Translations under genes and position numbers: made by a program
Assembly (NCBI GenBank): GCA_938039675.1
Contig: CALHUI010000015.1
Coordinates: forward strand, 124,001-188,000
Direction: 5' to 3'
Source: an uncultured Cytophagales bacterium
GTDB taxonomy: Bacteria; Bacteroidota; Bacteroidia; Cytophagales; Thermoflexibacteraceae
DNA: 64,000 bases
Notes under the pieces: model-generated
What the model saw: the letters and a program-made list of their open reading frames with translations, nothing else
The model's database searches: none
Told to the model about the DNA's origin: nothing
Part shown: positions 1 to 64,000 of the stretch, in pieces
How positions within the stretch are numbered: position 1 is the first letter of the stretch
Layout: each line of letters starts with the position of its first letter

Positions 1-2
1 CA

Positions 3-30
3 AGGGGCACTCGGTAGGTAAAAGTGCCTT
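3..30. other. Imperfect hairpin downstream of hpf
   Basis: GGGGCACT at 4-11 can pair with AGTGCCTT at 23-30 (two G-T pairs), with an 11-base loop. It lies about 100 nt past the hpf stop on the minus strand, so it could end or process that transcript. No T-run follows on either strand, so a classical terminator is not shown. No tRNA is visible in the first 130 bases, although tRNA genes and tuf often follow hpf in this phylum. Confidence 0.3.
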
Positions 31-133
31 TAAGCGGGAGCGGGAGAAGAATATCTGCAAAAAAAGTCTGACGCATTGACAATCAAGGGTTAGGAGTTAA
101 AGACAACCAAGTGCCCTTAACCCCAACGCTAAA

Positions 134-439
134 TTATGACTTTGCAGTCAGTTTCTCCTTGTATTTTTTCAACTGTGCTTTCAAGGATTCAACTGCTTCA
201 TCCATTGCGGCTTCGAAAGAGATATTTTGCTCTTTGGCAAAAATGCTTCCACCCGGGATGAATAATTTAACTTCCACTACTTTGTTTTCTCTGCTGTGCT
301 CGCCTTTTTCTAAGCGCAGATAAACTTCACCACCGGTGATGCGCTCGAAGAAAGTGTCCAACTTATCAGCTTTTTTCTGAATAAAATTCAACAGCTTGAT
401 GTCAGCATCGAAATGGATGGAATGAATCTGCAGTTTCAT
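134..439 (-). CDS. hpf: Ribosome hibernation promoting factor, short HPF/RaiA type
   Basis: Binds the small ribosomal subunit in stationary phase and helps form inactive ribosomes. The 101-residue protein has the single beta-alpha-beta domain of the family: it opens with MKLQIHSIHFDAD, has an amphipathic helix around DKLDTFFERI and ends in a basic helix (LKKYKEK). The C-terminal dimerisation domain of long HPF is absent. An ATG three codons upstream (446-448) is also possible, but MKLQI fits the family start better. It follows the recombinase gene by about 90 nt on the same strand and is probably co-transcribed with it. Confidence 0.88.
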   Translation of the reverse strand: MKLQIHSIHFDADIKLLNFIQKKADKLDTFFERITGGEVYLRLEKGEHSRENKVVEVKLFIPGGSIFAKEQNISFEAAMDEAVESLKAQLKKYKEKLTAKS

Positions 440-527
440 AATACACAAATGTTTAAGTGGAAAATAAAAAATAAAACCCGTTTACAGAGGGATTATGTCT
501 GTTGTTACGCCCAATATTAACAAAATG

Positions 528-1448
528 TTACGAACGTGGATGAGTGTCTTTAAAAACTTTTCGGAGTTTCTCGATGGTGGTGTGTGTGTACACCTGTGTA
601 GCGGCAAGACTACTGTGCCCCAACAATTCTTTCACGGCGTTCAGGTCAGCGCCGCCATCCAGCAGATGGGTGGCGTAGCTGTGTCGCAATACGTGCGGGC
701 TGCGGCGTTCAATGGTGGTAATCATATCCAGATGTTTTCTTACCGTTCTGTAAATCAGCATGGGGTAGGCTTCTTCGCCTTTGTCGGTGCAGATAAGCGG
801 GCTGTGAATAGCTTCCCCGAATAATTGTGATTTAATTTGAATATAATTTTCCAATAAAGCAAATATTTGGGGAAGTAGTGGCACAATTCTTTGCTTGCTT
901 CCCTTGCCCCATACTTTTATTTGCCGATTGGGAAAATCTATATCGCTGATTTTCAGATGTATCAACTCGGAAAGCCTGATGCCGGTGGTGTATAGCAGAA
1001 TCAGTATCACCTGTTCTCGTGCCGCGATAAAATCATCGGCCGGCAGTTCGGTAAGCGCTTGCCACAGTTGCCGTGCATCGGTTTGCGGCAAAAAAGGGGT
1101 AATTTTTTTATCTGCTTTCAGTGCTTTCAGTTTCCGCAAAGGTGATTCTTCTATCAGTTGCTCTTGTATAGCAAACCGATAAAAACTGCGCAGTGCCGAA
1201 AGTTTGCGATTAATGCTTCGGGCTGTAATCTGTTCGTCGTCTAATAAAGAAATCACCCATGCGCGCACATCGTGATAGTCGGCTTGGGTGATTTGCTGTT
1301 TTTCACCTTCTAAAAGGGTTTGTAAAAACGACTCAAACTGTTCTAAATCAGTGAGATAGGCGGTTTGTGTGTGTTTGCTGTAACGCCGCTGTAATGCAAT
1401 AAAATCTATGAAACGGCGGATTACTTCTGAGATTGGTTTATTTCCCAT
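528..1448 (-). CDS. xerC: Tyrosine recombinase, XerC/XerD type
   Basis: Site-specific recombinase of the kind that resolves chromosome dimers at dif sites. The N-terminal SAM-like DNA-binding domain spans about residues 8-95 and the catalytic domain about 115-300. All catalytic residues are visible: Arg158 in TGIRLSEL, Lys182 in GKGSKQR, His252 and Arg255 in PHVLRHSYATHLL, His278 in LGHSS and Tyr287 in QVYTH. The length (306 residues) is normal for chromosomal Xer proteins. I chose the start at MGNKP; an ATG seven codons earlier would deepen the overlap with the preceding lipoprotein gene, which is already 28 nt. Placement next to hpf suggests the housekeeping XerC rather than a phage integrase. 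XerC and XerD cannot be told apart from the sequence alone. Confidence 0.9.
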   Translation of the reverse strand: MGNKPISEVIRRFIDFIALQRRYSKHTQTAYLTDLEQFESFLQTLLEGEKQQITQADYHDVRAWVISLLDDEQITARSINRKLSALRSFYRFAIQEQLIEESPLRKLKALKADKKITPFLPQTDARQLWQALTELPADDFIAAREQVILILLYTTGIRLSELIHLKISDIDFPNRQIKVWGKGSKQRIVPLLPQIFALLENYIQIKSQLFGEAIHSPLICTDKGEEAYPMLIYRTVRKHLDMITTIERRSPHVLRHSYATHLLDGGADLNAVKELLGHSSLAATQVYTHTTIEKLRKVFKDTHPRS

Positions 1449-2071
1449 CGGAAGCCTGTTTGACTCCAAGTTACGGAAAATTCTTTTTTCTCGCCTTTGT
1501 AGGTTTCCAACTTACCATTGTACACCGTATCTATGGCAGATTTTTCTAAGTTGAAGAATTTAATGCTGTCGTTAGCGCCTAAGAGTGTGTGCTGCATCTG
1601 TTTTTTAGTTAGGAAATTGAGTGTGTTGAAATCGTTGGCAGGTCGCCAGCCGAGTTCTTCATGGGCGAATAGTTGTATTTTTTCTCCGCTTTTAAATACT
1701 GCTTCGCCTTGCAGTTCGTTGGGTACGCGGCTGTTTTCTATGGGTCTGAGCGAAACACCGACGCAGGCTTCATGCATTTCTTTGCTCAGGCGGCGCAACA
1801 TGGTAGAGTTGATGGTTTCTTTCAAGGCTACCGAATCGTCTTTAATCAATACCATAGCCTGAATGGGCATGCCGTTTTCCATCATGGCATCGGCAAAGTA
1901 GAGGTTTTCCTGCGGCTCGGGTGTAAGTTTCAGTTCCTTGATTATGCTGCCTCCTATAACGCTCAACTTTTTACGTACCTGACGGTCTATTTCTATCTGC
2001 TTATCTTCTGAATTACAAGCAGTCAGTTGGAATAAGGCAAGCATGGAGAATAGTAATATCAGATTTTTCAT
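1421..2071 (-). CDS. Putative lipoprotein of unknown function
   Basis: A 216-residue protein with a lipoprotein signal peptide: a hydrophobic stretch from residue 3 followed by the lipobox LTAC with Cys19. The acidic SED just after the cysteine is compatible with surface or outer-membrane retention. The rest is soluble, mixed alpha/beta, and I recognise no family. Its end overlaps the start of the recombinase gene by 28 nt, so the two are probably translationally linked in an operon ending with hpf. Confidence 0.7.
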   Translation of the reverse strand: MKNLILLFSMLALFQLTACNSEDKQIEIDRQVRKKLSVIGGSIIKELKLTPEPQENLYFADAMMENGMPIQAMVLIKDDSVALKETINSTMLRRLSKEMHEACVGVSLRPIENSRVPNELQGEAVFKSGEKIQLFAHEELGWRPANDFNTLNFLTKKQMQHTLLGANDSIKFFNLEKSAIDTVYNGKLETYKGEKKEFSVTWSQTGFRWEINQSQK

Positions 2072-2131
2072 GGCTTTTTTGGCGTAAAATTAGTCTCAAA
2101 AACGGAAGTTGTGTGGTTGCTAATCAAACAT

Positions 2132-2170
2132 AAACCCGACAAGGCTCTTGTACACAACCTGTCGGGTTTT
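2132..2170 (-). terminator. Hairpin terminator after RNase P RNA
   Basis: AAACCCGACA(A)GG at 2132-2144 pairs with CCTGTCGGGTTT at 2158-2169, with a one-base bulge and a 13-base loop. It sits just past the 3' end of rnpB on the minus strand. The plus strand reads TTTT after the stem, but no plus-strand gene runs into it. The CCTGTCGGGTT core recurs in other terminators in this window. Confidence 0.65.
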
Positions 2171-2181
2171 AATAATATCGG

Positions 2182-2582
2182 GAAAGCAGACCTGTAAGCC
2201 GGGTTCTGTCGAGTCTTATCATCTATCTGGGACTGCCGTCGCCGACAGCCTCTAACGGCCTACCCACTGGAACAGCACCGAAGCACTACGAACGAGCAGC
2301 CCGCGTGGCCTAAGCCACGTTCCAGCCTATTTGGCCTTTCAACCCGTAAGGTTTGCCATGCAACAGACGTTACCGCCTGCCCGGTAGGCTCTTACCCTGC
2401 CTTTTCACCCTTACCCAAAGGCTACACGTAACTTTCGGGCGGTTTGTTTTCTGTGGCACTATCTGTGAACGGCGACTTTCGCCGCCGCCCCCCACCCGTT
2501 AGGTGGTACGGTGCTCTGTGTTGCCCGGACTTTCCTCAACTGCCTTGCGGCAGCCGCGATAAGACAGCCTGCCTTCTGCCAC
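2182..2582 (-). ncRNA. rnpB: RNase P RNA, bacterial type A
   Basis: Catalytic RNA of ribonuclease P, which cuts the 5' leader from tRNA precursors. Read on the minus strand it shows the universal core: GAGGAAAGTCCGGGC near the 5' end (P4 5' strand region, near 2525-2540), ACAGAACCCGGCTTACAG near the 3' end (about 2190-2208) and the AGAGGCTG/GGCGACGGCAG region. Stable GC-rich helices close with GAAA, GCAA and similar loops. The L15 stretch GGTAAGGGTGAAAAGG contains the tRNA CCA-binding loop context. The 5' GTGGCAGAAGGCAGGC strand and the 3' end define the limits to within a few bases. It is the only structured RNA gene I can identify in the window. Confidence 0.95.
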
Positions 2583-2589
2583 AAAGATA

Positions 2590-2854
2590 AAGCACATTTT
2601 GGAATGCGAGTTGGGATTTTGAATTTGAGCAGGCAAGCAGTTTAATTCCTGTTCAAATCGGCTGACAGGGTATCTGACTACCGGCAGGGACAGTTTAATA
2701 CCCTCTTAGCCGTCGTTAGACGCTAACAGTGGCAAAACAAAAGATAACTTTTGCAATAGCAATCAAATAGCTTACGTATTTTATTAAAAATGTCTAAGCA
2801 ACGGAATAAAATAAGCCAATGGCTTGCAAACCGATTGCTACGGAAGGATAGTTC
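2590..2854. other. Intergenic region with dispersed repeat element
   Basis: No gene is seen between rnpB and apbE. The section 2656-2732 contains ATCGGCTGACAGGG, CCGGCAGGGACAG, a GTCGTTAGAC mini-hairpin and CTAACAGTG. Close copies of these pieces occur near 3937-3990 and, inverted, near 22251-22330. The rest is AT-rich without recognisable signals. Confidence 0.5.
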
Positions 2855-3892
2855 TTATTCTACGATAAATTTTTGCAGTGCGGGCGAAACGTAAGTTTGC
2901 AGTTTATCTCCTTCGGCAAACACCAGCAACACGGGCATTTGTCGGCTTTCGGCATAGGCTTTGGCCTTTTCTGTTCCCATTACCATAAAGGCTGTCGCCA
3001 TTGCATCGGCTGTCATGCAGTCTTTGGCCAGTACGGTGACACTCAACAAGTTATGCTGCACGGGTCGCCCGCTTACGGGGTCAATTGTGTGGGCATATCG
3101 CTTGCCGTCTTTTTCATAGAACTTGCGATAGTTGCCGCTGGTGGCAAGCGCCATGTTTTCCACGCGAATTTTTGCCTGAATCGGGTTGCCGCCTTTTTCT
3201 TCGTATTGCGGGTTGTCTATGCCAATTAGCCATGCTTCGCCGCGTTGGTTTTTGCCTTTGCAAACCACTTCGCCACCGACTTCTACCATATAATTTTGGA
3301 TGCCGCGCTGCTCGAGCAGGCGGGCAATCAAATCGGCACCATAGCCCGGGGCAATAGCATTAAACTCAATGGTAACACCTTTTTTGTTTTTTTTGATGGT
3401 ATTGCCCGTTACGACAATGCTTTCAAAATCAATGAATTGCTTAATAGAGTCTACGTTGGGTTCGCGTTGGGGCAGGCCTTTCTTGGCACCAAAGCCCCAT
3501 GCCTGTACCAACGGATAAACTGTTGGGTTAAATGCGCCTTCTGTTTCGCGGTAAATTTCGCGGCTGCGCTCCAATACGGGAATAAAAAAAGGCAGTTTGG
3601 GTGTAATAGAGTCTTCGCGGTTGAAACGGCTGATTTCCGAATCGGGGATGTAGGTAGAAAGCGACAGATTGAAAACCTCTAACAACGAGTCAATCGAGGC
3701 CTGATAATTGGCACGCTGCTCGTCTAAATAGCTGATATTATAGGTAGAACCCATTGCAGGGCCGCTGATTTTTACCAGTGGGCTATTGGCAGCTTGCTCT
3801 TTGCTGCTGTTTTTGCGGTAAAAATAAACTGCTGCCATCAGTGCGAACAGCAGCAGCGTGTAAACAATGTTTTTGCGTTGAAGTGGAGTCAT
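2855..3892 (-). CDS. apbE: FAD:protein FMN transferase (ApbE family)
   Basis: Transfers FMN from FAD onto a threonine of flavoproteins such as Nqr or Rnf subunits, on the outer face of the inner membrane. The 345-residue protein has one N-terminal membrane anchor (about residues 8-25), then family motifs in order: GPAMGSTYNISY, the FAD-site segment EFNAIAPGYGADLIA, VEVGGEV, HTIDPVSGRP and the metal-binding MTADAMATAFMVMG. The usual GIAKGYAVD is here AIAPGYGAD, a modest divergence. It stands alone, with 130 nt on each side holding intergenic repeat elements and no flavoprotein operon nearby. Confidence 0.9.
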   Translation of the reverse strand: MTPLQRKNIVYTLLLFALMAAVYFYRKNSSKEQAANSPLVKISGPAMGSTYNISYLDEQRANYQASIDSLLEVFNLSLSTYIPDSEISRFNREDSITPKLPFFIPVLERSREIYRETEGAFNPTVYPLVQAWGFGAKKGLPQREPNVDSIKQFIDFESIVVTGNTIKKNKKGVTIEFNAIAPGYGADLIARLLEQRGIQNYMVEVGGEVVCKGKNQRGEAWLIGIDNPQYEEKGGNPIQAKIRVENMALATSGNYRKFYEKDGKRYAHTIDPVSGRPVQHNLLSVTVLAKDCMTADAMATAFMVMGTEKAKAYAESRQMPVLLVFAEGDKLQTYVSPALQKFIVE

Positions 3893-3936
3893 ATGTCAAT
3901 GAAATAGTTGAGCAAAATCCTGTCTGTTATTAAACT

Positions 3937-3990
3937 GCCGGCAGAGACTTTGTCCACTGACAGAGTTTTTTTACACTATCTCTGTCGGCG
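3937..3990. repeat. Intergenic inverted repeat, two alternative stems
   Basis: The arm CTCTGTC at 3980-3986 can pair with GACAGAG at 3959-3965. The longer arm TCTCTGTCGG at 3979-3988 can instead pair with CCGGCAGAGA at 3938-3947, with one G-T pair. The two pairings exclude each other. It lies between the hydrolase gene and apbE and resembles the element near 2656-2732. Confidence 0.5.
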
Positions 3991-4021
3991 GATTTAGGTA
4001 AAAGCATTTTAAACGGCTTAC

Positions 4022-4639
4022 TTACTTGTAGGTATCCAGCAAATCGGCCATGGCATCGCAAATAATCAATGGTGCTACGTGGCGCAACGAATTGAGCGTG
4101 TCCTGATGTGCTTCTTCGGAGAATGATGCGCAGCCATCGGAGAGCAGCACCACCTCATAGCCGTGCGAAAGTCCGTCGCGAAGCGTGGCAGCCACTCCGC
4201 TGTTGGTTACAATGCCGCCAATAAGCAGCGTACGAATATTTTGTTTGTGCAAGATAAAGTCGAGAAAGGTTTGGTAAAATGCTGAAAATGAGATTTTATC
4301 AACCGTAAAGTCGGCTGGAGCAAGTTCTTCTACCAGCCGATGACCAAAATCACCCGGGCAGAAATCTCCTTTGGCGATAAAAGGGCGTGCTTTTTTCAGT
4401 CCTTCGGCAATCATGGGTTCGCCGTCCTTGCCGGGCAATAGGGTAAACTGTGTAGAAATAATCAGCCCGCCCGCGCGACGAAGTGAGTCGGCAACGGTTA
4501 CTAACCGCCGGATAAGTCCCGCACTGTCGGGAATATGCAGCCCATTGCGCGGATAAGCACCTTTTTTGAAGAAAAAATCGTTTTGCGTATCTACCAGCAC
4601 AAGGGCGGTTTGTTTGGGGTTTAAATCTTGCGGTGTCAT
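4022..4639 (-). CDS. Isochorismatase-fold hydrolase without the catalytic cysteine
   Basis: A 205-residue member of the isochorismatase-like superfamily, hydrolases that act on amide or vinyl-ether bonds. The catalytic Asp17 (VDTQNDF) and Lys115 (DKISFSAF) are present. The nucleophile position in the usual TNxCVxxT motif reads TNSGVAAT, placing Gly148 where nicotinamidase-type enzymes have Cys. True isochorismatases such as PhzD and EntB also have Gly there and use the Asp for acid catalysis, so a vinyl-ether hydrolase is possible. No siderophore or phenazine genes are nearby. It is divergent from lptB with about 110 nt between them. The substrate cannot be named. Confidence 0.8.
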
Positions 4640-4696
4640 TTGTGCTTTGCTTGCGGTTAAAATTCTTTAAGCGCGTGGGTTTGGCATTCATTCAGC

Positions 4697-4704
4697 TAAC
4701 TTTG
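4697..4704 (+). promoter_or_regulatory. -7 promoter box ahead of lptB
   Basis: TAACTTTG matches the Bacteroidota -7 consensus TAnnTTTG. It lies 48 nt before the lptB start. A TTTG at 4680-4683 is only 13 nt upstream, which is short for the -33 element. Confidence 0.4.
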
Positions 4705-4752
4705 CGCCGTTACAAAACTAAACAATTCACCGTAAACTTAGCCCGTAAACCT

Positions 4753-5490
4753 ATGTTGCTTCGCTCGGAACACCTCTTTAAGAAATACAAATCGCGATTA
4801 GTGGTGAATGATGTATCCGTTGAGGTACGTCAAGGGGAGATTGTAGGCTTGCTGGGGCCAAACGGAGCGGGCAAAACGACTACTTTCTATATGATTGTAG
4901 GGCTGATTAAGCCGAACAGCGGCAAAATTTATTTGGACGAACAAGAAATTACCGACCTGCCCATGTACCGCCGTGCACGGCTTGGCGTTGGCTATTTGGC
5001 ACAGGAAGCCTCTGTTTTTCGCGACCTGACGGTAGAAGAAAACATTCTTGCACCGCTGGAAATGACCAATTTGACCAAAGCCGAACAGCGGCAGCGCGTA
5101 GAGGAACTCATCGAAGAGTTCAGCCTGACCAAAGTACGCAAAAATTTGGGTAAGGTACTCTCCGGCGGAGAGCGCCGCCGCACGGAAATCGCACGTGCAC
5201 TTTCGGTGCGCCCTAAATTCATTCTGCTTGACGAGCCTTTTGCAGGCGTAGACCCGCTGGCAGTCGAGGAAATTCAATACATCGTTTACAAGCTGAAATC
5301 CAAAAATATCGGCATCTTGATTACCGACCACAACGTGGACGAAACACTTTCCATTACCGACCGTGCGTATATCCTCTCCGAAGGCAAGATTCTCGTTTCC
5401 GATACCCCCGAAAATCTGGTAGTTAATCCGGTGGTGCGCAAAGCCTACCTTGGCGAGCGCTTTGAGTTTAAGCGCAAGTTTTTCGAGTAA
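4753..5490 (+). CDS. lptB: LPS export ABC transporter ATP-binding protein
   Basis: ATPase of the LptB2FG complex, which extracts lipopolysaccharide from the inner membrane and drives it across the Lpt bridge. Visible in 245 residues: Walker [12 protein letters not shown], the Q-loop in [13 protein letters not shown], signature LSGGERRR, Walker [13 protein letters not shown] and the H-loop in [10 protein letters not shown]. The YLAQEASVF and ITDHN wording is typical of LptB rather than other ABC proteins. The reading frame is open for another 40 codons upstream, but MLLRSEHL matches the family start and a -7 box lies inside the upstream part. LptFG and LptC are not in the window. Confidence 0.93.
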
Positions 5491-5506
5491 AAATCGGCCA
5501 TAGGAA

Positions 5507-5533
5507 TTGGAATACTTGTTTTTTGTAGATTTG
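5507..5533 (+). promoter_or_regulatory. Promoter of the GH3-family gene
   Basis: TTG at 5507-5509, a 16-nt spacer and TAGATTTG at 5526-5533 fit the Bacteroidota -33/-7 pattern, though the spacer is somewhat short. The ATG follows 26 nt later, giving a short leader. Confidence 0.5.
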
Positions 5534-5559
5534 CAGTTGTATCTAATGTCTGTAAATTT

Positions 5560-7095
5560 ATGGAGTGGTTCAATACAATTCTTACTTGGTTAATGCGTCG
5601 TCGTTTTCCGCAAATAGAGCGGTTTATGAACCATCCGCACGATGTACAGCAAGAAATTTTCCGACATTTGATTAAAACAGCCGCTGCAACCGAGTGGGGA
5701 CGCAATTATGGCTATGCTGATATCCGCAACCGCGAGCAATTTGCCGCCCGAGTGCCTGTGTCTGCCTATGAAGACCTTTACCCGCAGATAGAGCGAGTGC
5801 TGCGCGGCGAAAAAAATGTTCTTTGGCCGGGCGAGTTTACATGGTTCTCCAAATCATCGGGAACAACCAATGCCCGCAGCAAATACATTCCTGTTTCCGA
5901 AGAACATTTGCAGGAGTGTCATTACAAAGGCGGTAAAGACATGCTTTGCCTGTATGTCAATAATTACCCCAACACGCGTGCTTTTTTGGGTAAAAATTTA
6001 GGAATCGGCGGCAGCTATCAACCCAATCCTTTTAATCCCAATACCTATTGCGGCGATGTTTCAGCGTTGATTATGAAGAACTTACCCATATGGGCGGAGT
6101 TTCTGCGCACGCCAAGCATTGAAGTGGCGCTGATGGATAAATGGGAAGAAAAAGTAGAAAAAATTGCCCGATTGACCATCGGCGAGAATGTTACGGGTAT
6201 GTCGGGAGTTCCCACATGGACAGTGGTACTGCTTCAACGTATCCTTGAGCTGACAGGCAGGCAGCACATCCGCGAAGTATGGCCTAATTTGGAAGTTTTT
6301 TTTCATGGGGCAGTTTCATTTACGCCCTATCGCGAATTGTTTCGCCAACTGATTCCCTCGGATGACATGCACTACATGGAAACCTACAATGCTTCGGAGG
6401 GATTCTTTGGCATCCAAGACCAACGCGACAGCCAAGACTTGCTGCTCATGTTGGACTATGGGGTTTATTACGAATTTATCCCGCTGGAATTCGCCCAAGC
6501 CGACAACCCGCCGACTGTAGGTTTAGCCGACGTGCAGATTGGCAAATCTTATGCTATGGTAATTTCCACCAACTCGGGGCTTTGGCGCTATAAAATCGGC
6601 GATGTGGTGCGCTTCACCTCCATAAATCCATATCGCATCCGTATTGCAGGGCGAACCAAGCATTTTATCAACGCTTTCGGCGAGGAGTTAGTAGTAGAAA
6701 ATGTCGATACCGCCATTGCATACGCCTGCAAAGAAACCGGGCTGATTGTCAATGATTATACAGCCGCTCCCGTTTATTTGGGGATAGGCAATAAAGGCGG
6801 ACACGAGTGGGCTATAGAATTTGAAAATTTTGACCCTTCTTTGCACTCTTTGGAGCATTTTACGCAATTGATAGACGAAAAACTGCGCGAAATCAATTCT
6901 GACTATGATGCCAAGCGTCATAAAGACCTTGCGCTGGTAGCTCCCGTTATTCATGCCTTGCCCAAAGGGACTTTCTATGAGTGGATGGCAAAACGCGGCA
7001 AACTCGGCGGACAGCACAAAGTGCCGCGCCTAAGCAATACCCGCGAATATTTGGATGATGTGCTGGCAATGAAAGGCAAATCAGTACGCGTATAA
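5560..7095 (+). CDS. GH3-family acyl-adenylating enzyme
   Basis: Member of the GH3 family, known from plants, where it adenylates jasmonate, auxin or other carboxylic acids and joins them to amino acids; bacterial members are largely uncharacterised. The 511-residue length is close to the family's. ANL-superfamily motifs are visible: the phosphate-binding SSGTTN at residues 99-104, the second motif YNASEGFFG near 275, and YKIGDVVRF near 345 followed by the hinge RTKHFINAFGEE. The C-terminal cap domain (about 360-500) is complete. It has its own promoter and is followed by a TM2-domain gene with a separate promoter, so the context does not reveal the substrate. Confidence 0.85.
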   Translation: MEWFNTILTWLMRRRFPQIERFMNHPHDVQQEIFRHLIKTAAATEWGRNYGYADIRNREQFAARVPVSAYEDLYPQIERVLRGEKNVLWPGEFTWFSKSSGTTNARSKYIPVSEEHLQECHYKGGKDMLCLYVNNYPNTRAFLGKNLGIGGSYQPNPFNPNTYCGDVSALIMKNLPIWAEFLRTPSIEVALMDKWEEKVEKIARLTIGENVTGMSGVPTWTVVLLQRILELTGRQHIREVWPNLEVFFHGAVSFTPYRELFRQLIPSDDMHYMETYNASEGFFGIQDQRDSQDLLLMLDYGVYYEFIPLEFAQADNPPTVGLADVQIGKSYAMVISTNSGLWRYKIGDVVRFTSINPYRIRIAGRTKHFINAFGEELVVENVDTAIAYACKETGLIVNDYTAAPVYLGIGNKGGHEWAIEFENFDPSLHSLEHFTQLIDEKLREINSDYDAKRHKDLALVAPVIHALPKGTFYEWMAKRGKLGGQHKVPRLSNTREYLDDVLAMKGKSVRV

Positions 7096-7124
7096 TATTC
7101 TCTAATTTTTTTGCCGAAAATTCG

Positions 7125-7153
7125 TTGCGGATTTCAAAAAAATGCTAACTTTG
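7125..7153 (+). promoter_or_regulatory. Promoter of the TM2-domain gene
   Basis: TTG at 7125-7127, an 18-nt spacer and TAACTTTG at 7146-7153 match the Bacteroidota consensus well. Transcription would start near 7159, leaving a leader of about 90 nt before the ATG. Confidence 0.6.
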
Positions 7154-7248
7154 CTAAAGAAAGGAACAACACCGAAATCCTCAACATCAGGTGGCGGATG
7201 CTGAAAAGCCGATGAGTAAGCGCTTTTGCTAAACACTATCTCAATTTT

Positions 7249-7662
7249 ATGAACAGACTTTTTAAACTGTTTACGTTTGCATTGGTAACGTGTGGCATGC
7301 TGATGTCTGCTGCACCGATTTCCGATAAAAAATCGAACCACTCGGCAACGGTACAGGCAGAATTGCAAGCAAATGCACAAACAGGCGAGCTTTCTAAGGC
7401 TGAAGTTAAAGCACTCAAAAAAGTAGAAAAGCAATTAGACAAAATAGAAAAGAATGTAGCCGAGGGGAAAAAATGGCTACCGGCAGTGCTACTATGCTTT
7501 TTCCTCGGTGGCTTGGGCATTCACCGTTTCTACTTAGGATATACTTGGCAAGGCGTTGTTCAATTGCTAACGCTGGGGGGCTTAGGCATTTGGGTACTGA
7601 TTGACTTCATCCGCATTTTGATTCGTGACCTCAAACCTAAAAATGGTGAGTATGTAGATTAG
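7249..7662 (+). CDS. TM2-domain membrane protein
   Basis: A 137-residue protein. An N-terminal hydrophobic segment (residues 4-22) looks like a signal peptide, followed by a charged, partly coiled region (SKAEVKALKKVEKQLDKIEK). A TM2 domain fills the C-terminal half: helix one LPAVLLCFFLGGLGIHRFYLG, then the loop, then LLTLGGLGIWVLIDFIRI. The GIHRFYLG and WVLIDF signatures are diagnostic of TM2. The biochemical role of bacterial TM2 proteins is not established. It is monocistronic, with its own promoter and a strong terminator. Confidence 0.85.
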   Translation: MNRLFKLFTFALVTCGMLMSAAPISDKKSNHSATVQAELQANAQTGELSKAEVKALKKVEKQLDKIEKNVAEGKKWLPAVLLCFFLGGLGIHRFYLGYTWQGVVQLLTLGGLGIWVLIDFIRILIRDLKPKNGEYVD

Positions 7663-7684
7663 TACTTGCAGTTTTATATGAAAT

Positions 7685-7720
7685 AAAAAAGCCACTCCCG
7701 TAAAAAAAGAGTGGCTTTTT
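7685..7720. terminator. Bidirectional terminator
   Basis: AAAAAAGCCACTC pairs with GAGTGGCTTTTT around a short A-rich loop. A-run and T-run flank the GC stem on both sides, so it can stop both the TM2-domain transcript and the convergent TonB-receptor transcript. Confidence 0.85.
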
Positions 7721-7729
7721 GTTAAGTTT

Positions 7730-10009
7730 TTAATCAATCATAATCCTTACACCGGCGTAGAGCATCCGTCCCATGATGGGTGCCCAAATAACACTTGCGT
7801 CAAAATGCTCCCCCCAAGGGTTGTCAGCCTGCACAATCGGGTGCATTTGCATAAAGTTGCCTATGTTTTCCATGCCTAAATACACCTCCCAAGTGCGGAA
7901 TACCCGCGTTACCTGGCTGTTAATCAGGAAATAATGCGGCGAGTTGGCACGCCAATACGGAGCACTCGGGGCAGGTGTGTGTCCGCCGTGGTCTTCGCCG
8001 GGCATCGGCATACCTACGAGCGGAGCTACGGGCAGACGTTTGGAGCCATACCACTGTACGGTTACGTCAAAGCGCCAGCGTTTCAAGTCTAATTCGGCGT
8101 TGCCCATCGCACGGTGCATAGGGATAAACGGCACACGGCGCAGTTCATTGCCGATTTGTGCGCGAACATCGTAGTATTTATAAGCTCCTGTAATGCTCAG
8201 ACCGTCGGCTAACTGATATTCACCTTGCACTTGGAAACTGTTGGCAAAAGAACGCCCGTTGAGGTTATAGACTTGCAACTGGTGCGGGTCGCTGTCCAAA
8301 TCTACAATCGTCTGATTTTCAAAGGTTGTACGGAACACATCTACTGTTACAGAGCCGTTGCGGTTGTTAATCAGGAATTTCTGATGCAGACTGCCACCCA
8401 TGTTCCATGCAAACTCAGCGCGCAGATTGTCTGCAATATTCAGGCGGCGATTGCTGACCAAGTAGCCCATATTTTCGGCAATGGGGTTTGCATAGCGCAT
8501 TCCGCGACCCGCAGAAAGGCGTAACGAGGTGAGTGGGCTGAAGTCGTATTTCAGGTGCAAGCGCGGCGTGATTACGTTGCCTGCCAAATTGTGGCGGTCG
8601 TAGCGCAGACCTGCAATCAGGGCAAACTTACCCGGCAGCCTATAGCTATACTCAGTGAAAACACCCGCTATGCGCTCATGACGGACAAAATCGCGGTTGT
8701 TGTAGGTTTCGTCGTAGTTATCCATAGACGCACTAATTCCTGCTTTCAGGATGTGATTATCACCGAATTGGTTTTGGTAAATGCTGTTGAACATCAGGTA
8801 TTGCTGCCTGCCGTTGTAGCGCGAGTCGCCCCACAATCCTCGGACATTGTGATTGGAAGCATTGACAATAATGCCGATACTTTCGGTTTCGCGGGGCAGG
8901 AAAAAGCCTGTTTTGCTGAAAAATTCGGTGCGCTGATTTTCCCAGCGGAAGCCATAGATACCGCCGCAAACGCTCGGAGTATTCTTGCGAAAGTCTAACT
9001 GACCGCCGATTTTGTCGTCGTAAAGGGCTTTGATACCAAACTGCGCTTCTATTTTTTCACCGTTATACTGCCAGCGACTGATGCCGTTCAGTTGCGAAAA
9101 CTGCGGTGCATCCAAGAAGCCGTCTTGGTTGAAATCTTCGCGGAAACGCTGCCCACTGGCATGGAGTAGGGTAGCGGTAGCCCACTTAGGATTAATTTGC
9201 TTGCGCCAGTGAATATTTTGCTCGGCTCTGCCAAATTGATTGATATAGGTATTGAAAAACAGTCGTTCGGTGTCTTCAAAAGGTTTAACGAGTTCCACGT
9301 TGATTTGTCCGGTCATGGACTCGTAGCCATTGACGACACTGCCCGCGCCTTTGCTGATGTCAATGGAGCGAATCCATGTGCCTGGGATGAAATACATACC
9401 GCTGCGGGCAGCAAGTCCACGCACTGCGGGCAGGTTTTCCGATGAGATTTGAGCATAAATACCATCCAGCCCCAACATATGGATTTGTTTGGCACCCGAA
9501 ACGGCATCCGAAAAACTCACATCTACGGCAGCCTGCGTTTCAAAGCTTTCCGAAAGGTTGCAGCAAGCAGCCTTTCGCAAGTCTTTGGTAGTCAGCACGT
9601 CCACGCGCATGGGGCTGAACTCGTCAGTTTTACCGGCTGTTACGGTTACGGTGCGCAATTCCAGCGGCTGGAGGATGATTTCAAGGTGCGTTTCCTTTCC
9701 GTGCTGATGCGTATGCGCCTTGTGAATATTAACCGTATCGGTTTTGTAGCCTGCAAAACTTACGACAATGAAATGCGCGTTAGGGTCATTGGCAGGGTAT
9801 TTCAACTCAAAATGTCCTTTGGTATCTGTTACAGTGCCAACTGTTGTACCTAACCAGACGATACTTGCGCCGGCAAGCGCTTGCTCTTCTTTACCAATCC
9901 GTTCGGCAACGTATCCGTGAATGTTTTTAACTTTTTGCTGAGCAAAAATAAAAGAAACGGATGACAGCAATACAACTGTCAGAAACAGGGTTTTTATATG
10001 CAATTTCAT
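7730..10009 (-). CDS. TonB-dependent receptor, probably for a metal
   Basis: Outer-membrane, TonB-driven import channel of 759 residues. Order: signal peptide (1-23), a carboxypeptidase-regulatory-like beta-sandwich (about 30-115), plug domain (about 130-240, with VTAGKTDEFSPMRVDVLTTKDL and the GLDGIYAQI stretch) and a 22-strand-type barrel to the C terminus. Histidine-rich patches (HKAHTHQHGKETH near residue 100 and GEDHGGH near 690) and a CC pair in KAACCNLSES suggest a metal ligand. It lies 100 nt downstream of a Cys/His-rich HYC_CC_PP gene, a family that often accompanies such receptors. Copper or another soft metal is an inference; the ligand is not proven. Confidence 0.85.
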   Translation of the reverse strand: MKLHIKTLFLTVVLLSSVSFIFAQQKVKNIHGYVAERIGKEEQALAGASIVWLGTTVGTVTDTKGHFELKYPANDPNAHFIVVSFAGYKTDTVNIHKAHTHQHGKETHLEIILQPLELRTVTVTAGKTDEFSPMRVDVLTTKDLRKAACCNLSESFETQAAVDVSFSDAVSGAKQIHMLGLDGIYAQISSENLPAVRGLAARSGMYFIPGTWIRSIDISKGAGSVVNGYESMTGQINVELVKPFEDTERLFFNTYINQFGRAEQNIHWRKQINPKWATATLLHASGQRFREDFNQDGFLDAPQFSQLNGISRWQYNGEKIEAQFGIKALYDDKIGGQLDFRKNTPSVCGGIYGFRWENQRTEFFSKTGFFLPRETESIGIIVNASNHNVRGLWGDSRYNGRQQYLMFNSIYQNQFGDNHILKAGISASMDNYDETYNNRDFVRHERIAGVFTEYSYRLPGKFALIAGLRYDRHNLAGNVITPRLHLKYDFSPLTSLRLSAGRGMRYANPIAENMGYLVSNRRLNIADNLRAEFAWNMGGSLHQKFLINNRNGSVTVDVFRTTFENQTIVDLDSDPHQLQVYNLNGRSFANSFQVQGEYQLADGLSITGAYKYYDVRAQIGNELRRVPFIPMHRAMGNAELDLKRWRFDVTVQWYGSKRLPVAPLVGMPMPGEDHGGHTPAPSAPYWRANSPHYFLINSQVTRVFRTWEVYLGMENIGNFMQMHPIVQADNPWGEHFDASVIWAPIMGRMLYAGVRIMID

Positions 10010-10052
10010 GATTTTCAGATGGTTAAAAATTGATTTTTGCCAATAGCGACAT

Positions 10053-10089
10053 AAAAGCCCGACAGACGCAAAAGCACCGTCAGGTTTTT
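10053..10089 (-). terminator. Weak hairpin between HYC_CC_PP gene and receptor
   Basis: On the minus strand AAAAACCTGACGG can pair imperfectly with CTGTCGGGCTTTT across a short loop, followed by T residues. It resembles the CCTGTCGGGTT terminators elsewhere in the window but has mismatches. It may attenuate readthrough into the receptor gene. Confidence 0.35.
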
Positions 10090-10109
10090 AAACAGACAAT
10101 CAATTTTAA

Positions 10110-10559
10110 CTACAATCTGAATTGCTGAATCACAGGCAGCAACAGCTTGCCCGTACGGAAAACAGGGGGGGAGTAATTACCTAAATCAGCCTGTGCATTA
10201 ATTGCATAACTTATCTGAAAAATAGGCAGAAGTGCACAGGAAGGATGTTCAGGTAATGAAATAACAAGAGGAACTCCTGATTTGAGGCTTTCGGCAAGCG
10301 GGGCGCTGTCTGCTTTGCGAAATTCATACTGCAAGTTGCAACAACCCTCATCTTGCTCATGCTCAGGTACTTGGCAGTGTTCCTTCCCGTGGTCGTCATG
10401 TATGGAACAGCAACTGCCATTCGCCGCTGCGTATGCAGAAACCGCTATTAATTCGCCTTTCTCAGCGCAATAGTGCTTGTAGAAAGTTGCTCCGGTGGAA
10501 GCAACTACTACCTGCAAGGCTAACAACAAGCTGAAAATATGGCGCAATTGTTTTTGCAT
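10110..10559 (-). CDS. HYC_CC_PP family exported protein
   Basis: A 149-residue exported protein. After a hydrophobic signal segment (residues 7-25) comes the family-naming series of motifs: KHYC at about residue 28-31, SCC near 50 with a His/Asp-rich loop (HDDHGKEHC), GCC near 73, and the C-terminal YSPPVF followed by LLLPVIQQF. The six or more cysteines and clustered histidines look like metal ligands. It precedes the TonB-dependent receptor on the same strand, so a joint role in metal sensing or uptake is likely. The family function has not been shown biochemically. Confidence 0.75.
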   Translation of the reverse strand: MQKQLRHIFSLLLALQVVVASTGATFYKHYCAEKGELIAVSAYAAANGSCCSIHDDHGKEHCQVPEHEQDEGCCNLQYEFRKADSAPLAESLKSGVPLVISLPEHPSCALLPIFQISYAINAQADLGNYSPPVFRTGKLLLPVIQQFRL

Positions 10560-10586
10560 ATGCCGGTAAACGTAAATTTTAGCAAA

Positions 10587-10649
10587 AAAAGTTCATTTCA
10601 CGCCTCGTCTTGTTTTAAATTAACAGGTATGATTCCTAAAAGTTCATTT
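10587..10649. repeat. 12-bp direct repeats ahead of the HYC_CC_PP gene
   Basis: AAAAGTTCATTT occurs at 10587-10598 and again at 10638-10649, exactly 51 bp apart. The second copy extends into the dyad GTTCA-TT-TGAAC (10642-10653). They lie 28 and 79 nt upstream of the minus-strand HYC_CC_PP start, in the 290-bp divergent gap shared with nnr, where no gene is seen. They could be operator sites for a metal-responsive regulator; this is inference. Confidence 0.4.
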
Positions 10650-10850
10650 GAACAATTGCAAGCACTATTTACCGTCTGAAATGTCTCAGGGCGGTATTTG
10701 CCAACTTCTGCGAGTGTATCAGTTGCGTCATTTTATACAAATTCACGATACAATTGACTTATTGAAGCTATCACAAGTAAAAAAAACAGGAAAAAGTTGC
10801 GTAACAGCGCAGGGTTCATTTTCTTTCGGAAAAATAGTTGAACACAACCT

Positions 10851-12371
10851 GTGAAAATCCTGACTGCCTGCCAAATTCGCGAAGCGGATGCCTATACAAT
10901 TGCCCACGAACCCATAAGCTCGCCCGAGTTGATGGAACGCGCAGCTACTGCTGCCGCCGAGGCTTTGGTAAAACACCTGCACAAGAAAAAATTACAGGCC
11001 AATCGCATACACTTTTTTTGTGGGAGAGGCAACAACGGCGGCGATGGATTGGTAATGGCGCGCCTGCTCAGCGGTCAGTATGAAGTTGCTGTGTGGATTT
11101 GTCCGGTGCCCGATAAGCCAAGTGCAGACTTTGAACTGAATATGAGGCGATTGCAGCAAATAAGTAACGTATCCGTTCATCTGCTCCAACCCCACTGCGA
11201 ACTGCCCGAACTCTTACCCGATGAGGTGTGTGTGGATTGCATTTTCGGCTCGGGACTCAATCGGCCGCCGCAAGGATTCATTGTAAAAATTATTGGTCAT
11301 CTTAATAAAGGACAAGCATATAGGGTTGCCATAGATATGCCATCCGGCATGTTTGCCGACAAGCCTGTTTTGTATCCGGAGACGGTATTTCGTGCCGCTT
11401 ATACTATTACCTTTGAATTACCCAAACATAGTTTTCTGTACGATGTAAACTATTCGTTTACAGGCGAATGGGAAGTGGTACATATTGGCTTACATCCTGA
11501 TTTTTTGAGGGGCGCAGCAACTGCGATATTTCGCACCGATAGGGAGATGATAAAAAAATATTATCGGCCGCGCGGCAGAAACACGCATAAAGGTAACTTC
11601 GGACACGGGCTCCTCATTGCAGGCAGTGCAGGAAAAATGGGCGCTGCCATTCTCGCCGCTCATGCCGCTATTCGCTCGGGTATAGGTTTACTTACGGCGG
11701 CTGTCCCTGCCATTGGGCTTTCAGCCATGCAAACGGCAGTACCTGAGGCAATGTGTGTAATAAATGCCGGCAATACGATTATACATTGCTTGCCGGAGGT
11801 TAAATCTTACCATAGCATTGGTATTGGCCCCGGTATCGGTCAGGACAAAATGACAGCATCAGCCATTGAGAACTTATTGAAGCAAAATATAAAACTACCC
11901 ATGGTATGGGATGCCGATGCCTTGAATTTGCTTGCGCAAAACCCGCACTGGTGGGATATGATACCTTCGGGAAGCATTCTAACGCCTCATCCCAAAGAAT
12001 TTGAACGCCTGACGGGGATAGTAGTTAATGATTTTAAACGCCACGAAATACAACTCACATTGAGTAAAAAACATGCCTGTGTCGTTTTACTAAAAGGGGC
12101 TAATACCTGCATTACCACCCCCGAGGGATTGACGTACTTTAACTCTACGGGAAATGCGGGCATGGCCAAAGGAGGCAGCGGCGATGTGCTGACCGGTATC
12201 TTAACGGCACTGCTTGCACAGGGCTACCCCTCAGACCAAGCCGCAATCCTCGGAGCATTTCTACACGGGCTGGCAGGCGATATAGCCGCCGATGAACTTT
12301 CTCAGGAAGGCATGAAAGCAGGCGACCTGATTCAATACTTACCCTTAGCGTGGCGGCAAATCGCATCTTAA
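10851..12371 (+). CDS. nnr: Bifunctional NAD(P)H-hydrate epimerase/dehydratase
   Basis: Repairs hydrated NAD(P)H: the N-terminal YjeF_N domain (about residues 1-215) interconverts the R and S hydrates, and the C-terminal ribokinase-like domain (about 225-506) dehydrates the S form using ADP or ATP. Visible motifs are FCGRGNNGGDGLVMARLL near 57, DCIFGSGLNRP near 132, HGLLIAGSAGKMGAA near 251, GIGPGIG near 324, TPHPKEFERLTG near 381 and the nucleotide site AKGGSGDVLTGIL near 438. The length of 506 is typical of the fused protein. The start is GTG, giving MKILTACQIREAD, the usual family opening. Confidence 0.93.
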   Translation: MKILTACQIREADAYTIAHEPISSPELMERAATAAAEALVKHLHKKKLQANRIHFFCGRGNNGGDGLVMARLLSGQYEVAVWICPVPDKPSADFELNMRRLQQISNVSVHLLQPHCELPELLPDEVCVDCIFGSGLNRPPQGFIVKIIGHLNKGQAYRVAIDMPSGMFADKPVLYPETVFRAAYTITFELPKHSFLYDVNYSFTGEWEVVHIGLHPDFLRGAATAIFRTDREMIKKYYRPRGRNTHKGNFGHGLLIAGSAGKMGAAILAAHAAIRSGIGLLTAAVPAIGLSAMQTAVPEAMCVINAGNTIIHCLPEVKSYHSIGIGPGIGQDKMTASAIENLLKQNIKLPMVWDADALNLLAQNPHWWDMIPSGSILTPHPKEFERLTGIVVNDFKRHEIQLTLSKKHACVVLLKGANTCITTPEGLTYFNSTGNAGMAKGGSGDVLTGILTALLAQGYPSDQAAILGAFLHGLAGDIAADELSQEGMKAGDLIQYLPLAWRQIAS

Positions 12372-12502
12372 TCATAACAACCAATGCCAATCCCTTACTA
12401 TTTCCAACTAAAAAGCATCTTTTTTACCAAGAGTGCAGCATGATTTGTGCGAAAATGCTATAATTGCGATTGAAAGAAACTCCTTCCCATTTTTAAAACG
12501 AT

Positions 12503-13117
12503 ATGAAGAAGACTCAATTGTTTACTATTATGATGGTGCCTGTTATTGCGGCACTTGCCTATTTCCTTTATGCGGGTATCAAAAGTAAGGTTGATGAAGA
12601 CCGTGAGATTAAAACAAGAGAAGCGGCCGTAATTGAACGCTTGAAGGAAATCCGCGAAGCACAGAAATGGTTCTTATTGGTAAACGGTCGCTACACCGGC
12701 AGTTGGGATACGCTTCGCTCTTTCATTGCGGAAGGTGTGATTCCGATTGTGGAGAAAAAAGAAACTATTATCCAACGTCCGCCCGATAAAGCCTACTTGG
12801 GCGACAGCGTTCGCATTAGTTATGATACACTGAGACGTGAAAAAGTATTAGATTACCTTTTCCCCAAATCAAAGTATCCTAATTTTAACTTAGAAAAGTT
12901 CAGCTGGGTTCCGGGTTACGATGACCCCAACAAACAGTTCAAAATGTATGCGGGTAAACTTACTCAAAAGAGCGGAGCAAAGGTAGACGTGATAGAAGTG
13001 GTAGACCCATATCCTTTTGACAAAACCCGCAAGGAAAACCACCCGAACCGCAAACGCCGTTTCCTGCGTTTCGGTGCTCAAGATGAAGTATCTACAACAG
13101 GTAACTGGGAAGACTAA
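12503..13117 (+). CDS. Membrane-anchored protein of unknown function
   Basis: A 204-residue protein with one N-terminal transmembrane helix (about residues 8-25) and a periplasmic remainder. The segment after the helix (EIKTREAAVIERLKEIREAQ, then WFLLVNGRYTGSWDTLRSFI) is helical, with a pattern reminiscent of pilin-like proteins where a sampled peptide follows a hydrophobic helix. I cannot assign a family. The C terminus is basic (NRKRRFLRF). The next gene (DUF3822) follows after a few nucleotides, so the pair is probably one transcript. Confidence 0.65.
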   Translation: MKKTQLFTIMMVPVIAALAYFLYAGIKSKVDEDREIKTREAAVIERLKEIREAQKWFLLVNGRYTGSWDTLRSFIAEGVIPIVEKKETIIQRPPDKAYLGDSVRISYDTLRREKVLDYLFPKSKYPNFNLEKFSWVPGYDDPNKQFKMYAGKLTQKSGAKVDVIEVVDPYPFDKTRKENHPNRKRRFLRFGAQDEVSTTGNWED

Positions 13118-13130
13118 TTCATACATTATT

Positions 13131-14009
13131 TTGAAAAATAACGCTTTTCACTCTTTGCTGCAATTGCGCAGCTCAGTTTTCAACACAGAGCATATTGACC
13201 AATATGCTCTGTGTTTTAAGTTACATGCAGGTATTTTTGAAGCCGTAGCCTTTCATATTGCCGATAAAATACTTGTATATTACGAACGTTTCAGCCTGTC
13301 TAAAAACTTTCCTCTTTCGGAAACCTTACCACAATTGATTATCCAGCATCTGTTTTTGGGTGCAGGCTATTGGAAGGAAATAGCATTGCTCGAGGCAGAA
13401 TATCCTTTTGTACAGGTGCCTGCCAAATTTTTCAGGGCAGACCAAGCTACGGAAATGCTGCAATTGCACAGCAGTCTCAAACTCGAACAAATGCGTACGG
13501 CATTTGTTTATCATACTGCGTTTAATTTGGTAAATATCTCTGGCTGCAACAACGAGCTGGCAACCATTCTTACAGAACTTTATCCGCTGCGCGAATTACA
13601 ATATGCCCACCTAAGCGATGCAATATTGCACGGTTTACATTCAATCCCTGAAAAATTAGATTACAGATATTTACATTTGTTTGTCAATCGAAATATACTC
13701 ACTGCCGCTTTTTTCAGGGCAGGCAATTTGCATTTACTGAATGCCTATCAATTTGATACACCGGAAGACTTTATTTACTACGTGCTTTTTATTACTACCC
13801 AACTTGGGTTAGATAAAGACGATACAGAGTTGTTGTTATGGGGAGATATAGGCGCATCATTTGCCGGCCGTCTTTCCATCTTGCAGCGCTACTTCCCTCA
13901 TGTGAGTTTTGGTTTCAGACCCAAAGGCCTGCAATATCATTACCAGTTTGATGATTTGGAAAATCATGCTGCTTTTGACTTATTAGGCGCTTATTACCTG
14001 TTTGCATAA
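13131..14009 (+). CDS. DUF3822 family protein
   Basis: A soluble protein with the features of DUF3822, a family found in Bacteroidota: two similar halves with an actin-like beta-rich pattern, including YLHLFVNRNILTAAFF near residue 175 and the C-terminal WGDIGASFAGRLSILQRYF. I take TTG at 13131 (MKNNAFHS) as the start because it comes just after the preceding gene ends. The frame is open for 38 further codons upstream, overlapping that gene. Members are often located near 16S rRNA methyltransferase RsmD or CoaD, neither of which is present here. Function unknown. Confidence 0.7.
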   Translation: MKNNAFHSLLQLRSSVFNTEHIDQYALCFKLHAGIFEAVAFHIADKILVYYERFSLSKNFPLSETLPQLIIQHLFLGAGYWKEIALLEAEYPFVQVPAKFFRADQATEMLQLHSSLKLEQMRTAFVYHTAFNLVNISGCNNELATILTELYPLRELQYAHLSDAILHGLHSIPEKLDYRYLHLFVNRNILTAAFFRAGNLHLLNAYQFDTPEDFIYYVLFITTQLGLDKDDTELLLWGDIGASFAGRLSILQRYFPHVSFGFRPKGLQYHYQFDDLENHAAFDLLGAYYLFA

Positions 14010-14017
14010 GTCAGTTG

Positions 14018-14512
14018 CTACTGTCTGAAATAGCGTGCCATCCAAGATTGCGCTGCCGGAATAAATAAGCTATTGCGCACGGCTTGAAGCATATTGGCTT
14101 GCATGTTAAGGATGGGTGTATCGGGTTTGATATGCTGTAATTCAATCTCTTGCTTAATTTGCGGCAGTCGAACGGTTTTAATTTGTTCGTTTTGCTGATA
14201 GAAGACACGGCCACCATCTAAAAGATTAACTCCCATTTGACGTTCTATCTGGCGCAACAATGCAACGGATTTGTCTATGGAACATCCGGAAGGAGGTGTT
14301 CGCGACTCATCTACTACAAATAAAATTATTTGGTGATGCAGTATTGCAGCCGATGCCATAAGGTTTGCACCATGACTGCTCCATCCTTTGGTAAATTTGG
14401 CCAACCAACCACTAATCATTGCTTCTTCTTGCGGGGTAAACGCCCTATCGGATGCGTAAAGCCATACGCGCGCATAATCGGGCATATTAATGGTTGTTGT
14501 CAATAGTTCCAT
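14018..14512 (-). CDS. Conserved Bacteroidota protein of unknown function
   Basis: A 164-residue protein with the pattern VWLYASDRAFTPQEEAMISGWL, WSSHG and SGCSIDKSVALLRQIERQMGVNLLDG. This family is often labelled ABC transporter ATPase in Bacteroidota genomes, but no Walker A, signature or Walker B motif is present, so that label is not supported. The conserved Cys in SGCSIDKSV and the Asp-rich surroundings stand out. It converges tail-to-tail with the DUF3822 gene, 8 nt apart. Confidence 0.65.
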   Translation of the reverse strand: MELLTTTINMPDYARVWLYASDRAFTPQEEAMISGWLAKFTKGWSSHGANLMASAAILHHQIILFVVDESRTPPSGCSIDKSVALLRQIERQMGVNLLDGGRVFYQQNEQIKTVRLPQIKQEIELQHIKPDTPILNMQANMLQAVRNSLFIPAAQSWMARYFRQ

Positions 14513-14618
14513 AACTGAAATTTGGTTAAAATTTTATGCTACAAAAATAATAAATACGGCAGAAGTAGGAACTACTGCTGCCGTGTGGAAAGAATTAAAG
14601 CAGAAACTGCTTGTTTAA

Positions 14619-14840
14619 TTAATACTCATCGTCGTTAAAGAGAAAATCTTCTCTTGTCGGATAATCAGGCCATATTTCCTCGATGCTTTCGTAGGGCTGA
14701 CCGTCATCTTCAAGTTCCTGAAGATTTTCTACTACTTCCAATGGCGCGCCTGAGCGCACAGAATAATCAATCAACTCGTCCTTTGTTGCAGGCCAAGGTG
14801 CATCTTCAAGATAAGAGGCTAATTCAAGTGTCCAATACAT
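14619..14840 (-). CDS. DUF2795 family protein
   Basis: A 73-residue acidic protein with the DUF2795 layout: an N-terminal helix (WTLELASYLEDAPWPATKDELIDYSVRSGAP), then LEVVENLQELEDDGQPYESIEEIWPDYPTRED. Family members are short and soluble and of unknown role. It stands alone, about 100 nt from the neighbouring genes on the same strand. Confidence 0.75.
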   Translation of the reverse strand: MYWTLELASYLEDAPWPATKDELIDYSVRSGAPLEVVENLQELEDDGQPYESIEEIWPDYPTREDFLFNDDEY

Positions 14841-14935
14841 AGTGCAATGGAATTGTTTTCGTGAAGGCTAACAATAAAACTATTAAAAATGTTCCTGATA
14901 ACAGGTATTTTTTCCTCACCAAAAACTGGGTAAAA

Positions 14936-16192
14936 TCAATAGTTTGACATCAGCTGCGATTGCAGTTTTTTTAGTATCCGCTGCTTGGTTTTCAGTTTGT
15001 TAATCTGATTCAGCTTTTCCATATCAATGGAACTTCCCTCGCTGCCTACCGGGCGGCGGTTGGCAGAGTAACCGTCGCGTGCGTTCAACTGGTTCAACAC
15101 AAACTCATCTTCTTTGATGGAATCTTTCAACAAACGGATTTTTATCTTCAATTGTTCGAATCGCGTTTTCTCGCTGAAATGCTCATACTTGGTTTTGGCG
15201 GTTTGGTCAAGGAAGAACGTTTCAAAGATTTCGTTACATGCTATTTTGAAACGTGTATTGTAATCCTTGTCCATCGGATGTTTGAGCTTACCTAATCGCT
15301 TCCATTCTGCCTGTATGCTTTTTACCAGTGCTATTTGCAATGGTTCATCGGTGCGCAACATGCCTTCAACCTTTTCACAGAGTTCTTTTTTGCGCTCAAT
15401 GGGATTCGCATTAATGCGTTCTTGCAGACGTTTTAATTTTTCATTGAAAATTTTTACTTCTGCGTGCATTTTTTTGGTGAGCTCCTTAAAAAAGCGGGCG
15501 TTGATTTTTCCGACAACCTTCCATTGCTTTTGCAGGCGTGTGATTTCTTTTTGCGCATTTTCAGGCATTTCGGCATTTATTCTTGCCATTTCTGCAAGAA
15601 TTTCTTCATAGCGTATTCTTCGGCTTTCCAAGAGTGCTTTTCGCTGTTCAAAGAACTGATTTTTTCGCTCAAAAAAGGTGTTGTAATAATTGTCAAAGGC
15701 TTTATTGAAGATTTCTTCCTCGTCCTCGAAGGTGCTTCCTGTCTTAATCCAGCGCAGTTTAAGTTCTTTAAACTTTTTGGTGAAAACGTTCCAGTTGGTA
15801 CCTTGGCTGAGTACTTCTGCTTCTTTGAGTAGGTTAGTTTTGATTTCGTGATTTTTAATGCGGTTTTCGTGGATATAAGACCTGATTTCGGCTTCAAGTT
15901 CGTCTAACTTGCGAAACAGCGAAGGAAAATCACCCAAGCCGTTAAACTCGGCCAAGTAGGTTCTCATGTGAACAAGTTTCATCAGGTAAGAACCTTTGTT
16001 GGTAGTGTTTTGAATGGCTTTGGCAAGATCTGTTACTTTACTTTCGGCAAGCTCAAAACGCTTAATAAAATACTGAAGGCTGGCTTCTTCACTTTCTTTT
16101 ACCAGTCCGATTTCGCGGTCAGGAAAATTAAAATACCCTTTTAAAAAAACTTTACCGTCTTTGGTATAGCCGAACGTATTTAATGAGTCCAT
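14936..16192 (-). CDS. DUF349 repeat protein
   Basis: A 418-residue, highly charged, almost wholly helical protein built from repeats of about 70 residues. The DUF349 pattern is visible as RWIKTGSTFEDEEEIFNKAF, QWKVVGKINARFFKEL and EWKRLGKLKHPMDKDYNTRF, each a tryptophan-centred helix followed by a basic/aromatic helix. Long coiled-coil stretches join them, and the tail has KLNQINKLKTKQRILKKL. The cellular role of DUF349 proteins in this phylum is unknown. It is monocistronic, with 150 nt of AT-rich upstream sequence and no recognised promoter box. Confidence 0.8.
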   Translation of the reverse strand: MDSLNTFGYTKDGKVFLKGYFNFPDREIGLVKESEEASLQYFIKRFELAESKVTDLAKAIQNTTNKGSYLMKLVHMRTYLAEFNGLGDFPSLFRKLDELEAEIRSYIHENRIKNHEIKTNLLKEAEVLSQGTNWNVFTKKFKELKLRWIKTGSTFEDEEEIFNKAFDNYYNTFFERKNQFFEQRKALLESRRIRYEEILAEMARINAEMPENAQKEITRLQKQWKVVGKINARFFKELTKKMHAEVKIFNEKLKRLQERINANPIERKKELCEKVEGMLRTDEPLQIALVKSIQAEWKRLGKLKHPMDKDYNTRFKIACNEIFETFFLDQTAKTKYEHFSEKTRFEQLKIKIRLLKDSIKEDEFVLNQLNARDGYSANRRPVGSEGSSIDMEKLNQINKLKTKQRILKKLQSQLMSNY

Positions 16193-16343
16193 AGTGCGGG
16201 TTGTGGTATTGTATTAGTTTACATAGGTTTATGCATAAAATGCGTGCTTTAAAATTTAAAGACCGCAAGTAACTGCATGTTTAATTGCACTGTCAAATTG
16301 TTAATTCGGTTTTGAATTTTCAAAATTACAAACTTATTCTGAA

Positions 16344-17612
16344 TCAGGTTTTTTGTTTTTTCTTTTTTGCAGCCGGAAACAGAATGTTATTCAATATGAG
16401 GCGATAGCCCGGCGAATTGGGATGGAGGTTCAAGTCGGTAGGCTCTTCGCCAACAAAGTGTTGGTAGTCTTCGGGGTCATGGCCGCCATAAAATGTCCAA
16501 GTGCCTTTGCCAAAAGTATTGTGAATATACCGCGCTTCATCGCAACTTTTTGTCTCGGCCAAAATCAGTACATCGGATTTGATAAGGCGTTTTTTGAAGC
16601 CCGTTGTCTGCCCCATAAATCCTTTGATGTTAGTTTCGTGGTTTTGGGTGAGCATGGTGGGCACAGGATCCCATTTGGCCGAGAACTGAAACAGTCGGAA
16701 AAAATCGTTTCGCTCCGTAAGGCCGCGTTCGCCCATTTGGTTGTCAATGTTGGAATATTCCACATCGTAGGGGTCTAAAATCACGCGGAAATCTTTGAAG
16801 GCCAGTGTTTGAGAAAAATCCAACTTGTTGTTAGCTCCGGGGTCGTAGGGGTCGCCGTCATATACCGCATCGCATATGTCTGTATTGTGAGCGGCAAGTG
16901 CTATATCGTAAGTATCGGTTGCCGAACACATGGCAAATAAAAATCCGCCGCCGGCACAATAGTCGCGGATTTTGCGAACTACTGCAAGTTTCAGTTGCGA
17001 AACTTTTTTGTAACCATATTTGCGGGCAATGTCTTCAAATTCGCGCTGTTGCTCCTGATACCAAGGCTGACCGCTGAAGTTGCGGTAAAATTTTCCGTAT
17101 TGCCCTGTGAAGTCTTCATGGTGAAGGTGCAGCCAATCGTATTTGGGAAGCATTCCGTCCATCACCTCTTCATCAAAGATGATGTCATAGGGAATTTCGG
17201 CGTAGGTGAGCACTAAGGTTACGGCATCGTCCCACGGCTGTTTGGTTTTAGGAGAGTAAACAGCAATTTTGGGGGCAACTTCCAGTTTCATCACGTCCAT
17301 ATTAGCTTCGGGATGTGCGATGTCTTCTTTGATGCGCACGGCCTGTGCATCGGAAATTACCTCATAACTAACGCCGCGTATAATCAGTTCGTTTTCAAAC
17401 TTTTGCGCATATTTGAACATGAAACTGCCGCCGCGGTAGTTGAGCAGCCACTCTGCTTCTACTTCTTGTTTAAGAACCCAGTAGGTAATGCCGTAGGCTT
17501 TCAGATGGTTTTGTTGTGTTTTATCCATCGGAACTAGAATATAGGAAGCATAAGCCGCCACACTCCAACAAACCGACAAGATGAACACGAATGGTATTTT
17601 GAGTAGTTTCAT
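16344..17612 (-). CDS. Exported amidotransferase-like protein, often mislabelled asparagine synthetase B
   Basis: A 422-residue protein with an N-terminal signal peptide (about residues 5-22, ending AAYAS), so it acts outside the cytoplasm. The central part resembles a class-I glutamine amidotransferase or ThuA-like fold: KIAVYSP at 115, a long alpha/beta region, then GGGFLFAMCSATDTY, in which Cys229 sits like a nucleophile elbow, and YGGHDPEDYQHFVG near the end. Bacteroidota homologues are usually called asparagine synthetase B, but neither the N-terminal glutaminase Cys2 nor the PP-loop ATPase motif SGGLDS is present. The tail is KKKKQKT. Substrate unknown. Confidence 0.7.
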   Translation of the reverse strand: MKLLKIPFVFILSVCWSVAAYASYILVPMDKTQQNHLKAYGITYWVLKQEVEAEWLLNYRGGSFMFKYAQKFENELIIRGVSYEVISDAQAVRIKEDIAHPEANMDVMKLEVAPKIAVYSPKTKQPWDDAVTLVLTYAEIPYDIIFDEEVMDGMLPKYDWLHLHHEDFTGQYGKFYRNFSGQPWYQEQQREFEDIARKYGYKKVSQLKLAVVRKIRDYCAGGGFLFAMCSATDTYDIALAAHNTDICDAVYDGDPYDPGANNKLDFSQTLAFKDFRVILDPYDVEYSNIDNQMGERGLTERNDFFRLFQFSAKWDPVPTMLTQNHETNIKGFMGQTTGFKKRLIKSDVLILAETKSCDEARYIHNTFGKGTWTFYGGHDPEDYQHFVGEEPTDLNLHPNSPGYRLILNNILFPAAKKKKQKT

Positions 17613-17737
17613 TGGGGTTCTGTTTATTTTTATTTGAGTAACTCTATTTGCATTTGCAAAGTTTCAATGCAACGTATTTTAACCTCATACGGGCAAATAT
17701 GCTACCGAATTTACAAAATATCGTGCAATTTTGGGCA

Positions 17738-18892
17738 ATGTCTATTCAGAAACGTATTTGGGAGCAATTAAATAAGCGAGAGCAACAGGGTAATCTCCGA
17801 AGGTTAAAACCTGAGCGGGAAGGTGCCGATTTTTTTTCCAATGATTATTTGGGGCTGGCGCAATCTCCTGCACTTGCTCGGGTGGTTGCCGAACGCTATT
17901 CTGCATTGGAAAAGCCCCGCATGGGAGCTACTGGTTCGCGTTTGCTTTCAGGCAACAGCGCCTTGGCTATGCGGTTAGAACAAAAGTTAGCCCAACTGTT
18001 TGAGGCAGAGGCAGCGTTGTTGTTCAATTCGGGTTATGTAGCCAACATGGCGCTGATAGCTTCATTGGCACAAAAAGGTGATTTGATTTTGTACGATGAA
18101 TTGGTACATGCCAGCCTGCGGGAAGGTTATCGGCTCAGTTTTGCCGACCGAAAAGCCTTTTTGCACAATAACTTGTCCGATTTGGAAAAAAAACTGCAAT
18201 CGGCACGGCAAACACATGCGGCAGGTTGTGTATTTGTTATCACGGAGTCGGTTTATTCTATGGATGGCGATAATGCTGTATTGGCTCATATGGTGGACTT
18301 ATGTAATCGTTACGGCGCTTATTTGCTGATAGACGAGGCGCACAGCACAGGTATTTTCGGGCAAAACGGCAATGGACTTGCTTGTGAATTGGGTTTGCAG
18401 CAACATTTTTTAGCAAGAGTTTACACCTTTGGAAAAGCAATTGGTGCGCATGGGGCATGCATTGTCGGCAAGCAGTGGCTGATAGACTATTTGGTAAACT
18501 TTGGTCGACCGTTTATTTACAGTACTGCCATGCCCGACCATACGATGGTCAGCATTGATGCTGCTTTTGATTATATTGGCCAACGTCCCGAACTCAACAT
18601 GCAACTGCGACAAGTGATTGCACTCTACCACGAACTGGCGGCGGGGTTGCGGTTGCCCGAAGATGTGCAACTCATTTGCAATCAAAGCCCGATTCAGGCG
18701 TTGGTAGTGCCGGGGAACGACCGCTGCAAAGCCCTTGCCGAATGGTTGATACAACACAAATGCCTTGCCTTGCCTATTTTAGCGCCTACCGTGCCGGCGG
18801 GTGCCGAGCGTTTGCGCATTTGCCTGCATGCTTTCAATACCGCAGAAGAAATTCACCGTCTGGTTGCACAAATCGCCCGCTTTTTTGCATGA
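17738..18892 (+). CDS. bioF: 8-amino-7-oxononanoate synthase
   Basis: PLP enzyme that condenses pimeloyl thioester with alanine, the first ring-building step of biotin synthesis. The 384-residue protein shows DFFSNDYLGLA near 27, GATGSRLLSGN near 66, LFNSGYVANMAL, HASLREGY, SVYSMDGD, LIDEAHSTGIFG (PLP ring Asp) and the Schiff-base lysine in YTFGKAIGAHGA. I chose the ATG of MSIQKRIWEQL; the frame is open 30 codons upstream, but that part is not family-like. It could also be a close paralogue such as 2-amino-3-ketobutyrate ligase, but a bioA gene 5 kb away favours biotin. Its stop overlaps the start of the next gene (ATGA). Confidence 0.85.
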   Translation: MSIQKRIWEQLNKREQQGNLRRLKPEREGADFFSNDYLGLAQSPALARVVAERYSALEKPRMGATGSRLLSGNSALAMRLEQKLAQLFEAEAALLFNSGYVANMALIASLAQKGDLILYDELVHASLREGYRLSFADRKAFLHNNLSDLEKKLQSARQTHAAGCVFVITESVYSMDGDNAVLAHMVDLCNRYGAYLLIDEAHSTGIFGQNGNGLACELGLQQHFLARVYTFGKAIGAHGACIVGKQWLIDYLVNFGRPFIYSTAMPDHTMVSIDAAFDYIGQRPELNMQLRQVIALYHELAAGLRLPEDVQLICNQSPIQALVVPGNDRCKALAEWLIQHKCLALPILAPTVPAGAERLRICLHAFNTAEEIHRLVAQIARFFA

Positions 18893-20118
18893 ACACTGCC
18901 CTCCTGATTGCACGCCGCTATCTTTTCTCGAAGAAAAAGCGAAATTTTATCAATATTATTTCCATTGTATCGGTGGTTGGCGTTGCCATAGGTACTGCTG
19001 CCATGGTGATTGTGCTCTCTGTTTTTAACGGGCTTGAAGATTTTACTCGCAGCCTTTACTCGTCCTATCATGCCGACTTGGAAATTACGCCCGTCAAAGG
19101 CAAGTCGTTTGCAGCCGATAGTGTGTTGCTTGCCCGCCTTGCCTGCATAGAAGGGGTGCAAGCTGTTACTGAGGTAATTGCCGACGATGCGCTGCTGCGT
19201 TATAAGGACGCTCAAATAGTAGTTAAGGTAAAAGGACTGTCCGCTAATTTTGACCAGCAGTACCCCCTGCGCGAGAAGTTGGTGGGCGGTAATTTTGCAC
19301 TTTGGCAGCAAAAAGCACCGCGCGCAATGATAGGGGTAGGGGTGCAGTTGCAATTGGGAATAGACCTTGGCGACGATATGGAGCCGCTGGTTTTCTGGTA
19401 TCCCCGCAAAGACAAGCAGGTTAATATGGCCGACCCTTCCAAAAACTTTGAACAGCGCATCATCTTGCCCGGCGGAGTACTTGCCATTGAGCAACAGTTT
19501 GACCAAAATCATGTGCTCGTCCCGATTGAATGGGCAGAGGACTTGATGCAGTACAAGGGCAGACGAACTTCTATTGAGGTAAAAGTTTGGAAGAAAAGCG
19601 ATATTGCCGCCGTTCAGCGTGCCATTCGCAGCATTATAGATGCCGATAACTTACAGGTAAAAAACAGCGAAGAGCAACAGGAAAGTATTATGCGTGCCAT
19701 TCGGATAGAAAAACTGTTTGTTTTTGTGGCTTTGGCATTTGTGCTGGCGATTGCTTCGTTCAATATTTTCTTTACACTGAGCATGTTGGCCATTGAAAAA
19801 CAGCATGATATAGCCGTACTGACAGCTATGGGAGCTTCAGCAGGCACAATTCGCCGCATTTTCCTGACGGAGGGTTTTTTTATTGCATGGATTGGCGCTT
19901 TAAGCGGAATGGTACTGGGCTTTGTTATTTGCTTTCTGCAAATGCAATTCGGCTTTGTATCGCTGGGTATTCAGTCGTCGGTTATTCAGGCTTATCCGGT
20001 GCAAATGAAATGGGCTGACTTTCTGAGTATCAGCGTGTTGGTATTTGCCATTACGGTATTAGCTTCTTATGCGCCCGCACGCCGAGCAACAGCCGTTAAG
20101 GTTTCGGAAATGCTGTAA
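18889..20118 (+). CDS. LolC/LolE-family lipoprotein-release permease
   Basis: Inner-membrane permease of the LolCDE type, which releases lipoproteins for transfer to the outer membrane. The 409-residue protein has four transmembrane helices: one near residues 25-45 (IISIVSVVGVAIGTAAMVIVLSV) and three in the C-terminal FtsX domain (about 280-405, with SFNIFFTLSMLAIEKQHDIAVLTAMGA), with a large periplasmic MacB_PCD domain between them. The N-terminal signature ALLIARRYLFSKKKRNFINIIS is typical. The start ATG overlaps the bioF stop by 4 nt, so translation is coupled. The frame is open far upstream inside bioF, but that part is a shadow. Confidence 0.88.
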   Translation: MNTALLIARRYLFSKKKRNFINIISIVSVVGVAIGTAAMVIVLSVFNGLEDFTRSLYSSYHADLEITPVKGKSFAADSVLLARLACIEGVQAVTEVIADDALLRYKDAQIVVKVKGLSANFDQQYPLREKLVGGNFALWQQKAPRAMIGVGVQLQLGIDLGDDMEPLVFWYPRKDKQVNMADPSKNFEQRIILPGGVLAIEQQFDQNHVLVPIEWAEDLMQYKGRRTSIEVKVWKKSDIAAVQRAIRSIIDADNLQVKNSEEQQESIMRAIRIEKLFVFVALAFVLAIASFNIFFTLSMLAIEKQHDIAVLTAMGASAGTIRRIFLTEGFFIAWIGALSGMVLGFVICFLQMQFGFVSLGIQSSVIQAYPVQMKWADFLSISVLVFAITVLASYAPARRATAVKVSEML

Positions 20119-20158
20119 TTACGGACGGCACATGTGCATTAGCGCATGTATGAATAAG

Positions 20159-20193
20159 AACCTCCGACGGGGTTTAAAGTCCTGATGGAGGTT
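20159..20193. terminator. Probable terminator between convergent genes
   Basis: AACCTCC at 20159-20165 pairs with GGAGGTT at 20187-20193, and the inner GACGGGG/TCCTGAT adds partial pairing. It lies between the converging permease and CYTH genes. There is no good T-run on the plus strand, so the strength is uncertain. Confidence 0.45.
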
Positions 20194-20225
20194 ATATGAA
20201 TATAGTTTCAAAGAAGCCTAAACCA

Positions 20226-20693
20226 CTACTTCCAGTTTTTATAAGGGTTGTGCACCAGATTGGCGTTGTAGTAACGCTCGTCACCTGTTACTTCGACACC
20301 TACCCAAGAGGGCAAAGGAACTTGCTGATTTTCATCAGTCAGTTCTATTTCTGCAATGATTAACCCGCTGTTATCTCCTTCAAACTCATCTATTTCCCAC
20401 ATAAACCCTTTGTAAGGCACGTAGTAGCGTGTTTTCTCAATCAGAGGTCTTTGGCAGAGGGTATTCAGCATATAGAGTGCGTCTTCTACAGGAATGGCAT
20501 ATTCAAATTCGGCTCTTGAAATATACTGTGCTTTGCCTTTCACCGTAATAAAGGCATTTTTGCCTGCTATGCGCACACGCACTGTTTTCTCGTTGTCATT
20601 GCACAAGTATCCTTGACTGAACACTTTGGATTCAGCATTTTTCTTCCAATCCTGATTTTTAACTAAAAATTTGCGTTCTATTTCTACAGGCAT
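20226..20693 (-). CDS. CYTH-domain protein (triphosphatase-like)
   Basis: A 155-residue single-domain CYTH protein. The defining EIERKFLV motif starts at residue 4. Further tunnel residues follow in the usual order: TVRVRIAGKNAFITVKGK, RAEFEYAIP, KTRYYVPY, WEIDEFEGDNSGLIIAEIEL and WVGVEVTGD. The family hydrolyses tripolyphosphate or nucleoside triphosphates, or acts as class IV adenylate cyclase. A short stand-alone member like this most often acts as an inorganic triphosphatase, but the substrate is an inference. It is followed (upstream on the minus strand) by the reductase gene with a 9-nt gap. Confidence 0.88.
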   Translation of the reverse strand: MPVEIERKFLVKNQDWKKNAESKVFSQGYLCNDNEKTVRVRIAGKNAFITVKGKAQYISRAEFEYAIPVEDALYMLNTLCQRPLIEKTRYYVPYKGFMWEIDEFEGDNSGLIIAEIELTDENQQVPLPSWVGVEVTGDERYYNANLVHNPYKNWK

Positions 20694-20702
20694 AGGTGAA
20701 AA

Positions 20703-21584
20703 TTATTTGCTTTTTCCTGCACCACGCACCATGCGCTCAATTTGGTCCCACATCTCGCTGGGGAGTTGCTCCAAGAAGTTGAACTCGCCTGCACCGTTGA
20801 GCCATTCGCCGCCGTCAATAGTTACAACTTCACCATTTATGTAGGCGCTGTAATCGGACATCAGATAAGCGGCAAGGTTGGCCAGTTCCTGATGGTCGCC
20901 TACGCGTTTGAGCGGTACTTTTTTGGAAACATCCATCTTATCCTGTAAGGCAGGCGGGAACAACCTGTCCCATGCGCCTTTGGTAGGGAACGGGCCGGGG
21001 GCAATTGCATTGCTGCGAATGTTATATTTTGCCCATTCTACGGCCAGAGAGCGCGTCATGGCTAATACGCCTGCTTTGGCACAAGCCGAAGGCACTACAT
21101 AACCCGAGCCTGTCCATGCATAGGTTGTAACAATATTGAGTATGGTGCCCGGTTGCTTTTGCTCAATCCAGTGCTTGCCAATGGCAAGGGTGCAGTTGTA
21201 ACTTCCCTGTAAAACAATCCCTACAATTGTATCAAAGGCCTTGTGCGAAAGTCGCTCGGTAGGGCTGATAAAGTTGCCTGCGGCATTGTTGAGCAAGCCG
21301 TTGATACTGCCGAATCGCTCCAAAGTGGCAGCAAGTGTTTTTTCCACGTCGGCATAGTTGCGCACGTCACACTCTACGGCAAGCACCTGGCCGCCTGTTT
21401 CGGCCTGTAACTCATCGGCAGCGGCCTGCAAAATATCCAATTTGCGGCTGGCGATGACTACGTTAGCGCCCAGTTCCAGAAAATATTTGCTCATAGAGCG
21501 TCCCAATCCCGTTCCACCTCCGGTAACAAGAATGGTTTTTCCTTGCATAGCTCCATCTTTGAGCATTGGTTGTGTGTATTTCAT
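20703..21584 (-). CDS. SDR-family reductase, 2,4-dienoyl-CoA reductase (DECR) type
   Basis: Short-chain dehydrogenase/reductase of 293 residues. The cofactor motif TGGGTGLG (21-28), ASRKLD (45-50) and NNAAGNF (99-105) fit NADPH use. The usual YxxxK is replaced: Ser166 occupies the YxxxK tyrosine position before Lys170, and Tyr155 lies 15 residues upstream of the lysine. This is the same spacing as Tyr199, Ser210 and Lys214 of human DECR1, and the VVPSACAKAG wording is also DECR-like. The likely role is removing double bonds of unsaturated fatty acyl-CoA in beta-oxidation. I start at MKYTQPML; the longer frame has an unlike N-terminal extension of 39 codons. Confidence 0.85.
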   Translation of the reverse strand: MKYTQPMLKDGAMQGKTILVTGGGTGLGRSMSKYFLELGANVVIASRKLDILQAAADELQAETGGQVLAVECDVRNYADVEKTLAATLERFGSINGLLNNAAGNFISPTERLSHKAFDTIVGIVLQGSYNCTLAIGKHWIEQKQPGTILNIVTTYAWTGSGYVVPSACAKAGVLAMTRSLAVEWAKYNIRSNAIAPGPFPTKGAWDRLFPPALQDKMDVSKKVPLKRVGDHQELANLAAYLMSDYSAYINGEVVTIDGGEWLNGAGEFNFLEQLPSEMWDQIERMVRGAGKSK

Positions 21585-21694
21585 ATCAATTTGGTGAATA
21601 TAGGTTCTTCTACAAATCAAGGTAATACTTTCATAATTGCCAAGCCCATGGGCAGCGCTCATAAAAAATTGTGCATAGATGATAAAAGTCATCT

Positions 21695-21722
21695 TTTGCA
21701 CATGGTGATTCAGCTACTTTTG
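21695..21722 (+). promoter_or_regulatory. Promoter of the amber-interrupted gene
   Basis: TTTG at 21695-21698, a 16-nt spacer and TACTTTTG at 21715-21722 form a good Bacteroidota promoter. The ATG is 23 nt downstream, so the broken gene that follows may still be transcribed. Confidence 0.55.
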
Positions 21723-21745
21723 AACTGTCAAACAAACTTAAAATC

Positions 21746-22132
21746 ATGGCAAATACCAAAGTGCATCTGAACAAACTTCACGCTGAACATACCGAATAGC
21801 TGCAACATTTAGGACATTATGAACAAGAGATTATCCGCTTGCAAGCTATGCTGGATGATTTGGCAAAGCGCAACAATGGCGATGAGTTTCACAAATCAGC
21901 CAGTCATTTTCAAAACCAGTTGATTATTCACAAAGAGCAGTTGGATATTTTAAAGCACAATATTCGCGTACATGAGGATTTTCTTGTAGGGGAAGCGCAG
22001 AAAGAAGCCAACACGATACATCGCCGCTTGTTTGGCGACCATGCCGATGAGCGTGATAAATTAGAGACTTTTGAAAAACTTTTCGGCGAAATGAAAGCAG
22101 AGTTTTTAGAATTTGCCGGTAAGTGGTCTTAG
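21746..22132 (+). pseudogene. Helical protein gene interrupted by an in-frame TAG
   Basis: From ATG at 21746 the frame reads MANTKVHLNKLHAEHTE, hits TAG at 21797-21799, then continues open for 110 codons (LQHLGHYEQEIIRLQAML and on) to the TAA at 22130-22132. A single C-to-T change of a CAG codon would explain the stop; the restored protein would be 128 residues, alpha-helical, with His/Glu-rich coiled-coil character (FQNQLIIHKEQLDILKHNI). Restart at TTG 21839 could give a 97-residue fragment. I recognise no family. The intact promoter and open downstream frame suggest a recent lesion, or readthrough. Confidence 0.65.
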
Positions 22133-22164
22133 CATATTGATTTTTTCATTGTGGTAATTTTTTA

Positions 22165-22196
22165 TACCCTGCAACCACATAGCATGTTGCAGGGTA
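22165..22196. repeat. Perfect 11-bp hairpin
   Basis: TACCCTGCAAC at 22165-22175 pairs perfectly with GTTGCAGGGTA at 22186-22196, with a 10-base loop. It lies 32 nt after the interrupted gene and may end its transcript, although the T-run precedes the stem on the plus strand instead of following it. Confidence 0.55.
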
Positions 22197-22250
22197 ACTC
22201 TCTATGATATATAATAATTGTTCAAAATGAAGCGTTGTTTTCGCTGAAAG

Positions 22251-22330
22251 CACTGTTAGCGTCTGCGACGGCCCACAGGTTTTCCCGAATTCCTAACAGT
22301 GGTCGTTAGACCCTGTGAGCGGATTCAGAT
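22251..22330. repeat. Intergenic repeat element with interleaved inverted repeats
   Basis: CACTGTTAG (22251-22259) pairs with CTAACAGTG (22293-22301), and CACAGG (22274-22279) pairs with CCTGTG (22312-22317), in interleaved order. Each half holds a mini-hairpin (CGTCtgcGACG, GTCgttaGAC). The reverse complement of the first half matches 2709-2731 in 21 of 23 positions. The second half (AGACCCTGTGAGCGGAT) resembles 37589-37605. No gene lies in this gap. Confidence 0.55.
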
Positions 22331-22361
22331 AAATTTGATTTAAACAAACTGCTTAATTACA

Positions 22362-23141
22362 CTATTTGGGCAGGCTGTTTTTAAAGGCTTGATAATTTTT
22401 TTGACTTTGCTTGGTTTTGCAATTTCTGGCGCGTGCTGCCGCCTTGATATCGCGCACGCGGGAAGCCGAGGCAGGATGGGTGCTTAAAAATGCAGGGGGC
22501 TCGGCGGCACGCATTTGCAGCATTTTTTCAAAGAAGCCTGCTGCACCACTGGCTTCATATTCGGTATTACAGAGGTAAATAACAGACTGATTGTCAGCAT
22601 CCCGCTCATGGTTGCGGCTAAATTGCAAACCTATTAATCCCTGTGCAAGTTGTGTGAGCCGATTTTGGTTTTTGCCCAAAACAATATCGGTAAGTGCTGC
22701 AATACCGTACATCTTGGTTAGGTTATTGGTTGAGTGTCGGCGGTCGGCATGAGCAATTTCATGTGCCATTACGCCTGCCAGTTGGTCTTCCGTATCCAGA
22801 AATTTGATAATACCTGTATAAACATAAATATAGCCGCCCGGCGCACAGAAGGCGTTGAGTATGCTGTCATTGTGAATAATTTTTACTTGCCACGGAAACT
22901 CTTTGCGGTAGCGTACCTGTCCGGAGTTGAGAATGGCATCGGTAATGTGGCGCAAATGCCGATAGGCTTCTGCATATTTTTTCTCATCCAAAATCTTGTT
23001 TTTGGGGTCAGATTCTACCTGTTGGGCAACTTGCTGCCCCAGTTTGATTTCATCCTCAATGGAAAACAGATTAATCTGTGCTTTTACGTGGCAAACAGAT
23101 GCTGCTATCAGGCAGTAAGCAACTAAAAAAATTTTTTTCAT
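22362..23141 (-). CDS. M48-family metalloprotease, exported
   Basis: Zinc protease of the M48 (BepA/YfgC-like) group, 259 residues, with a signal peptide (about 1-21). The zinc site is HEIAH at 127-131 with the third ligand Glu179 in RNHERDAD; the substrate-binding strand motif NAFCAPGGYIYVYTG precedes it, and FLSTHPASASRV is present near the end. Such proteases clear misfolded outer-membrane proteins in the periplasm. It is the last gene of the minus-strand run that begins with the decayed DUF2339 gene and includes bioA, 7 nt upstream. Confidence 0.88.
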   Translation of the reverse strand: MKKIFLVAYCLIAASVCHVKAQINLFSIEDEIKLGQQVAQQVESDPKNKILDEKKYAEAYRHLRHITDAILNSGQVRYRKEFPWQVKIIHNDSILNAFCAPGGYIYVYTGIIKFLDTEDQLAGVMAHEIAHADRRHSTNNLTKMYGIAALTDIVLGKNQNRLTQLAQGLIGLQFSRNHERDADNQSVIYLCNTEYEASGAAGFFEKMLQMRAAEPPAFLSTHPASASRVRDIKAAARARNCKTKQSQKNYQAFKNSLPK

Positions 23142-23148
23142 AGGCTAA

Positions 23149-24444
23149 TTAAATGATTTCAAGAATGGCACGATAGGCGAGTGCAAGCTCTTCATCGGTT
23201 ATACAATAAGGTGGCAATAGATATACCACATTTCCTAAGGGTCTCATTAACAGGTTTTTATCTAAAAAATGGTAGTACAGATTGTTGCGGGCTTCGTGGA
23301 AGTAGGAAGTTTCGCCTGTGCGGTCTATCTCCAACGCAAGTATGGTTCCTAGCAGGCGGACGTTACGCACGGCATAATTCCCCTGTGCTAACTGAGCTGC
23401 AAATTGCAGGTGCTTTTGGTTGATGCGGGCAATGGCTGTGCTGCATCGTTCGGATAACAGCAAGTCTAGGCTTGCGTTGGCAGCAGCACAGGCAATGGGG
23501 TTTGCCGTGTAGGAGTGCCCGTGGAAAAAGGTTTTCATCAGGTCAGGGCTGCGGTAGGCATCTTGTATGCGCTGAGTGCAAGCCGTTGCACCTAAGGGCA
23601 GAAAACCGCCCGTAATTCCTTTGGAAAGGCAAATAATATCGGGGTAATGGTTCAGGTACAGGCTTGCAAACAACTTGCCCGTTCTGCCGAAACCTGTCAT
23701 TACCTCATCTGCAATGCAAATAACGCCGTGCTGTTGCGCATGGGCTATCATGCGGTCTAAAAATTGGGTGCTGTACATGCGCATACCGCTTGCACCCTGC
23801 ACCAAGGGTTCAAATATGAATGCACCGACTTGGCCGGTAGCTATCTCATCGGCAAACTGTGCAAAAACCACCGCCTCGTTGGCTTTATCTGGAAAGGGAA
23901 TAAATACTGCTTCAAACAAATACGGCTGAAAGGGCGCATTGAAAGGGCTGCGGTCGCCAACGGACATAGCCCCAAAGGTATCGCCGTGATAGGCCCCGTC
24001 TATGGCAATAATTTTGGGTTTGTGTTGCCCTAAATTGTAAAAATACTGAAAAGCCATTTTCATAGCTACTTCGGTAGCAGTGCTGCCATTATCTGAGTAA
24101 AAAACTTTACTCATATTGGGTGGTAGTATTGTCAGTAGCCTTTCCGCCAGTCTGGCTGCGGGTTGGTGTGTAAAGCCTGCAAAAATGACATGTGCCAGCT
24201 GGGCAGCTTGTTTGCCTACGGCTTGTGCAATGTAGGGGTGGCTGTGCCCATGCAAATTGACCCACCATGAAGATATGGCATCCAATATTTGCCTACCGTC
24301 GGCAGTGTACAGCCATACACCCTCTGAACGCACTACTTCCAAGGGCGGACGAAGACCGTACAAAGGCGTAAAAGGATGCCAGATAGCATTTGCATCGGCT
24401 TCAATAACAGAGGTAGGCAATTCAGGTGTTATAACCGGACTCAT
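23149..24444 (-). CDS. bioA: Adenosylmethionine-8-amino-7-oxononanoate aminotransferase
   Basis: PLP aminotransferase of biotin synthesis that converts 7-keto- to 7,8-diaminopelargonate with S-adenosylmethionine as amino donor. The 431 residues contain IWHPFTPL near 21, SSWWVNLHGHSHP near 58 (the tryptophan pair is a BioA hallmark), YSDNGSTATEVAMKMA near 114, AYHGDTFGAMSVGD, IADEVMTGFGRTG with the PLP Asp, the Schiff-base Lys in LSKGITGGFLPLG, and FFHGHSYTANPIACAAA. It immediately abuts the frameshifted DUF6090 gene, so it may depend on the same transcript. bioF is 4.3 kb away on the other strand; bioB and bioD are not in this window. Confidence 0.93.
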   Translation of the reverse strand: MSPVITPELPTSVIEADANAIWHPFTPLYGLRPPLEVVRSEGVWLYTADGRQILDAISSWWVNLHGHSHPYIAQAVGKQAAQLAHVIFAGFTHQPAARLAERLLTILPPNMSKVFYSDNGSTATEVAMKMAFQYFYNLGQHKPKIIAIDGAYHGDTFGAMSVGDRSPFNAPFQPYLFEAVFIPFPDKANEAVVFAQFADEIATGQVGAFIFEPLVQGASGMRMYSTQFLDRMIAHAQQHGVICIADEVMTGFGRTGKLFASLYLNHYPDIICLSKGITGGFLPLGATACTQRIQDAYRSPDLMKTFFHGHSYTANPIACAAANASLDLLLSERCSTAIARINQKHLQFAAQLAQGNYAVRNVRLLGTILALEIDRTGETSYFHEARNNLYYHFLDKNLLMRPLGNVVYLLPPYCITDEELALAYRAILEII

Positions 24445-25243
24445 TCAGTTTTTGATTTTGGTTCCCAATTGTCGCAGCATTTGCCTGCATTTGGCAAGCG
24501 ATTCTTTGTAGTAACGTGAGCTTTGAGACTGATTTTCAATCATTTGCTGAATCAGATTAGTGAAGCGATAACTGAAAATAGCTTCCTGATTGAGCGGCTG
24601 AAACTCTATGATATCAAAATACTCACTTACAAAGGGCTGCAATCGGTCGCGAATATCGGTCAAAATAATGTTTTGTCGGGTAGCCAGCCGGTTTTTCATA
24701 TTCATTTTCATAAAGCCCAATCGGTTGGTTTTTAATCTGGAAATCCCGTATCAGATTGACATGGCCGCCCTGCTTGATAGATTCGCAGGTGGTTTTGGAA
24801 GGGTAAAAAAAAAGCACAACTTCCTCCGATGCTTTTTTTATCAGATTGCTGATACTGTCAATCTGCTCACGGTCATTGATTTTGACCATTACCAGCAGGC
24901 GGGTCAGTTCATCTATTTTCAGATTGTTGATACTGTCCGCCTGTATGAGATGTTCTATGTCATGGGAAAGTTCATCGTGCAGGTTGGCCATGTAGTCCGC
25001 TTCAATTTTTAGTTCCCGCTGATGCGAGGCATAATTATTAACGGCAAAACCGGCAGCAATACCAATCATTACCAACAACAGTTCAATGGAATAAATCAGC
25101 AAATAAGCCCGAACATGTTTTCCGGAGCGCAACTGTTTTCCCCAACTCAGTCTCCTGATTTTACGTGAGGCTACCGGCGCTATGTCATGTAGCTCGAGGT
25201 TTTCATCCGGTATTTCAGAGACAGGTTGCTTACTCATTGTCAA
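24445..25243 (-). pseudogene. DUF6090 family membrane protein, frameshifted
   Basis: The N-terminal part (from 25243) has the DUF6090 pattern: basic stretch, SGKHVRAYLLIYSIELLLVM, IGIAAGFAVNNYASHQRELK, then a helical domain ending TTCESIKQGGHVNLIRDF. The frame then runs out about 25 residues later, while the continuation (ENRLATRQNIILTDIRDRL onward to LGTKIKN) lies in another frame down to 24445. Removing one base from the five-T run at 24692-24696 (AAAAA on the coding strand) joins them into a protein of about 265 residues with one membrane helix. The gene overlaps the end of the decayed DUF2339 gene by 14 nt and directly abuts bioA. Confidence 0.75.
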
Positions 25244-27567
25244 AAATGATTCGTTTCAGTTTTTCATACAAAAAAGCAATGACCAGCAGCAGCACACCGA
25301 TTGCAGTCAGAGAAATTATACGGGAAAGGTTGTCCAGATGGACAAAATCTGCCGTGAAAAATTTACCTAAAGCAAGTGCAAAGCAAGCCAGCACTGTCAG
25401 GCGCACTGTGACATTTTTGCGCCATAAGCCCGCCAGAAACATGAAAAATGAACTTACACCCCACAGCAGCGCATACCCTTTCCATTGTGATGTTACAGCA
25501 AGCTCTGCAATGGTTTCGGATGTTTCAAAACAGCTGATAACATACCAGTGTCGTATTCGGATGTGATGACAAATAATATCCATGCGCATATACTTACCGT
25601 AAATACTTGAAAAACAGTATTTTGTTTGCTTTTAAGTTGCCAATGTTGTTGCAGAAGCTCTGCGATGAGCAGGGTATAATGAGCAGCAAGATACCACCGG
25701 GAGAGTTGTCCACCCAGTGCCTCATTTCGCAGGCTGCGAACTGAAAAGTGCAAAAACAATGGGTATAATGCTACAACTATTACAGCTATCAGCGCCGTTA
25801 GGTTTATCCAATACTGCCGACTGCTTTTCTTGGCAAGAAAAATAACCAAAAATGTGAACAACGTGCTGAATGACAGTTATATCTCGTCCACCCACTCAAC
25901 AGGCAGTTGAAGATTTTGCTGATGAAAATCAATTTCAAGATAACCGCCCCAATAGCCGAGCAGCAGGCCACCAACAACATATATACCCAAGAATCGCTGT
26001 CCCGCTTCATCGGATTGTATCTCCCAAAGTGAGAAGACAGATTTTCGGGTATAGCGGCTCATCAGTGCCTGTGCTGCAAGCGATGCCAACAGGGCAACAG
26101 TTGCCCCAGAGCCCTTGTTTAACAGGACTTTATAATGCCAGATATAGGTTTTCAACAAATTACCCGCATCATCATATTCAAGTTCGGTTAGTGAGCGTCC
26201 GTAGAAACTGTCCCAGTCGTTGAACAAACTGCCAATTGCCAGCAGATTGACCAACGCAAGCGGTAACTGCAAGCGCTCAAAACCTTCCCTGCCCGATAAA
26301 TAGAGTAAAATTACAGCCTCTGCGGCCCATGCATAAGTGATAGAGTAGTCATTAAATTGTGCAGGTATAGCCAATGTAACCAGCAAAACCGCCATGCCGC
26401 CGTATAAAAATGTGTTGCAATGCTTGTCTGGTTCAAATGATGCAACAGTCGCCTGAAAACAACGCCCAGCCAATTTGTATCAGTGCGACGCCAAGCAAAA
26501 ATCCACCATTGTAAGTACCTGAAAACCATTTATCTATCAATAAAAACAGAATGCTTGTAAAGCAAATGGTATTCATCAGACTGAATGAGGCATCGGGCAG
26601 TGCAAGGTCTGTTTTGACACGCAACGGCGAATGATTTGCCATTATCCAAAATACGAGATAGAAAAAAATTGCAAACAGAGCAATTGAAAGGTATGAATAT
26701 TTGGCAGGAATTTCATCCGTTGATGCATACTACCCAATCCGGAGAGTTGCGGTCATCAGAAAAGCCACATAGGTAATGCTCCGCCAGCTTTTGAGATAGT
26801 ATAAAAACGGCTACTCCTATGTTGAGAGTCAGCAAATAGGCGAACAGATTCAGCATATTACCCTGCCCCGTACTTGCCAGAAAAGGCGATGCAAAGCCTC
26901 CCACCATAACTACAACAGCCAGTGCCTCCACGCGATACAGTACTGCCAGCCCTAATGCCAGCAAGGTAATGCCTACCACAATAGCCAATGCGGCCAGTTG
27001 GGAAAACAAGTTGTAATACTGAAAGCCCCAATACACCGAAAAGTACAGCAGCGCGATGCCTCCCCCCGAAAGCACAGCTCCGAATGTGCGATAGTTGCGA
27101 TGCAGATAATGACCGCCACCTATCAGCGCAAATCCGATACCCATACCGATAGCTACTCTTAATGATTCGCTAATCCATTCATTACCAATGGCGTATTTAA
27201 CAAAATAGGCGATGCCCAGAAAAAATACGGCTATCCCGATGTATTTAATAAGATTAGCGCCCAGCAACTTCTCAATATTAATAGATGCAGCAGGAGGTTT
27301 AGGCACTGCCGTATAGGTTTGCTGCTTTTTTGCATCTGATAAAACCTGCTTCCCATCGCGGTAGAAAACAGGTTTGGCAATGGGCGGCGGTGTTTGTGTT
27401 TGCGATTCATTGCTTGCATTTGCAACCTCAAACCCTGCTAATGGCGTATCCTGCGTGGTCGTATCTGCTGCCACAACAGATATATTTTGCAATTGCTGCT
27501 GAATGGCTGTTACCTGTGTAAGTAACAGGTTTACCCGTTCTGAGAGGGATTTTAGTTCATCGGCCAC
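25230..27567 (-). pseudogene. DUF2339 multi-span membrane protein, multiply broken
   Basis: The first 260 codons (from 27567) are a clear DUF2339 N terminus: coiled-coil start, Pro-rich linker, then EKLLGANLIKYIGIAVFFLG, ESLRVAIGMGIGFALIGGGH and FGAVLSGGGIALLYFSVYWG. The remainder is spread over three frames. Lesions on the coding strand: one extra base in the run at 26789-26792, TAG at 26730-26732 (probably from TGG), one extra base in the run at 26456-26459, TAA at 25877-25879, and one missing base near 25527-25530. Corrected, the protein would be about 780 residues with many transmembrane helices, ending LYEKLKRIIFDNE. The mix of nonsense and frameshift changes indicates real decay, not a single reading error. 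Confidence 0.85.
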
Positions 27568-27664
27568 GTATAATCGGTTTTATATGATTAAATTTAGAAA
27601 ACAAAACATTAAAATTGCAATTAAGACATTATGGGGCTTGAGCTCCGTTTAACCCTGCAAATCC

Positions 27665-28330
27665 ATGAAAATAGGTGTTTTGCTTTCCGGTTGTGGTATA
27701 TATGATGGTTCAGGTATTCATGAGGCAGTACTCTCCCTGTTGATGCTTGACCGTCTGTCCGTAGATTACGAATGTTTTGCGCCCGATAATCAGTCCGATG
27801 TGTGCAATCCCATTACCAAGGACAAATTGCCCTATAAGCGCAACATACTCATTGAATCTGCACGCATTGCCAGAGGAAAAATTAAATCCCTAACAGAATT
27901 TCGGGTCAAATCATTTGACGGTCTTGTCATTCCCGGCAGCTACCACGACCTGACCGAGCCTGCGCCTGCCGAGATTGCCGACGTAATTTGTCGGATGGCA
28001 GAGGCCGGCAAACCTATTGCAGCTACTTCAACCTCTGCCATATGGGTGGCCGATGCATTGGCAACCATTGACATACAAGCAAAAATAACTTTGGGTCAGC
28101 TGCAATATTATGCTGATAATCAATTACTTAATCAGTGGATTCAACAAGTAAGACTTCGTGGGATAAATGTGGTGGATGCCGATGCCAAAGACGTGATAGA
28201 AGATGATTTAAACAATATCATTACTACGGCAGGTTATTTGAGCAGCCACAGCATGGCACAAGTTTTTGAAGGAATAGAAAAGACAATCACTAAACTTATA
28301 GAAATGGTTACGCTGGTAATGAGCACCTGA
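27665..28330 (+). CDS. ElbB/ES1-like DJ-1/PfpI-superfamily protein with Ser for the nucleophile Cys
   Basis: A 221-residue protein of the ElbB (ES1, isoprenoid-biosynthesis-associated glyoxalase III-like) group. Matching parts: VLLSGCGIYDGSGIHEAV at the start, ECFAPDNQSDV, RNILIESARIARGKI, GLVIPGSY and ITTAGYLSSHSMAQVFEGI near the end. In E. coli ElbB the nucleophile-elbow reads GFMCIAP; here the aligned stretch is AATSTSA with Ser122 in place of Cys, and the following GGF region is GSYHDL. This may therefore be a non-catalytic or altered family member. It is divergent from the decayed DUF2339 gene with 97 nt between. Confidence 0.75.
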   Translation: MKIGVLLSGCGIYDGSGIHEAVLSLLMLDRLSVDYECFAPDNQSDVCNPITKDKLPYKRNILIESARIARGKIKSLTEFRVKSFDGLVIPGSYHDLTEPAPAEIADVICRMAEAGKPIAATSTSAIWVADALATIDIQAKITLGQLQYYADNQLLNQWIQQVRLRGINVVDADAKDVIEDDLNNIITTAGYLSSHSMAQVFEGIEKTITKLIEMVTLVMST

Positions 28331-28375
28331 TTACCTTGCAACAACTGACAAACCAATAATGCATGCGCAATAGCT

Positions 28376-30406
28376 ATGATGAAACAAACCCTTTTGGCAA
28401 TTTGCCTGATTGCTTTTTTAGCATCCTGCACTTCAACCATCAAAAAAGCGGAAATAAAATTTGCAAGGGCTGAATACGAAACAGCCGCACAACTATACAA
28501 GAAAGTTTTGGAAAGCAAGCCATCCAATGCTGCTGAAATAAACTTCCTGATTGGTGAATGTTATCGGCTTTCAAACCGTTACAGATTGGCACTGCCCTAC
28601 TATCAAGCAGCCATCGGCAGCGGCTTCACCAATGAATCCATAGATTTCCATTTGGGAATGGCGCTGAAAGCCAATGAGATGTACGCCGATGCTGCCACCG
28701 CACTGGATAAATACAGCAAAAATGGCCGCGATGCAGAGTTGATTCGCAGAGCGCGAATTGAAGCCAAAAATTTGACCGAGGTAAATGCTATTTTGGCAAT
28801 GGAAACCCATACGACCATCGCCAATTGCACAGGCATTAATACGCCTGCTTCCGAATACGCACCTGCTTTTTACAAAGGCAATTTGGTATTTGCCAGCTCG
28901 CGGCGCGGCGAAAAAATATTTGAAACTACCGGCGGCGGTTTTAGCGATTTTTACGAATTTGTATTTTCCGATACGATGACCTGTGGCGGCGAAGTGCGCC
29001 CTTTTCTTGGTCCTGAATTTAATCTAGATGGCCACAACGAAGGCGGTATCACATTTGCTCCCAACAATCGCTTCATGATTTTTGCCAGAGGAAACAGCGG
29101 GCAGAAAAAAGAGCCTTTCCGCGAAGTAAACCTGTTCATCAGCCGCTTTCAGGACGGCAATTGGACAGTACCTGAGTTTCTCGACCTCGTCAGCGATTCA
29201 CTCACATGGGATTCGTCCCCCGCACTCAGCCCCGACGGAAAAACTCTTTACTTTGCCTCTAACCGTAAAGACGGCAGCCAAGGCGGTATTGATATTTATA
29301 GCAGCCGCTTGAACGACAACGGTACATGGTCGCGCCCGCGCAACCTCGGCAGAACCATCAACACGCCCGGCGATGAACTTTTCCCGCAAATTGCACCCGA
29401 TGGCCGTCTGTTTTTTGCCTCTAACGGACATGCAGGCTTAGGTGGGCTCGATATTTTCGTGCAAGATACCGTCATTGTAGGTTATGACAGTTTAAAAAGA
29501 CCCATCAAAGAGCTGAAAATCAAGAATGTAGGCACGCCTATGAACAGCAGCTACGATGATTTCGGCATTGCTTTTCGCTCTAAAAGCAGCGGCTATTTTA
29601 CCAGCAATCGCATTGGGGACGGTGCCGAAGGCGATGATGACATCTACATGTTCCGCAATGACTCGGCAGATATCAAAACCGTTGCCTATTATCTGCGCGG
29701 TACGACCTATGGCAAAGCAGACATCAATGCACAACCTGAAGTTTTGACCGAAACCTTCATTATTTTGAAAGACAACAACGGCAATGTGATAGACACAACC
29801 CGCACCGATGCACAAGGGAAATACCTGTTTGAAAAGCCGATAGAAATAGACCGTATTTATCAGGTAACAGGGCAAAAACCCGAATATTTGTCTGCTAATG
29901 AGCAGTTAAATACGCAAGGCAAAGGCATAGACCCCAAAACGCTGCCGCTTCGCCACAACAAGGTTTACTTTGATTTGGACTTAACGCTTCGCAAGGATAT
30001 TCTCATCACATTGCGCACCCCACGCGACCCCAAACGACCACTGAAGCCTTCCGATGTACCCGAAATCGAAATTTTATATGAGTACGACAGTTCGCGCATT
30101 ACGTCAGAGGCCGCAGCCATCCTTGATAATTTCGTGGATTTCCTCAAAGACTATTTCGAGCAATATCCTACCACTGTTTTGGAATTGGGTTCTCATACCG
30201 ACTCACGCGGTAAAGACGCTTATAACCTGCGCCTTTCTCAACGCCGTGCAGCCGCTGCCGTAAACTATATTGTGGCCAAAGGCATTCCGCGTGAAAATAT
30301 TATTGCCAAAGGTTATGGCGAAACCGAACCCAAGATTCCCAATGCGAAAACCGAAGCGCAACACCAAGCTAACCGACGAACGACCATTAAAATAGCCAAA
30401 CAATAG
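28376..30406 (+). CDS. PorE-like T9SS lipoprotein (TPR, beta-propeller, regulatory and OmpA domains)
   Basis: A 676-residue lipoprotein (lipobox LASC, Cys18). Domains in order: TPR helices (about 25-135, with EYETAAQLYKKVLES), a WD40/PD40-type propeller (about 165-430, repeats such as SSPALSPDGKTLYFASNR and DELFPQIAPDGRLFFASN), a carboxypeptidase-regulatory-like domain (about 445-530) and a C-terminal OmpA peptidoglycan-binding domain (about 560-676, LELGSHTDSRGKDAYNLRLS and NRRTTIKI). This is the arrangement of Porphyromonas PorE, an outer-membrane-associated part of the type IX secretion system that attaches to peptidoglycan. Related OmpA/PD40 lipoproteins share pieces, so the PorE role is an inference. 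A T9SS cargo protein occurs 10 kb downstream. Confidence 0.82.
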   Translation: MMKQTLLAICLIAFLASCTSTIKKAEIKFARAEYETAAQLYKKVLESKPSNAAEINFLIGECYRLSNRYRLALPYYQAAIGSGFTNESIDFHLGMALKANEMYADAATALDKYSKNGRDAELIRRARIEAKNLTEVNAILAMETHTTIANCTGINTPASEYAPAFYKGNLVFASSRRGEKIFETTGGGFSDFYEFVFSDTMTCGGEVRPFLGPEFNLDGHNEGGITFAPNNRFMIFARGNSGQKKEPFREVNLFISRFQDGNWTVPEFLDLVSDSLTWDSSPALSPDGKTLYFASNRKDGSQGGIDIYSSRLNDNGTWSRPRNLGRTINTPGDELFPQIAPDGRLFFASNGHAGLGGLDIFVQDTVIVGYDSLKRPIKELKIKNVGTPMNSSYDDFGIAFRSKSSGYFTSNRIGDGAEGDDDIYMFRNDSADIKTVAYYLRGTTYGKADINAQPEVLTETFIILKDNNGNVIDTTRTDAQGKYLFEKPIEIDRIYQVTGQKPEYLSANEQLNTQGKGIDPKTLPLRHNKVYFDLDLTLRKDILITLRTPRDPKRPLKPSDVPEIEILYEYDSSRITSEAAAILDNFVDFLKDYFEQYPTTVLELGSHTDSRGKDAYNLRLSQRRAAAAVNYIVAKGIPRENIIAKGYGETEPKIPNAKTEAQHQANRRTTIKIAKQ

Positions 30407-30414
30407 CGCGGCTC

Positions 30415-30750
30415 ATGAAAACCATCATCAAAATAGTTTTGAACGGGGTTTTTATCTTCTTCCTTTCGCAATGGCTGCCGGGCATTTCCGTAACCTCATT
30501 GGAAGCAAGTTTTATTGTAGCAATTGTGTTGAGTTTACTGAACGCAGTGCTTGCCCCAATTCTGCAATTACTCGCATTGCCCATTACTATCTTGACACTT
30601 GGTTTGTTTGCATTAGTTGTTAATGGAGCCATTGTATTAATTGCCGACACATTAATGGACAGTTTTGCCGTTGCAGGTTGGCTCATGGCTATTGTTTTCA
30701 GTATCATTATGGCCCTATTTAACTCCGTTCTGTCGGATGTGTTGAAGTAG
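30415..30750 (+). CDS. Four-helix membrane protein of the phage holin-4 / YvlD superfamily
   Basis: A 111-residue, very hydrophobic protein with four predicted transmembrane helices. The family pattern is present: FFLSQWLPGISVTSLEASFIVAIVLSLLNAVLAPILQLLALPITILTLGLF contains the conserved LNAVLAPIL and LPITILTLGLF elements. Despite the holin name there is no phage context; chromosomal YvlD-type proteins have an unknown envelope role. It follows the PorE-like gene by 8 nt and is probably in the same transcript. Confidence 0.8.
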   Translation: MKTIIKIVLNGVFIFFLSQWLPGISVTSLEASFIVAIVLSLLNAVLAPILQLLALPITILTLGLFALVVNGAIVLIADTLMDSFAVAGWLMAIVFSIIMALFNSVLSDVLK

Positions 30751-30819
30751 AACAGTCGCACAGGTTGCGAATTGTGCATCCAGCAAAGCAGAGAATGGGA
30801 TAATTTATCGGTATAAGCA

Positions 30820-30827
30820 TAAATTTG
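30820..30827 (+). promoter_or_regulatory. -7 box adjoining the M20 gene start
   Basis: TAAATTTG matches TAnnTTTG and lies 7 nt before the ATG, so the transcript would have almost no leader. No clear -33 TTG is present at the expected distance. Confidence 0.4.
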
Positions 30828-30834
30828 CATATGT

Positions 30835-31935
30835 ATGATAAAAGAACTTCCGATAACCATTCCCGCACTTACGGCGCAAGCAACAGAGTTACTCCAAAAA
30901 CTTATCGCCACGCCTTCTTTCAGCAAAGAAGAAGATTTGACAGCACAGTTAATTGTTGATTTTCTTGGAGCCTATCAAATCCCTGTACAGCGTTTGGCGA
31001 ATAACGTATGGTGTCAATCTGCCAACTGGCGCGATGATTTACCCGTTATTCTGCTCAACTCACACCATGACACAGTAAAACCCAATCCCGGTTATACCTT
31101 AGACCCATTCGAGCCTATCATAAAAGACGGCAAGTTATACGGGCTTGGCAGCAATGACGCGGGAGGTTGCCTTGTGTCATTGATTGCTACATTTATCTAC
31201 TACAATAATCTGTTTCAGCAACAACCTGAAAAGCAAACATTTAACCTAATTTTGGCTGCTACTGCCGAAGAGGAAATCAGCGGTAGCGGGGGAGTAGAAC
31301 TCCTGCTGCCACACTTGGGAAAGATTGATTTGGGGATTGTAGGCGAACCTACGCTCACCCAGTTGGCCATTGCCGAAAAAGGCCTTATGGTCATAGACTG
31401 TACGGTAAGAGGCAAAGCAGGCCACGCTGCTCGAGAAGAAGGTGAAAACGCTTTGTACAAAGCATTAAAGGATATTGAGTGGTTTCGAACTTATCAGTTT
31501 CCCAAAGTATCGCCCTTGTTAGGCCCCGTGAAAATGTCCGTAACAATCATCAATGCGGGCAGCCAACACAACGTAGTGCCCGAAAAGTGTACATTTACTG
31601 TAGATATCCGCACCACAGATGTTTATAGGAATGCGGAAGTCTTGGAAATTATTCGCCAAAATGTTGAGTGTGAAGTAAAAGAGCGTTCTTTTCGCTTAAA
31701 CGCATCAGGCATTTCATCCGAACATCCGATTGTGAAACGCGGCATATCGCTGGGCAGAACTACCTATGCTTCGCCTACCACCTCCGACCAAGCGTTGATG
31801 CCTTTCACAACGATTAAAATAGGTCCTGGCGATTCGGCACGTTCGCACAGTGCCGACGAATATATATGGCTGCATGAAATCCGCGAAGGCATTGAGTTCT
31901 ACATTCAGTTACTCGATGAGCTGGATATACGCTGA
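30835..31935 (+). CDS. M20-family deacetylase, ArgE-like
   Basis: Zinc-dependent M20 amidohydrolase of 366 residues, similar to the acetyl- or succinylornithine deacetylases of Bacteroidota. The metal-site motifs are visible: NSHHDTVKP near 79, YGLGSNDAGG near 102 (a wording typical of the Bacteroidota ArgE group), AATAEEEISGSGG near 144, GIVGEPT near 168 and the C-terminal HSADEYIW near 343. The dimerisation lid lies between (VIDCTVRGKAGHAAREEG). No arginine genes are nearby, so the substrate, N-acetylornithine or another N-acyl amino acid, is inferred. It has its own -7 box and a strong shared terminator. Confidence 0.8.
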   Translation: MIKELPITIPALTAQATELLQKLIATPSFSKEEDLTAQLIVDFLGAYQIPVQRLANNVWCQSANWRDDLPVILLNSHHDTVKPNPGYTLDPFEPIIKDGKLYGLGSNDAGGCLVSLIATFIYYNNLFQQQPEKQTFNLILAATAEEEISGSGGVELLLPHLGKIDLGIVGEPTLTQLAIAEKGLMVIDCTVRGKAGHAAREEGENALYKALKDIEWFRTYQFPKVSPLLGPVKMSVTIINAGSQHNVVPEKCTFTVDIRTTDVYRNAEVLEIIRQNVECEVKERSFRLNASGISSEHPIVKRGISLGRTTYASPTTSDQALMPFTTIKIGPGDSARSHSADEYIWLHEIREGIEFYIQLLDELDIR

Positions 31936-31951
31936 TTATCAAGGCTTTTAT

Positions 31952-31992
31952 AAATTACAACCCGACAAGTGCTACCTGTCGGGTTGTAATTT
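31952..31992. terminator. Bidirectional terminator, perfect 16-bp stem
   Basis: AAATTACAACCCGACA at 31952-31967 pairs perfectly with TGTCGGGTTGTAATTT at 31977-31992. It lies between the convergent M20 and purA genes and works for both strands. The core matches the CCTGTCGGGTT stems after rnpB. Confidence 0.88.
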
Positions 31993-32013
31993 GCATTGCA
32001 GTCGGTGTGTAAC

Positions 32014-33279
32014 CTAAGCCCGCATCAATGTATCCTTGCGATTAGAACCATAGGAAAGAAGCGTAACGGGAACGCCTACCTGCTGCTCGATGAATCGGAT
32101 GTAATCGGCCAGTGCAGCAGGCAGTTCCTCAAACGATTGCAAATCGGTTAGCTCGCATTGCCAACCTGCAAAACGCTGATATACAGGCGTTACCTTTGTG
32201 CTGTTGAGGCAGTAGGGCAGTTGGTCGGTAATAGTGCCATCAGGCAGTTCATAGTGCGTACATATCATGATTTCCTCAAACTCGTTCAGCACATCAGCCT
32301 TCATCATCAATAGGTTGGTTACGTGGTTAATCATGACTGCATATTTGAGGGCAGGCAAGTCTAACCAACCGCAACGGCGCGGGCGACCTGTGGTTGCTCC
32401 GAATTCGTGGCCTACGCGGCGCAGTCGTTCGCCTGTTTCGTCAGAAAGCTCAGTTGGAAACGGGCCGCTGCCTACACGCGTGCAGTAGGCTTTGAAAATG
32501 CCCAATACTTTGCCAATATGATGCGGGGCAACTCCCAAACCTGTGCAAGCACCTGCAACGGTTGTGTTAGAACTGGTAACAAAAGGGTAGGAGCCAAAAT
32601 CAATATCCAATAGCGAACCCTGTGCACCTTCTGCCAAAATGCGGCTGCCTTTACGGATTTCATTGTTAATGAAGTATTCGCTATCCACCAGCGGGTAGTT
32701 TTTGATGAACTCCACAGCCTCAAAAAATTGTTCTTCCTGCTCTTGCAAATCCACTTCGTAAGCATAGAATTGCAATTGTTCCAAATGCTTTGCTTTCAGG
32801 GCATTGTATCGCTCCTTGAAATCGTGCAGTAAAATATCGCCCACGCGAAGGCCGACGCGTGCAACTTTATCGGCATATGCAGGGCCGATGCCACGCAGTG
32901 TTGAGCCGATTTTGTTCTCCCCTTTTTGCTTTTCCGATGCAGCATCCAATGCGCGATGCGTTGGGATAATCAACTGGGTTTTTTTGGAAATGAACAAATT
33001 TCTTGTCAAATCCACGCCGAGTTCGGTCAGGCTGAGGATTTCGTTTTTAAGCGTGTGAAGGTCTAATACTACGCCATTACCTATCAGATTTTTGATTTCA
33101 GGACGAAAAGCACCGGAAGGAATTTGATGTAAAACGTGCTTAATTCCGTCAAAGTGCAAAGTGTGCCCCGCATTGGGACCGCCTTGAAAGCGTGCAACTA
33201 CTTGATAGTCAGGTGCAATGAAATCGACGATTTTGCCTTTGCCCTCATCGCCCCATTGCAAACCGAGTAAAATATCCAT
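32014..33279 (-). CDS. purA: Adenylosuccinate synthase
   Basis: Joins IMP and aspartate using GTP, the first committed step to AMP. The 421-residue protein has every landmark: LGLQWGDEGKGK at the start (catalytic Asp and P-loop), RFQGGPNAGHT near 30, the GxTxRGIGPAYADKVAR signature as GSTLRGIGPAYADK near 125, GTFPTELSDETG-like FPTELSDETGERLRR near 270, TGRPRRCGWLD near 297 and SYGSNRKDT near the end. It is the last gene of the folC-fur-STAS-purA run, 64 nt after the STAS gene. Confidence 0.96.
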   Translation of the reverse strand: MDILLGLQWGDEGKGKIVDFIAPDYQVVARFQGGPNAGHTLHFDGIKHVLHQIPSGAFRPEIKNLIGNGVVLDLHTLKNEILSLTELGVDLTRNLFISKKTQLIIPTHRALDAASEKQKGENKIGSTLRGIGPAYADKVARVGLRVGDILLHDFKERYNALKAKHLEQLQFYAYEVDLQEQEEQFFEAVEFIKNYPLVDSEYFINNEIRKGSRILAEGAQGSLLDIDFGSYPFVTSSNTTVAGACTGLGVAPHHIGKVLGIFKAYCTRVGSGPFPTELSDETGERLRRVGHEFGATTGRPRRCGWLDLPALKYAVMINHVTNLLMMKADVLNEFEEIMICTHYELPDGTITDQLPYCLNSTKVTPVYQRFAGWQCELTDLQSFEELPAALADYIRFIEQQVGVPVTLLSYGSNRKDTLMRA

Positions 33280-33343
33280 ACAAATTTGATTTCAGGCTGC
33301 TAATGTAGAGAAGTTCGGGCGCAAATAAAAGCCGGAACTTACT

Positions 33344-33721
33344 TTATGAGGCCTTTTGCTTAGCATTTCCTTGCAAACCTGCCAAATAGGCAACAGCAGC
33401 CTCTTTGGTATCAAAAACATGAAAAATTTGATTTAATTTGGTAATGAGCAATAATTTTTTTACCGATTCGGAGGGTTGAATCAATACTAAGTCGCCATTG
33501 CGGTTGCGAAAACGAGTAAGCAGGCGAATCAGTACGGTAAGCCCGGAACTGTTCATGTAAGGAACTTGGGATATATCAACTGCCACAAAAACTACATGCT
33601 GAGGAAGTTGCTGCTCTACGTATCGGACGATATCAGCTTCATTTTCATGCCCCAGTAAATCTCCTCTAATTTCAATTGTAAGAATTTGATTATCAATAAC
33701 TTGTGCAAAAAAATTATCCAT
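33344..33721 (-). CDS. STAS-domain anti-sigma factor antagonist-like protein
   Basis: A 125-residue single STAS domain. Family features: [10 protein letters not shown] near 13, [22 protein letters not shown] near 46-67 with the likely phosphorylated Ser in MNSSG, and [19 protein letters not shown]. Such proteins bind anti-sigma factors or act in partner-switching signalling; no cognate kinase or sigma factor lies nearby. Its start overlaps the end of the Fur-family gene by 8 nt, which implies translational coupling. Confidence 0.85.
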
Positions 33722-34211
33722 GGGTGTTGCCTGTTGCCTTATCTTTCTTGTTGGAGCAGTCGGTTCGTTTGCAGGCTCCGTAAAGCACCAACGAGTGATG
33801 CTGGATATTGAACTGCAACAATTCGCCGACCATGCTCTGGATATTGTGAATGCGCGGGTCGCAAAATTCCAGCACCTGATGGCAGTCCACGCAAATCAGG
33901 TGGTCGTGCTGCCGATAGCCGTAAGATTTTTCATACTGCGCCAAATTGCCCCCAAACTGATGTTTGGTAACTAAATCGCATTCCACCAGCAAATCCAGCG
34001 TGTTGTAAACCGTTGCGCGGCTTACCCGATAGTTCTTGTTTTTCATGCTGATGTAAAGAGATTCTACATCAAAATGGTCGTGGCGCGAATAGATTTCTTC
34101 CAGAATGGCAAAGCGTTCGGGCGTTTTGCGCAACTCTTTGCGTTCCAGATAGGCGGTAAAAATCTTCTTTACTTCGTCAAATTTATTTTGAACCGGCGAG
34201 GTGATTTGCAT
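33714..34211 (-). CDS. Fur-family transcriptional repressor
   Basis: Metal- or peroxide-responsive repressor, 165 residues. The winged-helix domain has [21 protein letters not shown] and the recognition region [15 protein letters not shown]. Then come the metal-site segments [19 protein letters not shown], with a CxxC pair, and [15 protein letters not shown] with a second C-x4-C. Four cysteines suggest a structural zinc site. Whether it is Fur, Zur or PerR cannot be decided from motifs alone. It lies between folC and the STAS gene in one run; coupling to purA is common in this phylum. Confidence 0.88.
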
Positions 34212-34247
34212 GGCGAAATTCTGTATTTAGGCAAAAATACAAAATCC

Positions 34248-35537
34248 TTACAAATCTTCTATCTCTGCCACAACGAAGGTACTGCCACTGATGAACACCA
34301 TATCGTCGGGTTGTGCTGCCGCCAAAGCCGCCTGATATGCCTGATTGACAGAAGAATAGACGTTCCCGCGTAAGCCTTGTGCCGCAGCCTGCTCTTGCAG
34401 GGTTTCGGCAGCCAATCCGCGGGGCAGGTCGGGTTTGCAGAAATAATACGTAGCCGACCGAGGCAACAAGGGCAGTACTTTGTCCAAAGATTTATCCGCC
34501 ACTACGCCCAGCACAAAATGCAGGTTTTTATGGGGCGTATGTGCAATTTGACGCACCACATAGCGCAAGCCGCCTTCGTTGTGGGCCGTGTCGCAAACCG
34601 TGAGCGGCTGATGGCGAATGATTTGCCAGCGTCCTTTTAAACCCGTCAGCGTGCATACTTCGGCAATACCCTTGCGAACGGCGCGGTTATCAATTTTCCA
34701 GCCTTGTGCCTGCAAGCACTCTACCGCCTGCATCACGCCTGCCAGATTTTTTGCCTGATATTCGCCCAATAATTGGCACTTGATGCCTGGCATCATCAAA
34801 TCACCGTCTTTTATGATGTCAAAAGTTCCGAGTGCCGTGTGTTCGGCACGGTAGCGGTTGGAGGCAAAGTGAATCGGCGCATGTTCCTGTGCCGCTTTTT
34901 GGCGAAATACCGCGCTTACTTCTTCCTGTTTTTCGCTGATAATCACGGGCGTATGATGTTTGATAATGCCTGCTTTTTCAAAAGCAATTTGCGGCAGCGT
35001 ATCGCCCAGCAGTGCCTGATGGTCGTAGCTGATGTTGGTAATGAGCGACAGGATGGGGGAGATGATGTTCGTGGAGTCCAGCCGACCGCCCAAGCCTACT
35101 TCCACAACGGCTATATCTACTTGGTTTTGAGCAAAATAATCAAACGCCATTGCAACCGTTACTTCAAAAAACGAGGGCTTGATTTGTTCAATCAAGGGCT
35201 TGAGCTTTTCTACCCAATCAATAATCCACTGTTTATCAGCTTCTTGACCGTTGATGCGGATGCGTTCGGTGAAACTTTTGAGGTGCGGTGAAGTGTACAA
35301 GCCCACGCGATAGCCCGCAGCCTGCAAAATAGCCGCCAACAGATGCGAACTGCTGCCCTTCCCGTTCGTGCCTGCTACATGGATGCTTGGAAAACGTTTG
35401 TGCGGATTGCCCAAATGTTGGCACAAAGCAAGGGTGTTGCTCAAATCGGGCTTAAATGCCGCTGTGCCGATGCGTTGAAACATAGGCAGATAGCCGTACA
35501 AATAGGTCAGCGTTTCTTCAAAACGTGCTGAATTCAT
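34248..35537 (-). CDS. folC: Folylpolyglutamate/dihydrofolate synthase
   Basis: Mur-ligase-like enzyme adding glutamate to folates, 429 residues. Visible: IHVAGTNGKGSSSHLLAAIL near 52 (ATP P-loop), YTSPHLKSFTERIRING near 79, VVEVGLGGRLDSTNI near 146, ITNISYDHQALLGDTLPQIAFEKAGIIK near 168, and the C-terminal FVLGVVADKSLDKVLPLLP. The length and motif set fit the bifunctional family. It heads the folC-fur-STAS-purA run and diverges from the suhB-like gene. Confidence 0.93.
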   Translation of the reverse strand: MNSARFEETLTYLYGYLPMFQRIGTAAFKPDLSNTLALCQHLGNPHKRFPSIHVAGTNGKGSSSHLLAAILQAAGYRVGLYTSPHLKSFTERIRINGQEADKQWIIDWVEKLKPLIEQIKPSFFEVTVAMAFDYFAQNQVDIAVVEVGLGGRLDSTNIISPILSLITNISYDHQALLGDTLPQIAFEKAGIIKHHTPVIISEKQEEVSAVFRQKAAQEHAPIHFASNRYRAEHTALGTFDIIKDGDLMMPGIKCQLLGEYQAKNLAGVMQAVECLQAQGWKIDNRAVRKGIAEVCTLTGLKGRWQIIRHQPLTVCDTAHNEGGLRYVVRQIAHTPHKNLHFVLGVVADKSLDKVLPLLPRSATYYFCKPDLPRGLAAETLQEQAAAQGLRGNVYSSVNQAYQAALAAAQPDDMVFISGSTFVVAEIEDL

Positions 35538-35581
35538 AAGCGATAAATGCTGCTGTAAGGCATTTTTTAGGCAAAAAAAGT

Positions 35582-35589
35582 TATTTTTG
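35582..35589 (+). promoter_or_regulatory. -7 box ahead of the suhB-like gene
   Basis: TATTTTTG matches TAnnTTTG, 10 nt before the ATG, implying a very short leader. A -33 element is not evident. Confidence 0.35.
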
Positions 35590-35599
35590 GGGAAAATAA

Positions 35600-36403
35600 A
35601 TGTCTATAGTGGAGCTAACAAACCTCTGTCAGTCTGTTGTAAAAATTGCTCGCAAAGCGGGTGATTTTATCCGCCGCGAGTCAGAACGCTTCGACCGCAC
35701 ACAGGTAGAAGAAAAGGGACGCAATAACCTTGTTTCTTATGTGGATAAACAGGCAGAGCAAATTATTGTAGAGGGTTTGTCGCAACTTTTGCCCGAGGCG
35801 GGGTTCATCGCCGAAGAGGGCACGGGCGACCGCCTTCACGATGGCTTAAATTGGGTAATTGACCCGTTGGACGGCACTACGAATTTTATCCACGGTGTAC
35901 CGCCATATGCGGTCAGCATCGGGCTGATTCAGGGCGATGAGGTGGTGCTGGGCGTTGTGGAAGAGGCTTTCAGCGGCGAATGTTTCCATGCCGTTAAAGG
36001 CGGAGGCGCATGGAATGGCAACAAGCGGCTGCGCGTTTCGGTTGAAAAAGACCTCGCTAAGGGGCTGATTGCCACAGGCTTTGCCTACGACACTACGGAA
36101 ATAGACCATACGCTGGCTATTTTGAAACAATTGCTCATACAAACCCACGGCTTTCGGCGCATCGGTTCGGCTGCCGTAGATTTGGCTTATGTAGCCGCCG
36201 GACGATTTGAGGCTTTTTATGAAAAAAATCTCAACCCTTGGGATGTTGCCGCAGGCATCCTGATTGTTAAAGAAGCAGGGGGTATTATTTCAGATTTTCA
36301 CAACGGCGAAAACTTTCTTTTCGGCAAAGAAATAGTTGCTTCCTGCACGCCGCAGTTACACCATAAGTTGATGGAAACCATTCAGTTGTTACGAACTAAT
36401 TAA
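35600..36403 (+). CDS. suhB: Inositol-monophosphatase family phosphatase
   Basis: Mg-dependent, lithium-sensitive-type sugar phosphatase of 267 residues. Metal-site motifs: FIAEEGTGD near 73, WVIDPLDGTTNFIHGVPPY near 84-102 (both Asp and the DGTT), and LNPWDVAAGILIVKEAGG near 211. GFAYDTTEIDH and RRIGSAAVDLAYVAAGRF complete the substrate pocket. The best name is SuhB-like inositol-1-monophosphatase; 3'-phosphoadenosine or fructose-bisphosphatase activity cannot be excluded. It is followed by ilvE after 22 nt. Confidence 0.88.
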   Translation: MSIVELTNLCQSVVKIARKAGDFIRRESERFDRTQVEEKGRNNLVSYVDKQAEQIIVEGLSQLLPEAGFIAEEGTGDRLHDGLNWVIDPLDGTTNFIHGVPPYAVSIGLIQGDEVVLGVVEEAFSGECFHAVKGGGAWNGNKRLRVSVEKDLAKGLIATGFAYDTTEIDHTLAILKQLLIQTHGFRRIGSAAVDLAYVAAGRFEAFYEKNLNPWDVAAGILIVKEAGGIISDFHNGENFLFGKEIVASCTPQLHHKLMETIQLLRTN

Positions 36404-36425
36404 TTGTCAATTTCAAACTCAATAA

Positions 36426-37499
36426 ATGATGGAAAACACACTTGCTCTTGATTTAGCGATTGAAAAAACCACCCGGTCGCGGCTGCCGCAAGTAGATTTG
36501 AACAATCCTGTATTTGGTCGCACTTTTACTGACCATATGCTTTCTGCCGATTATATCGGCGACAAATGGACAAACGTCCGCATTATGCCTTATCAGGATT
36601 TGAGTATCAACCCTGCACTGTCTGCCATTCACTACGGGCAGTCTATTTTTGAAGGTTTGAAAGCCTATAAAAATGCGGCGGGCGAAGTGCTGTGTTTCCG
36701 TCCTGACGAAAATTTTAAGCGCATGAACAAGTCAGCCGTGCGCATGTGTATGCCCGAAATTCCCGAAGAAATTTTCATGGGCGGCTTGCGCGAACTGCTG
36801 AACTTAGACCGCGATTGGGTGCCTTCACGTGAGGGTTGCTCACTCTACATCCGTCCCGTGATGTTTGCCACTGATGCTTTCATCGGTTTGCGCCCTTCCG
36901 AAACTTTCAAGTTCCTGATTTTCTGCTCACCTGCGGGCGTTTATTACTCCGCCCCCGTAAAAGTAAAAGTGGAAACCCACTATACACGCGCTGCCGAAGG
37001 CGGAACGGGTGCTGCTAAGGCTGCGGGCAACTACGCCGCAGCCATGTATCCGACCAAGTTGGCGTATCAGGAAGGTTTTGACCAAGTGCTCTGGACAGAC
37101 GGCAAAGAGCACAAATACATTGAAGAGGCAGGTTCTATGAACATTATGTTTGTTATCAACGGAACGATAGTTACTGCCCCTGAAACTGATACCGTATTGC
37201 CGGGCATTACGCGCAAAAGCGTTTTGCAATTAGCCCGCGAGTGGGGCGTGCCTGTGGAAGAGCGCAAAGCAAGTGTTGCCGAAGTGATTGAAGGCATCCA
37301 AAACGGCAGCGTACAGGAAGCCTTTGGCGTAGGCACAGCTGCTACGATTGCCCACATCAAAACCATCGGCTACGAAGGCAAGCTCTATGAACTGCCCGAT
37401 GTGGCTAACCGCCCGTTCAGCAACCGCGTGTACAACGAGCTGGAAGACATCAAACGCGGTCGCAAACCTGATACACATGGCTGGGTAATGACAGTTTGA
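36426..37499 (+). CDS. ilvE: Branched-chain amino-acid aminotransferase
   Basis: Class IV PLP aminotransferase for leucine, isoleucine and valine, 357 residues. Seen: ALSAIHYGQSIFEGLKAYKN near 60, FRPDENFKRMNKSAVRMCMPE, YIRPVMFATDAFIGLRPSE, the lysine segment GTGAAKAAGNYAAAMYPTKLA near 198, KYIEEAGSMNIMFV, LPGITRKSVLQLAREWG, and the C-terminal GVGTAATIAHI. This is the longer (about 357 residues) BCAT form. A second ATG follows immediately (36429). The gene is co-directional with the suhB-like gene and is followed by a strong terminator. Confidence 0.93.
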   Translation: MMENTLALDLAIEKTTRSRLPQVDLNNPVFGRTFTDHMLSADYIGDKWTNVRIMPYQDLSINPALSAIHYGQSIFEGLKAYKNAAGEVLCFRPDENFKRMNKSAVRMCMPEIPEEIFMGGLRELLNLDRDWVPSREGCSLYIRPVMFATDAFIGLRPSETFKFLIFCSPAGVYYSAPVKVKVETHYTRAAEGGTGAAKAAGNYAAAMYPTKLAYQEGFDQVLWTDGKEHKYIEEAGSMNIMFVINGTIVTAPETDTVLPGITRKSVLQLAREWGVPVEERKASVAEVIEGIQNGSVQEAFGVGTAATIAHIKTIGYEGKLYELPDVANRPFSNRVYNELEDIKRGRKPDTHGWVMTV

Positions 37500-37529
37500 T
37501 TGGGGTTGGAGATATTAGTGATATCTGAG

Positions 37530-37556
37530 AGGCCGTCCTTTCCGGATGGCCTTTTG
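37530..37556 (+). terminator. Intrinsic terminator after ilvE
   Basis: AGGCCGTCC at 37530-37538 pairs with GGATGGCCT at 37544-37552 (one G-T pair) around a 5-base loop, followed by TTTTGAAATTTTTT. Confidence 0.8.
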
Positions 37557-37841
37557 AAATTTTTTAAAATGAAAAACCCTTCCAAGCAGTCACAGACCCT
37601 ATGAGCGAATGGGTAGCATACACGTAGGGACACCGTTGCACGCCGCCTGTAGTCATTAGCACCTGTTACCCCACCGCCACCTGTTTGGCGCAGTCTGCCA
37701 GCCATTCGGGTTCTTTGTCAGAAGTTTTTTCATGCTGGCGGCTGCTTGCTTTGTTGCCTTCTTTCTATCTTTCAGCGCTAAAAAATACTGGATATAACCT
37801 ACACTATTCCTTACACCTTTGCTACAAGCTCGAGCGATTCC
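37557..37841. other. Gene-poor region after ilvE
   Basis: No intact gene is seen. AGACCCTATGAGCGAAT at 37589-37605 resembles part of the repeat at 22308-22324. A possible frameshifted gene remnant lies on the minus strand from about 37666 (see the remnant entry). The rest has no recognisable signal. Confidence 0.4.
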
Positions 37842-37860
37842 ATGCAATTGGTGGCAACAA
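37666..37860 (-). pseudogene. Possible frameshifted gene remnant
   Basis: On the minus strand, one frame encodes a helical, lysine-rich stretch (SVGYIQYFLALKDRKKATK, then QAAASMKKLLTK) and an adjacent frame continues plausibly as KEPEWLADCAKQVAVG before TAA at 37666-37668. A one-base shift near 37709-37715 would join them. Composition looks protein-like, but no family is recognised and the start is not defined; it would overlap the plus-strand gene at 37842. Weak support. Confidence 0.25.
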
Positions 37861-38153
37861 CTGAGAGGTTTATGCTTGACAAACAAGACGAGATGATAGA
37901 GTTTATTCTGTCAATCTCTTCCAACGGTTTCCGCGATGGTTGGGCGGGTATAGAGATATGTAATGCGCAAGATGAAGTAATAAACACGATGGAAGGCGAC
38001 CTCTACGACGAAGGCTTAACCTCAACCTCACAAGTATATAAAGTTGGTAAAACCAGCAAATACTACATCAAACTTTATGTAGAGCCCCAGACGTGGCTTT
38101 CTGTCTATGAAAGTGGCGTAAAAATAGAGGTAGAGCGAGTGTGGATGCTATAA
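37842..38153 (+). CDS. Small protein of unknown function
   Basis: A 103-residue soluble protein. It may start at MQLVATTERF or, perhaps better, at the internal MLDKQDEMIEF (37872). The composition is beta-rich with acidic and aromatic residues (SNGFRDGWAGIEICNAQDEV, YVEPQTWLSVYESGVKIEVE). No signal peptide or known motif is evident. It opens a small run of short unknown genes on the plus strand, just after the gene-poor zone. Confidence 0.45.
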   Translation: MQLVATTERFMLDKQDEMIEFILSISSNGFRDGWAGIEICNAQDEVINTMEGDLYDEGLTSTSQVYKVGKTSKYYIKLYVEPQTWLSVYESGVKIEVERVWML

Positions 38154-38230
38154 GTTGTTATTACATCATCGGCTTTGTCGTATTTTTGATATGCGGCTTT
38201 ATTGCAACTGTTATTATACCTGCCAAATAA
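38141..38230 (+). CDS. Possible 29-residue single-span membrane peptide
   Basis: A GTG-started frame overlapping the end of the preceding gene by 13 nt encodes DAISCYYIIGFVVFLICGF followed by IATVIIPAK and TAA: one hydrophobic helix with a charged end. The overlap would allow translational coupling. It was found by reading the 90-nt gap between two small genes; a chance open frame cannot be excluded. Confidence 0.25.
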   Translation: MDAISCYYIIGFVVFLICGFIATVIIPAK

Positions 38231-38244
38231 AATATTGACAAAAC

Positions 38245-38451
38245 ATGGCACAGTTCACACGATTGATACTTTTAGTTGGTTTTTTAATCGTTTTTGTCGT
38301 AATTTATTACGCATCGGCCAATGGACTTGGTATATCCGGTCTCAATGACAAAAAAATAAGCGCTCAGATGAAAGGAGACAGAGGTGGCAGCTATTTCATA
38401 TCCACCGCGGGGCGCACCGTACGCGGCGGAGGTATGAGATACGGCAAATAA
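38245..38451 (+). CDS. Small membrane protein of unknown function
   Basis: A 68-residue protein with one N-terminal transmembrane helix (FTRLILLVGFLIVFVVIYY, residues 4-22) and a short glycine- and arginine-rich tail (SYFISTAGRTVRGGGMRYGK). The membrane helix with a basic tail could bind membranes or nucleic acid, but no family is recognised. It follows the 103-residue gene and the possible 29-residue peptide on the same strand. Confidence 0.45.
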   Translation: MAQFTRLILLVGFLIVFVVIYYASANGLGISGLNDKKISAQMKGDRGGSYFISTAGRTVRGGGMRYGK

Positions 38452-38502
38452 GCACATAGAAGACAGCATGCGACGAATATATGCTTAGCTGATGAATATT
38501 GT

Positions 38503-38943
38503 CTATTGGTTTTGCTTTTCCAAATCTTGTATAAACTTGCGCGCCAATTCCTTAGCCTGTTCCAACGAACCGACAATGGGCGTATAAAGTCCTGTGACCT
38601 GATTCACATTTTCATACATCACATCAACCGAAAGTTTACTAAAAACAGAGGTTGCAGAGTCTATCACAATTTCCGCTAATAGTCCGTTTTTTACTACCGT
38701 AGGAAACCACTCGCGTTGCAACCATTTATCTGTTTCAACCGGTACTATCTCCAAATACCGATAGTCGGTAATCATTACTTTTATACCATGTTCCTTGATA
38801 TAGTCAAAAGGGAAGCGTAGTGCACGCATGGCTTCCTCATCCTCCAACATCCACAGTCCTTTCCAATACCCGAAAATGGTGTGCGGAACTTCTTCGCTGA
38901 TATCGTAAAGTTCAGCATAGGGATTTTCAAAAATTTTTTTCAT
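38503..38943 (-). CDS. STAS/SEC14-like domain protein
   Basis: A 146-residue soluble protein with the layout seen in Bacteroidota STAS/SEC14 (SpoIIAA-like) proteins: FENPYAELYDISEEVPHTIFGYWKG, then helix, KVMITDYRYLEIV, KWLQREWFPTVVKNGL and VFSKLSVDVMY. The conserved YWKG and EWFP elements match that group. Function unknown. It converges with the small membrane-protein gene. Confidence 0.6.
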   Translation of the reverse strand: MKKIFENPYAELYDISEEVPHTIFGYWKGLWMLEDEEAMRALRFPFDYIKEHGIKVMITDYRYLEIVPVETDKWLQREWFPTVVKNGLLAEIVIDSATSVFSKLSVDVMYENVNQVTGLYTPIVGSLEQAKELARKFIQDLEKQNQ

Positions 38944-39020
38944 AGTAATTAATTTAGTGCAAAATTACACAATTAAGGCTATCGCGAGGCAAGCCTAAAG
39001 CACAGATAACCTCACGGGAT

Positions 39021-39051
39021 TTTGCCATACCGATGCAAGTTTTTAGTTTTG
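39021..39051 (+). promoter_or_regulatory. Consensus promoter touching the PASTA gene start
   Basis: TTTG at 39021-39024, a 19-nt spacer and TAGTTTTG at 39044-39051 form one of the best Bacteroidota promoters in the window. The ATG begins only 4 nt later, so transcription should start at or very near the A of the start codon. Confidence 0.65.
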
Positions 39052-39055
39052 CAAC

Positions 39056-39895
39056 ATGTGGAGAACTTTTTTAGAACAACTGAAAGAAGGTACTGCCAAA
39101 TTTGACTTGCGAAGCAATACTCCTGTTGCGCTTATAAGTAACTTATTGCTTGCTTTGGTTGTTGTGTGTCTATTCATCGTTACGTTTTTCTATGTTTATC
39201 TGCCGCTGACAACCAATCACGGAGAAAGCATCACCGTGCCGGACTTAGAGGGGCTGACCTTGCAACAGGCTGAAAGTTTTCTGGAAGAAAGAGATTTGCG
39301 TTACATTGTAACAGACTCAAGTTACAATCCTAAATTACCGCCTTTGGCCGTTATTTCGCAAGACCCTGCTAAAAATGCCAAAGTAAAAGTGAATCGCCGC
39401 ATTCACTTGGTTATCAATGCAACCCGTCCGCCGATGGAGCAAGTGCCCAATATTATTGACAATTCTTTCAAACAAGCCGAGCAATTGCTGGAAAGTTACG
39501 GGTTTAAAAAAGGAGAAATTACATATGTGCCTGATATAGCAGCCAACGTTGTATTGCGTCTGTTCTACAATGGCAAAGAAATTACCAAAAAACAAGTGGA
39601 AGAAGGATTTTTGCTGCCCAAAGGCTCTAAAATAGACATAGAGGTTGGCGATGGGCTTGGCAATACCTCCTTTGATTTACCTAATTTGGTAGGAAAGCCG
39701 CTCGCCGAGGTGCAGTTCTTACTGCGCGGAATGGGCTTAGATGTAGGAAACATTATCTATGAGTCGGCCGGTGGGCGCGAGTTAGGTATCGTTATCCGAC
39801 AAAAACCTACCTATGAGCCGGGTAAAAAGGTAAAAACAGGTGAGGTGATTGACCTATGGGTTACGGGCGATGAGCCGACAGATTTTAATAATTAA
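39056..39895 (+). CDS. PASTA-domain membrane protein
   Basis: A 279-residue protein with a short cytoplasmic N terminus, one transmembrane helix (about residues 26-50) and three periplasmic PASTA domains. Repeats: VPDLEGLTLQQAESFLEERD near 62, VPNIIDNSFKQAEQLLESYG near 134 and LPNLVGKPLAEVQFLLRGMG near 209, each followed by the strand with QxPxxG (SQDPAKNAKVK, QKPTYEPGKKVK). PASTA domains bind peptidoglycan fragments, usually on penicillin-binding proteins or kinases; here no kinase or transpeptidase domain is attached. The next gene encodes a T9SS-exported protein. Confidence 0.88.
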   Translation: MWRTFLEQLKEGTAKFDLRSNTPVALISNLLLALVVVCLFIVTFFYVYLPLTTNHGESITVPDLEGLTLQQAESFLEERDLRYIVTDSSYNPKLPPLAVISQDPAKNAKVKVNRRIHLVINATRPPMEQVPNIIDNSFKQAEQLLESYGFKKGEITYVPDIAANVVLRLFYNGKEITKKQVEEGFLLPKGSKIDIEVGDGLGNTSFDLPNLVGKPLAEVQFLLRGMGLDVGNIIYESAGGRELGIVIRQKPTYEPGKKVKTGEVIDLWVTGDEPTDFNN

Positions 39896-39950
39896 TTCTT
39901 CCAAGCTGCCTATGGCATCACATCTACGCTGACAACACCTTTATTACAGT

Positions 39951-41864
39951 ATGCACATGCACCAAAAGGCAATCTTATGGGCAACTTTCTTATGGCTGAT
40001 AATTACAGAGGCTCATGGTCAGCTACAACTGATTCCGATATCTCCGCAACAGAACCGTTACCTGTACGATGCCGCGTATTTCGGCAGAACAGAAGAAAAC
40101 GGCGAAGATACCACACGATTGGCATTGCCTTTTTTTGATGATTTTTCCACTAACGGAAAGCTGGGTTTTCACAAAGGTCGCCCTGATGAGCCTGATACCT
40201 CGCGCTGGGTGCGTAACGGCGGTACTTTCGTTAATAATACCATCGCCATCAACCCGCCTTCATTTAACGTAGCTACTTTTGACGGCATTGCAACCAACGG
40301 GCGACCTTATGATTTTGCCAATCCGTTTGCCGTAGGTATTACCGACCAACTGACCTCTAAGCGAATCGACTTAGACACGCTGCGACCTCAGGATAATGTA
40401 TTCCTGAGTTTTTTCTGGCAAGCCGAAGGTTTAAGTGAAAGACCGGATGCAGAAGATTATTTGGCAGTAGATTTTTTAGACCGCAATAACAATTGGGTGC
40501 GTCGCTGGCAACAGAATGGCGGAACGGCTTCATCAGACTTTCGCTACGTTATCCTGCCTATCAATACAAGCAATTTTCTGCATAAAAATTTTCGTATTCG
40601 ATTTGTGCGCTACGGCAGGCAATCCGGAGCATTTGATACTTGGCATGTAGATTATATCTACATTAACAAAAACAGAAGTGCATCGGATAGCTCCTTGCTC
40701 GATATTGCAGCAAACGGCATCAAAGGTCGTTTTCTGAAACGCTACAGCGCAATGCCTATGCGGCAGTTTATCCAGAATCCTCAGGCCGAAATTGCGGATT
40801 CGCTGTTTCTTTCGGTCAGTAATTTAGACCGCCGTTTTAATGTGTTTTCCTACGATGCGGTGTTGAAAGATAAAATCAGCGGACGCGACTTAGGCTTGCT
40901 TGCCGATACAACCGCCATCATCGGCGAGTTTCGCCGCAATTTGCTGGTTGGAGCAGTAAACAGGGGGGTAGGTAAACGACCGCCTGTTGTGCTTCCGCTC
41001 AATCAGCGCCAACTTATCCTGGAAACAACTTTTCGGCTCAACACAGGTGAACGTGATGACTTAGTGCCGCCTATCAATTTTCGCAACAATGATACGCTGT
41101 GCCAACTAACTGTCCTTGACGATTTTTACGCCTACGATGACGGCAGCGCCGAGTTTGCCGTATCATTTAATCAACGCTTTGGCAAATTGGCTTATCGCTA
41201 CGAGCTCAATACACAAGCCGCCATTTCGCACATAGATATTTATTTCGTACCCATACTGACCAATTTGCAAGGTGAAACCTACAACCTGCGCATATGGAAA
41301 CAATTGGACGAGGAGGGTGGGGGAGCGCGCGATTCCATTTTACTGGTACAGAATACTTTTGTAAGCTACTCCGACAGCCTCAACAAGTTTATTCGGATTC
41401 CGCTGTCGCGGCGCATTCCTTTGCAAGGCGCGTTTTTTATAGGTGTCGAGCAGTTAAGCGATAAGCCGCTCGCCCTTGGCTTTGACCGAAATACGGACTC
41501 GGGCAGCGAAATATGGGTAAATGTAGCCAACAAATGGGAGCGAAATACACGACTGAGAGGAAGCATTATGCTTCGCCCTGTTTTTGCCGAAGACCTTGTT
41601 ACAAGCCTACCCGAAAATCAGTTAAATACACTTAACCCCATAGTATATCCGAACCCTTCGGCCGGTACTTTTACTATTAAAGGCAATGTTCGGCAAGTTG
41701 CAGTGTACGATTTGCAAGGCCGACTGATTTTACAAAAAACATCGGAACGCGCCGAGAATTTCCAAAACATATCGCTGGAAGGCTATCCTGACGGCATTTA
41801 TCTGCTTTACCTTGTAAATGAGCAAGATATAAAAATTGTAAAATTGGCTCTTCGGAGGCAGTAA
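39951..41864 (+). CDS. Secreted protein with T9SS type A sorting domain
   Basis: A 637-residue exported protein: signal peptide (about 1-22), a long beta-rich body with LPFFDDFSTNGK and repeated Gly/Asn loops, and a C-terminal T9SS sorting domain from about residue 566 with YPNPSAGTFTI, VAVYDLQGRLI and DGIYLLYL, ending in KIVKLALRRQ. The type IX system would carry it across the outer membrane and attach it to the surface or release it. The body has no catalytic motif I recognise, so an adhesin or structural role is more likely than an enzyme. A second ATG lies two codons downstream. Confidence 0.85.
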   Translation: MHMHQKAILWATFLWLIITEAHGQLQLIPISPQQNRYLYDAAYFGRTEENGEDTTRLALPFFDDFSTNGKLGFHKGRPDEPDTSRWVRNGGTFVNNTIAINPPSFNVATFDGIATNGRPYDFANPFAVGITDQLTSKRIDLDTLRPQDNVFLSFFWQAEGLSERPDAEDYLAVDFLDRNNNWVRRWQQNGGTASSDFRYVILPINTSNFLHKNFRIRFVRYGRQSGAFDTWHVDYIYINKNRSASDSSLLDIAANGIKGRFLKRYSAMPMRQFIQNPQAEIADSLFLSVSNLDRRFNVFSYDAVLKDKISGRDLGLLADTTAIIGEFRRNLLVGAVNRGVGKRPPVVLPLNQRQLILETTFRLNTGERDDLVPPINFRNNDTLCQLTVLDDFYAYDDGSAEFAVSFNQRFGKLAYRYELNTQAAISHIDIYFVPILTNLQGETYNLRIWKQLDEEGGGARDSILLVQNTFVSYSDSLNKFIRIPLSRRIPLQGAFFIGVEQLSDKPLALGFDRNTDSGSEIWVNVANKWERNTRLRGSIMLRPVFAEDLVTSLPENQLNTLNPIVYPNPSAGTFTIKGNVRQVAVYDLQGRLILQKTSERAENFQNISLEGYPDGIYLLYLVNEQDIKIVKLALRRQ

Positions 41865-42033
41865 TTTTTGGGAAAAATGCAAACTTTCGGGGTGAAAAAT
41901 ATTTTTTTAAAGACCTTGCTTGCAGCCCTTTCCGAACGTGTCAAGGGTTTTCAGAATTTTTTTTTTCAGTTTTTTTGCTTCACTTTTGTTTCCCGTGTCG
42001 TTCAATACAGCGGGGCAAAAGATATTTAGAACC

Positions 42034-42086
42034 TTTTGTTAATCTTTAACAAAATGCACTGACAGTGCATTTTGACATAACAAAAT
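42034..42086. repeat. Three interleaved palindromes ahead of dnaA
   Basis: TTTTGTTAA-tct-TTAACAAAA (42034-42054) is followed by AAAATGCACT-gac-AGTGCATTTT (42051-42073) and ATTTTG-acataa-CAAAAT (42069-42086). Adjacent palindromes share four or five bases, so neighbouring hairpins cannot form at once. The second looks like a terminator for the upstream T9SS-cargo gene, but the whole array may regulate dnaA or belong to the origin region. The 280-bp gap 41865-42151 holds no gene and no TTATCCACA DnaA box. Confidence 0.6.
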
Positions 42087-42151
42087 TGATGTGTTTACCC
42101 TTTACATAGCTTGCATAAAAGCAAGCCTTGTGTACTTTTTGCGCTCTCAAA

Positions 42152-43669
42152 ATGGTGTCTGACAGTTTAAATTACAAAAGCGAACAATCAATGATTGACC
42201 TGAAAAAGCCATCGGTAGCGACGGTATCGAACACTACTACGGCGAACAAACAGCAGGACCACATAACAGCATGGCAACAGTGCCTATCGCTGATTATTCC
42301 TGCCGTTGGCGAGCAGGCATTTCAAACATGGTTTCAACCCATTGTCCCCATTCAACTGACCGACAATGTGCTTGTCATACAGGTGCCCAACCATTTTTTC
42401 TATGAATGGCTTGAAGAACACTACGTGCATGTCTTGAAACGTGCTATTGTGCAGATTTTGGGGCTGCAAGGCAAGTTAGAGTATTCTATTGTGGTAGACC
42501 AAAACAATGGTAAGCAACCCTATACCCTAAACATTCCTCAAAATATACAGACACCGCCTGCGCAGCGCCCTTTGCGCAACTCAATGGGGCAGGGGGTAGT
42601 TGTTTCAGGCGGGGGCAAAGAACTATTTGACTCAAATCTTAACCCGCGTTATACTTTTTCCAATTTCATAGAAGGCGAGTGCAATCGCTTGGCACGTGCC
42701 GCCGGTATGTCTGTTGCCAGCAAACCCGGATTTACCTCGTTCAACCCGTTTTTGGTGTATTCGGGTGTCGGTTTGGGCAAAACCCACCTGATTCAGGCAA
42801 TCGGCAACGAAATTCAGCGCATTCATCCGCGCCATCAAATATTGTACATCACGTCGGAAGATTTTATCACCCAATTTGTTGATGCCCTAAAATTGGGGGA
42901 GATGCGCCGTTTTGTCGGACAGTTTCAAAAAGCCGATACACTGATTATTGACGATGTGCAGTTTTTTGCAGGCAAAGACAAAAGTCAGGAGCAGTTCTTC
43001 CATATTTTCAATCATTTGCATCAGAACGGCAAGCAGATTATCATGTCCAGCGACTGCGCACCCAAAGACATCAAAGGGCTGATGGAGCGCCTGTTGTCAC
43101 GCTTTAAGTGGGGCGCAACCATAGACTTGCAAGTACCTGATTATCAAACCCGTACTGCTATTGTGCAAACTAAGCTCAACGCACAAGGAATTCAGGTGTC
43201 CGATGATGTGGCGGACTTTTTGGCGCAACACGTTACAGACAATATTCGCACTTTGGAAAGTGTGGCAACTACTCTTGCGCTGCATTATACCATCGGCAAG
43301 TCGGCGCTTACACTGGAACTTGCCAAAAAGGTTGTATCTAAACTGTGCAATACTGCGGAGGAATTGAGCGAAAAGCGCTTCAGCGTAGTGCAAATCCAGC
43401 AGATGGTTGCCGAGCATTACTACCTCAAAGTGAGCGACCTATGTTCTTCATCGCGCAAGCCGGAGTTGGCAGTTCCCCGACAAATAGCCATGTATTTGTG
43501 TGCGCAATTCAGTGATGTTTCCAATAAATTAATTGCTTCCCAGTTCGGTGGCAAAGACCAAAGCACTATTTCACACGCATGTAAAGCGGTTGATAAGAAG
43601 ATGCAAAAAGATGAAACCTATCGGAAACTCATTGGTGCGCTGAAAGCAAAACTTAGCAACCTGCGCTAA
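42152..43669 (+). CDS. dnaA: Chromosomal replication initiator DnaA
   Basis: Binds and opens the replication origin; 505 residues from the chosen ATG. Domain I (about 38-110) has ITAWQQCLSLIIP and WFQPIVPIQL; domain II is a Pro/Gln linker; AAA+ domain III has Walker A GVGLGKTH (205-212) and Walker B LIIDDVQFF (264-272), plus RLLSRFKWG and the arginine-finger region; domain IV ends with the DnaA signature QFGGKDQSTISHACKAVDKK. Starts upstream at TTG 42128 or downstream at ATG 42191 are possible. A near -7 box (TACTTTTTG at 42131) argues against 42128. The gene is preceded by a palindrome array. Confidence 0.95.
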   Translation: MVSDSLNYKSEQSMIDLKKPSVATVSNTTTANKQQDHITAWQQCLSLIIPAVGEQAFQTWFQPIVPIQLTDNVLVIQVPNHFFYEWLEEHYVHVLKRAIVQILGLQGKLEYSIVVDQNNGKQPYTLNIPQNIQTPPAQRPLRNSMGQGVVVSGGGKELFDSNLNPRYTFSNFIEGECNRLARAAGMSVASKPGFTSFNPFLVYSGVGLGKTHLIQAIGNEIQRIHPRHQILYITSEDFITQFVDALKLGEMRRFVGQFQKADTLIIDDVQFFAGKDKSQEQFFHIFNHLHQNGKQIIMSSDCAPKDIKGLMERLLSRFKWGATIDLQVPDYQTRTAIVQTKLNAQGIQVSDDVADFLAQHVTDNIRTLESVATTLALHYTIGKSALTLELAKKVVSKLCNTAEELSEKRFSVVQIQQMVAEHYYLKVSDLCSSSRKPELAVPRQIAMYLCAQFSDVSNKLIASQFGGKDQSTISHACKAVDKKMQKDETYRKLIGALKAKLSNLR

Positions 43670-43674
43670 TTTTG
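43667..43674 (+). promoter_or_regulatory. -7 box overlapping the dnaA stop
   Basis: TAATTTTG matches TAnnTTTG. It begins within the dnaA stop codon and ends 3 nt before the ATG of the glycosyltransferase gene. No -33 element is evident, so co-transcription with dnaA is equally possible. Confidence 0.3.
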
Positions 43675-43677
43675 CCC

Positions 43678-44829
43678 ATGCAAATATTGATAGTAGGGCC
43701 GGCACACCCACTTCGGGGAGGAATTGCTGCATTAAATGAGCGTTTGGCAGCAGCATTGCAAAGTGAAGGGCATACCGTAGAAATACTGAGTTTTGCTTAT
43801 CAGTATCCCGACTTTTTGTTTCCCGGTACTTCGCAGTTTAGCAATGACGAACCACCTGCAAATTTGCACATTCACACAGAGCTACATTCGCTGCATCCGC
43901 TCAACTGGTGGCGGATAGGTAAAAAATATGCCGCTCAAAAATACGATTTAGCCGTTTTTCGCTTCTGGCTGCCCCTAATGGCACCTTGTCTGGGTACTGT
44001 GGCGCATATTTTACGCCGTTCAGGTGTGCCTGTTATTGCCATTACGGATAATATCATCCCGCATGAAAAAAGGATGGGCGATGCCGCGCTGACCCGTTAC
44101 TTTCTGCAAGCCTGCGATGCTTTTCTGGTCATGTCCAAATCGGTCATGGACGACTTGCGGCGTTTTGAACCTGTCAAACCTGCCATATATGCCCCGCATC
44201 CTTTGTATGATTCCTACGGTGAAGCCATTGATAAGCAGCAAGCACGTCGGCAACTTGGTTTACAGGCAGATGCGCATTATGTGCTTTTTTTCGGACTAAT
44301 CAGGGCGTACAAAGGGCTGGATATTCTGCTGGCTGCTATGGCAGACCGACGACTGCAAGCACGCAACGTTCAGTTAATCATTGCAGGCGAACCCTACGAA
44401 GATTTGGCGAAGTACCAACAGCAAATTGCACAATTGCAGTTAGAAAGTCGAGTGCGTACTCATTGGCATTTTGTACCACAGGAAGAAGTTGCCGCTTATT
44501 TTTGTGCTGCCGATATCGTGGCACAACCATACAAGACTGCTACCCAGAGCGGAGTAACCCAGATTGCCTATCACTTCAATCGCCCCATATTGGTAACAGA
44601 TGTGGGCGGGCTTTCAGAGATTGTTCCTCATGGCAAAGTGGGTTATGTAACTGCCATAAGCCCGCAAGCTGTTGCTGACGCCCTTGTTGATTTTTATGAC
44701 AACATGCGCGAACAACAGTTTGTAGAAAACATTGCGGAGGAGAAGAAAAAATACGAGTGGCCTTATTTTACAGCACAACTGCTTGGCTTATTGTCTGCTC
44801 AAAAAATTGATGAGCGCCTCGATAGTTAA
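43678..44829 (+). CDS. Glycosyltransferase family 4-type protein
   Basis: GT-B fold retaining glycosyltransferase of 383 residues. The N-terminal domain opens with [24 protein letters not shown], the glycine-rich acceptor-side loop. The C-terminal Rossmann domain has [20 protein letters not shown] near 205, [11 protein letters not shown] near 240, [20 protein letters not shown] near 270 and the nucleotide-sugar EX7E-like region [26 protein letters not shown] near 297. The sugar donor is unknown. The gene directly follows dnaA, and its last 42 bases overlap the end of hisS on the other strand. Confidence 0.85.
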
Positions 44830-46128
44830 TTTTTGTTGCTCGCCGCTTTGCAGATTTTTAACAGTTAGTACTCCCGTAGCCATCTCATCAGAACCTACAA
44901 TGGCTACATGATTGATTTTCTTGCGGTCTGCATACTCCAACTGCTTCTTCATTTTAACCGGCTCGGGATATACTTCGGCATTAATGCCTGCCTGACGTAC
45001 CTTTTGCAGCAGCGGCATAGCAAAAAACTGTGCATCTTTATCAAAACAAGCAAACAGCAATTGCACGCCTGCGCCACTGCTGTCGGGGAAAAGTTGCAGC
45101 TCTTCCAACACGTCGTAAATACGTTCTGCACCGAAAGAGATACCAACCCCCGACATACCCGACATACCAAAGCTGCCTGTCAGGTTGTCATATCGGCCAC
45201 CGCCGCCAATACTTCCCATTTGCACGCCCAGTGCCTGCACCTCAAAAATGCAGCCTGTATAATAATTAAGTCCACGTGCAAGCGTTACGTCCACCACCAA
45301 TTCATTTTTTAAGGGTGTTTTTGCAAGAAAAGCCTGTACCTCTCTGATTTCTTCAATACCCTTTTTCCCTGCCTCACTGTGTTGCATGAATGTTTCCAAC
45401 TCGGTAAAAGATACTTTCAGGTACTGCATAATTTGTCGAATACCTTGTTCAGAAACTTCGCGCGCCTGTAATTCTTTTTGTACACCCTCTTCTCCAATTT
45501 TATCTAATTTGTCAATAGCAACCGTAATGTCGGTCATTTTGTCCGGCTGGCCAATTACTTCTGCAAGCCCTTGTAAAATTTTGCGGTTGTTCATTTTAAT
45601 ACGTACCGGAAGCTGCAAGGCAGTAAATACCTCGTCGTAGATAAGTAATAATTCTGCCTCATAAAGTAAAGATTCTGAACCGATTACATCAGCATCGCAC
45701 TGATAAAACTCCCGATAGCGTCCTTTTTGGGGGCGGTCGGCACGCCATACCGGTTGAATTTGATAGCGTTTAAAAGGAAAAACAATATCGTTGCGATGCA
45801 TGACCACATAGCGGGCAAAGGGAATGGTCAGGTCATAGCGCAAACCTTTCTCACTGATTTTGGGTGTTACCTTCTTATAATCAGTCTCATTGCGGTCTAA
45901 ATCTTTAAGAAAATCGCCCGAATTGAGGACTTTAAAAAGCAATTGGTCGCCTTCCTCTCCGTATTTACCGGTTAGCGTGCTAAGGTTTTCCATTACAGGC
46001 GTTTCAATGGGGGCAAACCCGAATCGGGAAAAAGTACGCTTAATTGTATCAAAGATATAGTTTCTTTTCAGGAGAACTTCCGGTGTAAAATCGCGTGTTC
46101 CTTTGGGGATACCCGGCTTTTGGCTCAT
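44788..46128 (-). CDS. hisS: Histidine--tRNA ligase
   Basis: Class II aminoacyl-tRNA synthetase of 446 residues. Class motifs: KGTRDFTPE at the start, motif 1 region [24 protein letters not shown] near 37, motif 2 [15 protein letters not shown] near 136, and the HisRS-specific [14 protein letters not shown] near 284 and [14 protein letters not shown] near 310. A C-terminal anticodon-binding domain (about 350-446) has [26 protein letters not shown]. The end overlaps the convergent glycosyltransferase gene by 42 bases. The acidic-protein gene lies upstream, separated by a terminator. Confidence 0.96.
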
Positions 46129-46162
46129 TGTGAATAAGTTTTGCTAATCATTGGAATAAAAG

Positions 46163-46194
46163 AGAGTTTCAAGCTTAACAAAGCCTGAAACTCT
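46163..46194 (-). terminator. Terminator after the acidic-protein gene
   Basis: AGAGTTTCAAGC at 46163-46174 pairs with GCCTGAAACTCT at 46183-46194 (11 of 12). On the minus strand a T-rich stretch (CTTTTATT) follows. It separates the acidic-protein gene from hisS. Confidence 0.65.
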
Positions 46195-46226
46195 TGTAAA
46201 AAGAATTTTATCAGCAGAGAAGATTA

Positions 46227-46634
46227 TTAAAACTTGTCGTCCCAACCGCCTGCACCAAAGTCGTCTTCGAAGTCCTCCTCGTCAAAGTCTTCTTCCAAAT
46301 CAAAGTCTTCCTCATAGAAATCTTCTTCTATGTCCTCGTCGTCAAAGTCATCCTCATCGTAGTCGTCTTCAAAATCATCGTCAAAATCATCATCTTCGAA
46401 GTCGTCGTCTTCAAAATCATCGTCTTCATCCTCATCGGCTGAGCGTTTGGCGGCAGAAATGTTATAAATATCTGTCATCTCATCCGCCCAAGGAAACGAC
46501 AGTACATGTAGCTGATCAACCAGTAATAAGTTGATGTTCTCAAGCGTTGAGGCAGTCAATATAAGCCTGTCAGCAGCTATGTTTTTTATTGCTTCAGCAG
46601 CTACCGATTCGGTTTCCAATCCGTTGAATTCCAT
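46227..46634 (-). CDS. Protein with an extreme acidic Asp/Glu repeat tail
   Basis: A 135-residue protein. The first 65 residues are an ordinary helical segment (LETESVAAEAIKNIAADRLIL and LLVDQLHVLSFPWADEMTD). From about residue 70 to the end it is almost all Asp and Glu with regularly spaced Phe or Tyr (repeats of the type DDDFEDDDFE, EEDFDLEEDF), ending GAGGWDDKF. The coding sequence is a matching imperfect tandem repeat of 9-15 bases. Such tails can mimic DNA or bind basic proteins or cations; the function here is unknown. It has its own -7 box and terminator. Confidence 0.75.
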   Translation of the reverse strand: MEFNGLETESVAAEAIKNIAADRLILTASTLENINLLLVDQLHVLSFPWADEMTDIYNISAAKRSADEDEDDDFEDDDFEDDDFDDDFEDDYDEDDFDDEDIEEDFYEEDFDLEEDFDEEDFEDDFGAGGWDDKF

Positions 46635-46701
46635 TGTGTTATAACGTTGAATAGTTGTAGAGTTGTTTCTTGTAATTGCAGTTAAACGATTTTTGAGTGG
46701 T

Positions 46702-46709
46702 CAAAAGTA
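46702..46709 (-). promoter_or_regulatory. -7 box of the acidic-protein gene
   Basis: On the minus strand TACTTTTG matches TAnnTTTG, 67 nt before the ATG. No convincing -33 TTG at normal spacing. Confidence 0.4.
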
Positions 46710-46753
46710 CTAAACTTTTAACTGAAATATAAAAAAACCATTTGAGGAAAATT

Positions 46754-47173
46754 TTACTCAATCAAGGCATCATACACCTGAATGCGCATCCATTTTGCCT
46801 TGTGCTTATCCACAAAGTCCTGATGGATAGGGTCTATCTGGTACAGGTCGTGCCCGATTGCATCATTAAAATAGAACACCATCATATAACTGTATGTGTT
46901 ATCAACCACATCGCGCTTAGTGCCGGCCGGTTTGCCGATTTCCATAGAGCGCACGGTTTTAATTTTTTTCAATTCCCTCATAGCCTTTTCAAAATCTTTG
47001 ATATCCCGACGGTCTAAATCAGGTTTTAACCACACACATACAATGTGAATAAACTTAGCCTTGGCCTTTGGGGCAGTACTTAGCGGGGTTGCAGAAGGTT
47101 GAACAGCCATTCTGGCATCAGATGAACTGACCGCCGCCCATAGCAAAAGAGACACGAGAAGCCGAATTTTCAT
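46754..47173 (-). CDS. Exported Dabb (stress-responsive A/B barrel) domain protein
   Basis: A 139-residue protein with a signal peptide (about 1-20) and a low-complexity Pro/Ala linker, then a dimeric alpha-beta barrel (Dabb) domain: KFIHIVCVWLKPDLDRRDIK near 40, IKTVRSMEIGKPAGTKRDVVDNTYSYMMVFYF near 71 and HQDFVDKHKAKWMRIQVYDAL at the end. Exported Dabb proteins are common in Bacteroidota, of unknown substrate. It diverges from the 347-residue exported protein gene. Confidence 0.8.
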   Translation of the reverse strand: MKIRLLVSLLLWAAVSSSDARMAVQPSATPLSTAPKAKAKFIHIVCVWLKPDLDRRDIKDFEKAMRELKKIKTVRSMEIGKPAGTKRDVVDNTYSYMMVFYFNDAIGHDLYQIDPIHQDFVDKHKAKWMRIQVYDALIE

Positions 47174-47185
47174 ATCTTAGTGCGT

Positions 47186-47193
47186 TAATTTTG
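47186..47193 (+). promoter_or_regulatory. -7 box of the exported-protein gene
   Basis: TAATTTTG matches TAnnTTTG, 27 nt before the ATG at 47221. Confidence 0.4.
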
Positions 47194-47220
47194 ATTCCGT
47201 AAAATACAAAACTTTTCAAA

Positions 47221-48264
47221 ATGAAACCTAATCCGGTTATCTACAGCCTACTGCCTGCTGCCTGCTGTTACCTGCTATCAAGCACTGTATGGGCACAACT
47301 CTCCGGTACTATTGCTTATCAAGCATATGAATACGCATATGAATTGAAAGACAGTAAACCGAAAGGTACATATGTCTTGCAAATCAATACAGTTCCGCCA
47401 CAACCCGACAACCGACCAGTTTATCAGAGTCTTGTCAATATTTCAGGAGAAGCAGCTGCTAATAAAAAATTGGTTATCAGAGTTTTACGTGCTTCTATTG
47501 AAAAAGGTAAATGGGTGCTTAATCGCGAAAGTGTGCTGGAAACCACCTTTGACTATGCGCAAAAAAAAGTACTCCGTTCTTCCAAAGGTTCTTTTGCGCA
47601 GTTTCGCACGCAGGAATATGCCGAGGTGGTTGCCAACAATGTTATCCCTCAATCCATTGATATAGCCACAGCCGTGCGCTATGTGATGGAGGATTTGATT
47701 GTAAACTACAATCAAATTTTTGCACCGCATGTTATTACGGCCGACCCTGTGGAAATAATTAAACAAAAGGATAAAAAACTGACCATTCTGCCTCAATTAG
47801 CCGTTTTCCCGACTACACTCAACATCAGCGAAGGAAATGTCAATTACAAAATAAATATCGGAGCAATTAACACGGCCAATCGCCGACAAGACGTGCAAAT
47901 AAAAATTGTTGAACAAAACGAGGCCGATGATGCTGGCAGCACTTCTACGCTATTTACCTCTTATCTGATTATTGATGATAAAGTAGGCAATGGTGCAGAT
48001 TGGATTGTCCGAATCTATTTTGCCGAAAAAACCAACAGTTTTACGTGGCAGCCATATCCATCTCAGTTTCTGGAATGTAAATTCTATGCTTCCAAAGGTA
48101 TTATGACATACACACCCGGAGCGCGTCTGCTGCCGTTTCAGGAAAATCAGCCCCCCCGAGCCCAAGTCATTGAAGGTACTGACGGACAAATTACAAAGGA
48201 GGAACTGCTAAAAATCGCCATTAGTCATTTCATCAAACACTACTCTAAACTTTTCAGACAGTAA
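47221..48264 (+). CDS. Exported protein of unknown function
   Basis: A 347-residue protein with a signal peptide of about 25 residues (YSLLPAACCYLLSSTVWAQ). The remainder is beta-rich with two parts, one around residues 30-150 and one around 200-330 (LNISEGNVNYKINIGAINT, DWIVRIYFAEKTNSFTWQP). No family is recognised. The DNA of the signal region carries a short CTGCCTGCTG repeat. The last base of its stop codon is the first base of the nhaA start, so the two genes are coupled. Confidence 0.6.
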   Translation: MKPNPVIYSLLPAACCYLLSSTVWAQLSGTIAYQAYEYAYELKDSKPKGTYVLQINTVPPQPDNRPVYQSLVNISGEAAANKKLVIRVLRASIEKGKWVLNRESVLETTFDYAQKKVLRSSKGSFAQFRTQEYAEVVANNVIPQSIDIATAVRYVMEDLIVNYNQIFAPHVITADPVEIIKQKDKKLTILPQLAVFPTTLNISEGNVNYKINIGAINTANRRQDVQIKIVEQNEADDAGSTSTLFTSYLIIDDKVGNGADWIVRIYFAEKTNSFTWQPYPSQFLECKFYASKGIMTYTPGARLLPFQENQPPRAQVIEGTDGQITKEELLKIAISHFIKHYSKLFRQ

Positions 48265-49595
48265 TGGTTAAAGGAAATAAAATCGCACTCATCCTGATAC
48301 GCCCGATTAATAAGTTTATCCGCAATGAGTCAAGTGCAGGTATCATATTGTTTATCAGCGCATTAATTGCGATGATTTGGGCTAATTCGGCATGGAAAGA
48401 CGCTTATCATCACTTGTGGGAAACCCCGTTAGGCATCTCATTTGGCGGCTTTGAGGTGAATAAAACGCTACATCACTGGATAAACGATGGGCTAATGGCT
48501 GTTTTCTTTTTTGTAATCGGACTTGAACTGAAACGGGAGGTAGTAGGTGGAGAGCTTTCCAATCTGAAAAACGCCATTTTGCCCATAATGGCAGGTATGG
48601 GCGGCATGATTATTCCGGCCCTGATTTTTGTTATGCTGAATAACGACCCTTCGGCAACGGCAGGGTGGGGGATTCCGATGGCAACCGATATTGCTTTTGC
48701 GTTGGGTATCATGTCCTTGCTGGGCAATCGCGTACCCATTGCACTGAAAGTATTTCTGACAGCCCTCGCCATAGCCGATGACCTTGGGGCAGTGTTGGTT
48801 ATTGCCTTTTTTTATACTTCAAAAATAGATTTTCTGAGCCTGATGACAGGCATAGGTTTCTTGGCACTTTTAGTAATTGCCAATGTAATGGGTGTGCGCA
48901 AAACACTGATTTACGGCTTGCTTGGCATCGGCGGGCTTTGGATGGCGTTTTTATTATCGGGCGTTCATGCTACCATTGCGGGAGTATTAGCAGCATTGGC
49001 CATTCCGGCATCCGTTAAAGTAGATGAAGAAGAGTTTAGCCAAGGGATGGAAGAATTGCTGGAAAAGTTTCGCGCGGCTGACCCGAATAATAACCCTTTG
49101 CTAACCGCAGAGCAGTTGCACATTCTGGAAGCTATGAAGCAAACATGTGCGGCAGCTGAAACTCCTCTGCAAAAACTGGAACATAACATGCATGGGCTTG
49201 TTGCCTATGTGGTCATGCCTGTTTTCGCACTTGCTAATGCAGGTATCGAATTAAGCGGCAATTGGTGGCAAGAACTCTTTACACCGCTTACTTTGGCTGT
49301 AACAGTAGGCCTTATTGGCGGTAAATTTATCGGCATTATGCTTTCAAGCAGCCTGCTTATTAAATTGGGGTGGGCAGAGTTGCCTCAGCAAACCACATGG
49401 AAACAAATGACAGGAGTAGCATTTTTGGCCGGCATCGGCTTTACTATGTCATTATTTATCACCGAGCTTGCTTACAACGATATTGAACTGATTAAAAAAG
49501 CAAAGTTAGGAGTGCTTTTTGCCTCATTAGTAAGCGGAGCTATGGGCTACATTATTTTAAGAAACGCCGCTTCTTCTACTGATGGCACAAAATAA
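48264..49595 (+). CDS. nhaA: Na+/H+ antiporter NhaA
   Basis: Inner-membrane antiporter exporting Na+ in exchange for protons, for salt and pH homeostasis. The 443-residue protein has about 12 transmembrane helices. Family marks: NESSAGIILFISALIAMIWAN near 21, LMAVFFFVIGLELKRE near 77, MATDIAFALGIM near 139, the essential Asp172-Asp173 pair in AIADDLGAVLVIA, and MTGVAFLAGIGFTMSLFI near 388. A hydrophilic loop of about 50 residues (EEEFSQGMEELLEKF and on) interrupts the C-terminal half and is longer than in E. coli NhaA. It starts in the stop of the upstream exported-protein gene. Confidence 0.93.
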   Translation: MVKGNKIALILIRPINKFIRNESSAGIILFISALIAMIWANSAWKDAYHHLWETPLGISFGGFEVNKTLHHWINDGLMAVFFFVIGLELKREVVGGELSNLKNAILPIMAGMGGMIIPALIFVMLNNDPSATAGWGIPMATDIAFALGIMSLLGNRVPIALKVFLTALAIADDLGAVLVIAFFYTSKIDFLSLMTGIGFLALLVIANVMGVRKTLIYGLLGIGGLWMAFLLSGVHATIAGVLAALAIPASVKVDEEEFSQGMEELLEKFRAADPNNNPLLTAEQLHILEAMKQTCAAAETPLQKLEHNMHGLVAYVVMPVFALANAGIELSGNWWQELFTPLTLAVTVGLIGGKFIGIMLSSSLLIKLGWAELPQQTTWKQMTGVAFLAGIGFTMSLFITELAYNDIELIKKAKLGVLFASLVSGAMGYIILRNAASSTDGTK

Positions 49596-49923
49596 TTTTG
49601 AAGGTTGTACCGTTTCCTAATTCGCTGTCAACAGAGATTTCTCCGCCGTTTTTCTCAATAAAATCTTTACAAAGCAATAAACCAAGGCCGGTGCCCTGCT
49701 CGCCGGCCGTCCCTTTGGCAGAGCGAATACTGGGGGAGAATAACTGCTCTTTAACCTTATCTTCGATACCTGCTCCTTTGTCTTTTACGGCAATTTCAAC
49801 TCTATTGTTGGGAAGAGTAACAGCTTCTATAAGCACTTCACTGCGCGGATAAGAGAACTTAATCGCGTTGTTAAGCAAATTGCGAAGCACAAATCGCAAA
49901 TGATTTTTATCAGCTTTGGCCAA
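49576..49923 (-). pseudogene. Truncated histidine kinase, ATPase domain only
   Basis: The 115 residues are only a HATPase_c domain: N-box LRFVLRNLLNNAIKFSYP, G1-box DKGAGIEDKV and G2-box GTGLGLLLCKDFIEKNGGEI, ending GNGTTFKIIL. The histidine phosphoacceptor and sensor parts are missing. The frame begins at TTG directly after an in-frame TAA, in the middle of the family's conserved stretch before the N-box, so the 5' part has been lost. The upstream 190 bases are very AT-rich. The end overlaps nhaA by 20 bases. A free ATPase fragment could in principle act as an inhibitor, but decay is more likely. Confidence 0.75.
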
Positions 49924-50156
49924 GGCTTTTTAGTATAAAAGATGATATTAAAAAATGTACTATAATAATAATTATGTTAAATAATAGTTATTGATAATGC
50001 CTATATTTGTCGCTTGTCTGCTCAAATTTCGCTCTGTTACACTTGCAGTCTTATGTTGTTGTTACATAAGCGTCTAACTATTTGAAATCCATTGGATTAT
50101 TATTTAAGGCGTAAAATTTGTTGCAACTAATAATAAATATTCAACAAGTTATTATC
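49924..50156. other. AT-rich region before the OmpA/PD40 gene
   Basis: No gene is seen. It is strongly AT-rich between about 49930 and 49990 and may hold the scar of the lost kinase part. TATATTTG at 50002-50009 is a good -7 box and would give the next gene a leader of about 140 nt. Confidence 0.4.
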
Positions 50157-51413
50157 ATGAAATTTACTAAAATATTCGGCGTAATGCTGCTTTACACTAC
50201 TTTAGCAAGTCAGGCACAAATTCGTCAGCTGAAAATAGCCAACTCGGGAGAACCTTTGGCTGCATCTGAGTTGGCTGTAAGTCCTGATGGTAAATATTTG
50301 ATTTTCAAGCGAATAGACCGTCAATGGGAAACACAGCCTGTATTGTTTCGCACTGAGTTGTTATCGGACTCTACTTGCCGCGAACCCGAGTTGATGCCTG
50401 TCTTCTCGCAGAAAGATAAAAAAGGCAAATACCTGTTTCGTGCCGGTACGCCGTTTATTTCTTATGATGGCAAGCAAATTTATTACGAATATGATCCTAA
50501 AAGCGATGAAGCTCCAAGCCGCGATAAAGGTATCTGGGTATATGATATAGCGAATAACAAGCATACGGAGGTGATTAAAAACGATTTAGTAGCCTCCCCC
50601 TCCGTTAGTCCTGACGGCAAAACATTGTACTTCGAAAATAACGGTAAAATTTTTATGGCAAAAAAAGATGCAAAAGGCGCATGGGGGAAACCTTCCCCGC
50701 TGCCTTACCCTATTAATCCCGAAAATCCTAATGAAATGAATGTCTTTCCAAAAATTCTTGACGATGGAAAAACGCTGCTTTTTTCAAGCAATCGCTCGGG
50801 GGGTGTAGGTGGTTGGGATTTATATGCGGCAAACTTGCAACCCAACGGTAAGTGGACATTTCCTGTCAATTTAGATTCGCTGAATTCTACTGCGGATGAG
50901 AGTTGGAGTAGCATTTCTAAAAATAAAACACTCTATTTTGTTCGTTGGCGAAGGCTTGGCGACGGAAAACTCAATCAGAGTGAGGTTTTTACTACGAAAT
51001 TGCCTGTAAAAATGGATTTTAGTGGGTTAAGTATTTATAATGGCAAAATTTACGACAATATTACCGGAGAACCTTTTCAATTAGGCGAACTTACGTTTGC
51101 CAGTGGTTCCGCAGAGCTTGACCCCGCTGCAAAAAAAGGTTTAGAAAAATTAGCCCGCTTACTTATATCCAAACCCAAGTTGATGCTTGAAATTGGTGCA
51201 CACACCGACGACCAAGGAAATGATGATATGAATTTGCAACTTTCCCAGCAAAGAGCGGAAAGCGTAGTAACTTATTTGTTAGATATGGGAGTATCTTCTA
51301 AGCAACTGAAAGCCAAGGGATACGGCGAGTTTTCTCCCAAAGTGCCCAACACCAATGAGGCCAATCGGAAGAAAAATCGCCGTGTAGAATTTCAATTGAT
51401 TGCCGCTGAATAG
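50157..51413 (+). CDS. OmpA-family protein with PD40 propeller repeats
   Basis: A 418-residue exported protein: signal peptide (about 1-20, ending SQAQ), a PD40/WD40-type propeller (about 35-300, repeats such as LAVSPDGKYLIFKR, PSVSPDGKTLYFEN and PKILDDGKTLLFSSNRSGG), and a C-terminal OmpA domain (about 305-418) with LTFASGSAELDPAAKKGLEKLARLL, LEIGAHTDDQGNDDMNLQLS and NRKKNRRVEFQL. It probably links the outer membrane to peptidoglycan. Compared with the 676-residue PorE-like protein it lacks a lipobox, TPR and regulatory domain. I start at MKFTKIFG; 13 codons upstream in frame do not look like a signal. Confidence 0.85.
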   Translation: MKFTKIFGVMLLYTTLASQAQIRQLKIANSGEPLAASELAVSPDGKYLIFKRIDRQWETQPVLFRTELLSDSTCREPELMPVFSQKDKKGKYLFRAGTPFISYDGKQIYYEYDPKSDEAPSRDKGIWVYDIANNKHTEVIKNDLVASPSVSPDGKTLYFENNGKIFMAKKDAKGAWGKPSPLPYPINPENPNEMNVFPKILDDGKTLLFSSNRSGGVGGWDLYAANLQPNGKWTFPVNLDSLNSTADESWSSISKNKTLYFVRWRRLGDGKLNQSEVFTTKLPVKMDFSGLSIYNGKIYDNITGEPFQLGELTFASGSAELDPAAKKGLEKLARLLISKPKLMLEIGAHTDDQGNDDMNLQLSQQRAESVVTYLLDMGVSSKQLKAKGYGEFSPKVPNTNEANRKKNRRVEFQLIAAE

Positions 51414-51418
51414 ACCTT

Positions 51419-52237
51419 TTAACGTGTATTACCTTTGTAGGGCGATTTGTTGTAGAACTCCATTGCTTTGGGAATCAAGGAGTTTAAGTGGTTGATACGT
51501 GTTTGGCTGGACGGGTGCGTAGATAAAAATTCGGGGGGAGCATTGCGATTAGTTGCTGCCATGCGTTCCCAAAATTTGGGTGCTTCCCGCGGGTCGTAAC
51601 CAGCATAAGCAGAAAACATCAACCCGATTTCATCAGCCTCCGACTCTTGCTTGCGGCTAAATGGCAGCAGGACACCCACCTGAGTACCAATGCCATAAGC
51701 GGCCATCCATGCTGCTTGGGTTTCACGCGGTTTATTACTGAGTGCCACGGCTAAGCCCACTTGACCAACCATTGCTAAAATATTTTGGCTCATCCTTTCA
51801 TCGCCATGCCCGGCAATAGCATGTGCAATTTCATGCCCCATTACTACGGCAAGCCCGTCTTCATCTTTACATACAGGTAATATACCTGTATAGATGACTA
51901 CCTTTCCACCGGGCATACACCATGCATTAATCTGCTCACTTTCAACCAGATTGAATTCCCAATTGAAACCATTCAGGCGGTCTGACATGTTCATTTCTGC
52001 CATGTACTTTTCTACGGACTCCTTGATGCGCAACCCTACTCGTTTGACGGTTGCAGAAGCCTGTGCATTGGTAGAAAGGCGATTTTGTTGCAGAAACTGA
52101 CTGTATTGAGTGGCACTTATAGCGAGCAGTTCACTCTGCGGAATCAGGCTGAGTTGCTTTCTACCTGTAACAGGCACGGTTTGGCAGGCCGCCATCAAAA
52201 GAAATATGAAAACAATAGTGTTTGTTAAAAGCCTCAT
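51419..52237 (-). CDS. M48-family metalloprotease lipoprotein
   Basis: Zinc protease of 272 residues with a lipoprotein signal (LMAAC, Cys18) followed by TGRKQLSLI, a motif of LoiP/YggG-type M48 proteases. Zinc site HEIAH at 135-139 and third ligand in KQESEADEIG; WCMPGGKVVIYTG and FLSTHPSSQTRI complete the family pattern. Likely removes damaged envelope proteins. It is a second M48 member besides the non-lipoprotein one at 22.4 kb. It converges with the OmpA/PD40 gene, 5 nt apart. Confidence 0.88.
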   Translation of the reverse strand: MRLLTNTIVFIFLLMAACQTVPVTGRKQLSLIPQSELLAISATQYSQFLQQNRLSTNAQASATVKRVGLRIKESVEKYMAEMNMSDRLNGFNWEFNLVESEQINAWCMPGGKVVIYTGILPVCKDEDGLAVVMGHEIAHAIAGHGDERMSQNILAMVGQVGLAVALSNKPRETQAAWMAAYGIGTQVGVLLPFSRKQESEADEIGLMFSAYAGYDPREAPKFWERMAATNRNAPPEFLSTHPSSQTRINHLNSLIPKAMEFYNKSPYKGNTR

Positions 52238-52289
52238 GGCAGTAGTGATATGGTTTCTTTTTACTTATGTGCAATTTTATCGCCAAGTT

Positions 52290-53306
52290 TTATGGCAGGC
52301 AAGCATATTGGCTAATAGTTACATCCACATGGTTATCTACTTGAATATCAGGGATGAATTGGGTTTTGGCAATCAGTTGCCAGCCCTTTCCTGCAATGGT
52401 ATATTCGCAATAACTGCCAAAGAAGCGGATTTTTTTTACTACTCCCTCACCCTGAGACGGAGATGTCGGCGCAAGGTGGATACTCTCCGGCCTGATACAT
52501 ATATTGGCCACAGGAAAGTTTATATGAGGCGGTTTGATAAAGTTGCCTAAAGGAGATTGCAAAACTGTTCCATCGTGTACCGGTATGAGATTGGCTTTTC
52601 CCAGAAATATGGCAACGTACTCATTTGCAGGTTCATAGTATAAACTTTGCGGTTTGCCATATTGCTGAAGCACACCTTCTTTAAGGACGGCAATCCGGTC
52701 AGCAGTTGCCAGCGTATCGCGCGTATCGTGTGTAACAAACAGCGTCGTGATATTTAAATTGTTCAGCAAATCAAACAGTTCATCGCGCACTTGGTCTTTC
52801 AACAACTCATCCAAATTGCTGAAAGGCTCATCCAGCAAAAGCAATTCGGGACGAGGGGCAAGTGCACGTGCAATGGCTACTCTTTGCTGTTGTCCGCCTG
52901 ACAGTTGATGCGGGTATCGCTTTTCGTATCCGGTCAGGCCAACTAATTCCAACACCTCTCCCATGCGCTTTTTTTGCAGCGACTTATCCTCTGAAAGTCC
53001 AAAACACACATTATCTGCAACATTCAGGTGCGGGAAAAGCGCATAATCTTGAAAAACCATGCCGATTTTTCGCTTTTCGGGTTTGAGCCATTTGGTAGGA
53101 GAAGCTACCACCCTACCCCCTATGCTAATGCTGCCTTTTTGTGATTTTTCTAATCCTGCTATTAACCTGAGCAAAGTTGTTTTACCACAACCGCTTTCAC
53201 CTATGATTGCGACCAAATCACCCTTTTGCACGTCGAGGCTGACTGCTTTGAGGGCAGGTTGAGAAGCATTTGGGTAAGTAACGGATACATCTTCAATCCT
53301 TAACAT
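52290..53306 (-). CDS. ABC transporter ATP-binding protein, FbpC-like
   Basis: A 338-residue ABC ATPase: Walker A GESGCGKTTLL, Q-loop VFQDYALFPHLNV, signature LSGGQQQRVAIARALAP, Walker B LLLLDEPFSNLD and H-loop VTHD. A C-terminal TOBE-type domain (about 240-338) has NICIRPESIHL and FGSYCEYTI. The closest look is to iron(III) (FbpC) or polyamine importers. No permease or binding protein is nearby, so the partners must be encoded elsewhere. I start at MLRIEDVSVTYP; ATG 53318 is possible. It overlaps the end of the GT2 gene by 14 bases. Confidence 0.85.
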   Translation of the reverse strand: MLRIEDVSVTYPNASQPALKAVSLDVQKGDLVAIIGESGCGKTTLLRLIAGLEKSQKGSISIGGRVVASPTKWLKPEKRKIGMVFQDYALFPHLNVADNVCFGLSEDKSLQKKRMGEVLELVGLTGYEKRYPHQLSGGQQQRVAIARALAPRPELLLLDEPFSNLDELLKDQVRDELFDLLNNLNITTLFVTHDTRDTLATADRIAVLKEGVLQQYGKPQSLYYEPANEYVAIFLGKANLIPVHDGTVLQSPLGNFIKPPHINFPVANICIRPESIHLAPTSPSQGEGVVKKIRFFGSYCEYTIAGKGWQLIAKTQFIPDIQVDNHVDVTISQYACLP

Positions 53307-54288
53307 GGTCGGCTGCATCAAAATTAGAGCGTTCCGCTATCACATAATCGTTTCGGTTGGGTGAGGCAAGCGAAATCATTTCAGCCAAAAATCCCGCTAA
53401 AAACAATTGCGTGCCGATGATGGCGGCGGTTAATGCCAAAAAAAACAGCGGCTGATCTACCACATCGCGTGGCGGCGGCATCCCCGGCTGCGATTTGATA
53501 AACTTTTCAAGTGTCAGGAAAAATGCTATTCCACCGCCCAATAAAAACACCAACAGCCCGATAGTACCAAAAAAGTGCATCGGTCGTTTGCGGAATTTGC
53601 CCACAAAGACAATAGACATCAAATCCAAAAAGCCGTAAATAAACCGTTCCAGACCAAACTTGGTTACACCGTATTTTCGGGGGCGATGTTCTACTACCTT
53701 CTCTCCTATTTTTTTAAACCCAACCCACTTGGCAAGCAATGGTATGTAGCGATGCATTTCGCCATATACTTCAATATTTTTTACAACTGCCTGCCGATAG
53801 GCTTTAAGCCCACAGTTAAAATCATGCAAATAAATACCTGATACCTTTCGTGTGGCTGCATTAAAAAGTTTGGTCGGGATGGTTTTACTAAGCGGGTCGT
53901 ATCGTTTCTTTTTCCAGCCTGATACCATGTCAAATTTATCTTTGACAATCATCTCGTACAGTGCCGGTATCTCGTCGGGGCTGTCTTGCATGTCGGCATC
54001 CATCGTAATGACTACCTCGCCCCGAGCAGCGCGGAAGCCTACATGGAGCGCAGCAGATTTGCCGTAGTTGCGGCGGAATGAAATCCCTCTGACAGCAGTA
54101 TTTCCTTCCCCAATCTGCTTAATAACCTCCCATGTGCGGTCTGTGCTGCCATCGTCAATGATAATTACTTCATAAGCAAAGCGATTTGCCTGCATGACCC
54201 TGTCAATCCACGCACATAACTCCGGTAGGGATTCGTCTTCGTTGTAGGCAGGAATGACGACGGAAATATCTGTTTTGCTTGTGTTCAT
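53293..54288 (-). CDS. Membrane glycosyltransferase family 2, DPM1/ArnC type
   Basis: A 331-residue GT2 enzyme with a cytoplasmic catalytic domain (ISVVIPAYNEDESLPEL, IIIDDGSTDRTWE, ITMDADMQDSPDEIP, SGWKKKRYDP) and two C-terminal transmembrane helices (about 232-260 and 278-310). Such enzymes transfer a sugar to a polyprenyl phosphate. The adjacent GT-C-like gene, whose stop directly precedes this start, could use the lipid-linked sugar. The sugar and acceptor are not known. Confidence 0.88.
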   Translation of the reverse strand: MNTSKTDISVVIPAYNEDESLPELCAWIDRVMQANRFAYEVIIIDDGSTDRTWEVIKQIGEGNTAVRGISFRRNYGKSAALHVGFRAARGEVVITMDADMQDSPDEIPALYEMIVKDKFDMVSGWKKKRYDPLSKTIPTKLFNAATRKVSGIYLHDFNCGLKAYRQAVVKNIEVYGEMHRYIPLLAKWVGFKKIGEKVVEHRPRKYGVTKFGLERFIYGFLDLMSIVFVGKFRKRPMHFFGTIGLLVFLLGGGIAFFLTLEKFIKSQPGMPPPRDVVDQPLFFLALTAAIIGTQLFLAGFLAEMISLASPNRNDYVIAERSNFDAADHVKD

Positions 54289-55836
54289 TTATCTGTTTTT
54301 CTTGCGATAGTGTACCAAGCGCCAAAAGGTATATCGTTCGTAATCGTTAGGATTGAACCAACTTTGATGTTCCTTTATGAATAAACGCTCAATAAACGGC
54401 ATAATGACAATATCGTGAATTTGACTTTTGTCCGTTTGCGCAAATGAGGCATTCAGTGACATCATGGCGTTAATCCGTTGCTGTGCTGTCTCGTCATATT
54501 CATAAGGTGGAAATACCGGTAATATATGAATGTCTTGTTTGCCGTACAGCGAATGGAAAATTGACCGAAAATCCGGTGCCCAGACGTAGCGTTCGATTGG
54601 ATTGCTGACAAGGAGCAACTTGTCTTGTTTATTGCTTTGAGAAACAACGGATTGTATTACCCCTTCGGTAGCTTCGCAGGTACTTACGTAGTTTCGCAAT
54701 TGCCTGAATGCTTGCTCAGGGTTGTCCGAAATTTTGGGCAACATTTCCGCTCCGATGCTCATCAGCAACATCAATGTATAAAAATTATACAATTTAATGT
54801 TGTCTTGCAAAGCATTCAGCATCAAAGCTAATACAAAAGCCGAAGCAAACAAGGCAGGAAACAAATAGCGCGTTACCCAGCCTGACTGTGCATGAAGAAT
54901 CACTTGAGGTAACAATATGGCTACTAAAAAAAGCGACAGTATTAGGAAGTTTTTATTTTTCAGATACGAAAATATGGTATCTTTTTGCAAAAAGTTTAAC
55001 AACAAAAATATGCCGCTGAAAAGATAGATGTATAGCTCATTAGTAGCAAAAAAATCTAAAAACACTCTGATATAAGTACTAACAGAAGTTTTAACAGATA
55101 CACCCACCCCTCGTGCACTCGCACCAAGATACAAAATGATGTAAGCAATTTCTGCCAAGAATATCAAAGTCGTAGGAATGGCAAGCGGCAGAGACTTTAC
55201 AATCAGTTGTTGCCACGTCCAACTCGCGTGGATAGTATTTAACCGCCACACGTAAAAAAGCACAAAAGCAGGTAACAGCAATATAAAACTTTCTTTGGAA
55301 AGCGTAGTAGCAATTATGCTCAAAAACGAAAGTACTAACCATTTGATGCTGTTGCGATTAGCAGCAATGGTAAGGCAAAGAAAAGTTAATGAAGTAAAAA
55401 ATACCCCCACAGGCTCACCGCACATGTTGTACCATATCCAAAACTGTGTGCCAAACATGAGCACCGACGGAAATAACAAAGCAGTGCGCCGCGACCACCC
55501 CATATGTATGGCAGTTAGATAAAGCATGAAGAAAGATGAAGTGCCCAACAACATAAAAAACGCTCTGATGCCTATCATGTTTGCGCCAAAAAACTTAGCA
55601 AAAAATGCAAATATGATATAGCCCCAGAGGCCGAATCCTGACTTATTAAATAAGACATTGTTAAAAATTTTTTCTAAGTCCTGCAAGAAATTTTTTCCGT
55701 TTTGGTAATAAACATCTATTCCTAGACTTGCGTAAGGGTCGATGTCCGGATGTAAGCCTGCTGTGAGCAACCCCGTTGCATAGAAGAATGCAATCCATAC
55801 TATCAAAATGATGCCAAATACCTGTAAGGTTTTCAT
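54289..55836 (-). CDS. Multi-span membrane protein, GT-C glycosyltransferase-like
   Basis: A 515-residue protein with about 10-12 transmembrane helices in its first 370 residues and a soluble C-terminal part of 140 residues (RYVWAPDFRSIFHSLYGKQD, ending LVHYRKKNR). A short acidic extracytoplasmic loop after helix one (GLHPDIDPYASLGIDVYY) is where GT-C enzymes carry their catalytic acidic residues. No exact family is assigned. Its stop directly abuts the GT2 start and the PfkB gene lies 11 nt upstream, so all three are in one run. Confidence 0.65.
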   Translation of the reverse strand: MKTLQVFGIILIVWIAFFYATGLLTAGLHPDIDPYASLGIDVYYQNGKNFLQDLEKIFNNVLFNKSGFGLWGYIIFAFFAKFFGANMIGIRAFFMLLGTSSFFMLYLTAIHMGWSRRTALLFPSVLMFGTQFWIWYNMCGEPVGVFFTSLTFLCLTIAANRNSIKWLVLSFLSIIATTLSKESFILLLPAFVLFYVWRLNTIHASWTWQQLIVKSLPLAIPTTLIFLAEIAYIILYLGASARGVGVSVKTSVSTYIRVFLDFFATNELYIYLFSGIFLLLNFLQKDTIFSYLKNKNFLILSLFLVAILLPQVILHAQSGWVTRYLFPALFASAFVLALMLNALQDNIKLYNFYTLMLLMSIGAEMLPKISDNPEQAFRQLRNYVSTCEATEGVIQSVVSQSNKQDKLLLVSNPIERYVWAPDFRSIFHSLYGKQDIHILPVFPPYEYDETAQQRINAMMSLNASFAQTDKSQIHDIVIMPFIERLFIKEHQSWFNPNDYERYTFWRLVHYRKKNR

Positions 55837-55847
55837 GTCAGCAGAAA

Positions 55848-56759
55848 TTAAACAATCCTAACCAACTCATGAAACTGTGCCGCACGTTCTTCTATTTCGC
55901 TGTACGACAAGCCGATGATGCGCTCAAGTCCGAATTTTTCTACGCAGAATGATGCCATTGCCGAGCCATAAATAATGCCGCGTTTCATGCTTTCAAAAGA
56001 GTAATCTTTGATTTTGGCAAGGTAGCCGACAAAGCCTCCCGCGAAGGTATCTCCTGCACCGGTAGGGTCAAATACTTCTTCCAGCGGCAAGGCTGGTGCA
56101 TAAAACATTTTGTCTTCACCGAATAATAAAGCTCCGTGCTCTCCTTTCTTGATAATCACATACTTAGGTCCCATCTCGTGGATGCGGCGGGCAGCTGTGC
56201 GCAGCGAATATTCCCCCGTCAGTTGGCGCGCCTCTTCGTCGTTGATGGAAAGTACATCCACCAGCGTGAGCGTGTGGCGCAACTCATTCATGGCAATATT
56301 TATCCAAAGGTTCATCGTATCCATTACAATCAGTTTTGGCCTGTTTTTCAGGCGATTAATAACTGTTGTTTGGATAGACGGGGTAAGGTTGCCCAACATC
56401 AGCACCTCGCAATCTTGGTAACTCTCGGGGATAATCGGGTCAAAATCTTCCAGTACGTTCAGCTCCGTTACCAACGTATCGCGGGTGTTCATATCGTTAT
56501 GGTAGCGGCCTGCCCAAAAAAATGATTTTTTGTCTTGTTTTACTTGCAATCCCTCTGTGTTAATACCATGCTTTTGAAAGTTGGCAATATCGGCAGGGTC
56601 AAAATCGTAGCCTACGACTGCTACCAAATTCACCTTGGGAGCAAAATAAGAAGCTGACAGCGTAATATAACTGGCAGAACCGCCAACAACTTTATCGGCT
56701 TTGCCAAACGGGGTTTCTAAAGCATCAAAGGCAACAGTGCCTACGGCAAGTAAACTCAT
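55848..56759 (-). CDS. PfkB-family sugar or nucleoside kinase
   Basis: Ribokinase-like kinase of 303 residues. Visible: MSLLAVGTVAFDALETPFG and the two-Gly motif VVGGSASYITLSAS near 24, DTMNLWINIAM near 146, VLSINDEEARQLTG near 170 and the catalytic anion-hole motif DPTGAGDTFAGGFVGYLA near 236 with Asp as the base. The group is often called sugar kinase, but substrates include ribose, adenosine and 2-keto-3-deoxygluconate. It is the first gene of the minus-strand run leading to the membrane glycosyltransferases. Confidence 0.85.
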   Translation of the reverse strand: MSLLAVGTVAFDALETPFGKADKVVGGSASYITLSASYFAPKVNLVAVVGYDFDPADIANFQKHGINTEGLQVKQDKKSFFWAGRYHNDMNTRDTLVTELNVLEDFDPIIPESYQDCEVLMLGNLTPSIQTTVINRLKNRPKLIVMDTMNLWINIAMNELRHTLTLVDVLSINDEEARQLTGEYSLRTAARRIHEMGPKYVIIKKGEHGALLFGEDKMFYAPALPLEEVFDPTGAGDTFAGGFVGYLAKIKDYSFESMKRGIIYGSAMASFCVEKFGLERIIGLSYSEIEERAAQFHELVRIV

Positions 56760-56862
56760 AAAAAGATTCTATTTTTCGGTTGTGGATGCGAAGTTAAGCA
56801 ATACGCAGCAAACTCAAAGGTGTTAATAATTATGAATCAAAATCAATTTTAAGTGATTTTTC

Positions 56863-56893
56863 TTGTCGGTACGTAGCTGATTTGTTACCTTTG
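56863..56893 (+). promoter_or_regulatory. Promoter of parE
   Basis: TTG at 56863-56865, a 20-nt spacer and TACCTTTG at 56886-56893 match the Bacteroidota consensus. The ATG is 49 nt further on. Confidence 0.6.
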
Positions 56894-56942
56894 CAAAGCA
56901 GCAAGCAAACTGTGTTGGTTTGTGCTCAACCGATATTAAGAC

Positions 56943-58817
56943 ATGGCAACAGCAACCGCATATACCGAAGACAGTATAAAGTCCTTAGACTGGCGCGAAC
57001 ATATCCGCCTGCGCCCGGGCATGTACATAGGTAAGCTCGGCGACGGCTCAGCGCACGACGACGGCATTTATGTACTCGTCAAAGAAATTATAGACAACAG
57101 TATTGACGAGCACATGATGGGACATGGCAAACAAATTGACATTACCATCACCGACCGCCGCGTAACGGTGCGCGACTACGGGCGTGGCATCCCCTTGGGA
57201 AAAGTCATAGACTGCGTAAGCAAGATTAATACAGGCGGTAAATACGACAGCGGCGCGTTTCAAAAGTCTGTCGGATTGAACGGTGTGGGTACTAAGGCCG
57301 TTAATGCACTTTGCTCCTATTTTAGTGTGGAGTCATTCCGCGATGGCCAATCCAAAAAGGCAGAATTTGCCTGTGGTGAACTGATATACGACCACCCAAT
57401 CACTAAAACCATTGAAAAAAACGGCACAAGGGTTGTTTTTGAGCCCGATAACACCATTTTCAAGCATTATCACTTCATCCCTGAGTTTTTAGAAGACCAA
57501 ATTTGGAACTATGCATTCTTGAATGCCGGTCTTACCATTCATTACAATGGCCAAAAATATTTCTCCAAAAATGGTTTGGCCGACCTGCTCAGCCGCAAAA
57601 CCAATGAGGAAGATATGCGCTACCCTATCATCCACCTGCGCGGTGATGATATAGAAGTAGCAATGACACACACCGGCCAGTACGGGGAAGAGTATTACTC
57701 ATTTGTCAATGGACAGCACACTACGCAAGGCGGTACGCATTTGGCCGCTTTCCGCGAAGCTGTTGTGAAAACCCTCCGCGATTTTTACAAAAAACAGTTT
57801 GAAGCCTCCGATATTCGCGCCTCCATTGTTGGTGCCATTGCCATTCGCGTACAGGATCCCGTTTTTGAGTCGCAAACCAAAACCAAATTAGGTAGCGAAA
57901 ATATTGCTCCGGATGGTGTTACTATCCGAAAGTTTGTCAATGACTTCGTCAGCAAAGCCTTAGACGATTACCTGCACAAACATCCGGACGTAGCCGATGC
58001 TTTGCTGAAACGCATTTTGCAGTCGGAACGTGAACGCAAAGACATTGCAGGTATTAAAAAACTTGCCAACGAACGCGCCAAGAAAGCCAACCTGCACAAC
58101 AAAAAACTGCGCGATTGCCGTTTGCACTTCAACGAAGGCAAAGACGAGCGGCGTTTTGATTCTACCCTCTTTATTACCGAGGGCGATTCTGCCAGCGGCA
58201 GCCTGACCAAAGCCCGCGACGTGCAGACCCAAGCAGTGTTCAGCCTGCGCGGTAAGCCGCTGAACTGCTTCGGCATGACCAAAAAAATCGTTTACGAAAA
58301 CGAGGAGTTCAATTTGCTGCAACACGCACTGAATATTGAAGACGGCTTAGAAGGATTGCGTTATAACAAAATCGTTATTGCAACCGATGCCGACGTAGAC
58401 GGTATGCACATCCGACTGCTGCTACTTACCTTCTTCCTACAATTTTTTCCTGATTTGGTGAAAAACGGACACATTTATATTCTGGAAACGCCCCTTTTTC
58501 GCGTGCGAAACCAACAAAAAACCATTTATTGCTATTCGGAAGAGGAGAAACAGGCTGCTATCAAGGAATTGGGAGGCAAACCCGAAATCACCCGCTTCAA
58601 AGGTTTAGGTGAAATTTCTCCTGATGAATTTGGTCGTTTTATCGGTGAGGATATGCGTTTAGAGCCGATTATTCTCAAAAAAGATACCCCCATCAATAAA
58701 TTGCTTGCCTATTACATGGGCAAAAACAGTCCTGAACGCCAGCAGTTTATCATTGATAATCTGCGGATTGAAATGGATTCGCCCGTTCTGCCCGATGCGA
58801 AAGAAGAAGCGGCATAA
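56943..58817 (+). CDS. parE: DNA topoisomerase IV subunit B (GyrB/ParE type)
   Basis: ATPase subunit of a type IIA topoisomerase that decatenates chromosomes. The 624-residue length and the gene's separation from any gyrA partner fit ParE-type proteins. N-terminal GHKL ATPase: [31 protein letters not shown] (catalytic Glu), [25 protein letters not shown] and the transducer Lys in [11 protein letters not shown]. The TOPRIM domain has [16 protein letters not shown] and [18 protein letters not shown], followed by [12 protein letters not shown]. GyrB versus ParE cannot be fully settled here. parC is not next to it. Confidence 0.9.
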
Positions 58818-58934
58818 TACTTGCGACCTGATAAAAAACGTTTTTTTCAAAAGATGCTTTGTCTTTCTGACGTAGTTTTTCGGTCGGCTGTTAAATTACT
58901 CATCTGCGATGTAGAACTTCAAAGAATCCATACC

Positions 58935-60050
58935 TTAGAGGATAATAAATCTTTTCCCGGGTAAGGATTTTACAAGTCCCTGAAATTCAAGGCTTAGCAG
59001 TACCACAGCTGCTTGCGATACGCCAAGGCCGCTTTGCCAGCCCAAATCGTCTAAGTGCATTTCGCCATGCTGTTTCAGCAGGCTATATATTTCTGCCTCT
59101 TCTTTGGCTAAATTCAGAACACTTGCTTGATGCAATTTTACGGTTGATTTGCTTGCCTGTCCTTGGGTTTTATTGTGCCAGTTCATGGCGGCTGCCATTG
59201 CTTCTACAGAGGTAAAAATATGTGCCTTGTGGTTCTGAATCAGATAGTTACAACCTTCTGAATAGGTTTGTCCCAAATTACCCGGCACGGCAAATACCTC
59301 GCGGTTGTACTGATTGGCATACTCTGCCGTGATAAGCGCCCCTCCTTTGGCAGCAGCTTCAACCACGATAACAGCATCTGAAAGGGCAGCTATGATGCGG
59401 TTTCGGTTGGGGAAATGAGGCGCTGCGGGCGATGTTCCAAAGGTGTATTCTGTTAAAAGTCCGCCGTTGGCAATCATCTGACGGGCTGTGGAGGCGTGCT
59501 CATGCGGGTAAATGCGGTCTAAACCACTTCCCATTATGCCAATGGTCGGCAAGTCATATTTGAGTGCCTCGCGATGTGCAATAATGTCAATACCGTAAGC
59601 AAGTCCACTTATAACAGTTGCTTTCAGCGGCTGCAATTGGGCAATGATTTGCTCGGTAATGGCTTTGCCATACTTGGTTGCCTTGCGTGTACCCACTATA
59701 CCTACCATTACGGATGCGTTCAAATCGGCATTGCCTTGCCAATAGATGACTGCGGGAGCATCTGCAAACTGCCTGAGCCGCAGCGGGTAATTGGCATCGG
59801 TATAGAATAACAATTTGGCCTGCTCTTTTTCGGCTTGTTTCAGTATCGACTCTGCTTTTTTGAGGGCTTCCATCTGATGTTCACTAATCAGTTGGGCAAT
59901 TTTTTCGCCGATGTTAGGTATTCTGAGAAGTTTTCCCTTGCTGATTTTAAAAACCTGCTCGGCAGAACCGCAATAACTTACAAGTTGCTTTGCCAACACG
60001 CTCCCGATTTGGGGAATGAATGACAAAGCAACTTCGTAAAGTGTAGCCAT
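58935..60050 (-). CDS. dprA: DNA processing protein DprA
   Basis: Protects incoming single-stranded DNA and loads RecA during natural transformation. The 371 residues contain an N-terminal helix-hairpin-helix region (LRIPNIGEKIAQLI), the Rossmann-like DprA core with VGIVGTRKATKYGKAI near 114, VISGLAYGIDIIAHREALKY near 145, GSGLDRIYPHEH, LLTEYTFGTSPAAPHFPNRNRIIAALSDAVIVVEAA near 205 and GGALITAEYANQYNREVFAVPG, and a C-terminal winged helix (about 310-371). The start MATLYEV fits best; MIMATL two codons earlier is possible. It follows hisD on the minus strand after 10 nt. Confidence 0.92.
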   Translation of the reverse strand: MATLYEVALSFIPQIGSVLAKQLVSYCGSAEQVFKISKGKLLRIPNIGEKIAQLISEHQMEALKKAESILKQAEKEQAKLLFYTDANYPLRLRQFADAPAVIYWQGNADLNASVMVGIVGTRKATKYGKAITEQIIAQLQPLKATVISGLAYGIDIIAHREALKYDLPTIGIMGSGLDRIYPHEHASTARQMIANGGLLTEYTFGTSPAAPHFPNRNRIIAALSDAVIVVEAAAKGGALITAEYANQYNREVFAVPGNLGQTYSEGCNYLIQNHKAHIFTSVEAMAAAMNWHNKTQGQASKSTVKLHQASVLNLAKEEAEIYSLLKQHGEMHLDDLGWQSGLGVSQAAVVLLSLEFQGLVKSLPGKRFIIL

Positions 60051-60060
60051 AATCATCTGA

Positions 60061-61386
60061 TTAGTTGTCGGAAGAGATTATTTCAACAGGCTCGACAGGC
60101 TGATTGGCAAGGTATTGCAATCGGATAGTTACAGCTTGTCTGTGAGCATGCAGTTGCTCGGCTTCGGCCATGGTTTCCACTATCGGTCCGATATTGCGCA
60201 ATCCTTCTTCGGAAATCTGCTGATAGGTAATTTTTTTTACAAAACTATCTACCGAAACACCTGCGATGGCGCGCGCATAGCCATTGGTTGGCAGTGTGTG
60301 GTTGGTGCCGGAAGCGTAATCACCGGCGGCTTCGGGAGTGTAGTGCCCCAAAAATACAGAACCGGCGTTGATGATTTTATTGGCCACTTCGTCAGGATTG
60401 GCAACAGACAAAATAAGGTGCTCGGCGGCATACTCATTCAACAAGTCTATGGCTTCTTCTTGATTGGCAACCACTATGCACTTGCTGTGCGTCAGCGATG
60501 CGGCGGCTAATGCACGACGCGGCAATATGCTCAACTGCTCGCGGATTTCATCTACAACATCACTTATCAGGGGTTCATGGGTTGTAACCAGCAATACGTG
60601 GCTGTCAATACCGTGCTCAGCCTGCGAAAGCAAATCGGCGGCTACAAATGCAGGATTGGCGGTGTGGTCTGCCAAAACAGCCACTTCCGATGGACCCGCC
60701 GGCATGTCAATGGCTGTTCCCCTTTTAGCAACCAACTGTTTGGCAGCAGTTACAAACTGATTGCCCGGGCCAAAAATTTTATCTACTTTGGGAATACTTT
60801 CTGTACCAAAAGCAAGGGCAGCAATGGCATGAGCTCCGCCTACTTTGTAAACTTTTTGTACACCTGCCACTTTGGCAGCAAACAAAATAGCAGGGTTGAT
60901 TTTCCCGTCGCGCCCCGGAGGAGTAACCATGACGATGCTTCTGCAACCTGCAATAACAGCCGGAGTAGCCAGCATTAAAACAGTAGAAAATAGCGGAGCA
61001 GTGCCGCCGGGTATATAAAGCCCTACTTTTTCAATCGGTACACTCTTCCGCCAACAACGCACACCGGGCATGGTTTCAACGGGTGGAAAATGTTCGTGTT
61101 GGTGCGAATGGAAGGTGTGAATATTTTGATGTGCGGTGCAGATGGCTGCTTTCAATTCATCGGAAACTAAGGTTTCGGCTTCCTCAAATTCCGCTTGTGA
61201 AACCTCAAACTGCTTAATCTTAACACCGTCAAACTTTTTGGTAAATTTAAATAAAGCAGCATCGCCGTTTTTTCTTACCTCTTTGATAATCGGCTTTACT
61301 TTTTTTTCTATTGCTTTAAGGTCTAAGGCAGGCCTTGCCACTAAATCAGGCCACTCGCTGCGAGCAGGCAATTGAAACAGTTGCAT
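60061..61386 (-). CDS. hisD: Histidinol dehydrogenase
   Basis: Zinc enzyme doing the last two NAD-linked oxidations of histidine synthesis. The 441 residues contain WRKSVPIEKVGLYIPGGTAPLFSTVLML near 108, GCRSIVMVTPPG, KVYKVGGAHAIAALAFGTESIPKVDKIFGPGNQFVTAAKQ near 182-220 and IDMPAGPSEVAVLAD with the zinc and substrate ligands (Gln/His in LSQAEHGIDS, His in ASGTNHTLPT). It is a single gene; the other his genes are not in the window. I start at MQLFQLPARSEW; the 10 codons upstream are not family-like. Confidence 0.95.
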   Translation of the reverse strand: MQLFQLPARSEWPDLVARPALDLKAIEKKVKPIIKEVRKNGDAALFKFTKKFDGVKIKQFEVSQAEFEEAETLVSDELKAAICTAHQNIHTFHSHQHEHFPPVETMPGVRCWRKSVPIEKVGLYIPGGTAPLFSTVLMLATPAVIAGCRSIVMVTPPGRDGKINPAILFAAKVAGVQKVYKVGGAHAIAALAFGTESIPKVDKIFGPGNQFVTAAKQLVAKRGTAIDMPAGPSEVAVLADHTANPAFVAADLLSQAEHGIDSHVLLVTTHEPLISDVVDEIREQLSILPRRALAAASLTHSKCIVVANQEEAIDLLNEYAAEHLILSVANPDEVANKIINAGSVFLGHYTPEAAGDYASGTNHTLPTNGYARAIAGVSVDSFVKKITYQQISEEGLRNIGPIVETMAEAEQLHAHRQAVTIRLQYLANQPVEPVEIISSDN

Positions 61387-61428
61387 GTTGAAAGAAATGT
61401 TTATGCAAATATACACTTACTTTTTAAT

Positions 61429-61436
61429 TACCTTTG
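61429..61436 (+). promoter_or_regulatory. -7 box of the YfhO-type gene
   Basis: TACCTTTG matches TAnnTTTG, 26 nt before the ATG. A -33 TTG at the right spacing is not visible. Confidence 0.45.
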
Positions 61437-61462
61437 TCTGCTAAGTATTCATTGCATATTAC

Positions 61463-63949
61463 ATGAAACAACTCACGATTGGCAAGGTGTTGCCTTATCT
61501 TATCAGCATTCTTGCTTTTTATGCCATAACTGCCGTTTACTTTTCGCCCGAAGTTTTTGAAGGAAAATCTCTTGCGCAGGATGATATTATCCGCTACGAA
61601 GGTGGCTCTAAGGAGGTGCGCGATTTTAACGCAGCGAACCCCGAGCCAAGTATGTGGACAAACAGCATGTTTGGCGGTATGCCCGTATATGTGCTGAATC
61701 CTGTATTTCCCGACCGGCCTATTGCAGTAATTGACCGCATTTTCAAAGGCGTGTTTTTTTCAGGGCAAACGGCACATATGTTATTTCAGACGATGCTGTG
61801 CATGTTTATTGCACTTGCCGTTTTTGGGGTAAGCCCTTATGTAGCGGCAATAGCAGCGGCAGCTTTCGGGCTTTCAACATACAACCTTATTATTATTGAA
61901 GTCGGTCATATGACCAAAGCATGGGCAATTGCTTATGCTCCGCTCGTCCTTTCCGGTATTTATCTGACTTTCAGGGGTAAACTGTTACAAGGCTTTGCAT
62001 TAACCGCTCTTGCATTAGCACTTGAAATTCGCGCCAACCACTTGCAAATCACCTACTATCTGGCATTTGTCTGCGCAATTTATGTGCTTGCCGAACTGAT
62101 TCGCGCCGTTCAGGAAAAGAAAATTCCTGAGTTTGCCAAAACTGCGGGAGTGCTGGCATTGGCTGCGGGACTTGCGGTAGCAGCCAACTCAGGCCGCTTG
62201 CTTACAACAGCAGATTACGGCAAATATTCGCAACGAGGCAAGGCGGAACTCACGCCACTGCCCGGCGAAGAAGCCGCTAATCCACAGGATGGTCTCAACC
62301 GCGATTATGCTTTCAGTTGGAGTCAGGGCATTGCAGAAACTTTCACACTCATACTGCCCAATTTTTACGGGGGCAGTAACAACGAGAAACTCAACCCCCA
62401 AGGTGCAACTTATCGCTTTCTGGAAAATGTGATGCGCTCGGGGCAAATCGGCAATCAAGAGTTTATGCAGTTTACTACGCGCTCGCCTTTCATGTATTGG
62501 GGCGACCAGCCGTTTACTAACGCTCCTGTATATGCAGGTGCTATCATCTGTTTTTTGTTTGTATGGTTTCTTATGATAGCAACCCCGCTACAACGCTATT
62601 GGATGCTGGGGGGAGTATTGCTCATGTTCATGTTTTCATGGGGAAGCAACTTTGCGTCGTTCAACTACCTCATGTTTGACTATTTTCCCGGTTTTAACAA
62701 GTTCCGCTCCGTTTCCATGGCGCTGAGCCTTGCGGTTATGCTGATGGTTATCGGTGCGGCTATGGGCTTGCAGCGCACGCTTTTCCTTTCTGAAAAAGAA
62801 CATCCCGATTGGTTCAAAAAACTGGGAATTGCATTTGCACTTACCGGCGGCCTTTGTGCGTTGTTTTTCATCATGAGCGGCTCGTTCAGTTTTAGCGGAC
62901 CGGCCGACGAGCAATTCGGCAGCCTGATTGATGCAGTCAAAGCAGACCGACAAGCAATGTTCCGCAGCGATGCCATCCGCTCGTTCCTGCTTATTTCGGC
63001 AGCAGCTTTGCTGATTTACCTGCATATCAAGCAAAAAGTAGGACTGGCTATCGTTACTGCCGTTGTTGGCGGCTTGATTATATTTGACAATTGGAACGTA
63101 GGCAAGCGCTATCTGAATAATGATTCTTTCCAACCAAAAGCCAAAGAAGTTGCACATGCACCAAGCCCTGCCGATGAGGCTATTCTGAAAGACAAAGACC
63201 TAAGTTACCGCGTGCTGAACCTGAGCAATCCCTTCAATGATGCGGCAACCTCTTATTACCACAAGTCTGTAGGCGGCTATTTTGCCGCTAAACTCCGTCG
63301 CTATCAGGATTTGATTAACCGTCGTTTAGAAGCAGAGATTAAGTTGGTGATGGATAGCCTGCAGAAAGGCCGCATGCCTGATTTCAGTCGCACGCCTGCA
63401 CTTAACATGCTCAACACAAGGTATTTAATCCTGAATCCGGGCAGTGCGGAAGGTGTGCTACGCAACCCTGCGGCATTGGGTAATGCGTGGTTTATCGGCG
63501 AACTGAAAGCCGTAAACAGCGCCGATGAAGAAATGGCAGCTCTTGCCAATCTTTCTCCTGACTCTGTGGCAGTAGTTGATATTGCGAAGTTTCCACAGGT
63601 AAAGGCCGGACGCTACCCGCGTGCGGGTGCAAGCATCAAACTCACAGCTTATGCCCCCAACCAACTGACTTATGCGTATGACAGCCCTGCCGATGGTTTT
63701 GTCGTATTTTCCGAAATCTACTATCCCGATGGTTGGCAAGTAAAGATTGACGGACAAGATGCGGGTGAGTTTGTTCGCGTCAATTATGTACTGCGCGGGT
63801 TAGCTGTTCCTAAAGGGAAACACACAATTGTTTGCAAGTTTGACCCCGCTATTTATCGCCAAGGCAGCTTGCTAACCATGATTGCTTCTTACGTGCTGAT
63901 AGCAGTGCTTGTAATATCTGTTGGACTGATGTTTTACAAAAACAAATAA
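61463..63949 (+). CDS. Large YfhO-family membrane protein
   Basis: An 828-residue protein with about 12 transmembrane helices in the first 570 residues, a soluble beta-rich domain (about 590-790) and a last transmembrane helix near the end. The first extracytoplasmic loop (SLAQDDIIRYEGGSKEVRDF), with PSMWTNSMFGGMPVY after it, is typical of Bacteroidota YfhO proteins, a GT-C-like group linked to glycosylation of lipoteichoic or surface glycans in Gram-positives. The exact acceptor here is unknown. It is a single gene ended by a hairpin at the window edge. Confidence 0.85.
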   Translation: MKQLTIGKVLPYLISILAFYAITAVYFSPEVFEGKSLAQDDIIRYEGGSKEVRDFNAANPEPSMWTNSMFGGMPVYVLNPVFPDRPIAVIDRIFKGVFFSGQTAHMLFQTMLCMFIALAVFGVSPYVAAIAAAAFGLSTYNLIIIEVGHMTKAWAIAYAPLVLSGIYLTFRGKLLQGFALTALALALEIRANHLQITYYLAFVCAIYVLAELIRAVQEKKIPEFAKTAGVLALAAGLAVAANSGRLLTTADYGKYSQRGKAELTPLPGEEAANPQDGLNRDYAFSWSQGIAETFTLILPNFYGGSNNEKLNPQGATYRFLENVMRSGQIGNQEFMQFTTRSPFMYWGDQPFTNAPVYAGAIICFLFVWFLMIATPLQRYWMLGGVLLMFMFSWGSNFASFNYLMFDYFPGFNKFRSVSMALSLAVMLMVIGAAMGLQRTLFLSEKEHPDWFKKLGIAFALTGGLCALFFIMSGSFSFSGPADEQFGSLIDAVKADRQAMFRSDAIRSFLLISAAALLIYLHIKQKVGLAIVTAVVGGLIIFDNWNVGKRYLNNDSFQPKAKEVAHAPSPADEAILKDKDLSYRVLNLSNPFNDAATSYYHKSVGGYFAAKLRRYQDLINRRLEAEIKLVMDSLQKGRMPDFSRTPALNMLNTRYLILNPGSAEGVLRNPAALGNAWFIGELKAVNSADEEMAALANLSPDSVAVVDIAKFPQVKAGRYPRAGASIKLTAYAPNQLTYAYDSPADGFVVFSEIYYPDGWQVKIDGQDAGEFVRVNYVLRGLAVPKGKHTIVCKFDPAIYRQGSLLTMIASYVLIAVLVISVGLMFYKNK

Positions 63950-63968
63950 ATTTGCCAGCCTCTTACCA

Positions 63969-64000
63969 AAATCCCTATCGGCTAATCCTGACAGGGATTT
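63969..64000 (+). terminator. Hairpin after the YfhO-type gene
   Basis: AAATCCCT at 63969-63976 pairs with AGGGATTT at 63993-64000 at the window edge. Inside it, CTATCGGCTAATCCTGACAGG resembles the repeat near 2656-2670. The window ends before any T-run can be judged. Confidence 0.5.

Follow-up and report, generated by a model that had tools for sequence, protein, structure and literature searches.

The DNA immediately upstream of dnaA in a member of the Bernardetiaceae (Cytophagales, Bacteroidota) carries three palindromes that overlap one another, and such an arrangement raises the question of whether they belong to a replication origin, to a switch acting on dnaA expression or to neither. 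The earlier note, made from the letters of a 64,000-nucleotide stretch (the window, whose numbering we use unless the contig is named), proposed attenuation-type control of dnaA or protein binding at an origin. Our analysis indicates that the palindromes most likely represent a leader hairpin of the dnaA mRNA and not part of an origin. More specifically, and with a probability that we put at roughly 55%, the dnaA mRNA of Bernardetiaceae would begin with a structured 5′ leader that contains them and tunes DnaA synthesis. Comparison supports the promoter footprint, the location of the hairpins beyond it, the stability predicted for hairpins B and D, hairpins at the position of B in relatives, and the proximity of dnaA to a dif-like site; the exact start, the production of the leader RNA and the regulatory step are inferred. 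The gene following the palindromes is indeed dnaA, as the earlier note had it: it is the sole Bac_DnaA match in the genome (a 3.28-Mb draft in 34 contigs), and no viral relatives of it were found. G001, G002 and G003 below are congeners, G002 being the nearest.

Features of the dnaA region (window coordinates)
Feature	Position	Strand	Sequence or remark
GTCAAG box of the putative promoter footprint	41940-41945	+	40-41 nt from CAnnTTTG
T-rich stretch between the boxes	41955-41977	+	-33 element region; T runs recur in relatives
-7-like element	41981-41988	+	CACTTTTG; like Bacteroidota TAnnTTTG but first base C
Inferred 5′ leader of dnaA mRNA	41993-42190	+	3′ limit 42151 with ATG 42152 as the start codon
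P1, first palindrome	42034-42054	+	TTTTGTTAA-TCT-TTAACAAAA; 9-bp arms
Hairpin B, central palindrome	42050-42074	+	CAAAATGCACTG-A-CAGTGCATTTTG; 12-bp arms
P3, third palindrome	42069-42086	+	ATTTTG-ACATAA-CAAAAT; 6-bp arms
TTGACA of a possible second promoter	42072-42077		TTGACA, then 18 nt, then TACCCTTTA; overlaps B right arm
Hairpin D	42109-42126	+	GCTTGC-ATAAAA-GCAAGC; absent from the earlier note
U-rich box after hairpin D	42135-42141	+	CTTTTTG; by-eye anchor for the hairpin-position tests
dnaA	42152-43669	+	start ATG 42152 or ATG 42191; ATG 42191 conserved in G001 too
dif-like site	49955-49982	+	ATGTACTATAATAATAATTATGTTAAAT; 6.3 kb past dnaA; sole match of the derived pattern in the genome

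All three perfect dyads described at 42034-42086 are present, with 42050-42054 common to P1 and B and 42069-42074 common to B and P3. The symmetry of B is near-perfect, its centre included, and B is bordered by AAAA and TTTT. When the 326-bp intergenic stretch was simulated 2000 times with a first-order Markov model (perfect arms, loop up to 8), an arm of at least 9 occurred in 7.3% of copies, an arm of at least 11 in 0.6%, and an arm of at least 11 together with a second of at least 9 in none. The whole 273-kb contig holds eight perfect inverted repeats with arms of at least 11, B among them. B is longer than chance predicts; P3 is unremarkable and does not exceed chance. Two elements of the region had been overlooked previously, namely hairpin D and a conserved block at about 41900-41990. 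Elsewhere in the window, its longest perfect inverted repeat (13182-13215, 16-bp arms around a 2-nt centre) lies within a predicted ORF.

An origin element bound by initiation proteins is suggested by the position upstream of dnaA, and AT-rich DNA and palindromes are often present at replication origins. The composition of the contig argues against it. Cumulative GC skew rises to contig position 148,987 (about 24,987 in the window) and then declines. Third-codon-position skew of plus-strand genes exceeds that of minus-strand genes in 8/8 bins before 160 kb of the contig; after it the order is reversed in five of six bins, the exception holding three plus-strand genes. An origin-type switch would be a cumulative minimum, whereas the switch near dnaA is a maximum, and a maximum near dnaA combined with normal polarity therefore points to a terminus. 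Thus the GC-skew turning point, which the earlier note had put forward as a check, is of the terminus and not of the origin type. Polarity was controlled in one complete genome, G039, through 20 sampled stretches of 20 kb: skew is +0.028 at 2.80 Mb and -0.030 at 3.15 Mb, on either side of a dif-like site at 3.05 Mb. A single later sample is weakly positive. The minimum among the samples falls near 6.3 Mb, with dnaA at 0.92 Mb. The dif-like site therefore marks the terminus in that genome, and dnaA is not at its origin. The skew profile of G020 is irregular and decides nothing on polarity.

The cumulative skew maximum and the dif-like site past dnaA are some 25 kb apart. This site is the best match on the 273-kb contig, at 3 mismatches, to a general dif pattern of the E. 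coli type; the pattern is loose and not specific, giving 38 matches genome-wide against 71 for its reversed control, with two other places better at 2 mismatches. A tighter pattern derived from the site itself (TATAATN4ATTATGTTAAA, at most one mismatch) has one match in this genome and zero for the reversed control. Across the order it is present in 48 of 59 genomes, exactly once in 36, with 62 matches in total against 32 for the reversed control. The dif-like site also lies 8 kb past dnaA in G003 and, at 2 mismatches, in G002; in G001 it is on the same contig as dnaA, 65 kb upstream. The site and the cumulative skew peak are no more than about 30 kb apart in our genome and in G002; in G003, where the curve is broad, they stand side by side. 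The left arm of the candidate departs from the Proteobacterial form. In common with the dif chromosome-dimer resolution site, the candidate has the 28-bp layout and the right arm TTATGTTAAAT, and it likewise lies near a terminus-type skew switch (PMC3025954).

Hence dnaA appears to adjoin the replication terminus, and because of this location we do not regard the palindromes as part of an origin. The remark that classical DnaA boxes are missing is borne out, since 41865-42190 contains none at 0-1 mismatch to TTATNCACA (four sites occur at 2 mismatches). As for an oriC elsewhere in this genome, no box cluster was seen by eye among the first 100 of 150 matches. With a terminus-type switch on the contig, a dif-like site 6.3 kb from dnaA and no box at 0-1 mismatch, an origin element is extremely improbable; oriC at the palindromes was rejected on the skew and the dif-like site. 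The earlier note would have given up its proposal if the origin mapped far away and the palindromes were unique to this strain. The origin is apparently elsewhere, while B, as described below, is kept in one congener and re-formed in another. Among titles and abstract openings we found no report of a terminus-located dnaA in Bacteroidota/Bacteroidetes or Cytophaga, a search with most subscription journals outside its scope, so that novelty is unproven.

If not an origin, the region may be read as a transcription unit, and here comparison supports 41940-41988 as a putative dnaA promoter footprint, made up of GTCAAG, a spacing of 40-41 nt and CAnnTTTG. In the congener alignment the block upstream of the palindromes is more conserved than the palindromes themselves, and other genera also have it ahead of dnaA despite a different preceding gene. 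The exact footprint occurs in 15 of 50 Cytophagales dnaA upstreams, spread over five families, where 30 rounds of Markov copies gave 0.03 of 50 on average; at up to one mismatch it occurs in 20/50, against 0.7. It is absent from 29 of the 50 even at one mismatch, and it was not found in 3 of the 12 family genomes with dnaA (G004, G005, G007). The 50 upstreams derive from 56 dnaA-bearing genomes, six of which (G016, G023, G036, G040, G047, G048) are without a fetched upstream. A pattern made for the conserved block is single-copy in 7 of 59 genomes and then always upstream of dnaA, including in G006, which was unused in building it. When 241 genomes were drawn, 39 of them had matches to a T-rich form of the footprint, at 41 places, against 10 for the reversed control. 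Loci were checked for 30 of these places: 20 are in genomes beyond the first 59, and 15 of the 20 sit 48-66 nt before the dnaA start (eight genera, several near-duplicates); among the 10 in earlier genomes, six are upstream of dnaA and four elsewhere. A wider regulon is not claimed, GTCAAG-YAnnTTTG having three matches in the genome and three for the reversed control.

The footprint can be set beside the housekeeping promoter of Bacteroidota, which has -33/-7 elements of TTTG/TANNTTTG and, in Flavobacterium, a -7 element TAnnTTTG that ends 4-5 nt before the start, with leaders averaging 33 nt (PMC6847099). In both, the -7 or -7-like element finishes in TTTG, and the start, here a predicted one, follows at a short distance. 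They differ in three respects: the first base is C instead of T in 15/15 exact footprints, although our pattern permitted T; T-runs replace a clear TTTG at the usual -33 spacing; and the GTCAAG box is an addition 40-41 nt upstream. By analogy, the dnaA mRNA would start near 41993, 4-5 nt past the -7 element, and the palindromes would therefore lie in a leader of 160-200 nt (about 160 nt to ATG 42152, 198 nt to ATG 42191).

Predicted folding of this leader is dominated by B and D. Ensemble pair probabilities are 0.77-1.0 for B and 0.98-1.0 for D, against at most 0.13 for P1 and at most 0.05 for P3, both of which are predicted barely to form; an outer stem that pairs the left arm of P1 with the right arm of P3 has a probability of up to 0.39 and could coexist with B. 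The fold of our leader (41989-42181) has a z score of -2.93 relative to 200 dinucleotide shuffles, with -3.10 in G002, -2.38 in G003 and -3.62 in G008, from another genus; values are weaker in G009 (-1.88), G001 (-1.39) and G010 (-0.84), and G011 shows no effect (+0.22). Nine short leaders from other families average about +0.2, their shortness lowering the power of the test. Two genomes were omitted from the fold tests, G006 for its 918-nt leader with repeats and G042 for an ATG call that gave a length of 0. On our contig, the pre-dnaA region (from TTG 42128) has the third most negative fold among 89 upstream regions. No second copy of the leader was found that would mark it as a repeat or mobile element.

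Relatives keep these hairpins unequally. A single change breaks a pair of P1 already in G002, P1 is unrecognisable in G003 and G001, and P3 is not kept in relatives. In G002 the arms of B are intact around an altered loop. In G003 the hairpin is formed anew, one A-U pair having become C-G and the loop having moved, and in G001 its place is taken by a 13-pair hairpin of different sequence that includes G-U pairs. D is kept in G002, shows a paired G-C to U-A change in G003 and is an imperfect stem in G001. Conservation of the palindromes upstream of dnaA, which had been suggested as a check, therefore holds for B in G002 and G003 and fails for P1 and P3; the picture of a chain of mutually exclusive hairpins does not survive this comparison and the predicted probabilities. 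Formal covariation among the three congeners is slight, being equalled in 46 of 500 shuffles.

At the position of B, sequence-unrelated hairpins appear to recur in other genera, with uneven support. The position was anchored by eye on the U-rich box after the alignment had been viewed, so p values are indicative: 0.002 in our genome, 0.014 in G003, 0.046 in G009, 0.004 in G010, 0.002 in G008, 0.21 in G011 and 0.17 in G001, thus below 0.05 in 5/7 genomes (Fisher 3e-7, leaving out G002 as near-identical to our sequence). The D position, tested in the same way, gave 0.010 in our genome, 0.048 in G003, 0.016 in G008, 0.068 in G009, 0.16 in G011, 0.24 in G001 and 0.60 in G010 (Fisher 9e-4), and is not significant in the last four named. 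In the short leaders of other families, a 5′-terminal hairpin reached a Fisher p of 0.008 with 3 of 13 representatives below 0.1, a weak signal that we do not claim.

The symmetry of B would also suit a DNA operator. In that model a dimeric protein on the double-stranded 25-bp palindrome represses or activates transcription of dnaA, acting as a roadblock past the promoter or next to a second promoter with a -33 region that runs into the right arm of B. The overlap of TTGACA with that arm and the retention of GTTTACYCTTT after it in three congeners fit this model, whereas TTGACA itself is not kept in G003, and the half-site sequence of B is altered in G003 and lost in G001 though a hairpin remains. 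Moreover, the genome has one exact copy of B and one site at 1 mismatch, the latter within the 3′ portion of an ORF (ORFs were inspected at three of the ten loci returned by the regulon search), and we consider an operator unlikely. At up to 3 mismatches, the palindrome pattern ATGCACTNNNAGTGCAT has 144 sites across this same genome where its reversed form has 43, an excess that could, but need not, be due to composition. We attach a similarly small chance to the stretch between promoter and dnaA being a separate small RNA or a drifting spacer with functionless hairpins. Fast sequence turnover between genera, the weak hairpin tests in G011 and G001 and the sufficiency of 48-66-nt leaders in other families are in its favor; the folds of our genome, G002, G003 and G008 (z between -2.4 and -3.6) and the paired change preserving D are not. 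An Rfam 15 search over 41600-42400 returned a best E of 0.067 with all hits below gathering scores, which counts against a known small RNA only.

The attenuation-type control proposed earlier holds up in the general form of control through the leader, the palindromes being downstream of the putative promoter and B among the most stable hairpins. Its classical form, with B or D as intrinsic terminator and P1/P3 as anti-terminators, is very unlikely. Overlapping dyads are typical of such switches and the AAAA and TTTT flanks of B would suit one, but a search of the + (dnaA) strand over 41860-42260 turned up no terminator-like site, P1 and P3 are not kept in relatives, and the predicted probability of P1 is low. 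Neither the congener comparison nor the pair probabilities revealed a conserved alternative anti-terminator pairing.

In the structured-leader reading that we prefer, transcription would begin near 41993 from the GTCAAG-CAnnTTTG promoter, and the nascent leader, roughly 160-200 nt long, would fold into B and D. These hairpins may set the DnaA yield per transcript through RNA stability, processing or translation, possibly by way of a bound protein or a small RNA, with P1 and P3 at most accessory. The dnaA leader of Caulobacter crescentus is 155 nt long and its deletion abolishes the growth-phase fall of DnaA (PMC4489657). The leader predicted here would be comparably long, and post-transcriptional control of DnaA is proposed for both; Caulobacter belongs to another phylum and the role was shown there by deletion. 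We see a likeness in kind and claim no homology. In Bacillus subtilis the antisense RNA ArrA acts on the dnaA 5′ untranslated region, which is likewise RNA-level control at the dnaA leader but by a separate antisense RNA (PMC12112137).

A broader and decidedly speculative scenario is that in this genus dnaA moved to the replication terminus, with a structured leader RNA governing DnaA synthesis. If so, dnaA would be duplicated last in each round, its dosage step coinciding with termination, and leader-RNA control would set when the new dnaA copies give enough DnaA for the next initiation. To our knowledge, control of the DnaA level in Bacteroidota has been little studied. Together, a dnaA promoter footprint common to several families of one order, a structured leader in one of these families and the location of dnaA next to a dif-like site instead of the origin would make gene-dosage and leader control of initiation directly testable. 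They also counsel against taking dnaA as an origin marker in Cytophagales.

Two leaders of relatives have features of their own. Upstream of dnaA in G006 (L011), a unit of about 70 bases starting near CCTTGCCAATGGTTGAACGG is repeated between the footprint and dnaA, lengthening the leader to 918 nt. The dnaA leader of G008 (L008, 1244-1491) contains neighbouring inverted repeats with arms of 12, 9, 6, 6 and 8, some of which overlap like the P1/B/P3 chain.
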